A stretch of DNA of 64,000 nt from Lactiplantibacillus garii (GTDB taxonomy: Bacteria > Bacillota > Bacilli > Lactobacillales > Lactobacillaceae). Positions 1 through 64,000 of the stretch are shown in pieces. The notes beneath the pieces were generated by a model that was not told where the DNA came from, did no database searches, and was given only the letters and a program-made list of their open reading frames with translations. The stretch's first letter is position 1. The number at the start of each line of letters is the position of its first letter. Made by a program: the position numbers and the translations under genes. Where the stretch lies: positions 62,001 to 126,000 of the forward strand of contig NZ_QWZQ01000001.1 in NCBI RefSeq assembly GCF_003885105.1. The letters are read 5' to 3'.

Positions 1-1348
1 TTATACCGGTGCGCTGTTAATCGTTTCCCATGACCGTTACTTCTTAGACCGGGTCGTTAACGAAGTCTACGACCTGTCCCACCACGAAATGGTCCACTAC
101 ACCGGTAACTACGACCAGTACGTCCAAGAAAAGGCGGCCCGGATTCAGGCCCAGTGGAAACACTACGAAAAACAGCAGGCCGAAATTAGTAAGCTTGAAG
201 ACTTTGTCAATAAAAACATCGTCCGCGCATCCACCACGAAACGGGCCCAGTCCCGGCGCAAACAGCTCGCTAAGATGGACCGGCTCGAACGTCCTGACAG
301 CGATGACAAGACTGCCCATTTTGGCTTTCACGCCGCTAAGCAGAGTGGTAACATCGTGCTGACCGTCAAGGACGCCGCCGTGGGTTATCAAGGTAAAGTC
401 TTATCCGAACCGGACAACCTCAACGTGAAAAAGCACGAGGCGATTGCCATCGTTGGCCCGAACGGAATCGGTAAATCGACCCTGTTAAAAAGTATTTTAG
501 GCCAAATTCCTTTCATTAAAGGGCAGGCCGTCTTCGGGACTAACGTGGTAACTGGTTATTACGACCAAGAGCAACGCAACTTACACGATAACAAGACCGT
601 TTTAAGTGAACTATGGGACGAACACCCGACGACTCCCGAAAAAGATATTCGGACGATCCTCGGCAGTTTCCTATTTACTGGTGAAGACGTTGATAAACCG
701 ATTCACGCCCTCTCCGGTGGTGAACGGGCCCGCTTGCTGCTCACTAAACTAGCCATGCAAAACAACAATTTCTTAATTTTAGATGAACCGACCAACCACT
801 TGGACATTGATAGTCGGGAAGTCTTGGAAGTGGCCCTTAACGATTTTGACGGGACCCTGTTATTCGTTTCCCACGACCGTTACTTTATTAACCAGGTCGC
901 AACCAGCGTCGTCGAAGTTTCACCCACGGGGACCGAACTGTTCCTGGGTGATTACGACTACTACGTGGATAAAAAGCAGGAACAAGAAGAATTAGCTGCC
1001 GCGGCGGCCAGTTCAGCGGCAGAGCAGGAAGCAGCCGCAAACCCGGAGGCAACTCCCGTTTCAGCAGCCGCCCCGCTTTCCAAGGGTCAGCAGGACTACC
1101 AGGCCAGCAAGCAACAGCAACGTGACAAACGGAAGCTGGAGCGCTCAGTCGCGGCCCTCGAAGAAAAAATGAACGACTTGGAATCACAGGCCAACGCCAT
1201 TCAAGAAGAAATGGCCCAGCCCGAAAACTTTTCCGACTCTGGTAAACTGGGTGACTTGCAAAAACAGTTAGACGCACTCAATGCCGAACAGGAACAAGCC
1301 GAAACGGAATGGACCGAACAGGCCGAGGAACTCGAAAATCTTGACTAA
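1..1348 (+). CDS. ydiF: ABC-F family ATPase, YdiF-like (5' end outside the window)
   Basis: This is a soluble ABC-F ATPase; members act on the ribosome in translation or antibiotic resistance and carry no membrane domain. The reading frame is open from base 2, and the window enters at the H-loop (SHDRYF) of the first ABC domain. A charged linker follows (nt 110-290). The second ABC domain has Walker A GPNGIGKST (nt 450-480), signature LSGGERARLL (nt 710-740) and Walker B FLILDEPTNHLD (nt 770-805). An Ala/Glu-rich stretch leads to a C-terminal coiled coil typical of YdiF/Uup proteins. In Bacillus subtilis ydiF sits beside tsaD, and here it is 3 kb from tsaD, which supports the YdiF assignment. 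The family is certain; the subfamily is inferred from context. Confidence 0.9.
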   Translation, partial: YTGALLIVSHDRYFLDRVVNEVYDLSHHEMVHYTGNYDQYVQEKAARIQAQWKHYEKQQAEISKLEDFVNKNIVRASTTKRAQSRRKQLAKMDRLERPDSDDKTAHFGFHAAKQSGNIVLTVKDAAVGYQGKVLSEPDNLNVKKHEAIAIVGPNGIGKSTLLKSILGQIPFIKGQAVFGTNVVTGYYDQEQRNLHDNKTVLSELWDEHPTTPEKDIRTILGSFLFTGEDVDKPIHALSGGERARLLLTKLAMQNNNFLILDEPTNHLDIDSREVLEVALNDFDGTLLFVSHDRYFINQVATSVVEVSPTGTELFLGDYDYYVDKKQEQEELAAAAASSAAEQEAAANPEATPVSAAAPLSKGQQDYQASKQQQRDKRKLERSVAALEEKMNDLESQANAIQEEMAQPENFSDSGKLGDLQKQLDALNAEQEQAETEWTEQAEELENLD

Positions 1349-1362
1349 CAAAAAATAACAGC

Positions 1363-1533
1363 GTGTGCCAAAAGTCGGTTAGCCGGTGAGCATTAACGGC
1401 GGATGGCGCATAATCCTGAGCTTGGATTGTTTGACATACGGGGTTAAGCGGAGCCCGTTGACTTTTGAAACCCGTTTCGACAATAATTATTCGAAGATGA
1501 ATAAGAGGCTGTGACATAAGTCACAGCCTCTTA
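1363..1533 (+). repeat. Structured 3'-end repeat, copy 1 (long form), ending in a terminator
   Basis: This noncoding block follows the ABC-F gene. It starts GTGTGCCAAAAGTCGGTTA, contains AAGCGGAGCCCGTTGACTTTT, then AATTATTCGAAGATGA, and ends in a terminator hairpin. The same ordered blocks recur on the minus strand at 28126-28225 after mprF. AAAAGTC near the left end can pair with GACTTTT. This copy has about 65 extra bases between the two arms. Confidence 0.75.
1502..1533. terminator. Bidirectional terminator between the ABC-F and araC-type genes
   Basis: A perfect 14-bp stem (1502-1515 with 1520-1533) with loop ATAA is followed by T5 on the plus strand. The right arm includes the stop codon of the convergent AraC-type gene. 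Confidence 0.85.
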
Positions 1534-2367
1534 TTTTTGGTTCCGGTTAGTCCCCTGACGCCGGTATTGCGTTGGCGATAGGCCGTAAATCTTTTCAAAC
1601 GCCGCGATAAAGCGCTGCGCACTACTAAAACCGTTATCCAGCGCAATATCAATAATTTTCATCGAAGTGGTGTTTAATTGGTTTTCCGCCATCTCGACCC
1701 TTAAGTTTAGTAAGTAGTCCCGAAATCCCAAGCCCACTTCCTGTCGAAATAGGTGGCTAAAATATGTGGGGGATAACTGGTAGTGGCGGGCAAATTGTCG
1801 CAAAGTTAGTTTGGAACGGTAGTCCGCGTGCAGGGTCGTCAGCGTCGACTTGATCCGGTAGTCACAATGAATGTGCTCTTCACCGCCCCGGATGAGCCGG
1901 GCCCGCGTGGTTATCAGGTACAAAATTTGGTAAAGCTGCGCACCGATCCGCAACTGGTACCCCGGTGTCCGTTGCCGATACCAGTGTCCAATCAACCGCA
2001 TCTGAGTGATTAATTGCCGTGTTAACGCCGAGTTTCCCCGCAATTCAAACTTTACCTGATCATAATTAGGCAAAGCACGTTTAATAAAATCATAGGAGAT
2101 CAACAAAGTAACGGCCTTAACGTGTGCACTTGGTGACTTCATTTCGTGTAAGGCCCCCGAATTGACCAGTATTAATCCCGGTGCCGTAACGCGGCTCGTC
2201 TGGTTATCAATGGTCACGGTGACGTCCCCACTCGTAATTAAATCTAATTCTAAACTTCGATGCCAATGTAACGGGATCGTACGGGCCTTCCCGGTTAAAT
2301 CTTGTAACAGTAACATGGCCGGAAACCGGGCGTTGACCCGGACACGTTCATAATTAGAAACTGACAC
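1531..2367 (-). CDS. AraC-family transcriptional regulator
   Basis: This 278-residue protein has an N-terminal cupin-like sensor half (about residues 10-150) and a C-terminal AraC/XylS domain with two helix-turn-helices. The first is around LRQFARHYQLSPTYFSHLF; the second, around IIDIALDNGFSSAQRFIAAF, leads to the conserved GLSPTQYRR end. It is the last gene of the esterase-IIC-AraC operon, and its start overlaps the end of the IIC gene by 14 bases. That coupling suggests it controls its own operon in response to the sugar or ester handled there. The ligand cannot be read from the sequence. Confidence 0.85.
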   Translation of the reverse strand: MSVSNYERVRVNARFPAMLLLQDLTGKARTIPLHWHRSLELDLITSGDVTVTIDNQTSRVTAPGLILVNSGALHEMKSPSAHVKAVTLLISYDFIKRALPNYDQVKFELRGNSALTRQLITQMRLIGHWYRQRTPGYQLRIGAQLYQILYLITTRARLIRGGEEHIHCDYRIKSTLTTLHADYRSKLTLRQFARHYQLSPTYFSHLFRQEVGLGFRDYLLNLRVEMAENQLNTTSMKIIDIALDNGFSSAQRFIAAFEKIYGLSPTQYRRQGTNRNQK

Positions 2368-3439
2368 TGAGTTTTGGCCTCCCAGCCCAACTATTCACTG
2401 CAAAACTAATCATAAATGCCACCGGTGCTCCAATCATCAGCCCCAAGTACCCGGGCTGACCAATGTAGGCCGGAATCGTAACCACACTCGGAATGATAAA
2501 CGCCGTGACCTTTGTTCGAAACGCGCCAACGATTAAGCCGCCCACGGCCGCTGCCAGCATACTACCAACAAACTGCCGCCGATGATCCAAACCAATGCCA
2601 AAAACGGACGGCTCACCTACACCTAACAACGCCGTGACGACACCAGAAAGCGCGGCAACCCGTAACTGTGGTTCCGCCTTTGCCTGAACGTACACGGCCA
2701 GTGCCATTCCAGCTAACGCAAACAAGCTGACTCCTAGCGAGATCAAGATCGTATCATCGCCCTTAACCGCGATATTATTGATGGCAACCGGTGCCAACGC
2801 CGTACTGATTTCCAACATAATAAAGACTGGAAACAGCCCCGCTAATAGTGCCATTGCAATTACCGGACTGACTGCCATCGTATTGTTGTACCCTAGTGTA
2901 ACGCCCTTAGCGACTAAATTACCAACGGGACCTAGGATAAACAGGGTTATTGGTAAAACAATTAATAAACTGATCAATGGGACAAACATCGCTTGGATCA
3001 ATTTCGGCAAAACCTTTTTAAGCCCCCGTTCGACAAAGTGCAGTAGAATCACTGCAAAAATAATGGGTAATACGGTTGAGTCGTAACTTGTATTGGGTAA
3101 TTTTAATCCTAAAAACGTCGTTCCCCGTTTTAACATCGCGGCCAACTGGGGCTGCACTAAGAAAGCCGCTAGTAAAACTGCCGTAAACCGGTTCGTCTGC
3201 AACACTTTCGCACTCGTAAAGGCTAAAAAGATTGGTAAAAAGTTAAAAAACACGTTCGATAATAACCATAAAACTTGGTAAGTTGGATTTTGAACCGTTA
3301 ACCAGTGCAACGTGATGCAAATCGTTAACCCACCTTTTAACAAGCCCACGGCGCATAGAATATTAACGACCGGTCCAAAAATGTCGCCAATAAACTGAAT
3401 CCCCTTCTCAAAATAGGGGTGTTTGTTAATGACCGTCAT
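2354..3439 (-). CDS. PTS EIIC-like membrane permease without IIA/IIB domains
   Basis: The 361-residue protein has about 8-10 hydrophobic segments and a GVGEPSVFGIGL motif, matching the G-I/V-x-E-P-A/S motif of glucose/sucrose/beta-glucoside-family EIIC. It has no N-terminal EIIB cysteine domain and no C-terminal EIIA domain, and neither is encoded nearby. Its ATG overlaps the TGA of the upstream esterase (ATGA, 3436-3439), so the two are translationally coupled. It may use IIA and IIB from another system or may be PTS-derived but phosphorylation-independent. Substrate unknown; co-expression with an esterase suggests an esterified or acylated glycoside. Confidence 0.75.
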   Translation of the reverse strand: MTVINKHPYFEKGIQFIGDIFGPVVNILCAVGLLKGGLTICITLHWLTVQNPTYQVLWLLSNVFFNFLPIFLAFTSAKVLQTNRFTAVLLAAFLVQPQLAAMLKRGTTFLGLKLPNTSYDSTVLPIIFAVILLHFVERGLKKVLPKLIQAMFVPLISLLIVLPITLFILGPVGNLVAKGVTLGYNNTMAVSPVIAMALLAGLFPVFIMLEISTALAPVAINNIAVKGDDTILISLGVSLFALAGMALAVYVQAKAEPQLRVAALSGVVTALLGVGEPSVFGIGLDHRRQFVGSMLAAAVGGLIVGAFRTKVTAFIIPSVVTIPAYIGQPGYLGLMIGAPVAFMISFAVNSWAGRPKLSVSF

Positions 3440-4230
3440 GCTGCTCGCCCCACTTTACTAAATGCTGCCAAAGTCTTTTTAATCGCGGCGTCCCAGAAAT
3501 CCCAATCATGGATGCCGGGCCATTCTGCATAGTGGACGGGTAACTGATTAGCCAATAGTAACTGCTTAAAGTCCTGATTATCCTGATACATAAAATCCTG
3601 TTGTCCCTCATACTGTAACAATAGCGGTAGCCGTGCTTTATGTGCACATAGTTCCGGCGTAATCAGCGCCTTTAAACCGTACTGCGCATCACTCGGGTTG
3701 GGCGTCCCAAATACCGTTTGGTAGATTGGCTCAAATATGGACCGCATGTCAGCCGGTGCTTCTGCCTTCAAGTGTTCCAGTGAAACTACACTTGAAATTC
3801 CCGCAACGCCCTTGTACTTTGCTGGCTGTGTCAGTCCCAGTAACCACGCACCGTAACCCCCCATTGAAATTCCGGCAATAAAGGTGCGTTGCTGATCAAT
3901 TGGGAACCAGTTTGCCATTCGATAGGGTAATTCTTGCTGAAAATAATCGTACCAGCGTTTCCCGTAAACCGCATTCCGGTAAAAACTGTGTTCCCCGTTT
4001 GCCATCACGACAATAAAGTGATAATCACTGGCATAGCGTTCAACGTTCGTCAGGCGCGTCCAACCACTCGCATTGTCACCGACACCGTGTAATAAATACA
4101 AAACCGGGTAGCGGGTAACCGCTGCTGGGGTGGTGAACTCCGTTTTGGACTTATCATCGGGAATAATCACCTGGGCCTCCGTATCGTGGCCTAAAATGCT
4201 GGAAAAATAATTCATTGTTAATAAAGCCAT
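3436..4230 (-). CDS. Alpha/beta-hydrolase esterase (EstA/tributyrin-esterase family)
   Basis: The 264-residue protein lacks a signal peptide, so it is cytoplasmic. The start (NYFSSILGH) and the LYLLHGVGDNASGW stretch match the EstA/esterase-D-like family. The nucleophile elbow is GISMGGYG, with Ser near residue 117, and the catalytic His lies in GIHDWDFWD near the C-terminus. Family members hydrolyse short-chain acyl esters or S-formylglutathione-like substrates. It is the first gene of an operon with a PTS IIC and an AraC regulator, which suggests intracellular deacylation of an imported sugar ester. That is inference. An SD-like GAGAAGGG precedes the ATG. Confidence 0.85.
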   Translation of the reverse strand: MALLTMNYFSSILGHDTEAQVIIPDDKSKTEFTTPAAVTRYPVLYLLHGVGDNASGWTRLTNVERYASDYHFIVVMANGEHSFYRNAVYGKRWYDYFQQELPYRMANWFPIDQQRTFIAGISMGGYGAWLLGLTQPAKYKGVAGISSVVSLEHLKAEAPADMRSIFEPIYQTVFGTPNPSDAQYGLKALITPELCAHKARLPLLLQYEGQQDFMYQDNQDFKQLLLANQLPVHYAEWPGIHDWDFWDAAIKKTLAAFSKVGRAA

Positions 4231-4249
4231 TCTTAAACCCTTCTCTTTT

Positions 4250-4263
4250 TGTAACCGATTACA
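4250..4263. promoter_or_regulatory. cre site (CcpA operator) for the esterase-IIC-AraC operon
   Basis: TGTAACCGATTACA matches the catabolite responsive element consensus TGWAANCGNTNWCA at every position on both strands. It lies 20 bases upstream of the esterase ATG. A candidate -10 (TATACT on the minus strand, about 4281-4286) lies just upstream, so CcpA bound here would block early transcription. This implies repression when a preferred sugar is present. Confidence 0.8.
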
Positions 4264-4370
4264 TTTCTTGCTAACGGTTATAGTATAGGTCGGTATTCTG
4301 GCTCTCAGTTAACGTTAGTTGCGCTATTTATGCCCGTTAGTTGCGCCTTACGTCCGTTTTTTTCGCTACT

Positions 4371-4407
4371 AAAAAAGTTCGCAAGGCGTTACCTTGCGAA
4401 CTTTTTT
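4371..4407. terminator. Terminator after tsaD
   Basis: A 16-bp perfect inverted repeat (4371-4386 with 4392-4407, loop CGTTA) whose arms end in A6/T6 gives a strong terminator for the tsaB-tsaD operon. It would also work on the plus strand. Confidence 0.9.
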
Positions 4408-4419
4408 AACGGACTCCCT

Positions 4420-5457
4420 TTAGCGTGGCATGTTCGGCATCCAATCAAATTCCAAACTCGGATCCGCGTTTAACGTGGCATCACCAAATTGGTGGTGCTG
4501 GTACTGAACGTAGCCGGCTGCACCAATCATGGCACCGTTGTCACCACAAAGTTTGAGCGGTGCCAAAATTAAATCGGTATCCGGAAATTCTTGTGGTAAA
4601 ACGGCTTGTAGCCGTTCACGCAAGCCGTGATTAGCGGCAACCCCTCCGGCCAACACGAGTTGTTTAACCGGGTACTGCTTCAAGACTCGGAGTGTTTTAC
4701 TGGTCAAAACGTCAACGACACTGGCCTGAAAACTAGCTGCCAAGTCGTTTTTATCCAAAGTTTCGCCAATCTGATCCGCATGGTGCACGGTATTGATAAA
4801 GGCACTCTTTAAACCACTAAAACTAAAATCATAGTTATCTTCATCGATCATTGCCCGTGGAAATTTAAAAGTGTCGTGGCCCTGGTGCGCCATTTCGTCA
4901 ATCACTTTACCGGCTGGATACGGCACACCCAGCACCCGGCCAATTTTATCGTAGGCTTCCCCGGCAGCGTCGTCACGGGTCTCACCAATAATTTCAAACT
5001 GACCGTCCGCTTGCATGTAGACCAGTTCGGTATGCCCACCGGAAACCAGTAACGCCATCAGCGGAAACTCAAAGGGCTTAACGAAGCGGGCCGCGTAAAT
5101 GTGGCCAGCCATGTGATTTACCGGAATTAACGGCAAGTTGTGGGCGTACGCCACGGTTTTAGCCGCGTTGACCCCCACCAACAACGCGCCAACTAATCCG
5201 GGACCGTACGTGACGGCGACTGCGTCTAAATCATCGTAGGTGACGTTTGCTTCGGTCATGGCTTCTTCAATACAAATTGTAATTTGTTCAATGTGGTGGC
5301 GACTGGCAACTTCCGGGACCACCCCGCCGAACCGTTTATGACTATTAATTTGCGTCGCAATAACGTTTGATAAAATTTCGTGCCCGTCGCGAATTACGGC
5401 GACACTCGTTTCGTCACAACTCGACTCAAACGCTAAAATCAAATTCTGTTTCTCCAC
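4420..5457 (-). CDS. tsaD: tRNA N6-adenosine threonylcarbamoyltransferase TsaD
   Basis: TsaD transfers the threonylcarbamoyl group from TC-AMP to A37 of ANN-decoding tRNAs, working with TsaB and TsaE. The 345-residue protein opens with [13 protein letters not shown] and contains the metal-binding NHMAGH motif (about residues 112-117), SGGHTEL and the late [12 protein letters not shown] segment, all diagnostic of the Kae1/TsaD ASKHA fold. It is full length. It is the last gene of tsaB-rimI-GNAT-tsaD. TsaE is not in the window. Confidence 0.97.
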
Positions 5458-5470
5458 CGGTTACCATCCT

Positions 5471-5929
5471 TTAATCTATAATTTTACGCATGATCCAAGC
5501 GTCTTCAGTTGGATCATGGTAATACCGTTTGCGCGTTGCAATTTGGCCAAATCCCGCTTTCAAATAGAGCCGCTGGGCCGCAACGTTACTTTGTCGAACT
5601 TCTAAAAAGACTTGATCACTAATTTTTAAACGGGTGAGTCCCGCATTTAGTAATTGCTCCGCCAGACCTTGCCGGCGAAAATCAGGGTGAACTGCCAAGT
5701 TCGTGAGTTCGACTTGGTCTAAAACGACCGTCCAACTCGCAAACCCCACCGGGTGCCCACCTAATAGGAGTAAATCATAACGGGTTTGGGGTGCTTCGAT
5801 ATCGGCCTGAAACGTCGCCTGCCGCCACGGTGCACCGTTAGGATAAGCCACCGCGGCGAGTTGGTAACACGTCGCCGCTAACTGCTTGGGCTCCCCGGAA
5901 GTTCCACTGACCAACTGTCCCTCAGTCAT
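5471..5929 (-). CDS. GNAT-family N-acetyltransferase
   Basis: A 152-residue GNAT protein with the acetyl-CoA-binding signature RRQGLAEQLL and the C-terminal RLYLKAGFGQIATRKRYY strand-helix seen in RimI-type enzymes. It overlaps the end of the upstream rimI gene by 8 bases and precedes tsaD by 13 bases. Two consecutive RimI-like genes in this operon are common in lactobacilli; this shorter one is the more divergent. It may acetylate a protein N-terminus, but the substrate is not known. Confidence 0.85.
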   Translation of the reverse strand: MTEGQLVSGTSGEPKQLAATCYQLAAVAYPNGAPWRQATFQADIEAPQTRYDLLLLGGHPVGFASWTVVLDQVELTNLAVHPDFRRQGLAEQLLNAGLTRLKISDQVFLEVRQSNVAAQRLYLKAGFGQIATRKRYYHDPTEDAWIMRKIID

Positions 5930-6500
5930 CAGCTGCGGCCGGTAAGTGGTAGGTCATGTCGATGGCATCTTCGTGATCCCCAAAGTAGTAGCGCTTTTTA
6001 ATGCCCGTTTTTTCAAAGCCCATACTAGTGTAGAGACGCTGAGCGTTCGTGTTGCTGTACCGAACTTCCAACGTTACCGTTTTGTAGTTTAGTTCAACGG
6101 CACGGTCCACCATGGTTTTCATCATAAAATGACCAAGCCCGTGACCCTGAACGTCCGGATGAACCGCGATGTTCGTGATGTGCGCATCTAAACGCCGGTC
6201 ATCAAAAGCACAACCACAAAACGCCACTAATCGGTCTTCGTGACGCATGACAATGTAAAAGCGACCGCTCTGACGTCGCAGTTCAGTCTTAAACGCGTTT
6301 TCGTCCCACGGCGTTTGACCCGCATACACGGCCCGTTCAATCGCTAACATTTCGGGAACGTCCGTGATCAGCGCCTGTGAAAGGTAGTATCCGGTCCCGG
6401 CTACCTGAACAATGTGGTTATCAATCGTCAAAACCTTTTGGCGGTGCTGACTATGATTAGTTGTAATTTTTTGAAAGTATTCCTTAAATCTTTTCAACAT
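5922..6500 (-). CDS. rimI: Ribosomal-protein-alanine N-acetyltransferase RimI-like
   Basis: A GNAT protein of about 192 residues with motif A VQGHGLGHFMM and the RimI-type ending NTNAQRLYTSMGF plus KKRYYF. RimI acetylates the N-terminal alanine of ribosomal protein S18 in E. coli; in Firmicutes the gene is linked to tsaB/tsaD as here. An in-frame ATG at 6509 is only 3 bases from the GAGG motif, so I prefer the ATG at 6500. The gene overlaps the end of tsaB by 17 bases. The basic N-terminal extension of about 40 residues is longer than in E. coli RimI. Confidence 0.88.
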   Translation of the reverse strand: MLKRFKEYFQKITTNHSQHRQKVLTIDNHIVQVAGTGYYLSQALITDVPEMLAIERAVYAGQTPWDENAFKTELRRQSGRFYIVMRHEDRLVAFCGCAFDDRRLDAHITNIAVHPDVQGHGLGHFMMKTMVDRAVELNYKTVTLEVRYSNTNAQRLYTSMGFEKTGIKKRYYFGDHEDAIDMTYHLPAAADD

Positions 6501-7209
6501 AGGGCGCATGATCCTCTTCTGGGTGCTTAGCTTGCCAATCGCGTTCGGCCTGTGTCAAACGTAAGTAGTTGGGCACGAAGGCGTGCAAGTGTTCTACGGG
6601 TTGGACCGTTTGTCCCAGTAACCCCAGGACGCCGGCTTGTGGCAAGTCGAGTTGGGGCTGGGCCCGAACAAACTGGTCCCCTAACTGTTCCTTTAGCGGT
6701 GCTTCATACTTCGCAACGTCGCTGCCAATGAAAACGACCGGTTCGCGGTAAGCCGCAAGCCGCTGTTCCCACGCCGCAAGACTAACGTGTTGGTCGGCAA
6801 TGACGTTGACTGGCCGGTGATTTTGAATACGGTATAACCCCGTAAAAACGTTGTCGCGACGGGCGTCAAATAGCGGTGACACCAATTGGCCTTCCGTTAG
6901 AACGTTGCCAGCCAAAGCTTCTAAGCTTGATAAACCAACTAATTCCTTATGTAAAGTGAAGGCCAACGTTTTTGCAGTCGTCACACCGATCCGTAGACCG
7001 GTGTAGGATCCCGGGCCGGCAGCGACAACGACCCGGTCCAAATCAGCGGGTTGCATCCCGGCTTGGGCTAACGACCGTTCAATAATGGGTAATAACGTAC
7101 TACTGTGGTTGCGACCAACGTTGGTGGTCGTCGTGGCCAGTATCTTAGTATCCTCTAAAACGGCCACACTTAGCGGACGGTTGGAAGTATCAATAGCCAA
7201 CAACTTCAT
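6484..7209 (-). CDS. tsaB: tRNA t6A biosynthesis protein TsaB
   Basis: TsaB is the non-catalytic ASKHA partner that dimerises with TsaD in t6A synthesis. The 241-residue protein starts LLAIDTSNRPLSVAV and contains AAGPGSYTGLRIGV (about residues 64-77), the family signature. It is the first gene of the operon tsaB-rimI-GNAT-tsaD. A GAGG-type SD lies ahead of its ATG, with -10-like sequence (TATGATAAG) about 40 bases upstream on the minus strand. Confidence 0.96.
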   Translation of the reverse strand: MKLLAIDTSNRPLSVAVLEDTKILATTTTNVGRNHSSTLLPIIERSLAQAGMQPADLDRVVVAAGPGSYTGLRIGVTTAKTLAFTLHKELVGLSSLEALAGNVLTEGQLVSPLFDARRDNVFTGLYRIQNHRPVNVIADQHVSLAAWEQRLAAYREPVVFIGSDVAKYEAPLKEQLGDQFVRAQPQLDLPQAGVLGLLGQTVQPVEHLHAFVPNYLRLTQAERDWQAKHPEEDHAPYVEKI

Positions 7210-7383
7210 ATTTTTACAGACTCCTCATTTTGAATTACTTCACATATCTTATCATAATTTGATTACTTTGAAAGCTTTCCGGCCGGAACCAACCAATTCG
7301 GGTTAGGTGTAAGTCGGAACCGTTTTTACTTGATCAAGAACGGCCTTACCAATTTAACCCGTGTAATCAATTCGTAAATATCA

Positions 7384-7433
7384 TTTACACAACTTATACA
7401 TATACTTCACTAATCCTTTTTAGCACATTTACA
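7384..7433 (+). promoter_or_regulatory. PHO box: five PhoP half-sites at 11-bp spacing upstream of phnD
   Basis: Hexamers TTTACA (7384-7389), TATACA (7395-7400), TTCACT (7406-7411), TTTTTA (7417-7422) and TTTACA (7428-7433) recur at exactly 11 bp. The Bacillus PhoP half-site is TT(A/T/C)ACA with about 5-bp spacers, usually four in tandem. The array ends about 11 bp before the candidate -10 box of the phn promoter. It implies activation by PhoP~P during phosphate starvation. Confidence 0.75.
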
Positions 7434-7443
7434 TTGCCTTGTT

Positions 7444-7449
7444 ATGCTA
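7444..7449 (+). promoter_or_regulatory. Candidate -10 box of the phn operon promoter
   Basis: TATGCT lies 10 bp after the last PHO-box hexamer, with no recognisable -35. That fits a PhoP-activated promoter. Transcription would start near 7456, giving a 30-base leader with the SD GGAGG at 7470-7474. Confidence 0.55.
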
Positions 7450-7486
7450 CACAAGTAACTAAATTACTTGGAGGTAATTGAAAATT

Positions 7487-8542
7487 ATGTCAAAGCTCAG
7501 CAAGTCTCTCTTAGGTCTTTCATTTGTATCGGTTCTAGGTCTCGGTCTAGCCGGCTGTGCGAGTGGTACTAGTACCAGTTCAAGCAGCAACAGCAGCGCC
7601 AGCAAGGGCAAAGCCATCACGGTCGTTTTCTACCCGAACGAATCGGCTAAAAGTTTCGCCGGTTCCCGTGACGCCTTAAAGAAATCCATCGAAAAAGCAA
7701 CTGGTAAGACGGTTAAGTTACAAACTACGACCGACTACAACGTTGCCATCCAAGCGATTTCTTCTGGTAAAGCCCAATTAGCTTACATGGGGGCCAACGG
7801 TTACATCCAAGCCCACAAGTTAAGTAAGGACGTGGTGCCATTCGCCGCCCAATCTGATGGTGAAGGAACCTTGAAGAAAGCCACTTACAACTCATACTTA
7901 ATGGTACAACAAAAAGATGCCAAAAAGTATGAAGAAAACGGTAAGTACAGCATTAAGAACATCAAGGGCAAGAAGATGTCCTACGTTTCAAACAGCTCCA
8001 CTTCCGGTTTCTTAGTACCAACGGCCGAAATCACCCGTGAATTCAAGGTCAAGGATAGTGACAAGGATAAGTTAACTCAAAGTGGCCAGTTCTTCAGCAA
8101 AGTCCTTTACGGTGGTTCTCACCAAGGTTCAGCCGTCAACTTGATTAAGGGTGACGCCGACGTTGCCGCCTTTGATGACGCTGATTTGATGCCGTACTTG
8201 AAAGTAACTAAGGGTTCTTGGGATAAAGTTGGGTCAACCTTCACCGTTAAAGACGACGCCGAAGCACCGTTTAGCAGCTTAAAGGGCAAATCCGTTGTTA
8301 ACATTGCGATGATGCCTGTTCAACAAGGTCCGTGGGTCTACAACACGAAAGCTTTGACTAAGGATGATCAAGAAAAGATTGCTAAAGAATTTACGTCACA
8401 ATCATTTGCTGATAACGAAAAAATCTTCTCAAAACCAGGTGCCAAAACACCAATGATGTTCCCTAAGAAGACGAACAAGACCAAATTAGTTAAGGTTACG
8501 GATAAATGGTACGCCCCAACTCATAAGTTAGTTGGTTATTAA
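7487..8542 (+). CDS. phnD: Phosphonate ABC transporter substrate-binding lipoprotein PhnD
   Basis: This is the extracellular phosphonate-binding lipoprotein that feeds the PhnC/PhnE importer. From the ATG at 7487 it has 351 residues. It opens with a lipoprotein signal peptide with lipobox LAGC (Cys24), then a Ser/Gly linker and a type II periplasmic binding fold with the PhnD-family motifs YPNESA and AYMGANGYI. A TTG at 7478 in the same frame is only 3 bases from the GGAGG SD, so the ATG 12 bases away is the better start. It is the first gene of phnD-phnC-phnE-phnE-phnX-phnW. Confidence 0.93.
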   Translation: MSKLSKSLLGLSFVSVLGLGLAGCASGTSTSSSSNSSASKGKAITVVFYPNESAKSFAGSRDALKKSIEKATGKTVKLQTTTDYNVAIQAISSGKAQLAYMGANGYIQAHKLSKDVVPFAAQSDGEGTLKKATYNSYLMVQQKDAKKYEENGKYSIKNIKGKKMSYVSNSSTSGFLVPTAEITREFKVKDSDKDKLTQSGQFFSKVLYGGSHQGSAVNLIKGDADVAAFDDADLMPYLKVTKGSWDKVGSTFTVKDDAEAPFSSLKGKSVVNIAMMPVQQGPWVYNTKALTKDDQEKIAKEFTSQSFADNEKIFSKPGAKTPMMFPKKTNKTKLVKVTDKWYAPTHKLVGY

Positions 8543-8579
8543 ACCGATCTCCATTTAGGTATTCAGGAAAGGAACTGCT

Positions 8580-9353
8580 ATGCTCAAGGTCATTCAACTA
8601 GATAAAACTTACGGTTCAAATAAGCACTCGCTCAAAAACGTCAACTTCACCGCACAACCCGGAGAAGTGACGGCCATCATTGGGCCTTCAGGTGCTGGGA
8701 AAACAACGATTCTGCGGAGTATTAATCAGTTAATTCGCGATGATAGTGGGCAAATTTTATTAGATGGACAGGATATTCGCCAGGCTAATAAAGCCGGCTT
8801 ACGCAAAATTCGTCACCACATTGGGATGATCTTTCAAAACTATAATTTGATCAGCCCCCTCACCGCTTTAGAAAACGTCTTGCACGGGCGGTTGGGAGCC
8901 AAGTCCACGGTAGCGGGTATGCTGGGTCTTTACAGTAACGAAGAAAAGACTGAAGCCCTTGAACTTCTAGACGAAGTGGGCTTAAAAGAATACGCCTACC
9001 AACGGTGTGATCAACTTAGTGGTGGTCAACAGCAACGGGTCGGCATTGCCCGTGCCCTGATGCAACATCCCAAAATGATTTTATGTGATGAACCAATTGC
9101 GTCCTTAGACCCTAAGTCCACTAAAATCGTCATGGATATTTTACGCCGACTCGCGAAAGACAAACAACTGATTATTCTTATCAACCTTCATCAAGTTGAC
9201 ATTGCGATGGAATACGCCGACCACGTTGTTGGCATCAACAGTGGCGCCATCGTCTTTGAAGGGGCAACCAAAACAGTTGATGACGACGTTTTACAAAAGA
9301 TTTATCGCCAAACTGACGACGCTAAAACGGTGGTGAGTGCAAATGAAAACTAG
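8580..9353 (+). CDS. phnC: Phosphonate ABC transporter ATP-binding protein PhnC
   Basis: The cytoplasmic ATPase of the phosphonate importer, 257 residues. Walker A is GPSGAGKT (about residues 34-41), the Q-loop is at GMIFQNYNL, the signature LSGGQQQRVGIARAL and Walker B MILCDEPIASLD, with the H-loop at INLHQVD. These match PhnC. The SD AGGAAAGGAA sits just before the ATG. Its end overlaps the start of the first phnE gene by 11 bases. Confidence 0.95.
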   Translation: MLKVIQLDKTYGSNKHSLKNVNFTAQPGEVTAIIGPSGAGKTTILRSINQLIRDDSGQILLDGQDIRQANKAGLRKIRHHIGMIFQNYNLISPLTALENVLHGRLGAKSTVAGMLGLYSNEEKTEALELLDEVGLKEYAYQRCDQLSGGQQQRVGIARALMQHPKMILCDEPIASLDPKSTKIVMDILRRLAKDKQLIILINLHQVDIAMEYADHVVGINSGAIVFEGATKTVDDDVLQKIYRQTDDAKTVVSANEN

Positions 9354-10146
9354 TTTCCAATCACCCCAACAATTTTTCCGTCAACGGCGGTTACGTTTAT
9401 CAGTCGTTTTAATCATTTTGATTGGAATTTACGTCACTTCGATGGCCCTCGTAAACTTTCAAACTTGGACCTCGATTGCTAAAATTCCGGCAGGTTTAAT
9501 TTGGTTGTTCCACAACTTTATTCCCACGGAACGTTCGATTTCTTACTTAGGACCCATTCTTTATCAGTTATGGCGGACCTTGCTCGTTTCAATTTCTTCC
9601 ACCATCGTTGCGAGTCTGTTTGCCCTCATCTTTGCCATTCTGGGTGCTAAGACGACGACCCCTAGTCCCGTCTTCCGGATTGTGATCCGGTTTGGGGCCT
9701 CACTACTCCGGAATATTCCGGTGGTCGCGTGGGCAATGATTCTCCTGTTTTCTTTCAAACAAAGTGACTTCACCGGGTTCTTAGCCTTGTTCTTTATGAC
9801 CTTAGGCTACCTCACCCGGGCTTTCACGGAAACCATTGAAGACCTCGACGCCGAAAAGTTACAAGCTTTACAAGCCGTCGGTGCTAACTATTTTCAATGC
9901 GTTTTCTGCGGCGTGTTGCCCGAAGCTGCCAGTACGTTGACCAGTTGGGTCCTGTATATGATTGAAAACAATTTACGGGACGCCACCCTTGTTGGGCTGT
10001 TAACCGGGACCGGTGTCGGGTTTCTCTTCGACTACTATTTCAAGAGCTTCCGCTATGACGCCGCCGGTCTGATCGTCTTGTTAATTGCCATCTTGGTTAT
10101 TTTATTAGAGTTAACGTCCACTCAAATACGGAGGGCCATTGCATGA
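9343..10146 (+). CDS. phnE: Phosphonate ABC transporter permease PhnE (first copy)
   Basis: A 267-residue membrane permease with about six transmembrane helices and the cytoplasmic EAA-type loop LQALQAVGANYFQCVF, which contacts PhnC. I chose ATG 9343, which follows a GGTGGTGAG SD, over the in-frame GTG at 9337. It overlaps phnC and ends with an ATGA overlap into the second phnE. Paired PhnE permeases in one operon are usual in Firmicutes and probably form a heterodimer. Confidence 0.93.
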   Translation: MKTSFQSPQQFFRQRRLRLSVVLIILIGIYVTSMALVNFQTWTSIAKIPAGLIWLFHNFIPTERSISYLGPILYQLWRTLLVSISSTIVASLFALIFAILGAKTTTPSPVFRIVIRFGASLLRNIPVVAWAMILLFSFKQSDFTGFLALFFMTLGYLTRAFTETIEDLDAEKLQALQAVGANYFQCVFCGVLPEAASTLTSWVLYMIENNLRDATLVGLLTGTGVGFLFDYYFKSFRYDAAGLIVLLIAILVILLELTSTQIRRAIA

Positions 10147-10997
10147 TTGAAAATAGTCAACCTAAACCGAAAACAATTCAGCCAGTCGCACCCCAGACTA
10201 AGCACGTTTCCTTAGTCACCCGCCCCCGCAAAATTTTACGCGGGGTCCTCGCGGGTCTGGCAATCATCACTATTTACTCCCTCGCAACGTTAAATAACGG
10301 GAATTTAGTGTTTGCGGACGCTTTTAAAAGTCTCGGGGTCAACCTGAACGCCATGTTCTTACATCCCGGAGTTGGTCAGGATACCTTTGGGCAATTGTTA
10401 CGCGCACTCGTTACGAGCGTTTCTTTGGCCATGCTGACCACCCTGCTCGGAGCGGTCATCGCCTTCTTCATTGCCGTGGGCGCCGCCCGCAACTTAGCAC
10501 CTAGCTGGTTAGCCACTACCATCAAAGCGGTTATGGCCTTCATTCGCGCTATTCCGACCATTCTGTGGGTTCTGATTTATTCCGTCGTTATGGGTTTGGG
10601 GGCCAGTGCCGCCGTGGTTGGTTTGACCTTCCACAGTGTGGCCTACCTCGTTAAAGCGTACTCGGAAAGTATTGAAGAAACCTCTCAAGATACGATTGAA
10701 GCTTTAAAAGCTAGCGGCGTTGGTTTTTGGCCAATTGTTTTTCAAGCCATCCTGCCATCAATCGTTCCCGCACTGCTCAGTTGGACCTTCATTCGTTTTG
10801 AAATCAACTTTGCCAACGCGGTGGCCGTTGGGGCCGCTGCCGGCGCGGACGACATTGGCTACTTCCTCTTCATGGCGGGTAGTTTCTACTTTAACTTCCA
10901 CGAAGTTGGTTTAATTGTCTACTTACTCTTAGCCGTTGCCATCGTCCTCGAATTGGTTTCCATGAAACTACGGGGCCACTATTTAAAGCATAACTAA
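10143..10997 (+). CDS. phnE: Phosphonate ABC transporter permease PhnE (second copy)
   Basis: The second integral membrane permease, 284 residues, with an N-terminal cytoplasmic extension rich in Pro/Lys/Gln before the first of about six helices. The EAA loop reads TIEALKASGVGFWPIVF. It starts inside the stop codon of the first phnE (ATGA). The two permeases are clearly diverged, which argues for a heterodimeric channel rather than a recent duplication. Confidence 0.93.
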   Translation: MIENSQPKPKTIQPVAPQTKHVSLVTRPRKILRGVLAGLAIITIYSLATLNNGNLVFADAFKSLGVNLNAMFLHPGVGQDTFGQLLRALVTSVSLAMLTTLLGAVIAFFIAVGAARNLAPSWLATTIKAVMAFIRAIPTILWVLIYSVVMGLGASAAVVGLTFHSVAYLVKAYSESIEETSQDTIEALKASGVGFWPIVFQAILPSIVPALLSWTFIRFEINFANAVAVGAAAGADDIGYFLFMAGSFYFNFHEVGLIVYLLLAVAIVLELVSMKLRGHYLKHN

Positions 10998-11023
10998 TCT
11001 ATCGTATTCAAAGGAGTTTTCAC

Positions 11024-11818
11024 ATGACTATTCAAGCAGTTATTTTTGATTGGGCCGGTACGACCATTGACTATGGTAGCCGGGCCCCCATCGTCGCTTT
11101 CCAAAAAGCGTTCGCAAACGTCGGCATTACCATTACCGAAGCTGAAATTCGCCAGGATATGGGGCTTGACAAATACACCCACATCCACAAAATCATTAGC
11201 TTACCCGCCGTTCAAAACGATTGGCAAGCCCGTTTCCAAGTTTTACCTTCAAACGATGATTGTGACCGCATTTACCACGATTTTAAGTCCATTCTCTTGG
11301 CTTCCCTAACGGACTTTGCCCAGTTAAAGCCGGGTATGGATCAAGTGATCAGTTACCTTAATGAACACCACATCGCGTACGGCACCACAACCGGTTACGA
11401 TGCCGAAATGTTAGCCTTAGTTTTACCGATTGCCGCAAAACAGGGCTACCGGCCGACCGTTAACATCACCTCAGAGCAAACCAACGGTATCGGTCGACCG
11501 GCGCCCGCCATGCTGGAATTGGCCAGTGATAAGTTAGAAATCACCGCCGCTAACAGCGTGATGAAAGTCGGTGATTCAATCAACGATATCCTCGAGGGTC
11601 AAAACGCGGACGCCATCAGCGTTGGAATCGTCGACGGGAGTAACTTAATGGGCCGTTCACAAGCTGAATTTGACGCCCTTTCAGCCGCCGAACAAGCCGC
11701 TTTACGGGCTCAGGTCGCTGGTGAATACGAAAAAGTTGGCGCGGATTACATTCTGCAATCAATGGCCGAGTTACCGGCCCTGATTGACAGTATTAACCAA
11801 CCCGTTACGGATCAGTAG
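11024..11818 (+). CDS. phnX: Phosphonoacetaldehyde hydrolase (phosphonatase) PhnX
   Basis: PhnX cleaves the C-P bond of phosphonoacetaldehyde to acetaldehyde and phosphate. The 264-residue HAD-superfamily protein has the nucleophile Asp9 in FDWAGTT, where the WAGT signature is specific to phosphonatase, and Lys50 in GLDKYTHI at the position of the Schiff-base lysine of Bacillus cereus PhnX. The distal HAD Asp is in VGDSINDI. With the next gene it completes degradation of 2-aminoethylphosphonate. SD AAAGGAG precedes the ATG. Confidence 0.95.
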   Translation: MTIQAVIFDWAGTTIDYGSRAPIVAFQKAFANVGITITEAEIRQDMGLDKYTHIHKIISLPAVQNDWQARFQVLPSNDDCDRIYHDFKSILLASLTDFAQLKPGMDQVISYLNEHHIAYGTTTGYDAEMLALVLPIAAKQGYRPTVNITSEQTNGIGRPAPAMLELASDKLEITAANSVMKVGDSINDILEGQNADAISVGIVDGSNLMGRSQAEFDALSAAEQAALRAQVAGEYEKVGADYILQSMAELPALIDSINQPVTDQ

Positions 11819-11833
11819 TTCGGAGGAAAAACA

Positions 11834-12934
11834 ATGAAACAACCTTACTTATTATTAACACCCGGCCCACTAAGTACCACGCCCACGGTTAAAGAAGCCA
11901 TGCAAATTGACTACTGTACCTGGGATAGTGATTACCGGCACGTTACGGAAACCATTCGCCAACAAATCTTAGCGCTTGCTCAGGCTAATCCCGACGTTTA
12001 CACGACCGTCCTCATGCAAGGTAGTGGCAGCTACGGAGTTGAAGCTACGATTGGGACCGCCATTCCCCGTGAAGGCGCCGTTTTAATGGTTGCCATCAAC
12101 GGAGCGTACGGCCGCCGGATCAGTGAAATTGCGGACTACTATGGGATTCACCACGTCGACGTGGTCTTTAACGAGGACGAAGCCGTTGATCCGGTCCAGG
12201 TCGAAGCAGCGCTTGCTGAACATCCCGAGGTCACCCACTTCGCTACCATTCATAGTGAGACCACGACCGGGATTCTCAATCCTATCGAGCAACTGATGCC
12301 CATGATGCACGCACGCGGTATTGTGACCATCATCGATGCCATGTCCAGCATGGGGGGCGTCCCGATCAACGTTGACGAACTGGACTGTGACTACATCATT
12401 AGTAGTGCTAACAAGTGTGTCCAAGGCGTCCCCGGCTTTGCCTACATCATTGCGAAGCAAACGACCCTCGCCCAAACGGCCGATAACGCCCGTTCACTGT
12501 GCTTAGACCTTTACGCGCAGTGGCGCGCGATGACTAAGCAACCTGGTAAGTGGCGCTTTACGTCACCAACCCACGTCGTTCACGCCTTTGCGCAAGCTTT
12601 AGTTGAACTGCAAGCGGAAGGCGGCGTACTACCACGCTACCGGCGTTACAGCGCTAACCAAGAGCTGCTTAGTCACGGTATGCAAGCCCTCGGATTTGAC
12701 CTCGTAATCGATCCGGCCGTTCAGGGCCCCATCATTACGTCGTTTAAATACCCAACGCACCACTTTGATTTCGCTGATTTTTACCAATTCATTAAGGAAC
12801 GGGGCTTTGTCATCTATCCTGGTAAAGTCTCAACTATTCCTAGTTTCCGGATTGGTACCATTGGTGACGTTGACACCACCGATATCAAACGACTACTCGC
12901 CATTGTTAGTGATTACCAACAATTAAACCAGTAG
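11834..12934 (+). CDS. phnW: 2-aminoethylphosphonate--pyruvate transaminase PhnW
   Basis: PhnW transfers the amino group of 2-aminoethylphosphonate to pyruvate, giving phosphonoacetaldehyde (the PhnX substrate) and alanine. The 366-residue class V aminotransferase starts LLLTPGPLSTTPTVK. It has the PLP Asp168 in IIDAMSS and the Schiff-base Lys194 in SSANKCVQG, the position used in Salmonella PhnW. It is the last gene of the phosphonate operon; the SD GGAGG lies 16 bases after the phnX stop. Confidence 0.95.
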   Translation: MKQPYLLLTPGPLSTTPTVKEAMQIDYCTWDSDYRHVTETIRQQILALAQANPDVYTTVLMQGSGSYGVEATIGTAIPREGAVLMVAINGAYGRRISEIADYYGIHHVDVVFNEDEAVDPVQVEAALAEHPEVTHFATIHSETTTGILNPIEQLMPMMHARGIVTIIDAMSSMGGVPINVDELDCDYIISSANKCVQGVPGFAYIIAKQTTLAQTADNARSLCLDLYAQWRAMTKQPGKWRFTSPTHVVHAFAQALVELQAEGGVLPRYRRYSANQELLSHGMQALGFDLVIDPAVQGPIITSFKYPTHHFDFADFYQFIKERGFVIYPGKVSTIPSFRIGTIGDVDTTDIKRLLAIVSDYQQLNQ

Positions 12935-12944
12935 TTCAACGAGC

Positions 12945-12993
12945 AAAGAAGCTCCGGGATACACGTAAGCGTGTGTATCCCGGAGCTTCTTTT
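12945..12993. terminator. Terminator between phnW and galE
   Basis: A 20-bp stem (12945-12964 with 12973-12992, 8-base loop) with T4 on the plus side and A-rich sequence on the other. It can serve both convergent genes. Confidence 0.9.
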
Positions 12994-13005
12994 GACTGTT
13001 CAAGG

Positions 13006-14001
13006 TTAGTGACGATCGTCGTAACCGTTAGGGTGTTTCTGCGTCCACGCCCAAGCGGTTTTAATAATTTCGTTAACGTCATCGTAGTTTGGCTTCCAGC
13101 CTAAGACTTTACGGGCCTTATCACTAGCCGCAACCAGTGAATCCGGATCACCAGGGCGCCGTGGTGCGACTTGGGCAGGAATTGGTTGCCCAGTGACTTC
13201 ACGGGCGGCCGCTAACATTTGTTTGTTAGAGAAACCGGTCGAAGAACCCAGGTTAAAGGCATTACTGTCGTTACCAGCAGCTAAGTACTTCAACGCTAAG
13301 ATATGCGCGTCGGCTAAGTCTAAAACGTGCACGTAATCCCGGACATTGGTCCCATCCGGCGTGTTGTAGTCGTCACCGAAGATCTTCAGTTCGTCCCGTT
13401 TGCCTTGAGCCACTTGCAAAATAATTGGCACTAAGTGGGTTTCAGGGCCGTGGTCTTCACCAATACTCCCGTCCGGCTTAGCACCGGCAACGTTGAAGTA
13501 CCGTAAAGCAACGAACTTGATGCCGTACGCCACGTCGGACCAGTGCATAATTTGTTCCATCATCAGCTTACTTGCGCCGTAAGGGTTAATTGGTTCTTGC
13601 GGATCAGTTTCCTTAATTGGAATCCGTTCCGGTGTCCCGTACGTTGCGGCGGTTGATGAGAAGACGATCCGTTTCACATCGTGAGCCCGCATGGTTTCAA
13701 GTAACGTAATCATACCACCAGTATTGTTATCAAAATACTTCAGTGGCTTAGCCATTGATTCGGGAACGACGGAGAACGCTGCAAAGTGTACAACGGCTTC
13801 GATCGGTTCTTCATCAAAAACGTGGTTTAAAAAGGTCGCGTCCCGGACGTCGCCTTCGTAGAACTTCGCAGCGGCGTTAACGGCTGCCCGGTGTCCAGTT
13901 ACCAAATTATCCACAACCACGACGGAATAATCGTTAGCAACTAAACGATCGACCATGTGAGAACCGATGTAACCGGCTCCCCCTAAAACAAGAATTGACA
14001 T
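13006..14001 (-). CDS. galE: UDP-glucose 4-epimerase GalE
   Basis: GalE interconverts UDP-glucose and UDP-galactose for the Leloir pathway and for surface polysaccharide precursors. The 331-residue SDR protein has the NAD motif GGAGYIGS at residues 7-14, the catalytic SSTAATYG and YGASK (Tyr-x3-Lys), and substrate-loop sequences typical of GalE. It is monocistronic, with terminators on both sides and a GGGGAGG SD. No other gal genes are adjacent, which suggests a housekeeping glycan role. Confidence 0.95.
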
Positions 14002-14098
14002 AGTGTACCTCCCCTACATAGTTGCTTTAATCATAGCATATTCAGGGCCCCTGCGGCTTTAAAAATTGCCCGTTCGGTAAGCCAGTTTATTTGAACAA

Positions 14099-14130
14099 AC
14101 AAAAAAGTCGTCACGAATGACGACTGCGTT
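14099..14130 (-). terminator. Terminator after the acyl-ACP thioesterase gene
   Basis: The stem AGTCGTCA/TGACGACT (14106-14113 with 14118-14125) is followed on the minus strand by T6. It closes the operon that starts at tmk. Confidence 0.85.
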
Positions 14131-14138
14131 TTAACTGC

Positions 14139-14924
14139 TTATTTAATGGGTTCCGCTAGCGTTTGCCATAAAATGGTCACTTCACAGCACTTTTCATCGC
14201 CAACCTGAATCAAATGACTGGTTTTAACTTGGTCAGCTTGCTCGGCGGGTAAAATATTGACCTTGGCATCAACCGTGTGCCCGTACTGGACTTCGTTCTC
14301 GTAACGGACGTCAACGTGTAATAAATCGTGCTGTAACAAAAACTCTGCCGGCAACGTATCCAGTAACCAGTCAAAGTAGTGCGCGTTGTTCACGTGCCGG
14401 TTCGGGTCAATGTCAAAGAAGCGCACCTGGTACGGCTTGCTGATAGTCGTTGCAGTTTCCTCAAAACTAATTGGTCGGGGTAACCGCGGAATCCGTTTGA
14501 CCTGTTCCGAATGGTACGGCTCGACCAGCTCGGGTAAAATTTTAACAATGCGCCGGGTCGTCTGGCTCATCGTCACCCAAATACTCGTGATGTAAGCCAA
14601 CTGGTTACCCTGAGCATCGCGAATCCAAAATTCCCGAAACGCAAAGTACGGGTTGTAGGCCGTTCCACGGACGGCAATCGTGACCACTTCGTCTTGACGC
14701 GGCATCCGGGTAATGTCAATGGCGTACTGGGTGACGACCCAGCCCACCCCGTGACTCTGGACAAAGTCGGTCGTTAACCCCAACGCGTCACTCTGATCTT
14801 CCGATGCCAAAACGGCAATGTCGATCAACGTGGCCAAGGTCGCCCGTCCCGTGCGGTCACATTCATAGTACGTGATGCGGTGTTCTTCGCTATATACGCT
14901 GGCTGCTGCGCCTAAATTGGCCAT
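14139..14924 (-). CDS. Acyl-ACP thioesterase (FatA/FatB-like, double hotdog)
   Basis: The 261-residue protein matches bacterial acyl-ACP thioesterases, which release free fatty acids from acyl-ACP. The N-terminal hotdog carries ITYYECDRTGRATL, and the second hotdog begins near RFFDIDPNRHVNNAHYFDWL, containing the conserved Asn and His of the plant FatA family. An in-frame upstream start at 14942 would lie inside rsmI. The ATG at 14924 has a GGTGAGGAG SD 7 bases away and is preferred. It is the last gene of the tmk operon; the link with rsmI looks positional. Confidence 0.85.
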   Translation of the reverse strand: MANLGAAASVYSEEHRITYYECDRTGRATLATLIDIAVLASEDQSDALGLTTDFVQSHGVGWVVTQYAIDITRMPRQDEVVTIAVRGTAYNPYFAFREFWIRDAQGNQLAYITSIWVTMSQTTRRIVKILPELVEPYHSEQVKRIPRLPRPISFEETATTISKPYQVRFFDIDPNRHVNNAHYFDWLLDTLPAEFLLQHDLLHVDVRYENEVQYGHTVDAKVNILPAEQADQVKTSHLIQVGDEKCCEVTILWQTLAEPIK

Positions 14925-14925
14925 T

Positions 14926-15822
14926 TTAATTCTCCTCACCATTCATTTTTAAACCGTGAAATTCATTGTAAACTGCTTGCCGGGAAAGCTCCCGGCGCTT
15001 AGCAATCGCCTTAATTGCGGCGTTGGGCTTATCCCCCGCCGCAATCAGCGCTTCTACCTGGGCCTTAATTGGCAGCTGAGCTAGTTCGTCCGTTTGGGCC
15101 GGTTCACTCGTGTCAGGGTTAGCACTGATCAACAGTACGAACTCACCCTTTAGCTGGTGGTCCTGTGACCAGGCCACCATCTCATCCAACGTTCCACGGG
15201 CAAACTCTTCGTAGCGCTTGGTCAGTTCCCGGCAAGCCACAATTTGGCGGCTCCCCTCACAAACCGTTGCTAAGGTACTCAGGGTCTTCGCCACCCGGAA
15301 CGGGGATTCGTAAAGGATCACCGTTTCGTGGCGTTTAGCTAAGGTGGCTAGGACGTCTTTTTGTTCGTGTTTCTTACGGGGTAAAAAGCCGTAAAAGTAA
15401 AACGGTTGGGGGACTAATCCCGAAGCAATCAACGCCGTTAACCCCGCGTTAGCTCCCGGTAACGGAACCACCGGAATCTGACTCGCGACGCAGGCCGCCA
15501 CCAGTTCCTTACCCGGGTCACTAATCGACGGCATCCCGGCGTCACTAACTTGCGCTAGATTAACGCCGTCTTCCAACTTGGCAACCAGTTGCGGAATCCG
15601 TTCCTGGGTATTGTGTTCGTGGAAACTGATCTGCTTAGTCGTGATTTCAAAATGATTTAGCAACTTTTGCGTGTTGCGGGTATCTTCCGCTGCGATTAAA
15701 TCGACCGTTTTAAGGGTTGCGACCGCCCGGTAAGTCATGTCCTGTAAATTACCAATCGGGGTGGGCACCAAGTACAGCGTCCCAACGCCCCCGTGATCAG
15801 CAAAGCTCTGTTGCGTTTCCAA
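14926..15822 (-). CDS. rsmI: 16S rRNA (cytidine-1402-2'-O)-methyltransferase RsmI
   Basis: RsmI 2'-O-methylates C1402 in the decoding centre of 16S rRNA using SAM. The 298-residue protein has LVPTPIGNLQDMTYRA at the start, the SAM-pocket segment QVSDAGMPSISDPG and the GFLPRKKHE stretch, all diagnostic of the family. It follows yabA in the tmk-darA-holB-yabA-rsmI order conserved in Firmicutes. Confidence 0.95.
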   Translation of the reverse strand: METQQSFADHGGVGTLYLVPTPIGNLQDMTYRAVATLKTVDLIAAEDTRNTQKLLNHFEITTKQISFHEHNTQERIPQLVAKLEDGVNLAQVSDAGMPSISDPGKELVAACVASQIPVVPLPGANAGLTALIASGLVPQPFYFYGFLPRKKHEQKDVLATLAKRHETVILYESPFRVAKTLSTLATVCEGSRQIVACRELTKRYEEFARGTLDEMVAWSQDHQLKGEFVLLISANPDTSEPAQTDELAQLPIKAQVEALIAAGDKPNAAIKAIAKRRELSRQAVYNEFHGLKMNGEEN

Positions 15823-15844
15823 CCGTTCCTTCCTCCTCTGCGTA

Positions 15845-16192
15845 CTAAGCCCGTTCCCGTTCGCCGTAAATAACTTCTAGGCAAAAGACACAGGATTCAT
15901 CATCGTCACGCCGCTTACCGTAAAATTGGTTGCAGACGTGAAAGCCTTCGTCGTACAGCTTTTCTAAGTTTTGCCGGGATTTCGAAAGCGTGGTCGTGCC
16001 CGCGGGTTTCTTCGGCAGTTCGTTTTCAATTTCTACCATGTGCTCCCGTAAATGTTCGTTCTCAATGACCAATTCCGCATTTTTTTCCAACACGGTCGTC
16101 ATATCGGCGCGTAACTTAGCCATCTTGTCTAGCATTTGTTGCATCTGTTGTTCCATATCGCCAAAACTATCGTATAAATCACGCTTATCCAC
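15845..16192 (-). CDS. yabA: Replication initiation control protein YabA
   Basis: YabA binds DnaA and the DnaN clamp and restrains replication initiation. The 115-residue protein has an N-terminal coiled coil (about residues 10-60, DMEQQMQQMLDKMAKL) and a C-terminal zinc-binding part with HVCNQFYG and CVFCLEV. The start is GTG with a GAGGGTGAG SD. Its position between holB and rsmI is conserved. Confidence 0.93.
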   Translation of the reverse strand: MDKRDLYDSFGDMEQQMQQMLDKMAKLRADMTTVLEKNAELVIENEHLREHMVEIENELPKKPAGTTTLSKSRQNLEKLYDEGFHVCNQFYGKRRDDDESCVFCLEVIYGERERA

Positions 16193-16216
16193 GCGCTCAC
16201 CCTCGTTTTCCTTTAT

Positions 16217-17239
16217 TTAAGCGTTTGTCTGAAAAATGGGCCATAGCTTCAAGGTTAGGCCCTCTAATACGTTTTGAAAGCTAATGTTGCTGGCGAGCTG
16301 CCGTTTAGCCGTCAAAGCTAACTCGGTCGCTTCAACTAACTGCCGGGAGCCCAACTGATCGGTCAACGCCGTCAATTCGCTGGCATACTGACCAAACGTT
16401 AATTCCTGCTGCTCGTCAACTTGAAAATGTAATTGTAATAAGTCTTGAAAAAGTGCCGCAATCAGGTCCAGCATGACCGATTGATGACTCGCATCCTTCG
16501 CCAAGCCCACCAAATTGACTTGAACCGCCACAAAACTACGGGGCTCGCCCTTTACGACTTGATCAAACCACCGCCACAGGGCCTGAGCCGCTTGCGGTAA
16601 CCAGTCCTCTTCCAATAACGCCTGGGCCTGGGTCACACTGTTAGTCAATCCCCGTAACATCTGAGCCATTGGGGGGGTGATTCCGGCCGCCTCAAACGTT
16701 TGTTGGAGGGCCTGGGCGTTTAGCGGTGGAAATTCGATCACCTGGGTCCGTGAAATGATGGTCGGTAAAATCAACTGCTTATTGGTCGTTAGTAAGAACG
16801 CCGTCACGTTGCCGCTGGGTTCCTCGATAAACTTCAATAAGCTGTTGGCGGCCGACGCGGTCATCTTTTCAGCGTCCTCGATAATGAAGAGTTTCCGGTT
16901 ACCTTCAACGGCACTCTTGGAGAATTCGGACTTTAAGTAGCGGACCTGATCAACCTTGATGCTTTGTCCGTCCGGAGCCACCGTGACGATGTCCGGGTGT
17001 GAACCGTTGGCAATCCGCAGGCATTCTTCACAGGTGCCGTCCGGTTGGTCGTCAACGACGTGTAAACAGAACAGCCGCTGGGCGATCCACCGGGCGAGTT
17101 CCGGTTGTCCGGCCCCCTCCATGCCCGCAAACAGGTAGGCGTGAGCCAAATGATTTTGTTTAATGATGTGTTGAAACGCCGCTAGTAACCGTGGTTGTTT
17201 GGCAGCCAACGTTGCGGCTAACGAATCAGTCGTTGCCAT
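16217..17239 (-). CDS. holB: DNA polymerase III subunit delta' (HolB)
   Basis: This clamp-loader subunit works with DnaX and HolA to load the sliding clamp. The 340-residue AAA+ protein has AYLFAGMEGAGQ in place of a functional Walker A, cysteines of the zinc module (LFCLHV and CEECLR), and LLKFIEEPSGNVTAFLL with the sensor-1 region SRTQVIEF. The degenerate P-loop is normal for delta'. It lies between darA and yabA. Confidence 0.93.
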   Translation of the reverse strand: MATTDSLAATLAAKQPRLLAAFQHIIKQNHLAHAYLFAGMEGAGQPELARWIAQRLFCLHVVDDQPDGTCEECLRIANGSHPDIVTVAPDGQSIKVDQVRYLKSEFSKSAVEGNRKLFIIEDAEKMTASAANSLLKFIEEPSGNVTAFLLTTNKQLILPTIISRTQVIEFPPLNAQALQQTFEAAGITPPMAQMLRGLTNSVTQAQALLEEDWLPQAAQALWRWFDQVVKGEPRSFVAVQVNLVGLAKDASHQSVMLDLIAALFQDLLQLHFQVDEQQELTFGQYASELTALTDQLGSRQLVEATELALTAKRQLASNISFQNVLEGLTLKLWPIFQTNA

Positions 17240-17257
17240 TTAAACCACCCTTAGTCT

Positions 17258-17587
17258 TTAAAATTGATGGAACTGTTCGATTGGTAAGACGAAGACGGTC
17301 GCGCCGCCCACTTGCACCTCGACCGGGTACGCCGCGGCTCCGTCCATCGTTACGTCCAAGTTAACGGGGGGCGTCATAAACTGCTCACGGGCGTGGCTGG
17401 TCTTTTTAATCATTTCTAGGACTTCGTTGACCCGGTCATCGTCGATTCCAATCATAAACGTCGTGTTACCGGAACGCAGGAAGCCCCCGGTGGTTGAAAG
17501 TTTGGTTGCCCGGACGTTAGCTTCGATAAACTGGCTACTCAGCCGGTTACTATCCTTATCCTGCACAATGGCAATAATTAGTTTCAT
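17258..17587 (-). CDS. darA: Cyclic-di-AMP receptor DarA/PstA
   Basis: A 109-residue PII-like trimeric protein that binds c-di-AMP. It starts MKLIIAIVQDKDSNRL and has the TTGGFLRSGNTTF loop that contacts the nucleotide. Its place between tmk and holB is the standard Firmicute context. Its downstream target is not established by the sequence. It abuts the tmk stop codon. Confidence 0.92.
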   Translation of the reverse strand: MKLIIAIVQDKDSNRLSSQFIEANVRATKLSTTGGFLRSGNTTFMIGIDDDRVNEVLEMIKKTSHAREQFMTPPVNLDVTMDGAAAYPVEVQVGGATVFVLPIEQFHQF

Positions 17588-18261
17588 TATTTCGACTTCC
17601 CTTCCGTTCCTAAATATGCCGGTAGCTGGGCCGTCATAATTTGTAAGGCTTGTTGAACGACCCGTTCCAACGGCTGACTGGCATCGACCCGCTTAATACG
17701 CGCCGGGTGATCGGCTAAAAGCCGTAAGTAGGCCGCCTGGACCTTATGGTGAAAGCTCAGGGCTTCCACGTCTAAGCGGTTAATTTCATTTTGTCGGTGG
17801 GTCTGAATTCGTTGCAAGCCCACGGCCGCGTCAACGTCAAAGTATAACGTCAAGTCGGGGGTCAGCCCCTTGGTCGCAAACTGATTCATATCATAAACGG
17901 CCTGCTCACCAATACCACGACCAGCCCCCTGGTACGCAATTGAACTATCGATGTAACGGTCGCATAAAACTAACTGGTCATTTTGTAATGCGGGTAAAAT
18001 TTCTTGCACAATGTGTTGCCGCCGAGCCGCCGCGTACAATAACGCTTCGGTACGATCGTCCATCATCGTGTTCTTACGGTCCAAAATAATCGCGCGAATG
18101 GCTTCTGAGATGTGGTTACCACCGGGTTCACGCGTCACCACTAACCGATCCCCCAACCGCGGCTGTAAGTCAGCCACGATGGCGTTCAAAGCTGACGTTT
18201 TACCGGCTCCATCCGGGCCTTCAAAAGTAACTAATTTTCCTGTCAACGTTCCCCATCCCAT
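17587..18261 (-). CDS. tmk: Thymidylate kinase
   Basis: Tmk phosphorylates dTMP to dTDP. The 224-residue protein has Walker A GPDGAGKTS near the N-terminus, the DRYIDSSIAYQGAGRG motif, and the lid region. The given ATG at 18261 has little SD; a TTG at 18246 (LTGKLVTFEG) preceded by GGGATGGGG is a plausible alternative. It leads the second replication operon behind its own promoter. Confidence 0.95.
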   Translation of the reverse strand: MGWGTLTGKLVTFEGPDGAGKTSALNAIVADLQPRLGDRLVVTREPGGNHISEAIRAIILDRKNTMMDDRTEALLYAAARRQHIVQEILPALQNDQLVLCDRYIDSSIAYQGAGRGIGEQAVYDMNQFATKGLTPDLTLYFDVDAAVGLQRIQTHRQNEINRLDVEALSFHHKVQAAYLRLLADHPARIKRVDASQPLERVVQQALQIMTAQLPAYLGTEGKSK

Positions 18262-18291
18262 CTAGATTCTCTAATTTACGTATATGTGATA

Positions 18292-18320
18292 ATTGTACTT
18301 GATTATGGAAGCCATGTCTA
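18292..18320 (-). promoter_or_regulatory. Promoter of the tmk operon
   Basis: On the minus strand TAGACA (18315-18320), a 17-bp spacer and TACAAT (18292-18297) make a near-consensus sigma-A promoter. Predicted start is near 18285, 24 bases before the ATG. Confidence 0.7.
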
Positions 18321-18404
18321 ACCCGCTCACCACTAGCGAGGGTATTTTGAGTGGTGATTTTTTCCATTAACCACTACCAATTGTGTTTTTACTAGTATTA
18401 AAAA

Positions 18405-18432
18405 AGTTCGGGAACGTTGTCCCGAACTTTTT
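18405..18432 (-). terminator. Terminator after yaaL
   Basis: The stem GTTCGGGA/TCCCGAAC (18406-18413 with 18420-18427) has A/T5 flanks. It separates the dnaX-ybaB-recR-yaaL operon from tmk. Confidence 0.85.
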
Positions 18433-18436
18433 AGGC

Positions 18437-18688
18437 TTAATTATCAATAACCGACCGCTGGATCGTCTGCCCGTGAACCTGCCGCCGGCGCGCTTCACGG
18501 TACAAGTATAAATACTTAGCCCGGGCGAGCGCCGTTTGGGTCACCAGTTCACTAGTATTATTGTCGTAAATCGCCTGTTCATTTTCCTTAGCGCGGTCCC
18601 AATCAACCTTGGCCGTGTTTAAGGTATTTAATAACTGCTGGTCAAAAACTTCCTTGGGTTGTTTGATCTTCTTGCTTCTTCTAAACAT
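18437..18688 (-). CDS. YaaL-like DUF2508 protein
   Basis: An 83-residue charged, mostly helical protein with no signal or membrane segment. Length, composition and position directly after recR match the uncharacterised YaaL/DUF2508 family of Firmicutes. Function unknown. It sits 15 bases after recR and before a terminator. Confidence 0.8.
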   Translation of the reverse strand: MFRRSKKIKQPKEVFDQQLLNTLNTAKVDWDRAKENEQAIYDNNTSELVTQTALARAKYLYLYREARRRQVHGQTIQRSVIDN

Positions 18689-18703
18689 CTCTTATGCCCC
18701 CAA

Positions 18704-19303
18704 TTACATCTCTTGACGTCCCTCAACCGCTTTAAACAGCGTCATTTCATCGGCATACTGGATATCACTACCAACCGATAATCCGTGGGCTAAACGGGTG
18801 ACCTTGATGCCCGCCGGTTTAACTAGCCGTGAAATATACATGGCAGTCGCTTCCCCTTCCGGCGTGGCGTTCGTCGCAATGATGACTTCCTTAATGGCAT
18901 CGTTTTGTTGCAGCCGTTTTAACAAGCTGGCAATGTTGATGTCTTCAGGGCCCTTGCCGTCTACCGGTGAGAGGACCCCGTGTAACACGTGATACAAGCC
19001 GTTGTATTCCTTGATCTTTTCCATGGCCATAACGTCCTTGGCTTCTTCAACGACCAGTACGGTACTTTGATCACGGGACTTATCGCGACAAACCACGCAG
19101 GGATCGTCCTCGGTAATGTTCCCGCAAATGCTGCAAAAGTGCAGGTCCCGTTTAGCCGCGACCAGTGACTTGGCAAATTCAGTCACGTCGTCACCATCCA
19201 TGTCGATCGTATAAAATGCTAAGCGGGTCGCAGTCTTACCACCAATGCCGGGCAGCTTCATGTAACTATCGATCAACTTAGCAATTGGTTCTGGATACTG
19301 CAT
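18704..19303 (-). CDS. recR: Recombination protein RecR
   Basis: RecR works with RecF and RecO to load RecA at gaps. The 199-residue protein has the N-terminal helix-hairpin-helix [14 protein letters not shown], a four-cysteine zinc finger (CSICG and CVVC) and a Toprim domain starting [13 protein letters not shown]. It is full length and follows ybaB in the canonical dnaX-ybaB-recR order. Confidence 0.97.
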
Positions 19304-19325
19304 GCAATTACCTCACTCTAATGTT

Positions 19326-19634
19326 TTACTTTAATCCCTTGGTGTACTTGCCCATCGTGCTCTGGGTCTGAGCGTCGACCTTCCCCAAAGCGTCGTTAAC
19401 GGCAGCTAACACTAAGTCTTGTAACATGTCCACGTCGTCGGGATCCACGGCATCGGGGTTAATGGTGATATCCTGCATCTTCTTGTCACCGGTAAAGGTC
19501 ACTTTGACCATGTCGTCGGGAGCCGTGCCTTCAAAAGTCTGTTCGTTTAAAGCTTCCTGTTCGGCGGACATTTGTGCCTGCATCTTCTTCATTTGTTTCA
19601 TCATGTTTTGCATATTACCCATACCACGCATCAT
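19326..19634 (-). CDS. YbaB/EbfC nucleoid-associated protein
   Basis: A 102-residue DNA-binding protein of the YbaB/EbfC family. It has a Met/Gln-rich N-terminal helix ([15 protein letters not shown]) and the conserved [19 protein letters not shown] helix. It sits between dnaX and recR, the standard context, and probably helps organise the nucleoid. Confidence 0.93.
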
Positions 19635-19734
19635 AAGTATCAGTTCCTTTCAGGATCAAAATTAGTTGTTATCAATTATTATCGTTATTTTAACGGAAAC
19701 CTTTGAAGTTTTTGTTACCCAGCACGTGACTTTC

Positions 19735-21423
19735 TTAGTCCGGCTTAACTTCAACTAAGTCGCCGAACATGTGCTTAGCCTGGTCCACGACCGGTTCGGC
19801 TTTGGGGGCCGGCTTTGCGGCCTGACCACCGGGTTGGTGGGTAGCCAAGTAGTCCTTACGAATCTGGGGCCACTGGTCCTTCGGAACGCAAACAATCTTT
19901 GGTGACTGTCCCATTAACCGGTCTAAGCCGTTACTGAGGGCGTCGATCAAGGTTTGGTCATCGGTCGCCTTTTGGTAAATAAAGGCGTAGTCAAACGCGA
20001 CGACCAGACCGTCGTCACTCGCCGCAACTGGTTGGGCCACGTGCATTAGGGCCCGCTGCGTCACACTGAGAATGTTCATCAAATCGCCCCAGACGTCGCG
20101 AATCTTCAGTAAGTCGTTCTTTTTCGCGCTATCCAAAATCGGGTAGATCTGGCTCACGTTAACTTTGCGCACGGCGGGACCATTCTTCGGTGTTTGTTTG
20201 ACCCGGTTGGCCTTGGGCGCGCCGCCCTGACTCTTAAGGGTCTTAAGTTCACTTTGGAGCTGTTCAACCTGACTCGCCAGCTTCTGTACGGTCGGGTCGC
20301 CGGGGTTAACGGCGGCCGTAGCGGCTGGTTGCGCCGACTGCCCGTCTAACTGGGCTAACTTGACCGTCAGTACTTCCAAATAAACGTCCGGGTGAGTCGT
20401 AAAGCGCATCTGCTGCTGAATATCGTTCAACGTTTTGATCATTTGATACAACACTTCGGCGTCGATTCCCTTAGCGAAGTCTTCAAACCGTTTGTCGTCT
20501 TCCCCCATCGCCACGCTGTCGACCATTTCCGGGGCCTGCTGATAGAGTAACACGTCGCGCATGTAACTAATCAAATCTTCGATAAATCGGTTAGCATCTT
20601 TACCTTCTTGTAAGATTTCCCGCATCGTTTCAAGGGCCGGCTTAGTGACGTGGTTCGTAACTTCCTCAACGTAATCGGCAATTAGTTTTTTGGTTACGCT
20701 CCCGGTCACCATTAAAGCGTCGTCAAGCGTAACGGTATTATCACCAAACGAGATCACCTGATCCAAAATACTGAGAGCGTCCCGCATCCCGCCTTCCGCG
20801 GCCTGGGCAATCACCCGCAGTGCCTTTTCGTCGTAGGTAACGTCCTTCTGGTTCAAAATGTACACCATCCGGTCGTAACTATCCTTGGCCGTGATCCGGC
20901 GGAAATCAAACCGCTGAGTTCGCGAAATGATGGTCAACGGAATTTTATGTGGTTCGGTCGTGGCTAAAATGAAGATCACGTTAGCCGGTGGTTCTTCCAG
21001 CGTTTTTAGTAAAGCGTTAAAGGCCCCGGTCGATAACATGTGGACTTCATCAATAATGTAGACTTTGTAGTCGGCCTCGGTCGGCGCGTACTTGGCCTTG
21101 TCCCGGATGTCCCGAATTTCTTCGACCCCGTTATTGGAAGCCGCGTCAATTTCGATGACGTCGTTGAGCTGGCCGTTTGTAATGGCCTTACAAGTGTCAC
21201 ACTCGTTGCAGGGTTCCCCGTCCACGAGGTGGTGACAGTTAATGGCCTTGGCAAAAATTTTAGCAGCGGACGTTTTCCCCGTCCCCCGCGGCCCAGTAAA
21301 CAAATACGCATGACTCGTTTGGTGGGTCATGATGGCATTTTTTAACGTTTGGGTAATCATTTGTTGACCAACGATCTCATCAAAGCGTTGGGGGCGCCAA
21401 ACCCGGTATAATGCCCGATACAT
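19735..21423 (-). CDS. dnaX: DNA polymerase III subunits gamma/tau (DnaX)
   Basis: DnaX is the clamp-loader ATPase and replisome organiser. The 562-residue protein has Walker A GPRGTGKTSAAKI (about residues 45-57), the zinc-module cysteines in CHHLVDGEPCNECDTC, Walker B IIDEVHML and the sensor SRTQRFDFRR. A Pro/Ala/Lys-rich tau C-terminus follows. I saw no clear slippery frameshift heptamer, so probably only tau is made. SRP RNA lies just upstream. Confidence 0.96.
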   Translation of the reverse strand: MYRALYRVWRPQRFDEIVGQQMITQTLKNAIMTHQTSHAYLFTGPRGTGKTSAAKIFAKAINCHHLVDGEPCNECDTCKAITNGQLNDVIEIDAASNNGVEEIRDIRDKAKYAPTEADYKVYIIDEVHMLSTGAFNALLKTLEEPPANVIFILATTEPHKIPLTIISRTQRFDFRRITAKDSYDRMVYILNQKDVTYDEKALRVIAQAAEGGMRDALSILDQVISFGDNTVTLDDALMVTGSVTKKLIADYVEEVTNHVTKPALETMREILQEGKDANRFIEDLISYMRDVLLYQQAPEMVDSVAMGEDDKRFEDFAKGIDAEVLYQMIKTLNDIQQQMRFTTHPDVYLEVLTVKLAQLDGQSAQPAATAAVNPGDPTVQKLASQVEQLQSELKTLKSQGGAPKANRVKQTPKNGPAVRKVNVSQIYPILDSAKKNDLLKIRDVWGDLMNILSVTQRALMHVAQPVAASDDGLVVAFDYAFIYQKATDDQTLIDALSNGLDRLMGQSPKIVCVPKDQWPQIRKDYLATHQPGGQAAKPAPKAEPVVDQAKHMFGDLVEVKPD

Positions 21424-21485
21424 GCGAATCTTCCTTTCTCACTAGCCCACTGGCTGCACGTTGTTTGGTTCGTTTGATTTTAAAT

Positions 21486-21515
21486 AAAAAGCTCTCAACC
21501 GAATGGCTAAGAGCT
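21486..21515 (-). terminator. Terminator after the SRP RNA
   Basis: On the minus strand an 11-bp stem (21505-21515 with 21490-21500, two G-U pairs) is followed by T5ATTT. It is 15 bases beyond the expected 3' end of the SRP RNA. Confidence 0.8.
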
Positions 21516-21530
21516 GTTACATTTCATAAA

Positions 21531-21620
21531 AACTTAAGGCACAAGATGAAGCAAACTTAGTGCTGCTTCCTTCCGGACCTGACACGATTCGTAAATCCAC
21601 CCTTGCCTTAAGGCCTTACG
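21531..21620 (-). ncRNA. ffs: Signal recognition particle RNA, small bacterial type
   Basis: The minus strand carries the invariant SRP domain IV core GTCAGGTCCGGAAGGAAGCA (about 21561-21582). It is flanked by complementary arms GCCTTAAGGCAAGG and CTTGTGCCTTAAG that fold into one long hairpin of about 90 nt. A -10 box TATAGT lies at 21627-21632. The position between tadA and dnaX is conserved in lactobacilli. The RNA partners with Ffh to target membrane proteins. Ends are estimated to within about 5 bases. Confidence 0.93.
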
Positions 21621-21667
21621 GCAAATACTATAATACATGATTTAAAGGGAGATTACCAGCCATCGGT

Positions 21668-22174
21668 TTAATTTTTTTCGGCCGCGGCTTTGCGGGCTTT
21701 CTTCTCGGCCTTCTTCCGTTTACGAATACTGCGAAAGAAGTTTTCTAGCATTTCGCCAGCTGGCCGGGCCAAGACCCGTTCGTGTACCGTGACCTGGTGA
21801 TTTAAGCGGGTATCGTCCATCACTTGGTATAAACTCCGGACGGCCCCGGCCTTGGGGTCCCGCGCGCCGTAAAACATCTCCGGAATGCGCGCGTTAATGA
21901 TGGCGCCACTGCACATCAGGCACGGTTCCAACGTGACGTAAAGTTGGCAGTCTTCCAAGCGCCAACTGCGCAAGTACTCACAAGCTTCCTGAATCGCAAT
22001 GATCTCCGCGTGCATCGTCGCATCCTGACCATGTTCCCGTAAATTATGACCCCGGCCGATAATCTCGCCGTCGTGCACGATGACCGCCCCAATCGGAACT
22101 TCCCCGATCAAGTACGCCATCCGCGCTTCGTGAAGGGCTTCCTGCATCCAGTCTTCCGCCGTTTTTTCACTCAC
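21668..22174 (-). CDS. tadA: tRNA-specific adenosine deaminase TadA
   Basis: TadA converts A34 to inosine in tRNA-Arg(ACG). The 168-residue deaminase has the zinc and proton-shuttle motif MHAEIIAI and the second motif PCLMCSGA (PCxxC), and a Lys/Arg-rich tail. It starts 2 bases after the upstream methyltransferase gene. Confidence 0.95.
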   Translation of the reverse strand: MSEKTAEDWMQEALHEARMAYLIGEVPIGAVIVHDGEIIGRGHNLREHGQDATMHAEIIAIQEACEYLRSWRLEDCQLYVTLEPCLMCSGAIINARIPEMFYGARDPKAGAVRSLYQVMDDTRLNHQVTVHERVLARPAGEMLENFFRSIRKRKKAEKKARKAAAEKN

Positions 22175-22176
22175 CG

Positions 22177-22785
22177 TTAACCCTCCTTTACACTTTGTAA
22201 AATATAGTACCCCTTATCCTTCTTAATAATTTGGCAATTACCAAAGGTCGTCTGCATCAACTTTTTAGCCGACGGGGCCCCCTGTTTTTTTTGCAGAACG
22301 ACCGTCAGTGTGCCGCCAACGACTAGGCGTGGTAACGCTCCCGTGAGCATCGCGTCTACCACGTGCTTTCCAGCACGTACGGGCGGGTTGGTTACAATGG
22401 CCGCGTAGTTGGTCTTCGTTACCTGTTCATAAACGTCGGACGTAAAAATGTTAACGTTAGTGATTTGATTTAACGCCGTGTTTTTTCGGGCCAGGCTCAG
22501 TGCCAGTTCGTTGACGTCCACCATGTCAACCGTCCGTTCGGGCGACTGGTAAGCTAACGCCATCCCGATTGGGCCGTACCCGGTCCCCAGATCAAGAATC
22601 GCGCCAGCCGGTAAGGCACTAGGATCAAAGGCCGCTAACAGCGTGCGGGAACCGTAGTCCACGGTCCGCTTAGAGAACACCCCGTTGTCGGTTGTAAATT
22701 TAAACGGGTGGTTAAAAATTTCAAAATTCCATTGTTTTTCGTCATGCACAACTTCGGGATTGTGTGTATAATAATAGTTAGTCAT
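22177..22785 (-). CDS. Class I SAM methyltransferase, RsmC/YbxB-like
   Basis: A 202-residue Rossmann-fold methyltransferase. The SAM motif is LDLGTGYGPIGMAL, and the catalytic NPPVRAGK matches the NPP(F/W) motif of RsmC/RlmG-type base methyltransferases that act on guanine in rRNA. B. subtilis YbxB is the closest known type. It leads a two-gene operon with tadA. The exact rRNA target is inferred, not seen. Confidence 0.85.
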   Translation of the reverse strand: MTNYYYTHNPEVVHDEKQWNFEIFNHPFKFTTDNGVFSKRTVDYGSRTLLAAFDPSALPAGAILDLGTGYGPIGMALAYQSPERTVDMVDVNELALSLARKNTALNQITNVNIFTSDVYEQVTKTNYAAIVTNPPVRAGKHVVDAMLTGALPRLVVGGTLTVVLQKKQGAPSAKKLMQTTFGNCQIIKKDKGYYILQSVKEG

Positions 22786-22891
22786 AAATATTTTCCTCTG
22801 ATTTTTAATCTATATCTATGATAACTGATTCTCAGAAGGAACAACAATAAAATAAAAAAAGTTTTTTAACAATGGTTAAAGGCCGTCATTA

Positions 22892-22980
22892 ACACAACAT
22901 CTTGTAGTTTGAGCTCATCTCAAGCCCCCCAGATGTTGTGTTTTTTGATTGTTTTTTCCCCCACATGTTGTATACTGTGT
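22892..22980 (+). promoter_or_regulatory. nrd promoter with three candidate NrdR boxes
   Basis: The NrdR box consensus is acaCwAtATaTwGtgt. ACACAACATCTTGTAG (22892-22907) matches about 12 of 16 positions. Two weaker inverted copies lie at 22926-22941 and 22965-22980, the last covering the -10. The promoter reads TTGTTT (22949-22954), 16 bp, TATACT (22971-22976). The first two boxes share a 12-bp inverted repeat ending in T6 and could instead form an RNA hairpin. Confidence 0.6.
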
Positions 22981-23011
22981 TTATCGAGAAAACGAATTAA
23001 GGGTGATAACA

Positions 23012-23242
23012 ATGAAAAAAGTAACGGTTTTTACTAAAAACAACTGCATGCAATGCAAAATGACCAAAAAGTTCCTCACGGCGCACAACGTGGCCTTTGA
23101 AGAAAAGAACATCAATACTAATCCGGAATACGTGGACTACTTGAAGGATCAAGGCTTTCACGCGGTTCCAGTGGTCGAAATTACCGGTGAAGACAGCATT
23201 GCCGGCTTCCGTCCAGACGCTTTAAAACAATTAGCTGTTTAA
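23012..23242 (+). CDS. nrdH: Glutaredoxin-like NrdH
   Basis: NrdH is the small redoxin that reduces class Ib ribonucleotide reductase. From ATG 23012 it has 76 residues with the redox motif CMQC at residues 11-14, the cis-Pro segment HAVPVV, and the end FRPDALKQL typical of NrdH. The longer frame from 22949 would overlap the promoter and is rejected. SD is GGGTGA. It is the first gene of nrdH-nrdE-nrdF; nrdI is not adjacent. Confidence 0.94.
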   Translation: MKKVTVFTKNNCMQCKMTKKFLTAHNVAFEEKNINTNPEYVDYLKDQGFHAVPVVEITGEDSIAGFRPDALKQLAV

Positions 23243-23297
23243 CTTACCGCGCTTTTTTGCGTGGTTACATAGCCGGTTAAAGGATAACTTTTTATAA

Positions 23298-23333
23298 CGA
23301 CCCACAATCAATAGCCATACTGATTGTGGGTCG
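23298..23333 (+). other. Intercistronic hairpin between nrdH and nrdE
   Basis: A perfect 13-bp inverted repeat (23298-23310 with 23321-23333, 10-base loop) has no T-tract after it, so it is unlikely to be a simple terminator. It may stabilise or separate the nrdH and nrdEF parts of the mRNA. Confidence 0.65.
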
Positions 23334-23381
23334 TCCACTTTGACCCGTCTCCACTCACACTGAATAGAAAGAGGATTCCTT

Positions 23382-25547
23382 ATGAGCTTAAAAGATTTAA
23401 AGGACGTTACGTATTACGACTTAAATAATGAAATCAACATCCCCGTTAATAATCAGATTCCGTTAAACAAGGATCAGGACGCCCTGGCCGCGTTTTTGGA
23501 ACAAAACGTCAAACCCAACACCAAACAGTTTGCGAGCTTAAAAGACCGCTTCGATTACCTCGAAAGCCATAATTACTTAGAAATGGACGCCGTTAACAAG
23601 TACGACTTTAGCTTCATTGAAAAACTCTACGACTACTTGAAGGCGCAGAACTTTCATTTTAAGACGTTCATGGCCGCGTATAAGTTTTACGCCCAGTACG
23701 CGTTAAAGACAGACGACGGTGATTACTACTTGGAAAACTTCATTGACCGGGTAGCCATGAACGCCCTCTACTTCGCGGACGGCAACGAAACCCTCGCCAT
23801 GGACCTCGCTAACGAAATCATTCATCAACGTTACCAACCCGCAACGCCTAGTTTCTTAAACGCCGGCCGGGCCCGCCGTGGTGAATTAATTTCCTGTTTC
23901 TTGATCCAATCAACCGACGACATGAACTCGATTGGCCGGACGATCAACTCCGCCTTACAATTATCCCGAATCGGCGGCGGGGTCGGGATCAACCTCAGCA
24001 ACTTGCGGGGTGCAGGTGATCCCATCAAGCACATTGATGGTGCGGCCAGCGGCGTTGTCCCAGTCATGAAACTATTGGAAGACAGCTTTTCCTACTCGAA
24101 TCAACTGGGCCAACGTCAAGGTGCCGGGGTCGTTTATCTCAGCGTCTTTCATCCCGACATCATCGCCTTTCTTTCCGCTAAGAAGGAAAACGCCGACGAA
24201 AAGATCCGCTTAAAAACGTTGTCCCTTGGCGTCACCGTTCCGGACAAGTTCTACGAATTAATCAAGGAAGACGCCGACATGTACCTCTTCAGTCCTTACG
24301 GCGTGGAGCGCGAGTACGGCAAACCGTTTTCCTACGTTGACATTACCAAGGAATACGACAACATGGTCAAGAACCCGAACATCAAGAAAACCAAGATCAA
24401 GGCCCGCGACCTCGAAAACGAAATCAGTAAGTTGCAACAGGAATCCGGTTACCCGTACGTCGTTAACATCGATACGGCGAACCGCGATAACCCAATTGAC
24501 GGTAAAATCGTGATGAGCAACCTCTGTTCCGAAGTCATGCAGGTCCAAACACCGTCCCTGATCAACGACCAACAGGAATACGAAAAGCTGGGTACCGATA
24601 TTAGTTGTAACTTGGGGTCCACCAACATCGTTAACTTAATGGCCTCCCCCGACTTTGGGCATTCCGTTGAAGCCATGGTTCGCGCGCTGACCTTCGTCAC
24701 GGACCATTCGAACGTTGACGTCGTCCCTTCCATTCAAAAGGGGAACCACCAGGCGCACACGATCGGCTTAGGAGCCATGGGCTTACACGCCTTCTTCGCT
24801 AAGAACCAGATGGAATACGGCAGCAAAGAATCGGTTGATTTCACGAACATCTACTTCTTGCTTTTAAACTATTGGACACTGAAGGCTTCCAACGAGATCG
24901 CCCGCGAACGCCACGAAACCTTCGTTAACTTCGACAAATCGAAGTACGCCGACGGTTCCTACTTTGATAAATACATTAATAATGACTGGCAACCGAAGTA
25001 CGCTAAAACGGCCGCATTATTTAAGGGAATCTTTATTCCAACCAAGGCCGACTGGGAAGCGTTAAAGACGGCCGTTATGCGTGACGGCTTATACCACCAA
25101 AACCGCATGGCCGTAGCACCGAACGGGTCTATTTCGTACATCAACGACACGACGGCCAGCCTCCATCCAATCATTAATCGGGTGGAAGAACGCCAAGAAA
25201 AGAAAATTGGTAAGATTTATTATCCCGCTCCGTACCTATCTAATGATACAATTGGTTACTATAAGTCAGCTTATGATACTGACATGCGCAAAGTCATTGA
25301 CGTTTACGCCGCCGCACAACAGCACGTTGATCAGGGCATGAGTTTGACCCTCTTCATGCGTTCAACGATTCCAGCTGGCTTATACGAATGGAAAGACGGT
25401 CGGACGAACAAGATGACGACCCGTGACTTAAACATTCTTCGCAACTACGCTTACCGTAAGGGTATCAAGTCGATCTACTACATCCGGACCTTTACGGATG
25501 ATGACGGTGAAGTCGGCGTTAACGAATGTGAAAGCTGCGTAATCTAG
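23382..25547 (+). CDS. nrdE: Class Ib ribonucleoside-diphosphate reductase alpha subunit NrdE
   Basis: NrdE reduces ribonucleoside diphosphates to deoxy forms, using the radical from NrdF and electrons from NrdH. The 721-residue protein carries the N-terminal NrdE domain, the first active-site cysteine in GELISCFLI, IGGGVGINLSNLRG, the radical-site region NLCSEVMQ, and the redox C-terminus CESCVI that interacts with NrdH. It lacks the ATP-cone of class Ia enzymes. The start has SD AGAGGA. Confidence 0.97.
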   Translation: MSLKDLKDVTYYDLNNEINIPVNNQIPLNKDQDALAAFLEQNVKPNTKQFASLKDRFDYLESHNYLEMDAVNKYDFSFIEKLYDYLKAQNFHFKTFMAAYKFYAQYALKTDDGDYYLENFIDRVAMNALYFADGNETLAMDLANEIIHQRYQPATPSFLNAGRARRGELISCFLIQSTDDMNSIGRTINSALQLSRIGGGVGINLSNLRGAGDPIKHIDGAASGVVPVMKLLEDSFSYSNQLGQRQGAGVVYLSVFHPDIIAFLSAKKENADEKIRLKTLSLGVTVPDKFYELIKEDADMYLFSPYGVEREYGKPFSYVDITKEYDNMVKNPNIKKTKIKARDLENEISKLQQESGYPYVVNIDTANRDNPIDGKIVMSNLCSEVMQVQTPSLINDQQEYEKLGTDISCNLGSTNIVNLMASPDFGHSVEAMVRALTFVTDHSNVDVVPSIQKGNHQAHTIGLGAMGLHAFFAKNQMEYGSKESVDFTNIYFLLLNYWTLKASNEIARERHETFVNFDKSKYADGSYFDKYINNDWQPKYAKTAALFKGIFIPTKADWEALKTAVMRDGLYHQNRMAVAPNGSISYINDTTASLHPIINRVEERQEKKIGKIYYPAPYLSNDTIGYYKSAYDTDMRKVIDVYAAAQQHVDQGMSLTLFMRSTIPAGLYEWKDGRTNKMTTRDLNILRNYAYRKGIKSIYYIRTFTDDDGEVGVNECESCVI

Positions 25548-25585
25548 CACTGCAGTACCTTAGATCATTAGGAGGATATCAAACG

Positions 25586-26611
25586 ATGGCAACAGACTTG
25601 GCTTACTACCAAAAATTGCTCAGTAATGGTAACTACAAAGCTATCAACTGGGATCAGGTTTCAGACGCAATCGATAAAAGCACTTGGGAAAAATTAACTG
25701 AACAATTCTGGCTAGACACCCGGATTCCGGTTTCTAACGACATGGCCGACTGGCGGAACTTAGACGATGACCACCGTTGGGTCGTCGGTCACGTTTTTGG
25801 CGGGCTAACTTTGCTCGACACCTTACAGTCTCAGGATGGTTTACAATCGCTCCGGCGACACGTGCTGACTTCCCACGAAACGGCCGTTTTAAACAATATC
25901 CAATTCATGGAATCAGTTCACGCCAAAAGTTACTCAACGATTTTTGAAACGCTGAACACGCCGGACGAAATTAACGAAATTTTTGACTGGAGCGACAGTG
26001 AAGAGTACCTGCAAAATAAGGCACAGTGGATCTACAAGATCTACGATAACGTTGACGAAGACCCCCTGAAGCAAAAGGTGGCTAACGTGTTCCTAGAAAC
26101 GTTCCTGTTCTATTCTGGGTTCTACACCCCGCTCTACTATTTGGGTCACAACCAGTTACCAAACGTCGCCGAAATCATTAAGCTGATTTTACGGGACGAA
26201 AGTGTCCACGGCACCTACATCGGTTACAAGTTCCAGTTAGGCTTTAAGGAACGTAGTGAAAAACAACAGGCCGAATTTAAGGACTGGATGTTTGACTTCC
26301 TCTACAAGCTCTACGAAAACGAAGAAAACTACGTCCACTTAGTTTACGACCAAGTGGGCTGGTCCGACGAAGTGTTGACCTTCAGTCGTTACAACGCGAA
26401 CAAGGCGTTGATGAACTTGGGCCAAGACGCCCTCTTCCCGGACACCGCGGAAGACGTTAACCCGGTCGTCATGAACGGGATTTCAACCGGGACCTCCAAC
26501 CACGACTTCTTCTCACAAGTAGGAAATGGTTACCGTCTGGGCCAAGTTGAAGCAATGCAGGATACCGATTACGACATTGGCGAACCCGATGACGAACGGG
26601 ACCGCGATTAA
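25586..26611 (+). CDS. nrdF: Class Ib ribonucleoside-diphosphate reductase beta subunit NrdF
   Basis: NrdF holds the dimetal-tyrosyl radical cofactor. The 341-residue ferritin-like protein shows ligand motifs in ESVHAKSYSTIF and RDESVHGTYIGYKF, with the C-terminal tail acidic as in NrdF. SD AGGAGG precedes the ATG. It ends the nrdHEF operon, and a terminator follows. Confidence 0.96.
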   Translation: MATDLAYYQKLLSNGNYKAINWDQVSDAIDKSTWEKLTEQFWLDTRIPVSNDMADWRNLDDDHRWVVGHVFGGLTLLDTLQSQDGLQSLRRHVLTSHETAVLNNIQFMESVHAKSYSTIFETLNTPDEINEIFDWSDSEEYLQNKAQWIYKIYDNVDEDPLKQKVANVFLETFLFYSGFYTPLYYLGHNQLPNVAEIIKLILRDESVHGTYIGYKFQLGFKERSEKQQAEFKDWMFDFLYKLYENEENYVHLVYDQVGWSDEVLTFSRYNANKALMNLGQDALFPDTAEDVNPVVMNGISTGTSNHDFFSQVGNGYRLGQVEAMQDTDYDIGEPDDERDRD

Positions 26612-26620
26612 CTTTTAGTC

Positions 26621-26654
26621 AAAAAATGCGGCGCCACGCGTGGGCCGCATTTTT
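26621..26654 (+). terminator. Terminator after nrdF
   Basis: A6 then the stem ATGCGGC/GCCGCAT (26626-26632 with 26644-26650) and T5 form a compact terminator. The next gene starts only 30 bases later. Confidence 0.8.
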
Positions 26655-26683
26655 AATTACAGTTTTTTATTGGAGGAACAGGC

Positions 26684-27259
26684 ATGGCAATTCATAACGT
26701 TTGTGTTTTTTGCGGGTCCAATTCCGGATTAGACCCTAAGTTTGCGGCTAAAACGGTCGCCCTCGGCAAGTACTTGGCCGACAACGATTACCAATTAGTT
26801 TACGGTGGCGGCGATCACGGGTTAATGGGGAAAGTCGCCACGGCAACGCTCGCAAACCACGGTCGGGTCATCGGCATTATCCCGCACTTCTTAGTTGAAC
26901 GCGGACTCGCCCTCAAAGACGTGACCACCTTTGTCGAAACTAAAACGATGACCGAACGTAAAGAAAAAATGTTACACCTAGCGGACGCTTTCATCGTCTT
27001 ACCCGGTGGCTTTGGGACCTTTGAAGAATTCCTTCAAATGTTATCCTGGAGTCAGATGGACATTCACCAAAAACCAATCGCGCTCTACAACGTTGACGGT
27101 TTTTACGACGACCTGGTCGCCATGCTCAAAAAGAGTACGACCATGGGCTTCGCTCCAACCGCAAACATGGACCTCTTCATCGACGGTCACGACCTTGACG
27201 AGATTTTCACCGGGTTCCAAAACTTTAAACACGTGTTACCACCCAAATATACGAACTAA
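26684..27259 (+). CDS. LOG-family protein (TIGR00730 Rossmann fold)
   Basis: A 191-residue protein with FCGSNSGLDP near the N-terminus, YGGGDHGLMGKVA and the family signature PGGFGTFEE. The family is often misannotated as lysine decarboxylase; characterised members hydrolyse nucleoside 5'-monophosphates (cytokinin riboside phosphoribohydrolase). In lactobacilli the role is unknown. It follows nrdF but sits behind a terminator, so the link to nucleotide metabolism is only suggestive. Confidence 0.88.
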   Translation: MAIHNVCVFCGSNSGLDPKFAAKTVALGKYLADNDYQLVYGGGDHGLMGKVATATLANHGRVIGIIPHFLVERGLALKDVTTFVETKTMTERKEKMLHLADAFIVLPGGFGTFEEFLQMLSWSQMDIHQKPIALYNVDGFYDDLVAMLKKSTTMGFAPTANMDLFIDGHDLDEIFTGFQNFKHVLPPKYTN

Positions 27260-27283
27260 ATTGCAGATCACGCATGCTTAATT

Positions 27284-27326
27284 AAAATCAGCGGGCTACT
27301 CATTAAGAGTGACCCGCTGATTTTAG
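27284..27326. terminator. Terminator between the LOG-family gene and the XRE gene
   Basis: AAAATCAGCGGG pairs with CCCGCTGATTTTA across a 17-base loop (27284-27295 with 27313-27325). A/T flanks on both strands suit the two convergent genes. Confidence 0.8.
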
Positions 27327-27359
27327 TTGACGATACTAAATTCAAACAAAATCTTGGCG

Positions 27360-28028
27360 TTAGTCCCAGAACTTCCAGCTCGCTCGGGGGCCGTCCTGAC
27401 GGAAGTGGTACTTTAAATAAACGTTGCCGGCCTGCTCACGCATGACGCCGGGAATTTGCTTGCGCGTCACTAACCGAATCCCACTAACCGACGCTCCCCG
27501 GTGCTGAACGAGCGCCCAGCGGTACTTGGTGCCGTGCTGTCCCGTCGTTAGTTTTAACCAGCTCCCCGCACCAAACGGGTCATCCGCCACGAAGGCGTCC
27601 ACCGTCTGAGTTGTTTGGCTAGCAGGTAACACGGCGTAACCCCGCTTAGTGGTTAAAAACGGGTTGTAGCGGTCAACCAAGCTGTTTTGGTAGCGGTGAC
27701 CCCAACTCAACAATCCCAGCCCCCCGCTAATTAATAGAATGACGCAAATTAGGCCCACCAACCACCGCTGATAACGCCGTTTTAAGCGGACGTCCCGGCT
27801 AATTTGTTGTACGACCGGTGCTACCGTGACCCGCTTTGCCTTCAGCAACGTGTCTAGTGAAACTGCCAAGTGGTCACTTAACGCCACTAGCGTATCTAAA
27901 TTGGGGTAGGTACTCCCATTTTCCCACCGTGAAACGGTCTGCCGGGTCACGTGCAATTGGTCAGCCAGGGATTGTTGCGTCCAGCCCCGGGCCTCCCGCT
28001 CCCGTTTTAACTGCGTTCCTAAATCCAT
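27360..28028 (-). CDS. XRE-family regulator with a membrane anchor
   Basis: A 222-residue protein. Residues 5-60 form a Cro/CI-type helix-turn-helix (WTQQSLADQLHVTRQTVSRW). One transmembrane helix around LVGLICVILLISGGLGLL follows, then an extracytoplasmic domain of about 110 residues I do not recognise. The ATG at 28028 has AAAGGA 9 bases upstream, so I prefer it to 28058. The architecture suggests a regulator that senses a signal at the membrane; target genes are unknown. It lies downstream of mprF behind a terminator. Confidence 0.82.
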   Translation of the reverse strand: MDLGTQLKREREARGWTQQSLADQLHVTRQTVSRWENGSTYPNLDTLVALSDHLAVSLDTLLKAKRVTVAPVVQQISRDVRLKRRYQRWLVGLICVILLISGGLGLLSWGHRYQNSLVDRYNPFLTTKRGYAVLPASQTTQTVDAFVADDPFGAGSWLKLTTGQHGTKYRWALVQHRGASVSGIRLVTRKQIPGVMREQAGNVYLKYHFRQDGPRASWKFWD

Positions 28029-28125
28029 CTGATCAAATCCTTTCCACCCTTCCAGCATGCAACCCTACGCCCGCTTTGTCGAGCAACTCCCCCGTTACAT
28101 CCCGTCACGACGGACGTTACAATGC

Positions 28126-28225
28126 CAAAAAACGGGGCTGTGACAAAAGCCACAGCCCCGTTTTCATCTCCAAATAATTATGCGCTAAAAGTCAGCGGGC
28201 TCCGCTTAACCGACTTTTGGCACAC
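28126..28225 (-). repeat. Structured 3'-end repeat, copy 2 (short form), with the mprF terminator
   Basis: Read on the minus strand after mprF this block is GTGTGCCAAAAGTCGGTTA, AAGCGGAGCCCGCTGACTTTT, AATTATTTGGAGATGA, then a GC-rich terminator (GGGGCTGTG paired with CACAGCCCC, 28134-28142 with 28151-28159, ending in T6). All four blocks match copy 1 at 1363-1533 in order and in orientation relative to the upstream gene. Confidence 0.8.
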
Positions 28226-28235
28226 CCTGGCCGCA

Positions 28236-30854
28236 TTAATGCCGTGAATTATTTTGTAGCCGCTTCGGTACTAGGAACGTGTGGTGACCCCTGCGCTTAT
28301 TGACCCGCGTGTTAACCACTTGTAAGAGTTGCAGGATCGTAAAGATCAGTGAATTCCGTTTGCGGTACGCAATGTATTTCGGTTCCCATTCGGTCACGTA
28401 TTTTTCCTTATACGACCGCAAGCCTTGAAAACCATACAGCTGATACCCGTACTCGTAAATCAAGTGGGCAATTTTTTCCTGGATAAAACTGTAACGCGAG
28501 ACCCCCACCCCGGATAACGGGGCCATTCCCATGTTAAAGGTTGCAAAACCCTGATCACGGGCCTGTTCAAACAGGTGCACAAAGACTGTATCCATGATCC
28601 CAGACGGGGCGTCCGCACTCGACCGCATTAAGTCGATCGACGTCACCTGGTCATTCCCCTGGGGCATAATGTTAGCAAACGCCACGATCTTGTGTTCGGG
28701 ACTGTATACGACCGCAATTGGGGCCTGATTGAGGTACGTTTCGTCAAAGAATCCTAGGGAAAAGCCCTTTTCGGTTTCCCCAGCGAGCCAACTATCCGAA
28801 ACGGCTTTGAGTTCGCGCATCGTTTCCGCGGTAAACGGTGGTTGTAACAATTCAAACTGGTAGTTATCCCGCTTAAACTTATTCATCAAGGCCCGCTCAC
28901 CGCGTAGGCGTTTACCAGCCAAGCTAAAATCAGCTAACTTAACGTGGCCCTCCTCACCCGTTTTGATGAAGTCAAAGCCCATTTCGTGCAAGCGCATCGT
29001 TAAGCTTTCACTAATTTCGTAAAAGACCAGTGAGCAGCCGTCGCTATCGGCATCGTCCATCAGTTGTTCCAACCCGGCTTGGAGTTGATCCTGGTTGCCG
29101 AACGGTTCTCCCATAATGATCAGTTTATCCGCCTTTTTTTGGTATAAAAAGATCAACTGGTCCTCACCAGCCACTTGGTAATAGTAGGCTAGCTTATCAT
29201 TTAAATAGGCCAAATGTGAAATTTCATTGCCACCATACGTGTCAATGACGTGCTTGACTCGTTGAGCATCCATCGTTTGACCAATTCGAGCGTTATGACC
29301 GGCCGCAAAGTAGCGGTACATTAAAATCAAAATCATGGCCGCTAAAACCAGCCCAATGACCCCGAAAACCCACAGCTTTTGCGACGGGAAGAACAGGGCC
29401 TCCGGAACCGCGTGGCGGTGGTGAATCTGGGGAGCGTTATAGACCCCAACGATCGTGTACAGAATAAAGGTGATCACGTACACGCAACCGACCCACAGCG
29501 TTTGTCCCCACGAAAATGACAAGTGTTCCCGGTAATAGGCCCGCCTGGACAGGACAACTAGTGCCAGGATCACCACTAGGAAAATAATGAATTTCATTGA
29601 AATTGCGTCGTAAACTACCAACCAGCGAATGGTGTTCAAAATGGCCACGAGTAAAACGACCACGGTCGGCCAAAACGCCTTTTTGACCCGCCCAGCGGTT
29701 CCTAAGGCCACCCCAATCAGTAGAAAGGCCATCACAATACTGCTGGCCTGGTTAATGAAGAAAAAAGTGTACGGGTAGAATTGCAGAAACAGTTTATTGT
29801 TGTACGCAAAGTTCGGCACCGTCGACATCAGTAACATCAAGAAGCCCGACGCGTACAAAAAGACCGTTAACGCCATCTGTGCGAAGCGTTGTAATGCAAC
29901 CTTGGGGATGCCTTCCAAATGTTCGTTAAACCGGTGACCGGTATCGTGTACGAACAACGCCAACCCAATCGCAAACGGGATGATATAGTAGAATAATCGG
30001 TAAAACAGGAGCCACGCCACCGCGTCCGGTCGCGAAACTCCGACCGCGCCCAGTCCAAAGATCATGAACACGTCAAAGGACCCAATTCCTCCGGGGACCA
30101 TCGAAACCTCCCCGACAACCGAGGCAATCACAAACAACGGTACGACGGCGGCAAAGTCGATCGGTAAGTGCATAAAGTTCCCAATCAGTAAGAAAAACAG
30201 GACACACCCGGTCCACTCACCAAATGACCCACTCAGCAACCGGACCACGTTGCCCATGGTCAACCCATCGAAAAATTCCGAGTCGTTAACGCGGGTAAAA
30301 ATGAAGATGGCCGGGAAGTACAGCGCCCCACCGACTAACCAGATCCAGTAACTACCGTACACGTTCCCGATGCCAAAACCGTAGACCAGAACTAACGAGA
30401 TCATACAGTAAATTGACAGTCCAGAAACTAAAAATAACGCGATTTTCGAAATGGCAAAAACAATTTGCTTCTTCGTTGCCGACTTATTATAAAAATTTGC
30501 TCGCAATGAGGCGCCTAAGACCCCACCGAAGCCCCCAATGTTAGTAAACGTATTCGTAATCCACCCGGCTTTAAAAATGTACCCGAGAGAATAGTGATTG
30601 GGCAAAAATTTGGTGATCATCACGTCGTACGTCAACATTGGCGTAACCGCAATGATCCCAATGACGACCATGCTGAGGAGGTGCCACCAACTTTGCGAAG
30701 CGAGGGCGGTAGCTAATTGTTCCCCACTAACTTCCTTCGCAATTTTGCCGACCTCCGTGATCACAAACAACAGGACGGAAAAAACGAATAGGGCTTTGAT
30801 CATACCCATCCGTTTATTCAGTACCGCGCCCATTTTCTGTAACGCTGCCTTCAA
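28236..30854 (-). CDS. mprF: Phosphatidylglycerol lysyltransferase/flippase MprF
   Basis: MprF adds lysine from Lys-tRNA to phosphatidylglycerol and flips the product outward, lowering sensitivity to cationic peptides. The protein of about 872 residues has an N-terminal flippase part with 12-14 hydrophobic helices (about residues 10-520) and a C-terminal cytoplasmic GNAT-like synthase domain (DUF2156; DLMRSSADAPSGIMD, FNMGMAPLSGVG). I choose the TTG at 30854, which follows GGGGGA by 7-8 bases; the frame is open up to an ATG at 30914, but that part looks like promoter sequence. The lipid headgroup (Lys or Ala) cannot be told from sequence. Confidence 0.93.
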   Translation of the reverse strand: MKAALQKMGAVLNKRMGMIKALFVFSVLLFVITEVGKIAKEVSGEQLATALASQSWWHLLSMVVIGIIAVTPMLTYDVMITKFLPNHYSLGYIFKAGWITNTFTNIGGFGGVLGASLRANFYNKSATKKQIVFAISKIALFLVSGLSIYCMISLVLVYGFGIGNVYGSYWIWLVGGALYFPAIFIFTRVNDSEFFDGLTMGNVVRLLSGSFGEWTGCVLFFLLIGNFMHLPIDFAAVVPLFVIASVVGEVSMVPGGIGSFDVFMIFGLGAVGVSRPDAVAWLLFYRLFYYIIPFAIGLALFVHDTGHRFNEHLEGIPKVALQRFAQMALTVFLYASGFLMLLMSTVPNFAYNNKLFLQFYPYTFFFINQASSIVMAFLLIGVALGTAGRVKKAFWPTVVVLLVAILNTIRWLVVYDAISMKFIIFLVVILALVVLSRRAYYREHLSFSWGQTLWVGCVYVITFILYTIVGVYNAPQIHHRHAVPEALFFPSQKLWVFGVIGLVLAAMILILMYRYFAAGHNARIGQTMDAQRVKHVIDTYGGNEISHLAYLNDKLAYYYQVAGEDQLIFLYQKKADKLIIMGEPFGNQDQLQAGLEQLMDDADSDGCSLVFYEISESLTMRLHEMGFDFIKTGEEGHVKLADFSLAGKRLRGERALMNKFKRDNYQFELLQPPFTAETMRELKAVSDSWLAGETEKGFSLGFFDETYLNQAPIAVVYSPEHKIVAFANIMPQGNDQVTSIDLMRSSADAPSGIMDTVFVHLFEQARDQGFATFNMGMAPLSGVGVSRYSFIQEKIAHLIYEYGYQLYGFQGLRSYKEKYVTEWEPKYIAYRKRNSLIFTILQLLQVVNTRVNKRRGHHTFLVPKRLQNNSRH

Positions 30855-31103
30855 AGTTAATTCCCCCAATAGTTTAATTGTTCTTATTATCGCAATCTTA
30901 TCAGATTTATACAACCGTTGACGGGAGTTTTAAAGGGAGCTTAACCAGCAGTGTAATTGACTTTTAATAAACTGACATTATCATCACCACGCTCACGACG
31001 GTTCATCACGTCAGTGTTTGTTCATCACAACTAAAAAAGCGCTTTACCCCACTTTTTCCTTCTTATATAATTAAATTAATAATTTACATAGGGGGGAACC
31101 ACC

Positions 31104-31727
31104 ATGCATGGTCCAAAAAGGATTTTAATGACCCTACTGAGTTTGACGTTACTGGCGGGATGCACGTCAACCACCAGTAAGGGGACGTCAGCCAAGGATA
31201 CCAGTATCAAGACCACCTACGTTTCGAAACGCACAAAGGCCAACCGTGCCGCCTGGGCGTCCGCTAAGGCGGCTAGTCGGGCCTGTGCCGCGTCCGCTAA
31301 GAAACTGGATGAATCAGCAAGCACCCTCGCCAAAGCCGATGATCAGGCTAGCTCACAGGCAGAATCGCTGAGTGACCGGCGCGCCTCGTCAATTGCCGCC
31401 GTCAAAGCAGCCTCGTCTTCGGCCGCATCCGTTGCCTTGGCCCAGTCAAAGGCTGCGTCTAAGACCGCTGCCAGCGCCGCAAAAGCTAGTTCAACGGCAG
31501 CCAAGCAAGCCGCCGCAACTCAACGCAGTTCCACTAAGACCACCCGGGCTAATAATTTTTCGGGTGACACCAATACGGCCCAAAGTGGCCGCATCGTCGG
31601 CAACAGCCGCTCAAAGATCTACCACGTCGAAACCGGGCAGAATTACCGGATGGCGGGTAAAAATGCCGTTTACTTCAATACGGAAGCCCAGGCTCAGGCC
31701 GCCGGTTACCGTAAGTCATTACGCTAG
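31104..31727 (+). CDS. Ala/Ser-rich lipoprotein with a C-terminal motif shared with lactobacillar nucleases
   Basis: A 207-residue lipoprotein with signal peptide and lipobox LLAGC (Cys20). About residues 45-145 are a low-complexity Ala/Ser/Lys coiled-coil-like rod. The last 45 residues (GRIVGNSRSKIYHV ... VYFNTEAQAQAAGYRKS) resemble the small Ada-type metal-binding motif often fused to DNA-entry nucleases. The usual cysteine is absent here (YHVETGQNY). The adjacent gene encodes such a nuclease, with 11 bases between them. It may be a cell-surface partner of the nuclease; this is inferred. Confidence 0.7.
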   Translation: MHGPKRILMTLLSLTLLAGCTSTTSKGTSAKDTSIKTTYVSKRTKANRAAWASAKAASRACAASAKKLDESASTLAKADDQASSQAESLSDRRASSIAAVKAASSSAASVALAQSKAASKTAASAAKASSTAAKQAAATQRSSTKTTRANNFSGDTNTAQSGRIVGNSRSKIYHVETGQNYRMAGKNAVYFNTEAQAQAAGYRKSLR

Positions 31728-31738
31728 GGGGGGCTAAT

Positions 31739-32716
31739 ATGGAAATCTTAATGCTGTTAGCACTAATTAGCGCCCTCATCTGGGTTGGCTGGCACGTTAC
31801 GTTGCCGTCTGAACGTCAGCGCCACCGAAAATTATGGTTGCTTGCCGGACTGTTGCTATTGACGTTAGGGACGTTGGGCGGTTGTGGCAGTCCCACTTCT
31901 ACCAAAACGCAAACCAGGCACGTGACCAAGACCCACTGGGTCACGCCCACCAACGACCACGAGTTGGCTTCTTTAAAATCTGCCAACTCCAGTTCCATGA
32001 GCAGTTTAAAGGCGGCAGCGACCAGCTTAGCTAAGCACCAAAAAAAGGTTGATCAATTAAAGGCTAAAAATCAAGCCGCGGGGGCAACCAAGCCAACTGC
32101 GGCCACGACCGTTAAAACGGGTAGTAATCCAAGCAACGCAGCGTTAGCTGATAAAACGTATGCGGGCCAACAAACCGTGGCCGTTAACCATAACCAACCG
32201 GCGTTTAGTCGGAGTGACCTCGGTACGGGTCACGGGGCTTGGCAAAAATACGGCGCTCTCGATAACTTAAACCGGGCGACGGGCGCCGACGCCCTCCTCA
32301 ACCAGTCGTTAATGCCCACAACCAAGCGGGAAGCTCTCAACGTGGACCCCACCGGCTGGCATAATAAACGAATCAGCAGCGGTTGGCTCTATAACCGCAG
32401 CCACCTGATTGGTTACCAACTAACCGGTCAAAATAACAACTGGAAAAATTTGATCACTGGAACCCGAAGCCTTAACGATCCGGAAATGGTCACCTACGAA
32501 AACCAAGTGGCCGATTACCTCAAGGAAAACCCTAAGCACTACGTTCGCTATCAAGTTAAACCAATTTTTAAGGGTAACGAACTGTTAGCCCGGGGCGTTC
32601 AAATGCGGGGCCAATCCATCGGCGACAACCGCGTTAGTTTCAACGTTTATATTTTTAACGTTCAACCAGGCGTTACTTTGAATTACAAAACTGGAACCAG
32701 TCGCATTAGCAATTAA
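31739..32716 (+). CDS. DNA/RNA non-specific endonuclease (EndA/DNA-entry type)
   Basis: A 325-residue secreted or anchored nuclease. The beta-beta-alpha-metal active site is LYNRSHLIGYQLTGQNNN with the following WKNLITGTR; His in NRSHL is the general base and the Asn residues bind the metal. The N-terminus is unusual: one hydrophobic helix (residues 2-20) is followed by a second (about 31-48) that ends in a lipobox-like LGGC. The middle is Lys/Ala/Thr-rich. It forms a pair with the lipoprotein upstream and is preceded by a strong AGGGGGGG SD. It could act in DNA uptake or nutrient scavenging. Confidence 0.85.
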   Translation: MEILMLLALISALIWVGWHVTLPSERQRHRKLWLLAGLLLLTLGTLGGCGSPTSTKTQTRHVTKTHWVTPTNDHELASLKSANSSSMSSLKAAATSLAKHQKKVDQLKAKNQAAGATKPTAATTVKTGSNPSNAALADKTYAGQQTVAVNHNQPAFSRSDLGTGHGAWQKYGALDNLNRATGADALLNQSLMPTTKREALNVDPTGWHNKRISSGWLYNRSHLIGYQLTGQNNNWKNLITGTRSLNDPEMVTYENQVADYLKENPKHYVRYQVKPIFKGNELLARGVQMRGQSIGDNRVSFNVYIFNVQPGVTLNYKTGTSRISN

Positions 32717-32720
32717 TCGC

Positions 32721-32768
32721 AAAATAGCCATTGAAGCGGTTGAAGTCCGGGTTCAATGGCTATTTTTT
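32721..32768 (+). terminator. Terminator after the nuclease gene
   Basis: AAAATAGCCATTGAA pairs with TTCAATGGCTATTTT (32721-32735 with 32752-32766), followed by T-rich sequence. Confidence 0.85.
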
Positions 32769-32771
32769 CGC

Positions 32772-32807
32772 AAAAAAAAGCGCACTCACCGAAGTGAGTG
32801 CGTTTTT
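32772..32807 (-). terminator. Terminator after rplL
   Basis: CGCACTCAC/GTGAGTGCG (32781-32789 with 32794-32802, loop CGAA) is followed on the minus strand by T8. It closes rplJ-rplL and also has T5 on the other side. Confidence 0.88.
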
Positions 32808-32832
32808 AGATGTCGTTCCTTTAAGTAAGAAA

Positions 32833-33201
32833 TTACTTAAGGGTAACCACACCACCAACTTCTTCAAGTTTAGCCTTGATATCGTTGGCTTCGTCTTCTG
32901 AAACGCCTTCCTTAACAACTGAAGGTACGTTGTCAACAAGACCCTTAGCGTCTTTCAAGCCAAGACCAGTGATGTCACGAACGGCCTTAATAGCCTTAAC
33001 CTTTTGGTCGCCAGATTCAGTTAATTCAACATCGTATGAATCCTTAGCAGCGGCAGCGTCGCCACCAGCAGCGCCGGCTACGGCAACTGGAGCTGAAGCT
33101 GAGACATCGAATTCGTCTTCGATAGCCTTAACTAAGTCGTTTAAATCTGAAATTGAAGCTTCTTTTAATGAGTCGATAATAGCATCTTTATCAAAAGCCA
33201 T
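32833..33201 (-). CDS. rplL: Ribosomal protein L7/L12
   Basis: The stalk protein that recruits translation GTPases. From ATG 33201 it has 122 residues: N-terminal dimerisation helix, an Ala/Gly/Val hinge ([17 protein letters not shown]) and the C-terminal domain with [19 protein letters not shown] precedes this ATG; the upstream in-frame ATG at 33216 overlaps the SD itself and is rejected. It forms an operon with rplJ. Confidence 0.97.
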
Positions 33202-33259
33202 TTTGTGTTCCTCCATTTTGTATGAACTTATATTAGTTTTATTTTTTTACACCGACAGC

Positions 33260-33763
33260 CTAAGCTGCGTCTTCGTCGCCTTTTTCAGCAACCGCCTTAA
33301 CAGCGTATGCAACGTTACGAACAGGTGCTTGTAACAAGTTGGCAATAGTAGCCAATAATTCTTCGCGTGATGGCATCGTAGCGTATTCTTGAACAGTTTC
33401 AAGACTAGCAACTTTACCTTCGATAACGCCACCCTTAAGTTGTAAGGCATCGGCAGTTTTGGCGAAGTTAGCCAAGATTTTAGCAGGAGCAACTGGGTCT
33501 TCATCAGAGAAGGCAACGGCAGTAGGACCAGCAAAAACGGGCTTTAAGTCGTCGTAACCAGCTTTTTCAGCGGCACGCACCATGATCTTGTTCTTGATAA
33601 CGCGCATCTTAACACCGGCTTCACGTAATTGCTTACGTAAATCAGTTACTTGTTCAACAGTTAAACCACGGTAGTCAACCACAACGGCTGAAACGGCGTT
33701 CTTTAATTGTTCCGTAACTTCTTCGACTTCTTTTGCTTTAACAGCAATCGTTTCTTTACTCAA
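33260..33763 (-). CDS. rplJ: Ribosomal protein L10
   Basis: L10 anchors L7/L12 to the ribosome. The TTG at 33763 lies 8 bases after GGGAGG and gives 167 residues. A GTG at 33772 is within the SD and unlikely. The [18 protein letters not shown] segment is diagnostic. L10 (with L12) represses its own mRNA through the leader upstream. Confidence 0.96.
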
Positions 33764-33794
33764 CAGATTCACCTCCCAGAATTTTGGTTCAGGG

Positions 33795-33900
33795 ATTTAT
33801 AAAAAAATCCCTATGTCCACCAAGACATAGAGAAAAAACAATGTCCTCGGCAGGTAGATTAAGGCCAATGTGGCCGCCTGAGTCTTAGGTAGAGATATTA
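33795..33900 (-). promoter_or_regulatory. Ribosomal protein L10 leader with attenuator
   Basis: The leader of rplJ on the minus strand contains the conserved L10-leader core CTTAATCTACCTGCCGAGGA (about 33846-33866). After it comes an intrinsic terminator: CTATGTC/GACATAG (33811-33817 with 33824-33830), then GGA and T7. L10 binding upstream is expected to favour this attenuator. An overlapping hairpin AGGGATTT/AAATCCCT (33791-33812) may compete. Confidence 0.88.
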
Positions 33901-33913
33901 CTTAACCTCTAGT

Positions 33914-33942
33914 AATCTATCACAGATCACCTACGGGGTCAA
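33914..33942 (-). promoter_or_regulatory. Promoter of rplJ-rplL
   Basis: On the minus strand TTGACC (33937-33942), a 17-bp spacer and TAGATT (33914-33919) lie directly upstream of the L10 leader. Confidence 0.7.
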
Positions 33943-33963
33943 TTGTTTTCAGAAAATTAATCC

Positions 33964-34653
33964 TTAAAATGATGCTAAGTCAACCCGTACCGCTGGGGTA
34001 AAGGTTGAAGTAACAACCAAGTTTTGGATGAAAGTCCCACGTACTGAGGCTGGACGAGCTTTAACGATGACGTCTTCAATGGTCTTGAAGTTGCCAACTA
34101 ACTTGTCAGTATCAAATGATACCTTGCCAACAGGAACGTGAACGTTACCGTCACGATCAGTCCGGTAAGTAACCTTACCAGCTTTTGAATCATTAACAGC
34201 CTTAGCAACGTCCATCGTAACCGTACCAGTCTTAGGGTTAGGCATTAACCCCTTAGGACCAAGCACCCGACCTAAACGACCAACTTGGGCCATCATGTCT
34301 GGCGTTGCGATTGCGACGTCAAAGTCTAACCAACCGTCTTGGATCTTCTGAACTAAGTCAGCTTCACCAACAAAGTCAGCACCGGCTTCTTCAGCTTCTT
34401 TAGCCTTGTCACCCTTAGCAAAAACGATAACCGTTTGATCTTTACCAGTACCGTTAGGAAGGACAACCGCGCCACGAAGTTGTTGGTCGGCTTGCTTTGT
34501 ATCAACGTTTAATTTGAACGCAACTTCAACGGTTGCATCAAACTTTGCGAAATCCATTTTTTTGACCAAGTCTACCGCTTCCGTTACATCGTAAGCTTTG
34601 TCACGATCAACGAGCTTAGCGGCGTCTTGGTATTGTTTACTTTTCTTTGCCAT
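33964..34653 (-). CDS. rplA: Ribosomal protein L1
   Basis: L1 binds 23S rRNA helices 76-78 at the E-site stalk and represses its own operon. The 229-residue protein contains [14 protein letters not shown] and the signature [29 protein letters not shown] precedes the ATG. It follows rplK, and a second candidate L1-binding hairpin lies between the two. Confidence 0.97.
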
Positions 34654-34675
34654 CTAAGTGTTTTCCTCCTTGCAA

Positions 34676-34705
34676 ATGTGGTTCAAACGGAGATTTCCTC
34701 CCACT
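34676..34705 (-). promoter_or_regulatory. Candidate L1-binding hairpin in the rplK-rplA spacer
   Basis: On the minus strand GTGGGAG, then GAAAT, CTCC, a GTTTGAA internal loop, and CCACAT form outer GTGG/CCAC and inner GGAG/CTCC helices with an asymmetric loop. The layout resembles the site ahead of rplK and the L1 site on 23S rRNA. Confidence 0.6.
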
Positions 34706-34753
34706 TGACACATTCATTTTGATGAAGTGTCCGACGTACTCATCAGTATTGAA

Positions 34754-35179
34754 TTAGCCTTCGACAGTGAATCCCATACTACGAGCAGTACCTTCGATCA
34801 TGCGCATAGCTGCTTCAACGTCAGCTGCGTTTAGATCTTGCATTTTAGTTTCGGCGATTTGCTTAACTTGATCTTTGGTTACAGTTGCAACCTTCTTCGT
34901 GTTAGGTTCACCGGAACCACTTTCAACACCGGCAGCTTTCTTTAAAAGAACGGCAGCAGGTGGGGTCTTAGTGATGAAGTCGAATGAACGATCTTCGTAC
35001 ACCGTGATCACAACGGGGATGATCATACCTGCTTGATCAGCAGTACGAGCATTAAAGTCCTTTGTGAATCCCATGATATTGATACCTGCTTGACCTAAAG
35101 CTGGGCCAACTGGCGGAGCAGGTGTTGCTTTGCCCGCAGGAATTTGTAATTTAACAACGTTAGCTACTTTTTTAGCCAC
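34754..35179 (-). CDS. rplK: Ribosomal protein L11
   Basis: L11 forms the GTPase-associated centre base. The GTG at 35179, preceded by AGGAGG, gives the standard 141 residues: Pro-rich N-terminus [20 protein letters not shown] and the C-terminal rRNA-binding domain. The longer open frame to 35278 covers the leader RNA and promoter and is not coding. Confidence 0.97.
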
Positions 35180-35202
35180 GAGACATTCCTCCTTAGTCCG
35201 TG

Positions 35203-35240
35203 ATGTGGTAAATGGAGCTGAGTTTTTGCTCCTCCCACGT
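35203..35240 (-). promoter_or_regulatory. Candidate L1-binding leader hairpin upstream of rplK
   Basis: The leader reads GTGGGAG, GAGCAAAAACTCAG, CTCC, ATTTA, CCACAT on the minus strand. GTGG pairs with CCAC and GGAG with CTCC. It is a close structural copy of the element before rplA and is the expected place for L1 autoregulation. Confidence 0.65.
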
Positions 35241-35268
35241 AAACGTGCATACGTGACGCACAAATGAC

Positions 35269-35297
35269 ATTGTAGCATATCTATTTTTGACCAGCAA
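35269..35297 (-). promoter_or_regulatory. Promoter of rplK-rplA
   Basis: On the minus strand TTGCTG (35292-35297), 17 bp, and TACAAT (35269-35274) with an extended TGC before the -10. The -35 lies inside the 3' end of the hydrolase gene. Confidence 0.7.
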
Positions 35298-36168
35298 CCA
35301 TTTTTGTGGAATCCGGGTACAAGAATTGAACGATTTGGCGATCCACCGCGTAGTTTTCGTGTAACCGGGAATGCCGGGCGTTTTTTCCGTGGACCACGAA
35401 TTCCTGGTACTGATCAATGGCCGGTCGCAGTAAAAAGCGCAGGGACAACGCACTGTTAAGGGCGACCGCCCCGTCACTTTGCGCCGCATCACCAATGTTA
35501 CCGGCGATGTTTAAATAAGAAATCGTATTGGGTAACCGTTGCAACGTCCGTAAAAAATAATTATACACGGGCGTCGTCTGCGCCGGTCCGTCCTTCGTTA
35601 ACGGATGGTTTTCAATCGGGTAGGTATTCTGACCCACTTCACTATCGTTAAAGGGGGCCCCAATCGTCACGACCTTGCGTACTTCCGGTAAATTGACCAG
35701 TTTAGCCGCGGTAGTCAGGTACTGGAACAGGACCACCCCACCCATCGAATGAGCAACTAAGTTAATCGTTTGAACGTGTTCGTGGGCAATCAGGTACTGC
35801 ACTACGGCTAAAATACCGTTAGCCTGTTGGCGCACCGCGACCCGCGGCGTAGCAAAAATAACTTGGACCATTGGACGATACGGGTCCAAGTGACCGGTCA
35901 CGTGCGGCTGATTATGCCGATCAACCATGACCACCAGCGATTTATTCGCAATGCCACCGGTCACAAACCGTTGCAGCATCCCGCCAAACGAGAACCGGTT
36001 TCCGGCATACCCTGGAATAAATAGTGTGACCGCACCGTCATCCGCGCAAGTCGCTTCCGGAACGTGTTTTAAGTGTTGGGGCCGGCCGTACTGCCAAAAC
36101 TTGACCCCGATACGTGCCAGAATTCCAAGAATCAAAACGCCGATGATGATTAAAATCATTTCTGCCAA
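35281..36168 (-). CDS. Membrane-anchored alpha/beta hydrolase (DUF915-like)
   Basis: A 295-residue protein with an N-terminal transmembrane helix ([17 protein letters not shown]) and an extracytoplasmic alpha/beta-hydrolase domain. The nucleophile elbow is AHSMGG (Ser about residue 143), the oxyanion region [10 protein letters not shown], and a candidate catalytic His is near the C-terminus in [13 protein letters not shown]. This fits the DUF915 lipase/esterase-like family common in lactobacilli. Substrate unknown. It sits between nusG and rplK, two genes that are usually adjacent. Confidence 0.82.
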
Positions 36169-36207
36169 GGTGGCCCACCAGCTTACTTAATAGTTTTGTC
36201 CGACAAC

Positions 36208-36756
36208 CTACTTAATTTCATCAACTTGGTCAAAGTCTAATTCGGTACTAGTTTCGCGACCGAACATGTTGATGTTGACCTTTAACTTCATCTTTTCGTT
36301 GTCGATTTCCGTGATTTCACCAGAAAGACCGGAGAACGCCCCGTCAATGATGGTAACCTGTTCGCCAACTTCGACGTTTAATTCAGCGTGCCGGGCACTC
36401 ATCCCTAATTGATGCAGAATTTGTTCCGCTTCTTCTGGCAACAACGGCGTTGGTTTACTCCCTTGGCCGTGAGACCCTAAGAAACCGGTAACGCCGGGCG
36501 TGTTCCGCACAATGTACCAAGCTTGGTCGGTCATGACCATTTCAACTAACACGTAGCCGGGGAAAACTTTCTTCATTTCAACTTTATCTTTCCCATTTTT
36601 AACTTCGTGGGCTTCTTCTTCAGGAACGACCACGCGGAAAATATTGTCTTCCATGCCCATTGACTGGACCCGGGATTCCAAGTTAGAACTAACTTTGTTT
36701 TCGTAACCAGCGTAAGTATGTAAGACATACCACTTTTTTTCTACAGATTCGACCAT
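36208..36756 (-). CDS. nusG: Transcription termination/antitermination factor NusG
   Basis: NusG binds RNA polymerase and modulates pausing and termination. The 182-residue protein has the NGN domain (KKWYVLHTYAGYENKV; FPGYVLVEM) and a C-terminal KOW domain (VGEQVTIIDGAFSGLSG). It follows secE, with its own promoter and a leader hairpin between them. Confidence 0.97.
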   Translation of the reverse strand: MVESVEKKWYVLHTYAGYENKVSSNLESRVQSMGMEDNIFRVVVPEEEAHEVKNGKDKVEMKKVFPGYVLVEMVMTDQAWYIVRNTPGVTGFLGSHGQGSKPTPLLPEEAEQILHQLGMSARHAELNVEVGEQVTIIDGAFSGLSGEITEIDNEKMKLKVNINMFGRETSTELDFDQVDEIK

Positions 36757-36790
36757 GATTGAACTCCTTTAACCTTGTTTTGGGTAAAAT

Positions 36791-36837
36791 AAAAAAACCT
36801 CGTCAAGACGAAGTTTTCTCTCAATAAATCCATTATA
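36791..36837 (-). promoter_or_regulatory. nusG promoter and leader terminator-like hairpin
   Basis: An extended -10 (TGGTATAAT; TATAAT at 36832-36837) predicts a start near 36825. Immediately downstream AACTTCGT/ACGAGGTT (36798-36816) plus T7 forms an intrinsic-terminator-like hairpin, still upstream of the nusG SD. It either ends secE transcripts or attenuates nusG. Confidence 0.65.
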
Positions 36838-36860
36838 CCAAATTGCCGACTAAAAAACCA

Positions 36861-37046
36861 TTAATGTAATGTGGTCAGCGTCTGCAATAAGAGTTGAATG
36901 ATCCAATCAAACAAAGCGAAGAACGCCACGAAGAACAGGGACGTTGAAATAACCGTCCACGAGTCCCGCCGGTTTTCCCGCCAAGTTGGCCAGGTCACTT
37001 TTTTCATTTCATGGCCAACTTGACCAAAGAATTTAAACAAGCGCAT
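36861..37046 (-). CDS. secE: Preprotein translocase subunit SecE
   Basis: A 61-residue single-pass SecE with the amphipathic helix GHEMKKVTWPTWRENRR, whose KKVxWP motif is diagnostic, followed by one transmembrane helix. It is an essential part of SecYEG. It lies directly after rpmG in the usual order. Confidence 0.95.
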   Translation of the reverse strand: MRLFKFFGQVGHEMKKVTWPTWRENRRDSWTVISTSLFFVAFFALFDWIIQLLLQTLTTLH

Positions 37047-37057
37047 GCTTTAACCCC

Positions 37058-37207
37058 CTACCGCGTTTCACGATGAAGTGTATGTTTTCCACAATATTTA
37101 CAAAATTTCTTAACTTCTAAGCGGTTAGTCCGATTTGGATTGGCGTCCACCGTGTAGTTTCGCGAACCACAAACGGTACAAGCCAGTGCAACTTTTTTCT
37201 GAGCCAT
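37058..37207 (-). CDS. rpmG: Ribosomal protein L33
   Basis: A 49-residue protein read directly from the minus strand: it starts [18 protein letters not shown] and ends [13 protein letters not shown]. Two CxxC pairs (Cys10/13 and Cys36/39) form the zinc ribbon of the zinc-binding L33 type. GGAGG lies 8 bases before the ATG. The position between sigH and secE is canonical. Confidence 0.95.
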
Positions 37208-37268
37208 CGTCAAAACCTCCATAATAAATCAGGTTTAACAGTAGCATGGAATTTTTCGAATGTCAATT

Positions 37269-37832
37269 TCACGCCTGACTCCGTAGCAGGAGCCGCAATT
37301 TACGCCGGCACCGGTCAGCTGCGTTGGTGACCGGTGCTAGTTCCACTTGCAGCATCGTTGCGATCCCCTGGGGCGTCATCCCCGTTAACATTGCTGCAAA
37401 GACCTGCCCCTCAAACTGGGAACAAAGCTGTCCAAACTCACTTAAGCGGTCGTGAACGTAAACCACGTCGACCGCCGACAACGTGGTCACTAACGCGTCA
37501 CTCAAGACGTCCTCTTCCTCATCGTCTAAGGACAATACTTCCTGTTCGGGACGCCGTTTTTTGGCTTGGGACCGGCGAATCAAATCAATAATCTGGTTAT
37601 TAAGCAGTAACCGGTAAAACGACCCAAAACTGCAGGGTTGCGCCACGTCGTACTGCTGGGCCGCCCGGTGAATCGCAATCCGGGCTTCCTGTAACCAATC
37701 GTCATCATCAAAATTACGAATGAAATACTGGCGCCTTAACTTTAAAACTACTGGCAAATATTGATCAGCTAAACGGATAATACTGTAATCGTCACCTTGT
37801 GCTGCCAACGCAATCAATTGCTGCTCGTTCAA
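37269..37832 (-). CDS. SigH/ComX-like RNA polymerase sigma factor
   Basis: A sigma-70-family protein of about 187 residues. Region 2 includes LKLRRQYFIRNFDDDDWLQEARIAI and the FGSFYRLLLNNQIIDLIRR DNA-melting segment; a weaker region 4 follows (MTPQGIATMLQVELAPV). Location between yacP and rpmG identifies it as the SigH/ComX-type factor, which in lactobacilli is linked to late competence genes. TTG 37832 with a GAGG SD is preferred to 37892. Competence function is inferred. Confidence 0.85.
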   Translation of the reverse strand: MNEQQLIALAAQGDDYSIIRLADQYLPVVLKLRRQYFIRNFDDDDWLQEARIAIHRAAQQYDVAQPCSFGSFYRLLLNNQIIDLIRRSQAKKRRPEQEVLSLDDEEEDVLSDALVTTLSAVDVVYVHDRLSEFGQLCSQFEGQVFAAMLTGMTPQGIATMLQVELAPVTNAADRCRRKLRLLLRSQA

Positions 37833-38022
37833 ATGGCATTCCTCGTTTCTGTAATTTCCAGAAACCGCACCCCAATGAATCTGTAACCCCAATATACAGG
37901 GGCTTTTTCAGCAGCACAAGCGAACGAACGTTTTTATTTCATACTAAAAACCAATGTACCAATTAATTAATTTGGTGTTATTAACATGCTCGTTATAACG
38001 TGCCGGTTACCACCATATAAGA

Positions 38023-38568
38023 CTATTTATGATGGTGTTTAACGTGGTCGCGTTCCAAACGTTCTCGATACTGGTTCAATTCTGACAATTGATCGGCGTT
38101 CCACGGTGATTTGCGCACGGAGCCTAAGTCCTGAGTTCGAACGGCCGCGTGGCGCACTTCCTTTAACGCGTCGTGGACCCGTTTACGGAGCTCTAAGGCC
38201 GGCACGCGTAAGGCCCCCTCAGAAAAGATGACCCACTGTTCGGCCTGATCACTAGTAGCGACCGTCACTTGCAAGACCCGTGACTGCTTATCGGCCGCGT
38301 ACTTTTCAATGTAGCTATCCGCCGTTTGGTCCTTACTTGTCCAGACGATTTCTAAATCAGCCTGCCGGTAGCTTTTGGAATTGCCCGGAACGTACATTGC
38401 GTCAAAAATCAGGCTAATATTGAGACCCGTGATTTTTTTATACTCCGTTAAAACGTTGATCAGCTCATCCCGGGCTTCAGGGAGCCGACCAGCCTGTTTT
38501 AACCGCGCAAGTTCCGGCCAATTACCAATCATATTATATGCATCTACGATTAATAATTGTTGTTTCAT
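38023..38568 (-). CDS. NYN-domain ribonuclease, YacP/Rae1-like
   Basis: A 181-residue protein with a PIN-like NYN fold: LLIVDAYNMIGNWPEL carries the first acidic residue, and SLIFDAMYVPG and KDQTADSYIEKYA the next ones. B. subtilis Rae1/YacP cleaves mRNA in the ribosomal A-site. It overlaps no neighbour, 3 bases after rlmB, in the conserved cysS-mrnC-rlmB-yacP order. Confidence 0.9.
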   Translation of the reverse strand: MKQQLLIVDAYNMIGNWPELARLKQAGRLPEARDELINVLTEYKKITGLNISLIFDAMYVPGNSKSYRQADLEIVWTSKDQTADSYIEKYAADKQSRVLQVTVATSDQAEQWVIFSEGALRVPALELRKRVHDALKEVRHAAVRTQDLGSVRKSPWNADQLSELNQYRERLERDHVKHHHK

Positions 38569-38571
38569 CGT

Positions 38572-39345
38572 TTATTTTCCAAGTGGGTGCCGGGACGTGA
38601 AGCCTTGATAGATCAGTAAGCTGGCTGCCACGCTGGCGTTCAAACTTTGAACGTGCCCAACCATCGGAATTGTCAGCATTTCATCAACGCTCTTCTTCAA
38701 GAGCGGCGAAATACCTTTACCTTCGTTCCCAATGATCAAACCAACCGCACCGGATGCGTCCCACTGCCGATAATCGGTCCCGTTCATATCGGTCCCGAAA
38801 ATCCATAGTCCGGCCGTTTGTAGCTGTTTGACCGTCTGAACTAAGTTAGTGACCCGGGCGACCTTGACGTGTTCGATGGCCCCGGTTGACGTTTTAGCAA
38901 CCGTACTGGTTAAACCAACCGCCCGGCGTTTGGGAATAATGATTCCGTGAACGCCGGCCGCGTCGGCGGTCCGCATAATTGATCCCAAGTTATGGGGATC
39001 TTCAATGTTATCGAGGATCAGGAAAAACGGGGCTTCGTCCTTCTCCTTAGCAACGGCAAATAAGTCGTCAATCGTTGCGTATTCAAAGGCGGCCACCCCG
39101 ACGGCGACCCCCTGGTGGTTAGCGTTATCGGTCAGCCGGTCGAGTTTTTGTTTCGGGACGTACTGAACAATTAAGTTGCGCTTCTTGGCAATCTTAGCGA
39201 TATCGTTTAAGACGTCCGCCTGTAACCCACTCTGAATAAAGACCTTATTGATCTGCTGGTCGCTCTTAATAGCGGCCATGGCCGGATGCCGGCCAATCAC
39301 AAAGTCCCCGGTCTCCTGCGTTTGGTTTCGTTCATTATTTGACAC
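38572..39345 (-). CDS. rlmB: 23S rRNA (guanosine-2251-2'-O)-methyltransferase RlmB
   Basis: A SpoU-family 2'-O-methyltransferase for G2251 in the 23S P-loop. From GTG 39345 (SD AAGGGAGGA) it has 257 residues: substrate-binding domain [12 protein letters not shown], then SpoU motifs [29 protein letters not shown] and [14 protein letters not shown] (knot). The frame is open to 39519, but that part overlaps mrnC and is not needed. Confidence 0.93.
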
Positions 39346-39745
39346 TTGAAATCCTCCCTTCATCAACTTGTTGTATACACCAGTTCGCGAGTTCCGCGAT
39401 GCGGTCCGTTTGTTTCGTGAGTTGCAAATAACCAAAGACCGCTTCAAACCCGGTTGAGACCCGGTACGTGAGTACGTCGGTATGTTTCGCTGACGTGTGG
39501 CTCTTGGCATTACGACCACGTTTAAACACGTCGGTCTCCGTGTCCGTCAACACGTCGTCGGCCTGCATTCGTTCGATCAGCGCGGCCTGCGCCTTAGCTG
39601 AAACGTAGTGCGTCGCGTGGTGGTGTAACTTTGTGGGTTTAGTATACCCAATTTCAATCAAATGTTGGCGAATAAACGGTTCGTACACCGCGTCACCGAG
39701 GTACGCGAGGGCGATTCCGTTTAATTGCTGATAATCAACTTGCAT
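39335..39745 (-). CDS. mrnC: Mini-ribonuclease III MrnC
   Basis: A 136-residue RNase III catalytic domain without a dsRBD. It has the signature [18 protein letters not shown] and the second acidic region near the C-terminus. MrnC matures 23S rRNA ends in B. subtilis. It is 1 base from cysS and overlaps rlmB by 11 bases. Confidence 0.93.
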
Positions 39746-39746
39746 A

Positions 39747-41159
39747 TTATTCCTTTCTGAACCGAACCCCTTGGGGCGTATCTTCTAAAATAATCCCCTG
39801 GGCCTTTAAATCATCACGAATCTGGTCAGCCTTGGCAAAGTCTTTTGCCTTGCGCGCGGCTTGTCGGTCATCGATCAAGGCTTGAATATCCGCGTCCGCC
39901 AATTCATTAGCGGGAGCTTCAAGCTTAACCCCGAAGACACTTGCCAGTTCGGCCAACGTCGTCGTTAGCTTCGTTAACGTTTGTTCGTGGACCGTTGTTT
40001 GAGCGGCGTAAACGTTGGCCAACTTAGCAAGTTCGTACACGGCGGCAATCCCATTTTGCACGTTAAAATCGTCGTTCATCGCGTTGACGAAGTTGCCTTT
40101 AAGTGCCTGTAACTGCGCTAATACGTCCGCATCGCTCCCCGCTTGAGCATCCGTTAACCGGAAGCTTAAGTTGCGGTACGCGTTTTGCAGTTTGCTTAAG
40201 TTATTAGCCGCCTCGTCCAAGTTTCCTTGAGTATACTGGATTGGTCGCCGGTACTGGGTCGTTGCCATGAAGAAACGGAGGACCTGGGGATCGATTTTTT
40301 TAATAATATCATGAACGGTCACAAAGTTGCCGAGTGACTTGCTCATTTTTTCGTTGTCGTCCCCAACGGTTACAAAGCCGTTGTGCAACCAGTAGTTGGC
40401 AAATTTCTGACCGGTCTTGGCCTCACTTTGCGCAATCTCGTTTTCGTGGTGTGGAAACTCCAAGTCCTGACCACCACCATGAATATCAAAGGTATCACCC
40501 AGGTACTTCGTCGACATGACGGAGCATTCAATGTGCCAACCCGGACGTCCGGCACCCCACGGGGAGTCCCAGGAAATTTCTCCCGGCTTGGCGGCTTTCC
40601 AGAGGGCAAAATCAATTGGATCTTCCTTACGGTCGGTTTCCTCGTCGGCAGTGTGCTGACTAGCCCCGACTTCCAAGTCGTCAATTCGTTGATCAGACAA
40701 TTGCCCGTACTTCTTGAATTTCCGGGCGCGGTAGTACACGTCGCCGGCGGATTCATAGGCGTAGCCCTTATCAATTAGCACTTTCACAAAATCAATAATT
40801 TCCGGAATGTTTTCCGACGCGCGCGGGTGAGCGGTAGCTGGTTCAATGTTAACCGCGGCGGTGTCTTCCATAAAGGCCTTAATAAAGCGGTCGGCTACCT
40901 TGGGCACCGTGGTATGGTCCGCGGCGGCGCGCTTAATCAACTTGTCATCTACGTCGGTAAAGTTAGAAACGTAATCGACGTGGTAGCCTAAATATTCAAA
41001 GTAGCGCCGAATCGTATCAAACGCAATGGCGGAACGGGCATTCCCGATATGAATGTAGTTATAGACGGTCGGTCCACAAACGTACATTTTAACAACTCCG
41101 GGAGTCAGTGGTTTGAACGGTTCCTTTTGACGCGTTAGCGTATTAAAAACATTTAACAT
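39747..41159 (-). CDS. cysS: Cysteinyl-tRNA synthetase
   Basis: Charges tRNA-Cys. The 470-residue class I synthetase has the HIGH motif as HIGNARSAI, zinc ligands in YVCGPTVY and IECSVM with HHENE, and the KMSKS loop KMSKSLGNF. The gene is under a cysteine T-box that follows gltX. cysE, which lies between gltX and cysS in B. subtilis, is absent. Confidence 0.97.
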
Positions 41160-41439
41160 GCAGTGGCACTCCTTTCCATTTCACAATTGCTTTGTTGCTA
41201 GTTTACCATGTTCTACCCACGGGTGAAATTGGGACCCGGTTGGTTCACACTTTAAAATTTACTAATAATTGGCCAGATCACTTAAATCTGTCGCAATTAA
41301 TCAACCTTAAAATCAACCTTAAACTAAACGGCGTGGATGGATTTTAAATCAGTGCGACTTGTCGCCTTTCAGCGCCAATCAAGCGACGGCATCATTCCAC
41401 TCGTCAGACTATTGCGGCTCATTTTTCCGTGGGTCGTAA
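41160..41439 (-). other. Long untranslated leader between the T-box terminator and cysS
   Basis: This 280-base stretch has no convincing ORF. It holds a perfect 12-bp tandem repeat (AATCAACCTTAA, 41299-41310 and 41311-41322), and a weak promoter-like pair (TTTCAC, 17 bp, TAAACT on the minus strand) shortly before the cysS SD. GGAAAGGAG precedes cysS. Confidence 0.55.
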
Positions 41440-41647
41440 TAAAAAACGCCTCCGCACCACGGAAAATCCGTAATGCAAAAGACGTTTAACGCGTGCTTCC
41501 ACTCTTGCTTCGCCGGTCAAGCCGGCCTCATGATGGGATAACGACCACCCGGCTGCTTTCGTGATAATCGCACTTCAATTTGTAACGGTACGACTTTGCA
41601 GTAACCGTCGCTCCCTAAAAGCCGTTCACAAACTTACTCTTATTATC
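41440..41647 (-). promoter_or_regulatory. Cysteine T-box riboswitch for cysS
   Basis: On the minus strand stem I opens with GATAAT (41642-41647) closing on ATTATC (41563-41568). The 5' side of the specifier loop holds AGTA, and the 3' side TGAAGTGCG with the Cys codon TGC (41570-41572). The T-box sequence AGAGTGGAAGCACGCG is at 41490-41505; its TGGA can pair with the UCCA end of tRNA-Cys, which has U73. The terminator (41440-41487) ends in T6. Uncharged tRNA-Cys would allow read-through into cysS. Confidence 0.85.
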
Positions 41648-41653
41648 AAACAG

Positions 41654-43144
41654 TTATTTGGCGAGTTCCGCGATCATGGCATCGAGGTGCTTCATCGTGG
41701 TTTCGCGACCTAATAATTCGATGGTTTCTGGTAATTCTGGCCCGTGCATTTCGTGGGAAACGGCAATCCGAATCGGCATATAAAGTTGACGACCCTTGAT
41801 CTTAGTATCCTTTTGAATGCTCTTGATAGTCTTTTGAATGGCGGTTGCTTCAAAGACGTCAATGTCTTCGATCCGTTGACGGAATTCTTTCAACACAACC
41901 GGTGCCGTTTCGTTATCAAGTTCCGCTTTAGCTTCATCGTTGATGTCGGCCGGACCATTGAAGAACAGGTCGGCTAAGTCCACGATTTGGCCGGTGTAAC
42001 TCATTTGGTTCTTGTAAAGTGAAACTAACGTCCGGGTCCATTCAATCTGACTCATGTCGGGACGCTTTGGTAACCGTCCGGCTTTGATGAGTTGACGAAT
42101 GGACATTGCAAAGACTTCGTTTTCGTCGGCCTTCTTAATGTACTGGTTGTTGACCCATTCAAGCTTTTTACCGTCAAACGAAGCCGGTGACTTGCTCAAA
42201 CGCTTTTCGTCGTACATTTTAATGAATTCGCGTTTAGTGAACAATTCGTTTTCACCCACTGGGGACCAGCCCAAGAGGATGATGAAGTTCAGCATGGCTT
42301 CTGGCAAGTAGCCCAATTCCCGGTATTGTTCGATAAATTGAAGCACGGTTTCATCCCGCTTACTCAATTTCTTACCGGTTTCGGTATTGATGATCAAGCT
42401 CATGTGACCAAACTTCGGGGCTTCCCAACCGAAAGCTTCATAAATCATTAATTGCTTAGGCGTGTTGGCAACGTGATCATCACCACGGAAAACGTGGCTA
42501 ATCTGCATCATGTGGTCGTCAACCACAACGGCAAAGTTGTACGTTGGCATCCCGTCACGTTTTTTAATGACAAAGTCGCCGCCGACCGTCTTGGATTCAA
42601 AGGAAACTTTCCCCTTGACCATGTCATCCCAAGCATAAGTTTTACCTTCAGGGACGTGGAAGCGAATAACGGGCTTTAAACCGGCCGCTTTAGCAGCGGC
42701 AATCTTGGCCTGCTTTTCTTCTTCCGTCATGCCAGCAAATTCGTAAACGTAGTGTGGCATTTCCTTGTTGGCTTTTTGGGCTTCACGCTGAGCTTTTAAT
42801 TCGTCTTCCGTCATGTAAGACTCGTAAGCCTTGCCTTCATCGATCAATTGTTGAATCAACGGGTCGTAGATGGACTTCCGTTCGGATTGACGGTAGGGAC
42901 CGTAGTCGCCACCGATATCCGGACCTTCGTCCCAATCCATGCCTAACCATTTCAGGTTATCCATTTGACTCTTTTCACCGTCAGCGACGTTGCGCTTTAA
43001 GTCGGTGTCTTCGATCCGAAGAATAAACTTCCCCTTATTATGCCGGGCAAATAAATAGTTAAACAATGCTGTCCGGGCATTACCAATGTGTAAATGGCCA
43101 GTTGGACTTGGTGCGTAACGCACACGAATCTTGCTCTTTGCCAA
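41654..43144 (-). CDS. gltX: Glutamyl-tRNA synthetase
   Basis: Charges tRNA-Glu, and in lactobacilli usually also tRNA-Gln ahead of the amidotransferase. The HIGH motif is in [13 protein letters not shown] and the KMSKS equivalent is [10 protein letters not shown] 43144 follows AAAGAGG and yields 496 residues, a usual size; the upstream ATG at 43165 lacks an SD. It precedes the cysS T-box by 6 bases. Confidence 0.96.
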
Positions 43145-43171
43145 TGTGATTAACGCCTCTTTCATTTTTTT

Positions 43172-43229
43172 ATCACGTCTAGTGACGATACAGAACCGGC
43201 GACCACCCTTTTAGAACGGGGCCATCGTC
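43172..43229 (-). other. Structured short leader of gltX
   Basis: GACGAT/ATCGTC (43184-43189 with 43224-43229) encloses a GC-rich stretch containing AAAAGGGTGGTCGCC on the minus strand, and a small TCAC/GTGA hairpin follows. A candidate promoter TTAATT-17-TAAACT lies just upstream. No T-tract follows, so no terminator is apparent. Confidence 0.4.
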
Positions 43230-43314
43230 CAGTCCACTTGCTTATTCAGTTTACCATGTTTACCGCTAAAAATTAAGTTCTGGCCTTGATTTCACGACGA
43301 TAAACTAATCAACG

Positions 43315-44529
43315 CTAGCGTTTCTTATTATGGTTATTCTCGTTAGCATGGTTGTTACCGTTATTGTGGTTTCCACGGTTATTGTTATGTTTATGACTAC
43401 CGTTATGGCCACTTTCATTTTCGGTATGGTCCGGGATTCCCCGGTTAGCGTGGGCTAAGCGGGCAAAAATCATTCGTCCGGCGTCGGTTTGCAGCGCACT
43501 CGTCACCACCACGTCAACCTTTTCGTTGATGTAAAACTTCCCGTCTTCCACCACGACCATCGTTCCGTCATCCAGGTAACCAACCCCCTGTTGACGTTCA
43601 CTCCCGTTCTTAACCACCATCACGTTCATTTCTTCACCCGGAATCACACGTGGTTTGAGTGACTTGGCGAGTTGATTGATGTTTAAGACTTGCACGTTTT
43701 GAAACTCGATGACTTTATTTAAATTGTAATCGTTAGTCACAATGACCCCGTTGACCTTTTTAGCCAGTTGGATCAACTTACTATCGACTTCCGGAATGTC
43801 TTCAAAGTCGCCCTCGTACATTTCCACCGGAATGATGTTTTCGTTTTGTAACTTATTTAAGATGTCCAAACCGCGCCGACCCCGGACCCGTTTAATACTG
43901 TCGGCCGAATCCGCGATGTACTGTAATTCGTACAACACAAAGTTCGGAACGAGCAGGGTCCCTTCTAAAAAGCCGGTTTTAACGATATCGTAGATCCGAC
44001 CGTCAATTAAAATATTAGTATCCAAAATTTTATAGTGGTGGTAGTTTTTATCCGGCTGTGCATCCGTAATTTCCGGATCAGCTTCCTTCTCCCGACGTCG
44101 GAAGTTAAAGACCTTACGCCACTCGTCAATCCGCGTCGTCCCTACGCGGGCACCAATGTACCCGAAGAACAACATCAGAATGATTGGGACGACCGTGTTC
44201 AATAAAGGTAGCGGACTACGATTGAATAATTGCGAAATCAGAACCGCGATCAGTAACCCAATAATAAAGCCGATACTGCCAAACAACAGTGTCATGGGGT
44301 TTTGCTTGGACAGATTTTTTTCAACCCGGTCCACTAACCGCATCGCGGCGTTCGCTAAGAATAGCGACAAAACCCACAGAATCAAAGCACCTAACAAGAA
44401 ATTCGTTAAAATATTATTTAATAGCGTATTTGGTTGCGACCACAGCGTGTCCCATAAATACGGCAGGTACGTTAACCCTAACGTCCCACCGACAACGATA
44501 AACACGAGTCGCACCGTTAACTTTTTCAT
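43315..44529 (-). CDS. PIN/TRAM-domain membrane protein YacL
   Basis: A 404-residue protein: four N-terminal transmembrane helices (about residues 5-130), a PIN nuclease-like domain starting KILDTNILIDGRIYDI, and a TRAM domain (VGYLDDGTMVVVEDG). The last 40 or so residues are extremely Asn/His/Gly-rich (for example HNNNRGNHNNGNN), an unusual low-complexity tail. Role unknown; the position between radA and gltX is conserved. disA, ispD and ispF of the Bacillus order are missing. Confidence 0.88.
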   Translation of the reverse strand: MKKLTVRLVFIVVGGTLGLTYLPYLWDTLWSQPNTLLNNILTNFLLGALILWVLSLFLANAAMRLVDRVEKNLSKQNPMTLLFGSIGFIIGLLIAVLISQLFNRSPLPLLNTVVPIILMLFFGYIGARVGTTRIDEWRKVFNFRRREKEADPEITDAQPDKNYHHYKILDTNILIDGRIYDIVKTGFLEGTLLVPNFVLYELQYIADSADSIKRVRGRRGLDILNKLQNENIIPVEMYEGDFEDIPEVDSKLIQLAKKVNGVIVTNDYNLNKVIEFQNVQVLNINQLAKSLKPRVIPGEEMNVMVVKNGSERQQGVGYLDDGTMVVVEDGKFYINEKVDVVVTSALQTDAGRMIFARLAHANRGIPDHTENESGHNGSHKHNNNRGNHNNGNNHANENNHNKKR

Positions 44530-44548
44530 GGCGACAACCCCTTTTTAA

Positions 44549-45925
44549 TTAATTTGGCTGCTGTAATGCTAACTGGAGGGCTTCCTTCAAAGTGGCCACC
44601 CCAATCACGTCAATTCCCTTCGGAATATCCCAGCCTTGCAGATTATTCTTAGGAATAAAGATTCGTTTAAACCCTAATTTAGCCGCTTCACCGACCCGTT
44701 GTTCGATCCGGTTGACCCGGCGAATTTCACCGGTCAACCCAACTTCACCCACGAAACAATCCGTTGGGCGGGTCTGCTGGTCCCGGTAGCTCGAAGCCAC
44801 GCTGACCGCAATGGCCAAGTCAATGGCCGGTTCATCCAACTTAACGCCACCAGCCGCCTTTAAATAGGCATCCTGATTTTGTAACATCAAACTAGCCCGC
44901 TTTTCAAGCACCGCCATCAGTAAGGAGACCCGGTTATGGTCCAACCCGCTGGCCGTCCGCTTAGCATTACCAAAAACGGTCGGCGTGACTAACGCCTGAA
45001 CTTCGACCAAAATTGGCCGGGTCCCTTCCATCGAAACCACGATGGCCGATCCCGTTGCGTCCTTCAAACGTTCTTCCAAAAAGATCTCCGACGGGTTAGC
45101 AACTTCGTACAGGCCGCCCGTCCGCATTTCAAAAATCCCTAATTCGTTGGTTGAGCCAAACCGGTTCTTGACCGCCCGTAGAATCCGGTACGTATGGTGC
45201 AGGTCCCCCTCAAAGTAGAGCACCGTGTCCACCATGTGTTCCAAAATCTTGGGCCCGGCAATTGCTCCGCCCTTAGTGACGTGTCCAACGATAAAGATCG
45301 TAATGCCGTTTGTTTTGGCAATTTGCAACAGTTCCGCGGTAATTTCACGAATCTGAGAAACCGACCCAATGGCAGAATCCACGTCGGGTTCCTGCATTGT
45401 TTGTACCGAATCAATGACGACGAACTGGGGTTTCATCGATTCAATGGTCGTGCGAATGTTAGTCATATCGGTTTCCGGGTACAGGTAAAAGTCCTCGCTG
45501 TCAACGGCTAACCGGTCCGCCCGCATTTTCACCTGGGAGGCACTTTCTTCACCAGTTACGTATAGAACCGAACCACCGGTTTCTGCTAACTGCCCCGATA
45601 CTTGCAGGAGCAACGTGGACTTACCAATGCCGGGATCCCCACCAATTAAAACTAGTGAACCCGGCACCACGCCGCCACCCAGGACCCGGTTAAATTCGCG
45701 CAACTTAGTCTTGACCCGCGGCGTTTTAGTCAAAGAAACTTCCTTTAACCGTTGGGGCTTAGCCGTTTTCCCGGCAAAGCTCACCCGAGACTTCCGATCG
45801 GGCTTTTTATCAAAATGTTCTTCGACCAACGTGTTCCATTCGCCACAGTTAGGACAACGCCCAAGGTAGCGGGGGGTTGAATACCCACAGTTGGAGCAGA
45901 CAAACTGAGTTTTAACTTTTGCCAC
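44549..45925 (-). CDS. radA: DNA repair protein RadA
   Basis: RadA is a RecA-like helicase that promotes branch migration. It has the zinc finger [21 protein letters not shown] at the N-terminus, Walker [15 protein letters not shown], the RadA-specific KNRFG motif, and a C-terminal Lon-like domain ([12 protein letters not shown]). GTG 45925 with SD GGGAGG gives 458 residues and is preferred over 45961. Confidence 0.95.
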
Positions 45926-46043
45926 TAAAATGGGCCTCCCATCCGTGCACCGTTTTGGCACTTAATCGATATTCAATGTACATCACTTTATTTTACCATT
46001 ATTAACCATTAAAGCTGGTAAATCGAACTAGTTTAATGGATTT

Positions 46044-46580
46044 TTATTTATTAGTGGAACCAAAGCCCCCGGAACGGGTCGTCGTAACGTCCGCCTCGTT
46101 AGTTGCCGTTAAGTACTGGGTAAAAATCCCCTGTGCGATTCGTTCCCCCTTCTTAATGTGGACGTCCCGAATACCCATGTTAATCAGTTGGACGTAAATG
46201 GCCCCTTCATTTTTAGCGTTATTGTAATAATCCGCGTCAATTACCCCGATGCCGTTTGGTAAGATCAGGTTACGTTTAAGCGGGTTACTGGAACGGTTGG
46301 CAATCAATAAATATTCACCATCATTCATGTACGACTTAATTCCGGTAGGGACCAACCAGGGCTTTAAAACCTTCGCCGCAGCGTCTAAATCGGCTTCCGA
46401 ACTGGTTTCACCGTGGTGCATCTGCCACAACACCTTGATGAAGTTCTTTTTCCAAATCGATGGCAGCGTAAAGTCTTCCGCCGCCTCAAAATCGTATCCA
46501 GCCGCCTGCTTCGTTGTCCGGTAAGGGACGTGCAAACCTTGGTTAGCATACGCACTGACAATTTCAAATCCTCGGGCCAT
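46044..46580 (-). CDS. dut: dUTP diphosphatase
   Basis: Hydrolyses dUTP to dUMP. The 178-residue trimeric-type dUTPase has motif I AAGYDFEAAED, motif III NGIGVIDADYY, motif IV QLINMGIR and the C-terminal motif V RSGGFGSTN. It is full length and lies upstream of radA, as in many lactobacilli. Confidence 0.93.
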   Translation of the reverse strand: MARGFEIVSAYANQGLHVPYRTTKQAAGYDFEAAEDFTLPSIWKKNFIKVLWQMHHGETSSEADLDAAAKVLKPWLVPTGIKSYMNDGEYLLIANRSSNPLKRNLILPNGIGVIDADYYNNAKNEGAIYVQLINMGIRDVHIKKGERIAQGIFTQYLTATNEADVTTTRSGGFGSTNK

Positions 46581-46714
46581 TCTAATTCCTACTTTCGTCT
46601 TTAATTTCGTGTCCCAATTTTACCATACTTTGATTAGTAGATTCGTTGACAAAACGGGCATTTACCGGTTTAATTAGCTTAAGTTATAAAACCCTTTACA
46701 AGGTGGTGACAGCA

Positions 46715-46999
46715 ATGGAATTCACGCGTGAACCGCACCGTTTTTTCTTTAACGATGACCAGGGAAAATTAGCTGGTGAAATTACTTTTCCAGCCATCAA
46801 CGACGACCAAGTTTGGGTCATTGAGCACACCTTTGTTCGTGACGATTTTGGTCACCAGGGCTTAGCTGCCCAACTGACCGAAGCCGTAATCGACGCCGCA
46901 CGGGCTGAGCACAAACAAATTCAGCCCCTCTGCACTTACGCCAAGGCTTACTTTGATCGTCACCCCGATACACAGGATGTTTTAGTCACTAAGTCTTAA
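46715..46999 (+). CDS. YjdJ-type GNAT-like acetyltransferase
   Basis: A 94-residue minimal GNAT domain of the GCN5-related YjdJ/Gtn10 type. It shows FVRDDFGHQGLAAQLTEAV as the acetyl-CoA motif, and the CTYAKAYFDRHP end typical of this small family. The ATG at 46715 has SD AAGGTGG; the upstream frame (46646) has none. Function unknown. It is 20 bases upstream of rpiA and probably co-transcribed. Confidence 0.85.
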   Translation: MEFTREPHRFFFNDDQGKLAGEITFPAINDDQVWVIEHTFVRDDFGHQGLAAQLTEAVIDAARAEHKQIQPLCTYAKAYFDRHPDTQDVLVTKS

Positions 47000-47019
47000 T
47001 TTAAGGAGCACGGATACTA

Positions 47020-47706
47020 ATGAATCAGCAGGATCAGTTAAAACAACTCGTTGGGCAAAAGGCCGTTGAATATATTCACGATGGCATGCAAGTTGGGCTT
47101 GGGACCGGTTCGACCGTGAAATTCATGGTCGACGCCCTCGGTGAACGGGTCAAAAATGAACATTTAAACATTGTCGGCGTTTCGACTTCCGAACGGACCG
47201 AAGCACAGGCCAAAAGTTTAGGCATTCCAATGAAGTCGGTTGACGAAGTCGATCACCTTGATCTAACCATCGACGGAGCCGACGAAATTTCCGCAGACTT
47301 CCAAGGGGTCAAGGGTGGCGGGGCCGCCCTACTCTTTGAAAAAATCGTTGCCATCAACTCGGACAAGATCATGTGGATCGTTGATGAAAGCAAGATGGTC
47401 AAGCAACTCGGCGCGTTCGGGTTACCAGTGGAAGTCATCCCTTACGGCAGTCAGCACGTCTTTGAAAAGATGGCCGCTCGCGGTTACCACCCGGTTTTTC
47501 GCAAGGTAAACGGTGAATTTGTCCGGACCGATTCCAACAACATCATTATCGACCTCCACGTTGACCCGATTACCGATCCACACGCGTTAGCCGAAGATTT
47601 GATCCACATGGTCGGCGTCGTGGAACACGGGCTGTTTCTTGACATGGTCAATACCGTTATCGTCGGTCACGAAGATGGTCCCGAAGTGATTGAGACCCGC
47701 CCATAA
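47020..47706 (+). CDS. rpiA: Ribose-5-phosphate isomerase A
   Basis: Interconverts ribose 5-phosphate and ribulose 5-phosphate. The 228-residue protein has [21 protein letters not shown] and [12 protein letters not shown], the RpiA phosphate- and catalytic-loop motifs. SD AAGGAG precedes the ATG. Confidence 0.96.
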
Positions 47707-47782
47707 ATTTAAACGACCGCATGGCTTGTCGGTGCCCGCATAAACCGATACAATTAGAATAAGATTAAAGGAGCGTGATTTT

Positions 47783-49114
47783 TTGAGTAAAGAAATTAGC
47801 ATGAATCAAATCGCCAATTTTCAAGCCGATTTAGATCAACGTGCCGATGCCAAAGTCATCGAACGTAGTGTCACGAAAAACGGAATCTTGGCCAGCAGCC
47901 AGGATATCCAGGCCATGAGCCAAACGACCCCGGTCTTTTCCATTGATTTGGACACCGGTGACGTCGCTAACCAAAAACAAAGTGGGCGTTGCTGGATGTT
48001 CGCCGCTTTAAACACGATGCGTCACGATTTAGCCGTAAAGTTCAACTTAAAGCACTTTGAACTTTCCCAGAACTACACTTTCTTCTGGGATAAATTCGAA
48101 AAAGCCAACTACTTCTACGAAAACGTCTTAGCGACCGCTGACCAGCCAACCAGCAGCCGCAAAGTAGCTTGGTTAATGACCACACCCCAACAAGATGGTG
48201 GTCAATGGGACATGTTAGTCGCCATCATTCAGAAGTACGGGATCGTTCCTAAGAGTGTCATGCCCGAAACTTATAACAGTTCCAAGTCCGCTGAAATCAA
48301 CGCCACTTTGAACTTAAAGCTCCGCAAAGACGCCGTTGAATTACGTGAATTAGTTGCCGCTGGGACTAGTGCCGACGCCATCCAAGACCGTAAGGAAAAG
48401 ATGCTAAACGAAGTCTACCGGATGTTAGCCTACGCTTTTGGCGAACCCGTAACTGAATTTGACTGGGAATACCGTGATGACAACAAGCAATACCACATCG
48501 ACCAAAAGCTGACGCCGCAAAGCTTCTTTAAGAAGTACGTTGGTTGGAACTTGGACGATTACGTTTCAATCATCAACGCCCCAACCGCTGACAAACCTTA
48601 CAACCACACCTACACGATTGAAATGTTAGGCAACGTTTTAGGTGGCCGGGAAGTTAAACATTTAAACGTTTCAATGGCCGATTTTAAGCAACTCGCCATC
48701 AAGCAACTCGAAGCTGGTCAAAGTGTCTGGTTCGGTTGTGATGTTGGTAAGTCCTCCGACCGGCAAAAGGGCGTTATGGCTATGGACGTTTATAACCAAG
48801 ACGAACTGTTTGACGTAGACTTGGCCATGTCCAAAGCGGAACGCTTAGACTACGGTCAAAGTTTAATGACCCACGCCATGGTACTAACTGGTGTTGACTT
48901 AGTTGACGGCCAACCAACCAAGTGGAAGGTTGAAAACAGCTGGGGTGACAAAGTTGGGACTAAGGGCTTCTTCGTTATGAGTGACGCTTGGATGGACGAA
49001 TACTGCTACCAAGTTGTTGTTAACAAACAGTTCTTACCTGACGAACTCAAAAAGGCCCAAGCCGAAGAACCAACCGTGCTCGCACCTTGGGACCCAATGG
49101 GTGCTTTAGCTTAA
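47783..49114 (+). CDS. pepC: Aminopeptidase C (bleomycin hydrolase family)
   Basis: A cytoplasmic C1B cysteine peptidase that trims peptides. The 443-residue protein has the Cys nucleophile in KQSGRCWMFAALN, His in THAMVLTGVD and Asn in VENSWGDKVG. The start is TTG with SD AAAGGAG. A terminator follows. Confidence 0.96.
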   Translation: MSKEISMNQIANFQADLDQRADAKVIERSVTKNGILASSQDIQAMSQTTPVFSIDLDTGDVANQKQSGRCWMFAALNTMRHDLAVKFNLKHFELSQNYTFFWDKFEKANYFYENVLATADQPTSSRKVAWLMTTPQQDGGQWDMLVAIIQKYGIVPKSVMPETYNSSKSAEINATLNLKLRKDAVELRELVAAGTSADAIQDRKEKMLNEVYRMLAYAFGEPVTEFDWEYRDDNKQYHIDQKLTPQSFFKKYVGWNLDDYVSIINAPTADKPYNHTYTIEMLGNVLGGREVKHLNVSMADFKQLAIKQLEAGQSVWFGCDVGKSSDRQKGVMAMDVYNQDELFDVDLAMSKAERLDYGQSLMTHAMVLTGVDLVDGQPTKWKVENSWGDKVGTKGFFVMSDAWMDEYCYQVVVNKQFLPDELKKAQAEEPTVLAPWDPMGALA

Positions 49115-49135
49115 TTAACTTAACAAGTTAAATTT

Positions 49136-49175
49136 AAATCCCCAACCGGTAATTAAACTGGTTGGGGATTTTTCT
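49136..49175 (+). terminator. Terminator after pepC
   Basis: AAATCCCCAACCGGT pairs with ACTGGTTGGGGATTT (one G-U pair), with T5 after. Confidence 0.9.
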
Positions 49176-49302
49176 ATACCCAAACACACGCTAATAATAA
49201 GCTCTAGTTAGTCCTAACGATTCAGCATTGACACTAACGTGCGGCCCACCACCACGCTTCGGCCAATTCCGTGCCTTGCTCAACCATTTGATCCTAAGTC
49301 AC

Positions 49303-49334
49303 AAAAAAAGACACCACAACTCGGTTGCGATGTC
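49303..49334 (-). terminator. Terminator after gpmA
   Basis: On the minus strand GACATCGCAAC/GTTGTGGTGTC (49324-49334 with 49310-49320, two G-U pairs) is followed by T7. Confidence 0.8.
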
Positions 49335-49341
49335 AGCTTCT

Positions 49342-50019
49342 TTAAAACTCTTCTTTACCGGTGATCCGTAATTGATCATCGAGGTGGTAACAAATCGGAA
49401 CACCGTTAGCCACTTCGACGCCGTCAATGCCGGTGTCGCTAATGTGTTCGAGGTACTTGATCATCGCGCGTAACGTACTGCCATGAGCCACTACCAGTTG
49501 GTTTTTACCGTCGAGTAATTGCGGCGCAATGACGTCGATCCAATACGGCATAATCCGGTCGTACGCCATTTTAAGACTTTCACCACGCGGCTCAATGGCC
49601 GGACCGTACTTCATGTAGCGCCGGTCATGATCCAGTTCCGCGGGCGTTAGTAACGGCGGGACCGTGTAAAAGCTGCGTCGCCATTTCTGAACCTGCGCTT
49701 TGCCGTATTCTTGCCGGGTGGCATCCTTGTTTTGTCCTCGCAATGCACCGTAATGCCGTTCGTTTAGCCGCCACGTTTTGTATTCGGGTAACCACGCTTG
49801 CCCAATTTCATCCAACATAATGTTGGCCGTTACGATGGCCCGTTTCAAGACCGACGTGTGGACCGCGCTAAATTGGAGACCCGTTTCCCGGAGCCGTTTA
49901 CCAGCGTGGTGCGCCTGTGCAATTCCGACCGTCGTTAACGGAACGTCGCTCCAGCCCGTATACGTATTATCGCGGTTTGCCGTACTCTCCCCGTGTCGTA
50001 CTAGTACCAGTTCTGTCAT
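49342..50019 (-). CDS. gpmA: 2,3-bisphosphoglycerate-dependent phosphoglycerate mutase
   Basis: Glycolytic interconversion of 3- and 2-phosphoglycerate. The 225-residue protein has the phosphohistidine motif [30 protein letters not shown] and [15 protein letters not shown], all standard for dPGM. It is monocistronic. Confidence 0.92.
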
Positions 50020-50160
50020 TCTCTACACCTGCCATATTAATTAACTCTTATGATAATCGATTTTAGCCGTTTTTCAAAGTCGCAGCCGGTTGGTTTCCAT
50101 TAAAAAACGGCTAAACCAGTGTTGCCACCGAGTTAACCGTTCATCAATTTTACTGTTAAA

Positions 50161-51192
50161 TTAATCTTCTTGATCAGAAATTGCGTTCGAGTGTTGCACT
50201 AACTTGGATTCAGCACTCGCCGTTTCACCAGCCGATTGCGCAACTTTGCCCATGGCACTGTCGCGTTCGCGGAACCGGTTGCCAACGAAGGTTACGATCG
50301 ACCCAATCAAAATAACCACAATCCCAACGATCGTCGTTAATAGGATTTGCTCGTGAAGAATCAGGGCCGCCAAAATTGGAGCTAAACCTGGTTTGATAAA
50401 GAATACCAGGGAAGCCGTTGATACGTCGGTCTTTTCCATGGCCAGGAAATAAAAGGCAAACCCGCCCCCGGTAACACAGACCCCGATGAAAAATAGTAAC
50501 CAAAAGTAGGTCATATTAACGTTGACCAGAATTGGAATGGCTGCAAATTGGCGTAAGCCCATCGCCGTTAAACCGTTAGCGACCGCCGGAATTTTCGTGA
50601 TCCAGGCGAGCACTAACAGTTCAAACGCCCCGGCAAAAAACGTAAAGCACGTCATCGTCAAGCCGTTGAGTCCCCGTTTAACGGAACCGTAGCGTGAAAC
50701 GATACTGTACAAACCGAAAGTCACCGCGGAACTAATGGCAAGGATCAACCCCAAGCCGTTCGTTAAATGGGCGGGATTCACAATGATCAACAGCCCGATA
50801 ACGGAAATGATCACCGAAATCAAGTTGGCCCGGCCTAACCGTTCGTGCAAAATCAGGTAGGAAAAAATAAGTGCAAATACCGGGTTGCAACTAAACAGCA
50901 CGGCCACCGTAGAAGCCTGATCCACGGTAATGGCTAACTGATACAGGGACATACTGACAATTACGCAGACAAATCCGGTTAGTGCAAAGAGCCGCCAATC
51001 GGCCCCCACTAACTTCCGTCCAGATTTTTTAAGCGCACTTAGCGCGAACGGTAATAGAATTACCGCCCCAATGAAAAATCGAATTAAGTTCAATTGAATC
51101 GGATTAAAGGCACTACCGGCCATCTTTAGTGCAATTTCCATTGAACTGAACATCAACGTCGAAATTGCAATGTAAAGATATGCTTTCTTCAC
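50161..51192 (-). CDS. EamA/DMT-family transporter
   Basis: A 343-residue membrane protein with ten predicted helices in two repeated EamA units (first around YIAISTLMFSSMEIALKM, second around GLYSIVSRYGSVKRGLNG) and a charged cytoplasmic tail of about 35 residues. This family exports or imports small metabolites; substrate unknown. It is a single gene. Confidence 0.85.
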   Translation of the reverse strand: MKKAYLYIAISTLMFSSMEIALKMAGSAFNPIQLNLIRFFIGAVILLPFALSALKKSGRKLVGADWRLFALTGFVCVIVSMSLYQLAITVDQASTVAVLFSCNPVFALIFSYLILHERLGRANLISVIISVIGLLIIVNPAHLTNGLGLILAISSAVTFGLYSIVSRYGSVKRGLNGLTMTCFTFFAGAFELLVLAWITKIPAVANGLTAMGLRQFAAIPILVNVNMTYFWLLFFIGVCVTGGGFAFYFLAMEKTDVSTASLVFFIKPGLAPILAALILHEQILLTTIVGIVVILIGSIVTFVGNRFRERDSAMGKVAQSAGETASAESKLVQHSNAISDQED

Positions 51193-51271
51193 GAAACGTT
51201 CGCTTCCCTCTTAATAAAAATTTAATAAGTCACGTTTGCTAGTATAGCACCATTTTCAAGGGATTTTCAAA

Positions 51272-52234
51272 CTACCTAATAAAATTAGACTGTACAACCA
51301 CCATTAAAATTGGAATAACGATCAGACTCAGCAACGTCGTTTCCGTCACCATTACGGCGGCGTAATCAGCATCGGCCCCGTAAAGTTTGGAAACGACCGG
51401 TGCGTTAGTCATCACGGGCATGGCGGATTGTAAAATGAAAACTTGTTTCATTTCCACCGGAATCGACATTGGGATCAGCATCAACGTCATCAACACCGGC
51501 GCGAAAATGAACCGCCCTAGTAAAATCCCGATACTATCCCGGTCAAAGCGCATACTACTTAAGCCGGCCTTAGCCATGGAGATTCCAATAAAGATCATCG
51601 ATAGCGGTACGGTTAATCCCCCAACGTAGGAGAAATCGTCCATTAGGAACTTTGGCAGTTTAATTTGCCATAATACCAGTAAAACTCCAATCATGAAGCC
51701 TAACAGCGGTGGTGAAAAGATCTTCTTTAACGTCTGTTTCAAGTCAAACTTAGCCGCCCCGACGCCATCACGTTGAATCAAATAAACCCCCAACGTCCAA
51801 AAAATCGTGGTATTGGCCATGTAGTAGACCAAAACATACGGTAACGCGCTGTTACCGAACAACGCCTCGTTAACTGGTAAACCAATAAAAACGGTGTTGG
51901 AGTTCAGAAACATCGAGGAGAATAACCCCCGGTGTTCCTTCTTAATGTTCAACGCCCGCATCACCCCAAAGGAGATTCCGAACAGGATCGCCATGTTTAG
52001 GACGGGAAAACGTAATCCCGGTAACGTGGCCAATAGCTTTTGCGCGGTAAACTGCTTCGTAATCGTCGCAATCATGTACGCCGGTAACGCAATTTGCGTG
52101 ACTAACCGGGCAATTAATTTAGTAGAATCTTCACTAAACCAGCCCCAACGTGCTAATAAATAACCCACGGCAATCATGATAATGATTGTCATAACCCCTT
52201 GGATACTATGTAAAAATATCGGTAAGATTTGCAT
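51272..52234 (-). CDS. AEC-family transporter (auxin efflux carrier/malate permease type)
   Basis: A 320-residue protein with about ten hydrophobic helices. The AEC features include the N-terminal MIAVGYLLARWGWFSEDST segment and FLNSNTVFIGLPVNEALFG. Start ATG 52234 follows AAAGGAG. Lactobacillus relatives include malate and citrate permeases, but the substrate cannot be read here. Confidence 0.85.
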   Translation of the reverse strand: MQILPIFLHSIQGVMTIIIMIAVGYLLARWGWFSEDSTKLIARLVTQIALPAYMIATITKQFTAQKLLATLPGLRFPVLNMAILFGISFGVMRALNIKKEHRGLFSSMFLNSNTVFIGLPVNEALFGNSALPYVLVYYMANTTIFWTLGVYLIQRDGVGAAKFDLKQTLKKIFSPPLLGFMIGVLLVLWQIKLPKFLMDDFSYVGGLTVPLSMIFIGISMAKAGLSSMRFDRDSIGILLGRFIFAPVLMTLMLIPMSIPVEMKQVFILQSAMPVMTNAPVVSKLYGADADYAAVMVTETTLLSLIVIPILMVVVQSNFIR

Positions 52235-52355
52235 TTTCGCACTCCTTTCACGTGAAAATAATAATTCCATGAGAATTAGTCAAGTATACCACTGTTTTTT
52301 AACGGCTTGAACCTAATTTCGCATTGGAAACGTTTGACGTTCGCAATAATTTTAA

Positions 52356-52371
52356 TTATAGTGTTCTATAA
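52356..52371. promoter_or_regulatory. Palindrome in the AEC-LCP divergent region
   Basis: TTATAG-TGTT-CTATAA is a perfect inverted repeat in the 274-base divergent spacer. Further right CTGGTCGATT and CTAGTCGATT recur about 24 bases apart. These look like operator or promoter sequence, with no known factor assigned. Confidence 0.4.
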
Positions 52372-52508
52372 TTGTGTACTGGTCGATTCGTTTACTAATT
52401 GACTAGTCGATTGTTAAAATCTTATTAAGTCAGCCGTTTTTCGAACCAAAAGTTTGATATCCGTCATAAAATAGGATTGGTGAAAATACGAAATGATGAG
52501 GAACGATT

Positions 52509-53681
52509 ATGTCAGAAAATAACAATAATAATGAGATGGGGCCCCGTGAACGGCGCTATCGGCAACAACAGCAACGTAACCCGCACCTGAAGCCCCGTAA
52601 AAAGCGTCCCTGGCTAGTTGGACTCTTAGTCGTACTTGGCCTCATGATCGTTTGGGGGGCTTACTGGGGAACCAAAACTTGGAACGCCGCTAAGGACACC
52701 ATGAACACGACCTACCAGTCAACCGGCTCGACTAAGGCGCGTAACGTGGACGCCGTCATTAAAAAGGGCAAACCATTTTCCATCTTACTGCTCGGAACCG
52801 ATACCGGAGCCCTGGGTCGCGGTAAGAACTTCTCCGCGCGGACCGATACGATGATCATCGCAACGATCAACCCTAAAAAGGAAAGCATGACGTTGACGAG
52901 TATTCCCCGGGACACTCAAGTCATGATCAATGGCCAGTCCCAAAAAATCAACGCCGCCTACACCATTGGCGGTGCGAGTGGCGCGGTTAAATCGGTCGAG
53001 AAATTACTCGACGTCCCAATTGATTTCTACGTGTTGATCAACATGGGTGGGCTAAAACAGATTATTAACGCGATGGGCGGCGTGACTATCACACCGAAGA
53101 TGACCTTCAAGTACGGTCATGCCAACGTGAAGAAGGGCGTTAAAATCAAGCTTAACGGTGCGGCCGCCCTCGACTATTCCCGGATGCGTTACTATGATCC
53201 GTTAGGTGATTACGGTCGGCAGAAACGACAACGGCAAATTATTATGGCGATGGTTAGTCAATCTAACTCACTTGGGTCGATTGCCAATATTGAGAAGATT
53301 ACAAAGCAGCTTTCCAACAACATGCGGACCGACCTGACTTGGAACGACATGGTTGCTTTAGATACTAAGTACAAGAACGCCTCGCACCATGCCAAGACGT
53401 ACACGTTACAAGGAACCGACGCCACCATCGACGGCCTTTCTTACCAAGTTGCCTCCGCTTCGGAGCGTTACAAAATTTCTAAAAAGCTGCGGACCCAGTT
53501 ACAACTTTCAACCAGCAGCTTATCCGAATCCGACTTCACGGACACCGCGTCAATTACGACCGGCAGCAGTAGTTCGAGTTCGTCATCGTCCAGTTCCACT
53601 ACTACCGACAGTACGCAGGAAACTACTACTGACAATACCACGACGCAGGATTCAACCACTACGCAAGGCACCCAGTACTAA
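52509..53681 (+). CDS. LytR-CpsA-Psr (LCP) family protein
   Basis: LCP enzymes attach teichoic acids or polysaccharides to peptidoglycan. The 390-residue protein has a basic cytoplasmic N-terminus (about residues 1-36), one transmembrane helix (WLVGLLVVLGLMIVWGAYW), then the LCP catalytic core: LLLGTDTGALGRGKNFSART, SIPRDTQV, MGGVTI and YSRMRYYDPLGDYGRQKRQ. The C-terminal 50 residues are a Ser/Thr-rich tail. It is monocistronic. Confidence 0.93.
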   Translation: MSENNNNNEMGPRERRYRQQQQRNPHLKPRKKRPWLVGLLVVLGLMIVWGAYWGTKTWNAAKDTMNTTYQSTGSTKARNVDAVIKKGKPFSILLLGTDTGALGRGKNFSARTDTMIIATINPKKESMTLTSIPRDTQVMINGQSQKINAAYTIGGASGAVKSVEKLLDVPIDFYVLINMGGLKQIINAMGGVTITPKMTFKYGHANVKKGVKIKLNGAAALDYSRMRYYDPLGDYGRQKRQRQIIMAMVSQSNSLGSIANIEKITKQLSNNMRTDLTWNDMVALDTKYKNASHHAKTYTLQGTDATIDGLSYQVASASERYKISKKLRTQLQLSTSSLSESDFTDTASITTGSSSSSSSSSSSTTTDSTQETTTDNTTTQDSTTTQGTQY

Positions 53682-53696
53682 AGACAGTTATCAAAC

Positions 53697-53754
53697 TAAT
53701 TAGGGTAAACAAAAAGCTCGCCATTAACGGTGAGCTTTTTGTTTACCCTAATTA
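53697..53754. terminator. Long bidirectional terminator between the LCP gene and accA
   Basis: Arms of 26 bp (53697-53722 and 53729-53754), with one G-U mismatch, flank the 6-base loop ATTAAC. The right arm covers the last codons and the stop of accA. The inner part (AAAAAGCTC...GAGCTTTTT) alone makes a terminator. Confidence 0.88.
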
Positions 53755-54521
53755 ACGGGCCACGTTGCTAATAATTGTTGAAACTTTGCTTTCCGCTGTT
53801 CAATTAGCGCGCTAGCACCCATCCGCTCCAGTGTGGCTAACTGTGCTGTAATGGCGGTAACCAGCGTCGCCACTAAGTCGGTTGCCTGGTGTTTGATCAC
53901 CTGATCGACTAACCCGCGGTTGGCAAGTTTCGCCGCCGTCATCGGCAATAAGTCGATGGCGGCGCTAACGGTCTGTTGACCATGCAAAATGGCGGCCACC
54001 GCCTCGGGGGACGCCACGTTGAAAAGCGCGTCGTCTAACATGATGATCCGGTTAGCATTGGCAAATGCCAAGGCCCCACCACTGTGACCCTCACCTAAAA
54101 ACACGACCACGTTCGGCACGGTCAGTTGTCCAGTGGCAGCCATTAAGTCGGCAATGGCCTGACTCTGACCAAACCGTTCCGAAGTTGGACTGGCATCCGC
54201 TCCAGGCATGTTGATCAAACTCACGACCGGCAGATTAAACTTTTGGGCGTGTTCAACTACCCGTAACGCCGTTCGGTAGCCGGGAACCGTTAACGCCCCG
54301 CCATTTTTAGCCCGGCGAGCCGCTAAGTCGGCCCCCCGATCAACACCTAAAACGGCTAAAGACTGACCCGTAACACTTGGTCCAAATCCGGCCGTTAACG
54401 CCGCGTCCCGTCCAAGTAACCGGTCGCCGCGCTGAACGACCATTGTTGGCAGCAACGCTTTGATCACCGTGGGCGCACTGATACGATTCGCAGCGCGTAA
54501 CCGCCGTAACCGTTCATCCAT
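53748..54521 (-). CDS. accA: Acetyl-CoA carboxylase carboxyltransferase subunit alpha
   Basis: Forms the transcarboxylase with AccD, making malonyl-CoA. The 257-residue protein has the crotonase-like core with LINMPGADASPTSERFGQS and GEGHSGGALAFANANRI, the oxyanion loops of AccA. It is shorter than E. coli AccA, as usual in lactobacilli. It overlaps accD by 8 bases and ends the operon. Confidence 0.94.
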   Translation of the reverse strand: MDERLRRLRAANRISAPTVIKALLPTMVVQRGDRLLGRDAALTAGFGPSVTGQSLAVLGVDRGADLAARRAKNGGALTVPGYRTALRVVEHAQKFNLPVVSLINMPGADASPTSERFGQSQAIADLMAATGQLTVPNVVVFLGEGHSGGALAFANANRIIMLDDALFNVASPEAVAAILHGQQTVSAAIDLLPMTAAKLANRGLVDQVIKHQATDLVATLVTAITAQLATLERMGASALIEQRKAKFQQLLATWPVN

Positions 54522-55320
54522 GATTAACGTCCCCCTCTAAATGATAAGCTGCTAAAACGTTGGCCAGGTAGGCCCGTAACCGTGGGCGTTCAACCACCGC
54601 GTCCAGCATCCCGTGGTCTAATAAACTTGCCGCCGTTTGAAAATCGGCGGGGAGGTCAACTGGCATGGTTTGCTGAATGACCCGGGCACCGGCGAAACCG
54701 ATTTTAGCACCGGCTTCGGCCACCACGACGTCGCCCCTAAACGCAAAGCTGGCGGAGATTCCGCCCATCGTAGGGTCCGTTAAAACCGTGATCAGTGGAA
54801 CGGGCACCGCGGCTAACCGTGCGAATTCCGCTAAAATCAAGTTCATGCCAACTAGTGCGTAAACGCCCTCTTGCATCCGGGCACCTCCGGAAGCGGTCAC
54901 GATGATCAAGGGGAGGTGCCGCTTGCGAGCCACCCGACTCGCGGTCACGATGCGCCGGGTCACCGCCGTGTTTAACGTTCCCATCATGAAATAACTGTCC
55001 ATGACTGCAAAGACCGCCGGATGATGGCGAACGGTGGCCGTCCCAATAACGACCGCCTCGCTAGAAGTGGTTCGTTGAGCTGCCCGGGCTAACTTTTGAT
55101 CGTAACCGGGAAAATGGAGTTCATTGACCGGGCGTTCCGGCATGGGCAACGCGTGAAAACTGCCGGGATCCACCAACTGATCAAGCCGCCGTTGCGCGGT
55201 CAACCGTTGCCAATGTTTACAGTACGGGCACTGACGAAGCGGCCCCCACTGGCTGTGGTGCACGTGCCGTCCACAGGCCACACAGGTCGTCCAAGTCCCC
55301 GGTTCTGGATAATGACTCAT
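54514..55320 (-). CDS. accD: Acetyl-CoA carboxylase carboxyltransferase subunit beta
   Basis: The beta subunit of the carboxyltransferase. It carries the N-terminal zinc ribbon CVACGRHVHHSQWGPLRQC and PYC (two CxxC pairs) and the core motif IVTASGGARMQEGVYAL. ATG 55320 overlaps the accC stop as ATGA and has a GGTGGGGG SD, so it is preferred to 55338. 268 residues. Confidence 0.94.
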   Translation of the reverse strand: MSHYPEPGTWTTCVACGRHVHHSQWGPLRQCPYCKHWQRLTAQRRLDQLVDPGSFHALPMPERPVNELHFPGYDQKLARAAQRTTSSEAVVIGTATVRHHPAVFAVMDSYFMMGTLNTAVTRRIVTASRVARKRHLPLIIVTASGGARMQEGVYALVGMNLILAEFARLAAVPVPLITVLTDPTMGGISASFAFRGDVVVAEAGAKIGFAGARVIQQTMPVDLPADFQTAASLLDHGMLDAVVERPRLRAYLANVLAAYHLEGDVNHG

Positions 55321-56642
55321 TTTTCCCCCACCTTCCAACGACTTAAGCTATGGATTGAATACTCATCCTGAACGTACTCGGGACGGGCGACCGTCGCCCG
55401 CAAAAAGGCTAAGTCGGTTTCCGGACCAAGCAGTTTTACAGTGGTTAGTGCTCGGCGTAAAGCCGTTACTGCAACTTTCCGGGTTGGCCCGGTCACCATT
55501 AACTTGGCAATTAAGCCGTCGTACATGGTCACTAAATCGTCACCCGTCCGGTAACCGGTATCCACACGCACGTTTTGGGGCCAAGTTAACCGTTCAATGG
55601 TCGTTCGCCGAATAGGTAACGTGGCGGTAATCCGGGCTTCAATCGCGGTACACCGGGGATGTAACCCGGTATCGGGTGCAATTTGCACGGCAACGCCCGC
55701 CGCCTGCTTAATTTGTGCCTGCACGATGTCTACCCCGGTCGTTAACTCGGTCACACCGTGTTCAACTTGTAAACGGGTATTCATTTCCATAAAGTAGAAC
55801 TGGCCGTCTGCAAACAAAAACTCGACCGTGCCCAAGCTTTCATACTGGGTCCCGGCTAACAACTGCCGGGTCAACTGATACAGACTTTGGCGCTGTGCGG
55901 TGGTTAAAATACTTGCGGGGCTTTCCTCGATCACTTTCTGTTTGTGCAATTGCAGACTACAATCCCGATCCCCCAAGATCAATAAACCTTGGGCCGTTCC
56001 TAGTACCTGCACTTCAACGTGACGAGCCCGCTTTAAGTAGTGTTCTAGGTACATTGCATCGTTCAAAAAGGATGCGGCCGCTTCCTGACGCGCTACCCGT
56101 AACTGCTGGTGAAGTGTGTGAACGTCTTGAATCACCCGGATTCCCTTACCACCACCACCATGACTGGCTTTTAGTACTAACGGAAAACCTAACCGTTGGG
56201 CAATCGGTTTAATCTCTGACCAGTTTGACCCTTGAATCGAGCATCCCGCTAAAACGGGAACGCCCTGCCGACGAGCAAAGTCTTTCGCCCGGGCCTTATC
56301 CCCCATCAACTTGATTTGGGCCGGCTGGGGACCAATCCAGGTTATCCCGCACTCCGCGCACATGGCGGCAAATTCGGCGTTTTCCGATAAAAAACCGTAA
56401 CCGGGATGGATGGCGTCCGCGTGAGTATTAATTGCAGCCATCAGAATGGCTTCGGCGTTTAAATACGACTGATTCGCGGCGGCCGGCCCGATACACACCA
56501 CTTCGTCTGCAAGCTGCGTATACCACGCCCCCCGGTCCGCCGTGGAACAAACCGCGACCGTTTGAATATTTAATTCTCGGCAGGCTTTGATGATTCGAAC
56601 GGCAATTTCACCGCGGTTGGCAATTAAAAGCTTGCGAAACAT
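55317..56642 (-). CDS. accC: Biotin carboxylase
   Basis: ATP-dependent carboxylation of biotin on AccB. The 441-residue protein opens LLIANRGEIAVRIIKACREL and has the ATP-grasp glycine loop KASHGGGGKGIRVI and the catalytic EMNTRLQVEH. It lies 2 bases after accB. Confidence 0.96.
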   Translation of the reverse strand: MFRKLLIANRGEIAVRIIKACRELNIQTVAVCSTADRGAWYTQLADEVVCIGPAAANQSYLNAEAILMAAINTHADAIHPGYGFLSENAEFAAMCAECGITWIGPQPAQIKLMGDKARAKDFARRQGVPVLAGCSIQGSNWSEIKPIAQRLGFPLVLKASHGGGGKGIRVIQDVHTLHQQLRVARQEAAASFLNDAMYLEHYLKRARHVEVQVLGTAQGLLILGDRDCSLQLHKQKVIEESPASILTTAQRQSLYQLTRQLLAGTQYESLGTVEFLFADGQFYFMEMNTRLQVEHGVTELTTGVDIVQAQIKQAAGVAVQIAPDTGLHPRCTAIEARITATLPIRRTTIERLTWPQNVRVDTGYRTGDDLVTMYDGLIAKLMVTGPTRKVAVTALRRALTTVKLLGPETDLAFLRATVARPEYVQDEYSIHSLSRWKVGEK

Positions 56643-56644
56643 AC

Positions 56645-57037
56645 TTACCGGTCCTTTCGCACTGTAAATAACGGCTGTTCAAATTCCACGGTGGCGTCAT
56701 CCGCCACCAAAATCCCCGTCAAGGTCCCGGTAATTGGACTCGTCAACGGGTTAAACAACTTCATACTTTCAATTTGCCCCAGTTCCTGTCCCGCTTTCAC
56801 GGGCTGGCCAACCGCGACGTCATCAGCTAAATGAACCACCCCGACCATTGGACTGGTCACGGTCGTTGCCTGGTCATCACTTTGACGAGCCGGTTGCGCT
56901 GCTGACGTTACGGCCATAGATTCACTACTGGGTTTGGTGACCTCAATTTCAAGTTCACCCGCTTTAATTCGGATTTGTTGATACCCTTGGCGCGCGTACT
57001 TTTCAACCAACCGGTCTAAATCCCTTAATTCCATCAC
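56645..57037 (-). CDS. accB: Biotin carboxyl carrier protein
   Basis: The biotin-bearing subunit, 130 residues. The C-terminal lipoyl-like domain carries the biotinylation motif ESMKL (Lys about residue 93), with a variable Ser/Gln linker before it. It follows fabH by 9 bases. Confidence 0.95.
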   Translation of the reverse strand: MMELRDLDRLVEKYARQGYQQIRIKAGELEIEVTKPSSESMAVTSAAQPARQSDDQATTVTSPMVGVVHLADDVAVGQPVKAGQELGQIESMKLFNPLTSPITGTLTGILVADDATVEFEQPLFTVRKDR

Positions 57038-57046
57038 TGCACCCCC

Positions 57047-58018
57047 CTACTTTTTAATTAACACCGACCCGTACGCCAAACCACCACCAAAGGCGGTCAG
57101 TAACGTTGGTCCCGTTAAGTCATCAAAAACCTCAGCAAGTGCCATCGCAACCCCGGCAGACGACGTGTTTCCGAACCGTTCGACGTTATGTGGGAACTTT
57201 GTCATCGGTAACGCTAAGTTAGCAGCAATCTTTTCAATGATGCGCAGGTTCGCCTGGTGGCAGATTACGTACTGCAACTCACTGGGTAACACGTTGGCCG
57301 TCTTTAGTAGCGTCTTCATCTGCTCAGGAACGACGTTAGTGGCAAATTGGAAAACTTCCCGCCCATTCTGGTAAAAGGCGTCGGTCTGAGGATAATTACT
57401 AGCAGCCACTGCCGTAATCGGTTGAACCCGCCCCGAATGAATCACTTCGGCGTTGCCCCGTGTTTGTAATTTTTCTGCCAGAAGACTATTTTCGGCAATG
57501 TTCGGCGTGGCTTGGAGTAACGCGCCACCGGCACCATCCCCAAAGAACACCGCGGCCGTTCGATCTTTAAAATCCATCATTTTCGAGTTTACTTCGGCAC
57601 TAATAACCATGACGTTACGGTACTGCCCACTACGAATAAACTTGTCGGCGGTCGCTAGGCCAAAGGTAAAGCCCGCACAGGCGGCACTCATGTCAAACGC
57701 AAACGCGTTATCCGCGCCAATGTTTGCTTGAACAATGCAAGCCGTTGCCGGCGTCAAAGCGTCCGGCGTGATCGTCGTCACAATGATCAAATCAATCGCA
57801 CCGGCGGCTAAGCCACCTTTAGTGAGCAACTGTTGTGCGACCTGGGTCGCTAAATCCGACGTATTTTCTTGGTCCATGGCAAAGTGGCGGGTTTTAATCC
57901 CGGTATGGGACTGAATCCACGCGTCGCTCGTATCCATAATAGTTGCAAGTTCATCGTTATCAACAACGCGCTCAGGAACGTACCGTCCCATTGCCGTGAG
58001 TTTTGTGTAAATTGGCAT
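57047..58018 (-). CDS. fabH: Beta-ketoacyl-ACP synthase III (FabH)
   Basis: Condenses acetyl-CoA with malonyl-ACP to start fatty acid synthesis. The 323-residue protein has the active-site Cys in DMSAACAGFTFG, His in ICHQANLRII and Asn in FGNTSSAGV. It leads fabH-accB-accC-accD-accA. No elongation genes (fabD, fabG, fabF, fabZ, acpP) are present in the window. Confidence 0.95.
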   Translation of the reverse strand: MPIYTKLTAMGRYVPERVVDNDELATIMDTSDAWIQSHTGIKTRHFAMDQENTSDLATQVAQQLLTKGGLAAGAIDLIIVTTITPDALTPATACIVQANIGADNAFAFDMSAACAGFTFGLATADKFIRSGQYRNVMVISAEVNSKMMDFKDRTAAVFFGDGAGGALLQATPNIAENSLLAEKLQTRGNAEVIHSGRVQPITAVAASNYPQTDAFYQNGREVFQFATNVVPEQMKTLLKTANVLPSELQYVICHQANLRIIEKIAANLALPMTKFPHNVERFGNTSSAGVAMALAEVFDDLTGPTLLTAFGGGLAYGSVLIKK

Positions 58019-58068
58019 CTTTTTCGCACCCCGTTACTTTCCGTTTCGTTATTAATTCAATTACGTTA

Positions 58069-58096
58069 ATTTTATCAATAAAAGTCCATTGGTCAA
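58069..58096 (-). promoter_or_regulatory. Promoter of the fabH-acc operon
   Basis: On the minus strand TTGACC (58091-58096), a 16-bp spacer and TAAAAT (58069-58074). I see no clear FapR or FabT operator. The stretch from 58040 to 58080 is AT-rich with repeated TTAATT-like words. Confidence 0.6.
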
Positions 58097-58171
58097 AGTT
58101 AGCGGCCGCTTTTTTAGGTAAATCCTTATAATCATAAAAAAGCGACTAGCCCGCGACCCTACGCATAAATA

Positions 58172-58214
58172 AAGCAGTGAGACTAACCGGTACCGCGGTC
58201 AGTAATCACTGCTT
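58172..58214 (-). terminator. Terminator after the orphan IIB gene
   Basis: On the minus strand AAGCAGTGA/TCACTGCTT (58206-58214 with 58172-58180) extends inward with ACTGACCG/CGGTTAGT, and TATTTAT follows. Confidence 0.75.
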
Positions 58215-58220
58215 ACTTAA

Positions 58221-58736
58221 CTAATTAACGGGCGCTTCAAAGCCATTCTTAACTAGCAATGGCATGACGTCGACTTTTTTATCGGTTGGGACTTTCTGGG
58301 CAAAGATGGGCAACCCGGCAGCGTGTATGGCGTACAACGCGTCGGCCTCAGCCGCACCCACCGCGATGGCATTGGTGACCATCACCATCCCAGCAGAATA
58401 GGCTAGGCTCCCAATATCCACCCCGGTCGCGCGAAAATCCAGTCCCCCCGCCACCAACCGGGCCATATTTTGCGGCGTATCCGTTAAAATTAGCGGTTTG
58501 ACCCCGTCAAACAGCGGGTTCTGATAAATTTCAATCATCTTATCAACCGTAATAACGTTCGCCTTGACACCCGGCGGCGCGGCTTGCACGATCAGCATCT
58601 TACGCAGCGCGTCCTGGGCCACCGCGTCCGACACCACCAAAATGCGGTTAGGGTTAACGCTCTTCGTCCAAACCGTCGCGACTTGCCCGTGTAGCAGGCG
58701 GCTATCGATCCGGGCTAAGCGGATTTCCATCGTCAT
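58221..58736 (-). CDS. Mannose-family PTS IIB protein (orphan pair with IIA)
   Basis: A 171-residue single-domain IIB of the mannose/fructose/sorbose family. RIDSRLLHGQVATVW carries the phosphorylated His (about residue 17). It overlaps the IIA gene by 4 bases (ATGA). No IIC or IID gene follows; a terminator does. It could complete another permease or act only in signalling to LevR. Confidence 0.88.
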   Translation of the reverse strand: MTMEIRLARIDSRLLHGQVATVWTKSVNPNRILVVSDAVAQDALRKMLIVQAAPPGVKANVITVDKMIEIYQNPLFDGVKPLILTDTPQNMARLVAGGLDFRATGVDIGSLAYSAGMVMVTNAIAVGAAEADALYAIHAAGLPIFAQKVPTDKKVDVMPLLVKNGFEAPVN

Positions 58737-59152
58737 AGGGCGTCATCTTCTTCATCATTCTGGAGCAACTCCAAGTGCTTGATGCCGATCTTACCAGTTT
58801 CTTCCAAATGAGCAATTACTTCGGCTAACGGTTTATCCCGCACCGTGTACGCCTCAATCAGCATTGGTAAGTTTAAACCGGTAATGAGTCCCATCCGGTC
58901 CGTATGCTCCGCTACAATTCGACTCGCCGCGTTAAACGGTGAGCCCCCCCATAGATCAACTAAGAATAATACCTGATCATCGGCGTCAAAGTGCGCGACC
59001 GCCGCCGTCAAGTTCCGATTTAAATCCTCGGTGTCTTCATCTAGTTGAAACGTCACCACTTGGACTTTTTCTTGGGACCCAAAAATCATGTAGGACGAGT
59101 CCACCACGCCCCGGGCAAATTCACCGTGGCTGACTACGACAAACGCTAACAT
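58733..59152 (-). CDS. Mannose-family PTS IIA protein (orphan pair with IIB)
   Basis: A 139-residue IIA of the mannose family with the phosphorylated His in VVVSHGEFARGV (His9). LVDLWGGSPFNAASRI is the fold signature. ATG 59152 follows AAGGAGG; the in-frame start at 59185 would lie at the predicted transcription start. It is driven by the sigma-54 promoter directly upstream and lies just after levR. Confidence 0.9.
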   Translation of the reverse strand: MLAFVVVSHGEFARGVVDSSYMIFGSQEKVQVVTFQLDEDTEDLNRNLTAAVAHFDADDQVLFLVDLWGGSPFNAASRIVAEHTDRMGLITGLNLPMLIEAYTVRDKPLAEVIAHLEETGKIGIKHLELLQNDEEDDAL

Positions 59153-59193
59153 CAAAATTTCCTCCTTTTCATTCAAACCGTTCATCTTTATTT

Positions 59194-59211
59194 ATGCAAA
59201 AAACGTGCCAA
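59194..59211 (-). promoter_or_regulatory. Sigma-54 (-24/-12) promoter for the IIA-IIB genes
   Basis: On the minus strand TTGGCACGTTTTTTGCAT matches TGGCAC-N5-TTGCA exactly. The -24 GG (59208-59209) and -12 GC (59196-59197) are separated by the required 10 bases. It sits between the stop of levR, encoding the matching activator, and IIA. An RpoN gene should exist elsewhere in the genome. Confidence 0.92.
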
Positions 59212-59219
59212 TTAGTGTA

Positions 59220-62066
59220 TCAATCGGCTATTACTTCAGCCTGGTGGGTTTCTAGTAATTGAACAATGTAATAATTTTCAGCGTCGGAAAACGTTAACTG
59301 TAACTGATCACTGAGTTGCTGATTGGCATCACGAACGATTGGATACCATTTAGATTCCGTCACGCTGGGTAACTCTTCGGCGGGAGCCGTAATTTCATCC
59401 TTGATGGCCGTCCGTTCCAACGCACCGGCTAAGTGCATGATCAGGTCAATTCGAAACGCGTTGGTCATATCGTTTGCTAAACTTTTTTCGATGGTTTCGC
59501 TATACTGCCATAAAATCGGGGTCAGTTTCCGGGGATTTAAAAAGGTGAAATAGTCTCCCAAGTAGCGTTCACATAGTTCCGGCGTTAACGCCTGACTTTC
59601 CGCGACCGTACTCTGGGGAGCGTTAATGCCCGTGGCTAACTGGTCAACAAACTTTTCACCGCCACCCTGTAAGAGTTCTTCTAAGGAAATAAACGGAACG
59701 TCCAAATCCGGGCGAGTAATCCCAGTAGCCGCAATAATTTGGTAATTTTGGCTAATTTGTTTTAAGCGGGTCGCCATGTTAACGACCGAGATTGGGAAGA
59801 CCGTAATTCCCTCAATAAAGTTCTGGGCCAGTAAACTATCTAAAATAGACTTAATTCGTTCCGCCGTCCCCACCCCGGTTGAGCAAATTGCAACAATGGC
59901 GCGTTGTCCGGCACTCTCAGTAGCGGCTGCCGGTTTAGCAGGCGTCTTCTGGTCTTCAGTGGGTAAATTACGGGAAATCCGGGAGTAGCCCTTAAACCCA
60001 ACCAACTCTTGGTAAATGGAGTCTAAGTTACTATCAATTAAGCTAGCCTTGCGAACGGCCTCCAGAACGACCGGCGTGGTAACCATGTCAATGGTTCGAA
60101 TCTCAATCCCGGTTTCGGATTGAATCCGTTCGCCAAAGGTAGTCAGCGACCCCATGTCAACCAACAATAACACCCCGTTGCCCGCGTCCAACGTTTGGAC
60201 CTGTTTTTTTATATGGCTGTACGCGACGGTGGGATCCATGTCCAGTGGCATGTCAAACGCCCGAACGTCGTAATCATCTAGTAGTTGCCCCACCACCTGG
60301 GCCATTGACGACGCGGTACTCATCCCGTGTGCCGCCACCAGTACGCCCACTTTACCATTCAGCTGCATGGATTTTAACGAAATCAAGAGAATGGCTAAGT
60401 AGTAAACTTCCGACTGTGGAATTGGCAAATGGTAACGTTCATCGAGGCCCTGCTTCAAGACCTCGGCCGCCTTAATTTCCGCCGGGTACTCCTTGACCAT
60501 GGCTAACATATCAGAACTCATTTGCCGCATGGGTTTTCCTGCCTGGATACGTTTAATGAACGAGCTAACGTGCAAGCTAACGGCGTAAATAAAGTTGTCC
60601 TTAAAGTTATAACCCAGCATGTCCTGAATCGTCGCCTGCGCGGTTTTGGTAAAGTCAATCACGTCCTGATCAACGATTTCAGCGAGCTTATTTTCGGGTG
60701 AAACTTCCATCTGGGTCTGCTTGTAAAACGACTTCAAATGCAAGTTAATGTCGGTCGTAATGAAGCGGTTAATGTGTTCTTTATCCAGGCCTTCTCGACG
60801 TAACAACGACGCCTTATCCCCAATAATTTCATACAAATTATAGGGTAACTCGTAGTTATCATTTTTGTTTCGCATCGGCGTGGGACCGTCGTTCGGTTTG
60901 ACCGTTAGGATTGGGTCCAGCAATTCGGAGATGGCTCCCAGTTCATGCCGGTTGGAAGCCACCGTCATCAAACCGCTACGGATATTCTGTGGTAAGTCAT
61001 CCATCGTAATGTTGATCTCACTGTCATTTTCAATACTGTTAACGAAGCCCTGCGCACAAACGAGTTGAATATTAGACTTTAACTGTCCAACGTTCCCAAA
61101 CGTTACGGAGCCTAATAGCGCTTGGACCACGTCTTCGGTTAGCTTAATTTGTTTATTGATTCGGTTAGCTTCAAGTGAAAGCAGCGCCTTTAAAAGTTCC
61201 AACCGTTCTTGGGCGGAACGGTTATTAAATGCTGGTAACTGGATCGTGATTGGAATCCGCCGGACAAAGGTTTGGAGTAGGGTACTCTCCGGATCCTCAG
61301 TCGTCGCACAAACCAGCCGGACGTTAGCGTGGTGATTCTTCGCCGTTTCTCCTAAGCGAGAATACGTCCCGTGGTCCATGAAATAAAAGATCATTTCTTG
61401 ACCTTCCGGTGGTAAGCGGTGAACTTCGTCCAGGAACAGCATGCCCCCGTCCGCTTCTTGAATTAATCCGTCCTTATCTTCATTGGCACCGGTAAAGGAT
61501 CCCTTAATGTAGCCAAACAAATGGGACATTAACAGCTCGGGGTTGTGCGCGTAATCCGCACAGTTAAACGTGATCAATCCCTGGGGATTAGTCAAAACAT
61601 CGTTAGTTTCGGCGAAACGATACATGGCGTTTGCAAAGTAAGTTTTCCCGGAACCGGTAGGCCCAATAATTAACGTATTCAGCCCCCGCGGCGGGTATAA
61701 AATGGCCGCTTTAGCTTGTTCCACTTGGTTTGATAAGCTTTCATGCGAACCAATCATGTTATTAAAAACGTCGCCCTTTTGGACCTGCGTTGGTGTCACC
61801 GTCGACGCAGTAACGCTATCCTGGGTCGTATTCGCTACACTCGTTGCTGATACCGTCGCCTTGGTAGTTTGCGGCTGGGATTGCACGGCGTAGTGAACCG
61901 GGCGACCGCTCAATTTTTGGAGCTGGCCCTCCCGTACCAACGTGTTCAACTCCTTACTAACGTTAGACCTGGCCAACGTTAAAGCGTTGGCCACCGCTTC
62001 GGTGGTTAACCCACTCGCGTCACTATGCTGACAAAGATAGTCAAATATCCGTGCTTTTCTGGTCAA
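59220..62066 (-). CDS. LevR/ManR-family sigma-54 activator with PTS regulation domains
   Basis: A 948-residue activator of sigma-54-dependent PTS operons. In order: winged HTH (about 1-60), a Thr/Ser/Gln linker, an AAA+ domain with Walker A GPTGSGKT, the sigma-54 contact loop GSFTGA, and Walker B MLFLDEVH, a PRD (around residue 450-550, INLHLKSFYKQ), an EIIA-Man-like domain (VLVAAHGMSTASS), an EIIB-like part (ICSTGVGTAERI) and a second PRD (IDLIMHLAGALERT). TTG 62066 is 8 bases after AAAGGAG and is preferred to the GTG at 62075 that overlaps it. PTS phosphorylation of its histidines should set activity. Confidence 0.93.
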   Translation of the reverse strand: MTRKARIFDYLCQHSDASGLTTEAVANALTLARSNVSKELNTLVREGQLQKLSGRPVHYAVQSQPQTTKATVSATSVANTTQDSVTASTVTPTQVQKGDVFNNMIGSHESLSNQVEQAKAAILYPPRGLNTLIIGPTGSGKTYFANAMYRFAETNDVLTNPQGLITFNCADYAHNPELLMSHLFGYIKGSFTGANEDKDGLIQEADGGMLFLDEVHRLPPEGQEMIFYFMDHGTYSRLGETAKNHHANVRLVCATTEDPESTLLQTFVRRIPITIQLPAFNNRSAQERLELLKALLSLEANRINKQIKLTEDVVQALLGSVTFGNVGQLKSNIQLVCAQGFVNSIENDSEINITMDDLPQNIRSGLMTVASNRHELGAISELLDPILTVKPNDGPTPMRNKNDNYELPYNLYEIIGDKASLLRREGLDKEHINRFITTDINLHLKSFYKQTQMEVSPENKLAEIVDQDVIDFTKTAQATIQDMLGYNFKDNFIYAVSLHVSSFIKRIQAGKPMRQMSSDMLAMVKEYPAEIKAAEVLKQGLDERYHLPIPQSEVYYLAILLISLKSMQLNGKVGVLVAAHGMSTASSMAQVVGQLLDDYDVRAFDMPLDMDPTVAYSHIKKQVQTLDAGNGVLLLVDMGSLTTFGERIQSETGIEIRTIDMVTTPVVLEAVRKASLIDSNLDSIYQELVGFKGYSRISRNLPTEDQKTPAKPAAATESAGQRAIVAICSTGVGTAERIKSILDSLLAQNFIEGITVFPISVVNMATRLKQISQNYQIIAATGITRPDLDVPFISLEELLQGGGEKFVDQLATGINAPQSTVAESQALTPELCERYLGDYFTFLNPRKLTPILWQYSETIEKSLANDMTNAFRIDLIMHLAGALERTAIKDEITAPAEELPSVTESKWYPIVRDANQQLSDQLQLTFSDAENYYIVQLLETHQAEVIAD

Positions 62067-62138
62067 CTTCGCCACTCCTTTACGTCGCAGTACGTCAAAT
62101 TAATTTGAGAACTTCAGTTAAGTCTAATCTTACCACAC

Positions 62139-62154
62139 AGTGTATTAACACACT
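62139..62154. promoter_or_regulatory. Palindrome upstream of levR
   Basis: AGTGTATTAACACACT is an inverted repeat (AGTGT...ACACT) about 70 bases upstream of levR, next to a -10-like TAAGAT on the minus strand. It may be an operator; no factor is assigned. Confidence 0.4.
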
Positions 62155-62204
62155 ATTAATTTTCTTGTTATTCAGCTAATAATTGTTAGCGATTTCAGTA
62201 TCAA

Positions 62205-62241
62205 TTAAAAAAAGAGTTACTAGGCTTACGCCCAGTAACTC
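62205..62241 (-). terminator. Terminator after the ManO-like gene
   Basis: On the minus strand GAGTTACTGGGC/GCCTAGTAACTC (62230-62241 with 62214-62225, one mismatch) is followed by T7. Confidence 0.88.
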
Positions 62242-62260
62242 ACTGACTGTATCACTACCA

Positions 62261-62644
62261 CTACTTTAGATAGTCGTCGTTATTTTTACGTTTAAACGAA
62301 CGCCGTAAAACTTGAAAAAAGGTTAACGACTTAACAATGTTCTCCGGCTTGATGTAAACCCGAATTGCACGTAACACCCGTTTCGGGTCCTTAGATGAGA
62401 ACGTGAACATACCGTTTTTCTTAGTTTTAAAGGCAAAGCGGGGAATCCAGCGACCACCAAACATCACCGAAACGACGACCCGGTCCACTTCGCTCCAAGG
62501 AATCTGAATGTAGTTTTTAACGTTGCGACTATCATAAAATTCGAACCCCTTATCGCCGACCATAATCTTGCCATAATCGGTTAATCCCATGTGGGAGTTC
62601 GCATCCATGACTAAATCAACTTTGTGATTGAGTGATTGAACCAT
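62261..62644 (-). CDS. DUF956 protein, ManO-like
   Basis: A 127-residue cytoplasmic protein with no signal or membrane segment. The position directly after mannose PTS IID and features such as the acidic start, KGFEFYDSRNVKNYIQIPW and RFAFKTKKNGMFTFSSKDPK match the DUF956/ManO family found with Man-family PTS operons in Firmicutes. The family is reported to modulate mannose PTS expression. It has its own promoter and a terminator ahead of it. Confidence 0.85.
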   Translation of the reverse strand: MVQSLNHKVDLVMDANSHMGLTDYGKIMVGDKGFEFYDSRNVKNYIQIPWSEVDRVVVSVMFGGRWIPRFAFKTKKNGMFTFSSKDPKRVLRAIRVYIKPENIVKSLTFFQVLRRSFKRKNNDDYLK

Positions 62645-62679
62645 TTATCTGACTCCATTTCTTTTACTTGACTACACCG

Positions 62680-62708
62680 ATTATACGGCGCCAACGCCGC
62701 CGATGCAA
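62680..62708 (-). promoter_or_regulatory. Promoter of the ManO-like gene
   Basis: On the minus strand TTGCAT (62703-62708), a 17-bp spacer and TATAAT (62680-62685). It gives a short leader before the DUF956 ATG. Confidence 0.7.
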
Positions 62709-62720
62709 AACCGTTACTAC

Positions 62721-62757
62721 GAAAAAGGATGAACTCCACGAGTCCATCCTTTTTTGC
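62721..62757 (-). terminator. Terminator after PTS IID
   Basis: AAAAAGGATGGACTC/GAGTTCATCCTTTTT on the minus strand (one G-U pair) with a 3-base loop and T-rich flank. It separates IIC-IID from the ManO-like gene. Confidence 0.85.
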
Positions 62758-62790
62758 CTAAGCCTGCGACTCAGATTCAGAAAACACTGA

Positions 62791-63705
62791 TTACATAACA
62801 CCAATAACGTGCATTACAACCCCAAATACGAAGAGGCCAAGAATGATGATGATTGGTGAAACTTTCTTCTTGAGTAACCACATGCATAAGAAGGTCAAGA
62901 GTAAGGCAGCTAACCCTGGAATCAAACTGTTTAAGTTATCTTGCAAAGTCGTTGTCTTGTACTTGTCAAGTGAAAGGCCGGCCTTTTGTTCAGTCAAGGC
63001 TTTCTTGATTCCTTCAGCACCTGCTGGCAAGTTGTTCCAGTCAATGTAAGCACCACTTTGTTGCTTGATGGTCGAAACCTTAACCGGACTGAAGTCCACG
63101 TTAACCCACCGTTCAATTAAGGCGGCTAAGATGAACATCCCTAAAATTGAAGCACCCTTAGTAATATCTTGTAAGATACCACCTGATAAGTCTTCGGTGA
63201 TCTTAGAACCAGCTTTGTAACCAAATTCTTGCGTGTACCACATGAAGCCCATCCGGATCGCGTTCCAAACAACGAAGTACAGGATTGGTCCCATGATGTT
63301 ACCAGCCATGGCAAGTGAAGCCGCTAAGGCCCCAACAATTGGCTTAACCGTGTACCAGAATACAGGGTCACCAACACCGGCCAGCGGACCCATCATCCCA
63401 ACTTTAACCCCTTGAATGGTAACGTCATCAATGGGAGCCCCATTGGCACGTTCTTCTTCAAGCGCTAAGGTAACACCAATAACTGGTGAAGCCACGTATG
63501 GGTGGGTGTTGAAGAATTCCAGGTGACGCTTCAAAGCAGCGGCACGGTCTTCTTTAGTTGTATATAATTTCTTTAAAGCTGGAATTAAGGAATAAGCCCA
63601 GCCACCGTTTTGCATACGTTCGTAGTTCCATGAACCTTGGAGGAACGTTGAACGCCACCAAACACGCCGACGATCACTTTTTGATAATTTAACTTGATCA
63701 GCCAT
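62791..63705 (-). CDS. Mannose-family PTS IID protein
   Basis: The IID membrane subunit, 304 residues. The start KSDRRRVWWRSTFLQGSWN, GVTLALEEERANGA and GMMGPLAGVGDPVFWYT are hallmarks of ManZ/LevG-type IID. The C-terminus holds several transmembrane helices. It follows IIC by 18 bases. The sugar (probably mannose or glucose) is inferred from the family. Confidence 0.93.
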   Translation of the reverse strand: MADQVKLSKSDRRRVWWRSTFLQGSWNYERMQNGGWAYSLIPALKKLYTTKEDRAAALKRHLEFFNTHPYVASPVIGVTLALEEERANGAPIDDVTIQGVKVGMMGPLAGVGDPVFWYTVKPIVGALAASLAMAGNIMGPILYFVVWNAIRMGFMWYTQEFGYKAGSKITEDLSGGILQDITKGASILGMFILAALIERWVNVDFSPVKVSTIKQQSGAYIDWNNLPAGAEGIKKALTEQKAGLSLDKYKTTTLQDNLNSLIPGLAALLLTFLCMWLLKKKVSPIIIILGLFVFGVVMHVIGVM

Positions 63706-63723
63706 TATTAGTTTCCTCCTTTA

Positions 63724-64000
63724 TTAATACTTGTCGATGATGTCGCCAACGGGGTCACCCGTGTTGGATCCACCACCACCATTGCCAGAGTTACCACTCT
63801 TTTCAAGGTGTAAGTAAACTAAGGCTAATGACACACCAATAGCACCTAAACCAATCAAAGTGATTTCACTAACAGCGGCTAAGACAAAACCTAAAGCGAA
63901 GAATGGCCACATTTCGCGTGAAGCCATCATGTTGATAACCATCGCATAACCAACGGCAACAACCATACCACCACCAATTGACAAACCATCAGTCAACCAT
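63724..64000 (-). CDS. Mannose-family PTS IIC protein (5' part outside the window)
   Basis: The C-terminal 90-odd residues of the IIC membrane channel subunit. The frame is open to the window edge, and SIGGGMVVAVGYAMVINMMA and FALGFVLAAVSEITLIGLGA match ManY/LevF. An unusual Gly/Asn/Ser-rich spacer (GNSGNGGGGSN) lies before the end. It is expected that a IIAB gene lies further upstream. Confidence 0.9.
   Translation of the reverse strand, partial: WLTDGLSIGGGMVVAVGYAMVINMMASREMWPFFALGFVLAAVSEITLIGLGAIGVSLALVYLHLEKSGNSGNGGGGSNTGDPVGDIIDKY

Follow-up and report, generated by a model that had tools for sequence, protein, structure and literature searches.

A PHO box-like array of 11-bp repeats precedes the phosphonate operon phnDCEE-XW of Lactiplantibacillus garii and very probably serves PhoP

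The DNA analysed here, called the window, is a 64,000-nucleotide stretch of the Lactiplantibacillus garii genome and corresponds to positions 62001-126000 of its contig C70. It carries, on the + strand, a run of genes in the order phnD-phnC-phnE-phnE-phnX-phnW, i.e., a transporter followed by the two enzymes of 2-aminoethylphosphonate breakdown. phnD (7487-8542), whose ATG at 7487 has GGAGG upstream, encodes the substrate-binding lipoprotein of a phosphonate/phosphate ABC transporter; the protein passes only the broad TIGR01098 model (115.2 bits, cut-off 112.05) and lies below the PhnD equivalog cut-off (95.5 vs 261.1). It is followed on the same strand by phnC (8580-9353; TIGR02315, 363.7 bits, cut-off 266.1), by the permease genes phnE1 (9337-10146; TIGR01097, 240.0 bits, cut-off 216.7) and phnE2 (10143-10997; TIGR01097, 174.7 bits, below the equivalog cut-off of 216.7), by phnX for phosphonoacetaldehyde hydrolase (11024-11818; TIGR01422, 323.4 bits, cut-off 220), and by phnW for 2-aminoethylphosphonate--pyruvate transaminase (11834-12934; TIGR02326, 601.3 bits, cut-off 400.8). 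A dedicated PhnCDE transporter is indicated by PhnC and PhnE1, both above cut-off, with PhnD a broad-family member only and PhnE2 below; PhnW and PhnX, both above their equivalog cut-offs, mark a phosphonatase operon. The phnDCEE-XW run contains no C-P lyase genes; the "complete phosphonate operon" of a preliminary description is complete for the 2-aminoethylphosphonate (phosphonatase) route. The divergent neighbour tsaB (6484-7209, - strand; TIGR03725, 183.6 bits) lies outside the system and bounds the intergenic region. Elsewhere in the window, 1531-4230 on the minus strand holds one run of genes for an AraC-type regulator, a PTS IIC-like protein and an esterase-like protein; the PTS protein matches a IIABC profile from position 95 only, with no IIB/IIA part.

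Direct reading of the + strand upstream of phnD bore out the five hexamers at an exact 11-bp period that had been described there (7384-7433). With the -10 hexamer taken as -12 to -7, slot 1, TTTACA (7384-7389), spans about -71 to -66; slot 2, TATACA (7395-7400), and slot 3, TTCACT with the core TTNAC (7406-7411), start at about -60 and -49; slot 4, a degenerate TTTTTA (7417-7422), occupies about -38 to -33, where a -35 element would stand; and slot 5, TTTACA (7428-7433), lies at about -27 to -22. Against TTNACA, slots 1 and 5 are exact, slots 2 and 3 have one mismatch each, and slot 4 has two. An extended -10 follows, TGTTATGCT (7440-7448, + strand), made up of the hexamer TATGCT (7443-7448) and a TG one base upstream. 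The gap between slot 5 and the -10 is 9 bp, not 10 bp as first given, and is identical at the pstS1 and pstS2 promoters. The earlier statement that the promoter has no -35 is right in that there is no good one, but a 4/6 match to TTGACA, TTAGCA (7420-7425), stands at the place set by a 17-bp spacer. The phnD promoter was absent from the list of a consensus promoter scan. Rfam gave no match over 7000-8600 up to E 1, and hence no known leader RNA.

To weigh the array against chance, five TTNACA slots at 11-bp steps were scored (maximum 25) at 181,706 positions, i.e., on both strands of 91 kb made up of the window, C70:35000-54999 and C70:55000-61999. Position 7384 scored 21 and was the sole position at or above that score. 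One more position, the pstS2 promoter, scored 20, and a score of 19 was found at the pstS1 promoter and at 7395, the latter a register shift of the phnD array. First-order Markov resamples of the tsaB-phnD intergenic region reached 21 in 3/20,000 cases. A search for four TTNACA repeats, with three mismatches allowed, was also tried and given up: it missed the phnD array, because slot 4 raises the need to four mismatches, and matched one other site (C44).

The preliminary description had proposed asking whether pst genes carry the same array, and they do. Upstream of pstS1 we found TTTACA-N5-TTTACA-N5-CATATC-N5-TTTACA-N9-TATTAT, and upstream of pstS2 TTTACT-N5-TATACA-N5-TTTACA-N5-ATCATT-N5-TTTACA-N9-TAGTAT. 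All three promoters have a degenerate penultimate hexamer and a gap of 9 bp from the last hexamer to the -10; slot 1 is variable or absent at promoters other than that of phnD. A loose pattern of slots 2, 3 and 5 plus the -10 (17 fixed bases), which matches the phn promoter, was run without mismatches over the 2.97-Mb genome (158 contigs) and hit four places: pstS1, pstS2, phnD, and an operon with a small ORF and a gtrA-like gene. The pst genes of the same genome thus carry the element, at both pstS1 and pstS2, with 0 mismatches. With up to three mismatches this genome gave 26 matches vs 6 for the control, which makes weak matches unreliable. With up to one mismatch the motif is precise enough to have given 119 matches, 4 to 9 in each of 21/21 Lactiplantibacillus genomes, against 0 in the same 21 genomes for a reversed-pattern control that preserves base composition but not dinucleotides. 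The loose pattern lay within 300 bp upstream of 41/42 PstS genes over cut-off in these genomes; the single PstS gene without it is in G011, where a pstS1-type match sits at the end of another contig.

Conservation was examined at 16 Lactiplantibacillus-type phnD loci (L002-L017), which come from 14 strains or MAGs, two of them with a second phn copy; one locus, L003, is a MAG counted by identity. First copies of phnD in Lactiplantibacillus are 80-92% identical to the one here. Slot 1 is TTTACA in 16/16 loci, slot 2 is TATAC in 15/16 (AATAC in L010), slot 3 is TT[TC]AC in 16/16, and slot 5 is kept in 16/16. The cores of slots 1, 2, 3 and 5 are thus nearly invariant, while only 2/20 spacer columns are. 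Some genomes of the genus have a further phn copy preceded by the same array (L016, L017, L165, L176, L177), although some of these loci may be one genome counted twice. More widely, the anchor TTTAC[AG]-N9-TANNNT is present in 42/51 named phnD loci and absent in 9/51. At the phnD loci L031, L035, L041, L042 and L049, the slots besides the last score at most 4/5, most of them 1-3.

For the family at large we used a strict pattern, an exact TTTACA in slots 3 and 5, on 101 Lactobacillaceae genomes; it does not match the phn promoter itself, where slot 3 is TTCACT. The strict array was present in 43/101 genomes, and its reversed control in 0/101. Of its 56 sites, 47 lie within 300 bp of pstS. The switch proposed before phnD is of an ordinary kind; across much of the Lactobacillus family, genes for phosphate uptake have an array of this layout in front of them.

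These collections bear on slot 4. The weak fourth hexamer had been noted before as a weak match; TTTTTA is indeed degenerate, but a weak slot 4 is usual in such promoters and is not a blemish of this one. Slot 4 columns carry 0.5-1.3 bits each at the 16 phnD loci, and slot 4 is CATATC at pstS1 and ATCATT at pstS2. A perfect slot-4 hexamer occurs in 0/56 strict family sites, the pattern leaving slot 4 free; scores of 0, 1, 2, 3 and 4 out of 5 occur in 8, 15, 15, 12 and 6 sites, with a mean of 1.88. Since the mean hexamer scores of ten neighbouring offsets at the same sites run from 0.96 to 2.21, slot 4 is no better than its neighbours, and as a rule there is no hexamer signal there. The genus part of the slot-4 count covers 33 of the 119 Lactiplantibacillus matches. 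Slot-4 degeneracy is a strong tendency and not a fixed rule, because L024 and L048, two of the 26 anchored phnD loci from other genera, have a perfect hexamer in slot 4. Two of the 16 Lactiplantibacillus-type loci, L004 and L007, score 4/5 in slot 4. From its position, we infer that sigma region 4 occupies the -35 turn and that PhoP binds on either side.

Other genes stand behind such arrays. In relatives, these include proteins with Y_phosphatase3, LamG plus phosphodiesterase, PAP2 and histidine-phosphatase domains (one protein of each tested), with starts that by eye resemble signal peptides; according to an excerpt of PMC4415409, Pho regulons commonly include extracellular phosphatases and phosphate transporters. 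There are also genes with no evident tie to phosphate: GtrA-like, MFS-like, ADP-ribosylglycohydrolase-like (by eye) and antitoxin-like. At G000:C110:947-1000 and at L170-L173 and L182 an array precedes a roughly 80-aa ORF and, in most cases, a GtrA-like gene; the ORF has no Pfam match (one protein tested), and, judged by eye from the matched sequences, the site recurs in the 21 Lactiplantibacillus genomes. A one-mismatch array before a SocA/Panacea antitoxin-like gene (G000:C91:1422-1475; L071, L174) may be due to chance.

Two kinds of candidate RNA were noted behind PHO-like promoters. One is a candidate small RNA of 81-95 nt (about 90 nt at G000:C82:about 4889-4977; L175, L204), seen in 12/21 Lactiplantibacillus genomes (also L203, L205, L206, L208-L210, L212, L213, L215-L217); three further pattern matches look like chance, the control also giving 3. 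Its promoter is PHO-like, with slot 3 TTTAC, slot 5 TTTACA and a -10. A 5' hairpin is predicted in 10/12, and a terminator-like hairpin of varying sequence follows. At five of its loci Rfam, at gathering scores, named the nearby Ref68 (Lacto-3) and not the candidate. The other is a conserved stretch, perhaps an untranslated element, that lies further downstream of the array at L150, L151, L154 and L163 and also at L162 and L180. The first four have a short ORF after the array (36 codons in L150, by eye), and no such ORF is present in L162 and L180. Rfam at gathering scores gave no match in L150, L154, L162 or L163.

The hexamers alone cannot separate PhoP from other OmpR-type regulators. A PhoP-type response regulator (L056) is encoded at C70:43807-44532, 25 kb from the phnD promoter, just before a 469-aa ORF and pst. 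Its receiver scores 159.4 bits with 1mvo (PhoP) vs 123.0 with 2zwm (yycF), both of B. subtilis. The 469-aa ORF directly downstream is assigned as PhoR by position only; with that assignment, the genome encodes both PhoP and PhoR. A second response regulator, L058 (C69), which from its sequence we take to be WalR-like, is 48.5% identical to the PhoP of this genome. The helix compared between them, presumably the DNA-reading one, is RIVDIHISHLREKIE in PhoP and RTVDVTVRRLREKVE in the WalR-like regulator.

The family distribution of the array was set against that of the regulators. A WalR-like match (E up to 1e-85) was found in 101/101 genomes and canonical PhoP in 57/101 (E up to 1e-68), and 31 genomes have the strict array and canonical PhoP together. 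In 26/31 of these, phoP is followed on its own strand by the array, 1.4-1.8 kb further on in 25 and 3.95 kb further on in one. The strict array is present in 31/57 genomes with canonical PhoP vs 12/44 without (Fisher 0.008), a weak association; 26/57 canonical-PhoP genomes thus lack it in its strict form. The 12 genomes with the array but not canonical PhoP have pstS-like and further pst-like genes behind it in 11/12 cases, and G023 has no recognisable pst or phosphatase gene behind its three arrays. All 12 have a PhoP-like gene. When genomes with PhoP or the PhoP-like regulator are taken together, the strict array is found in 43/72 vs 0/29 with neither (Fisher 2.5e-9), a split that is partly post hoc because the PhoP-like regulator was defined after the exceptions had been seen; both the PhoP threshold of E 1e-68 and the PhoP-like cut of E up to 1.7e-13 were set by the analyst. 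Counted by genus, the figures are 19/29 vs 0/11 (1.9e-4), and among PstS-bearing genomes 43/72 vs 0/26. The 29 genomes without a PhoP-type regulator have PstS in 26/29 and WalR in all. Activation by PhoP is well supported in that the array tracks PhoP-type regulators although WalR is present in 101/101 and PstS in 26/29. The earlier reading of the array as a PhoP site is thus strengthened, as far as sequence comparison goes, by the layout at pst and by a distribution over 101 genomes that follows PhoP-type regulators and not WalR.

The same distribution bears on the most direct alternative, that the array is a WalR (YycF) site and the operon answers to the state of the cell wall and not to phosphate. 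The WalR box is TGTWAH-N5-TGTWAH, and the other strand of the array reads TGTAAA-N5-TGTAAA, which fits it; the genome also encodes the WalR-like regulator described above. A WalR site would be expected wherever WalR is, independent of PhoP, but with a WalR-like regulator in 101/101 genomes the strict array is in 0/29 of those without a PhoP-type regulator, and the genes behind it are pst and phn, plus some with phosphatase domains. WalR was rejected as the regulator on this co-occurrence, and we regard this reading as very improbable.

Nearly as improbable, in our estimate, is that the array is real but PhoP represses from it, or is just one input among several, in which case phn would show no simple rise when phosphate falls. 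A protein bound at slot 5 would sit between the -35 place and the -10 and could block polymerase there, and the region does contain a 4/6 -35. On the other hand, the lack of a good -35 at the phnD promoter suits an activator, and the same layout precedes pstS; Pho regulons activate phosphate transporters among other members (PMC4415409, in excerpt). It is scarcely credible that the array is AT-rich promoter DNA whose 11-bp periodicity arose by chance and which has no regulator: slots 2, 3 and 4 do depart from TTTACA, and a few of the Markov resamples do reach its score, yet it has the top score of the 181,706 positions, its cores are conserved at all 16 loci, and the controls gave nothing in 21 and in 101 genomes.

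The PhoP-like gene was found in 17/101 family genomes and lies 126 bp to 4.4 kb from pstS in 17/17. The profile used to find it was built from the N-terminal part of seven proteins, six from the 12 exceptions and one from G100; 19 weaker rows, with E of 1.5e-12 or more, were left out, and several of these fell at canonical phoP positions. It also detects the gene in the remaining 6 exceptions, within 4.4 kb of pstS in each, independently of its building. We read seven of the proteins (L186, L188, L191, L192, L194, L195, L202). Their receivers have lost the acidic pair of the phosphorylation pocket, with SQ, TK, TS, TN or similar in place of the DD of PhoP, and retain the acceptor aspartate. 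Pfam, run on two of the PhoP-like proteins, found the DNA-binding domain only; in a profile comparison the N-terminal part still aligned with the PhoP receiver (97.9%). In their DNA-binding parts 37-45 of 73 residues are identical to PhoP and 23-39 of 73 to the WalR-like regulator, the identity with PhoP being the higher in all seven, narrowly so in L186 (42 vs 39). The presumed DNA-reading helix of the PhoP-like set is R(I/M)(V/I)D.H(I/V)S(H/N)(L/I)R.K. Three PhoP-like proteins outside the seven, those of G034, G109 and G043, score low (77, 60 and 51 bits), and their receivers may be less degenerate. We put at about even the odds that some Lactobacillaceae use the PhoP-like protein to read the PHO array without a phosphorelay, sensing phosphate by another route, perhaps contact with Pst/PhoU or a ligand.

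The B. subtilis PHO box for PhoP consists of four TT(A/T/C)ACA repeats with spacers of about 5 bp. The phnD array resembles it in hexamer, in direct orientation and in its 11-bp period, in standing upstream of a -10 without a good -35, and in having pst among its targets. It differs in its order: after three repeats (only two at pstS1) comes a degenerate slot, then a single repeat, which stands 9 bp before the -10. Four contiguous good repeats, as in B. subtilis, were not found at phnD, pstS1 or pstS2, slot 4 being degenerate at each; because of slot 4 we place the array among PHO boxes in general and not under the exact B. subtilis layout. As in PHO boxes generally, 11-nt direct repeat units with a conserved core occupy 7384-7433, and the array stands just 5' of a -10 that lacks a good -35. 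In E. coli, according to excerpts of PMC4415409, the PhoB box has two 11-nt direct repeat units, PhoB contacts sigma, and phn uptake is a member of the Pho regulon. The phnD array is like that box in its 11-nt direct repeats and proposed head-to-tail binding, and unlike it in core sequence, which is CTGTCAT in E. coli (PMC4415409, excerpt). Unlike phnDCEE-XW, the phn operon of E. coli carries genes for C-P lyase (PMC9947105, excerpt).

In lactobacilli, phoPR is described upstream of pstSCAB1B2-phoU (PMC11084836, excerpt), and the order of ORFs here looks like that locus, with PstS and the response regulator alone confirmed by profile. The same excerpt reports intermediate arsenate uptake without phosphate for a phoP mutant of Lp. 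plantarum WCFS1, which is in line with PhoP acting on pst. The main text of that paper, as available, contains none of the terms box, phn, phosphonate, binding site or TTTACA, and has promoter once, for a lactococcal promoter. Among the matches listed for open-licence papers there was no PHO box study of phn in lactobacilli. For L. pentosus AP2-16 after adaptation to olive oil, a pstS, phnE, phnX and phnW are reported down, with phnC and glycerol-3-phosphate transporter genes also down according to a loosely worded sentence (PMC8553220, excerpt); this is co-variation and no test of a phosphate response, and expression of further genes, ribosomal ones among them, also dropped.

Taken on the sequence evidence, the array is very probably where the phosphate-starvation regulator PhoP binds, and we consider it highly likely that 7384-7448 is a PhoP-dependent promoter from which phnDCEE-XW is activated at low phosphate. 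When phosphate is low, the kinase PhoR would phosphorylate PhoP. PhoP~P would then bind the TTTACA-type hexamers in head-to-tail order; as these recur once per helical turn, its monomers would lie on one face of the DNA, with slots 1-3 as the upstream part and slot 5 just before the -10. The degenerate slot 4 would leave the -35 place to sigma region 4, which PhoP would contact instead of a real -35. RNA polymerase would thereby be recruited to the extended -10 and phnDCEE-XW switched on. The cell would take up 2-aminoethylphosphonate, the probable substrate, and PhnW, then PhnX, would release its phosphate.

In sum, the array yields a phosphate regulon that can be tested in Lactiplantibacillus, whose members include food and probiotic strains. 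Sigma is predicted to take the -35 turn in such promoters, and in some relatives PhoP would have been replaced by a regulator that may not be phosphorylated. A further prediction is that a phosphonate serves these bacteria as a phosphorus reserve.
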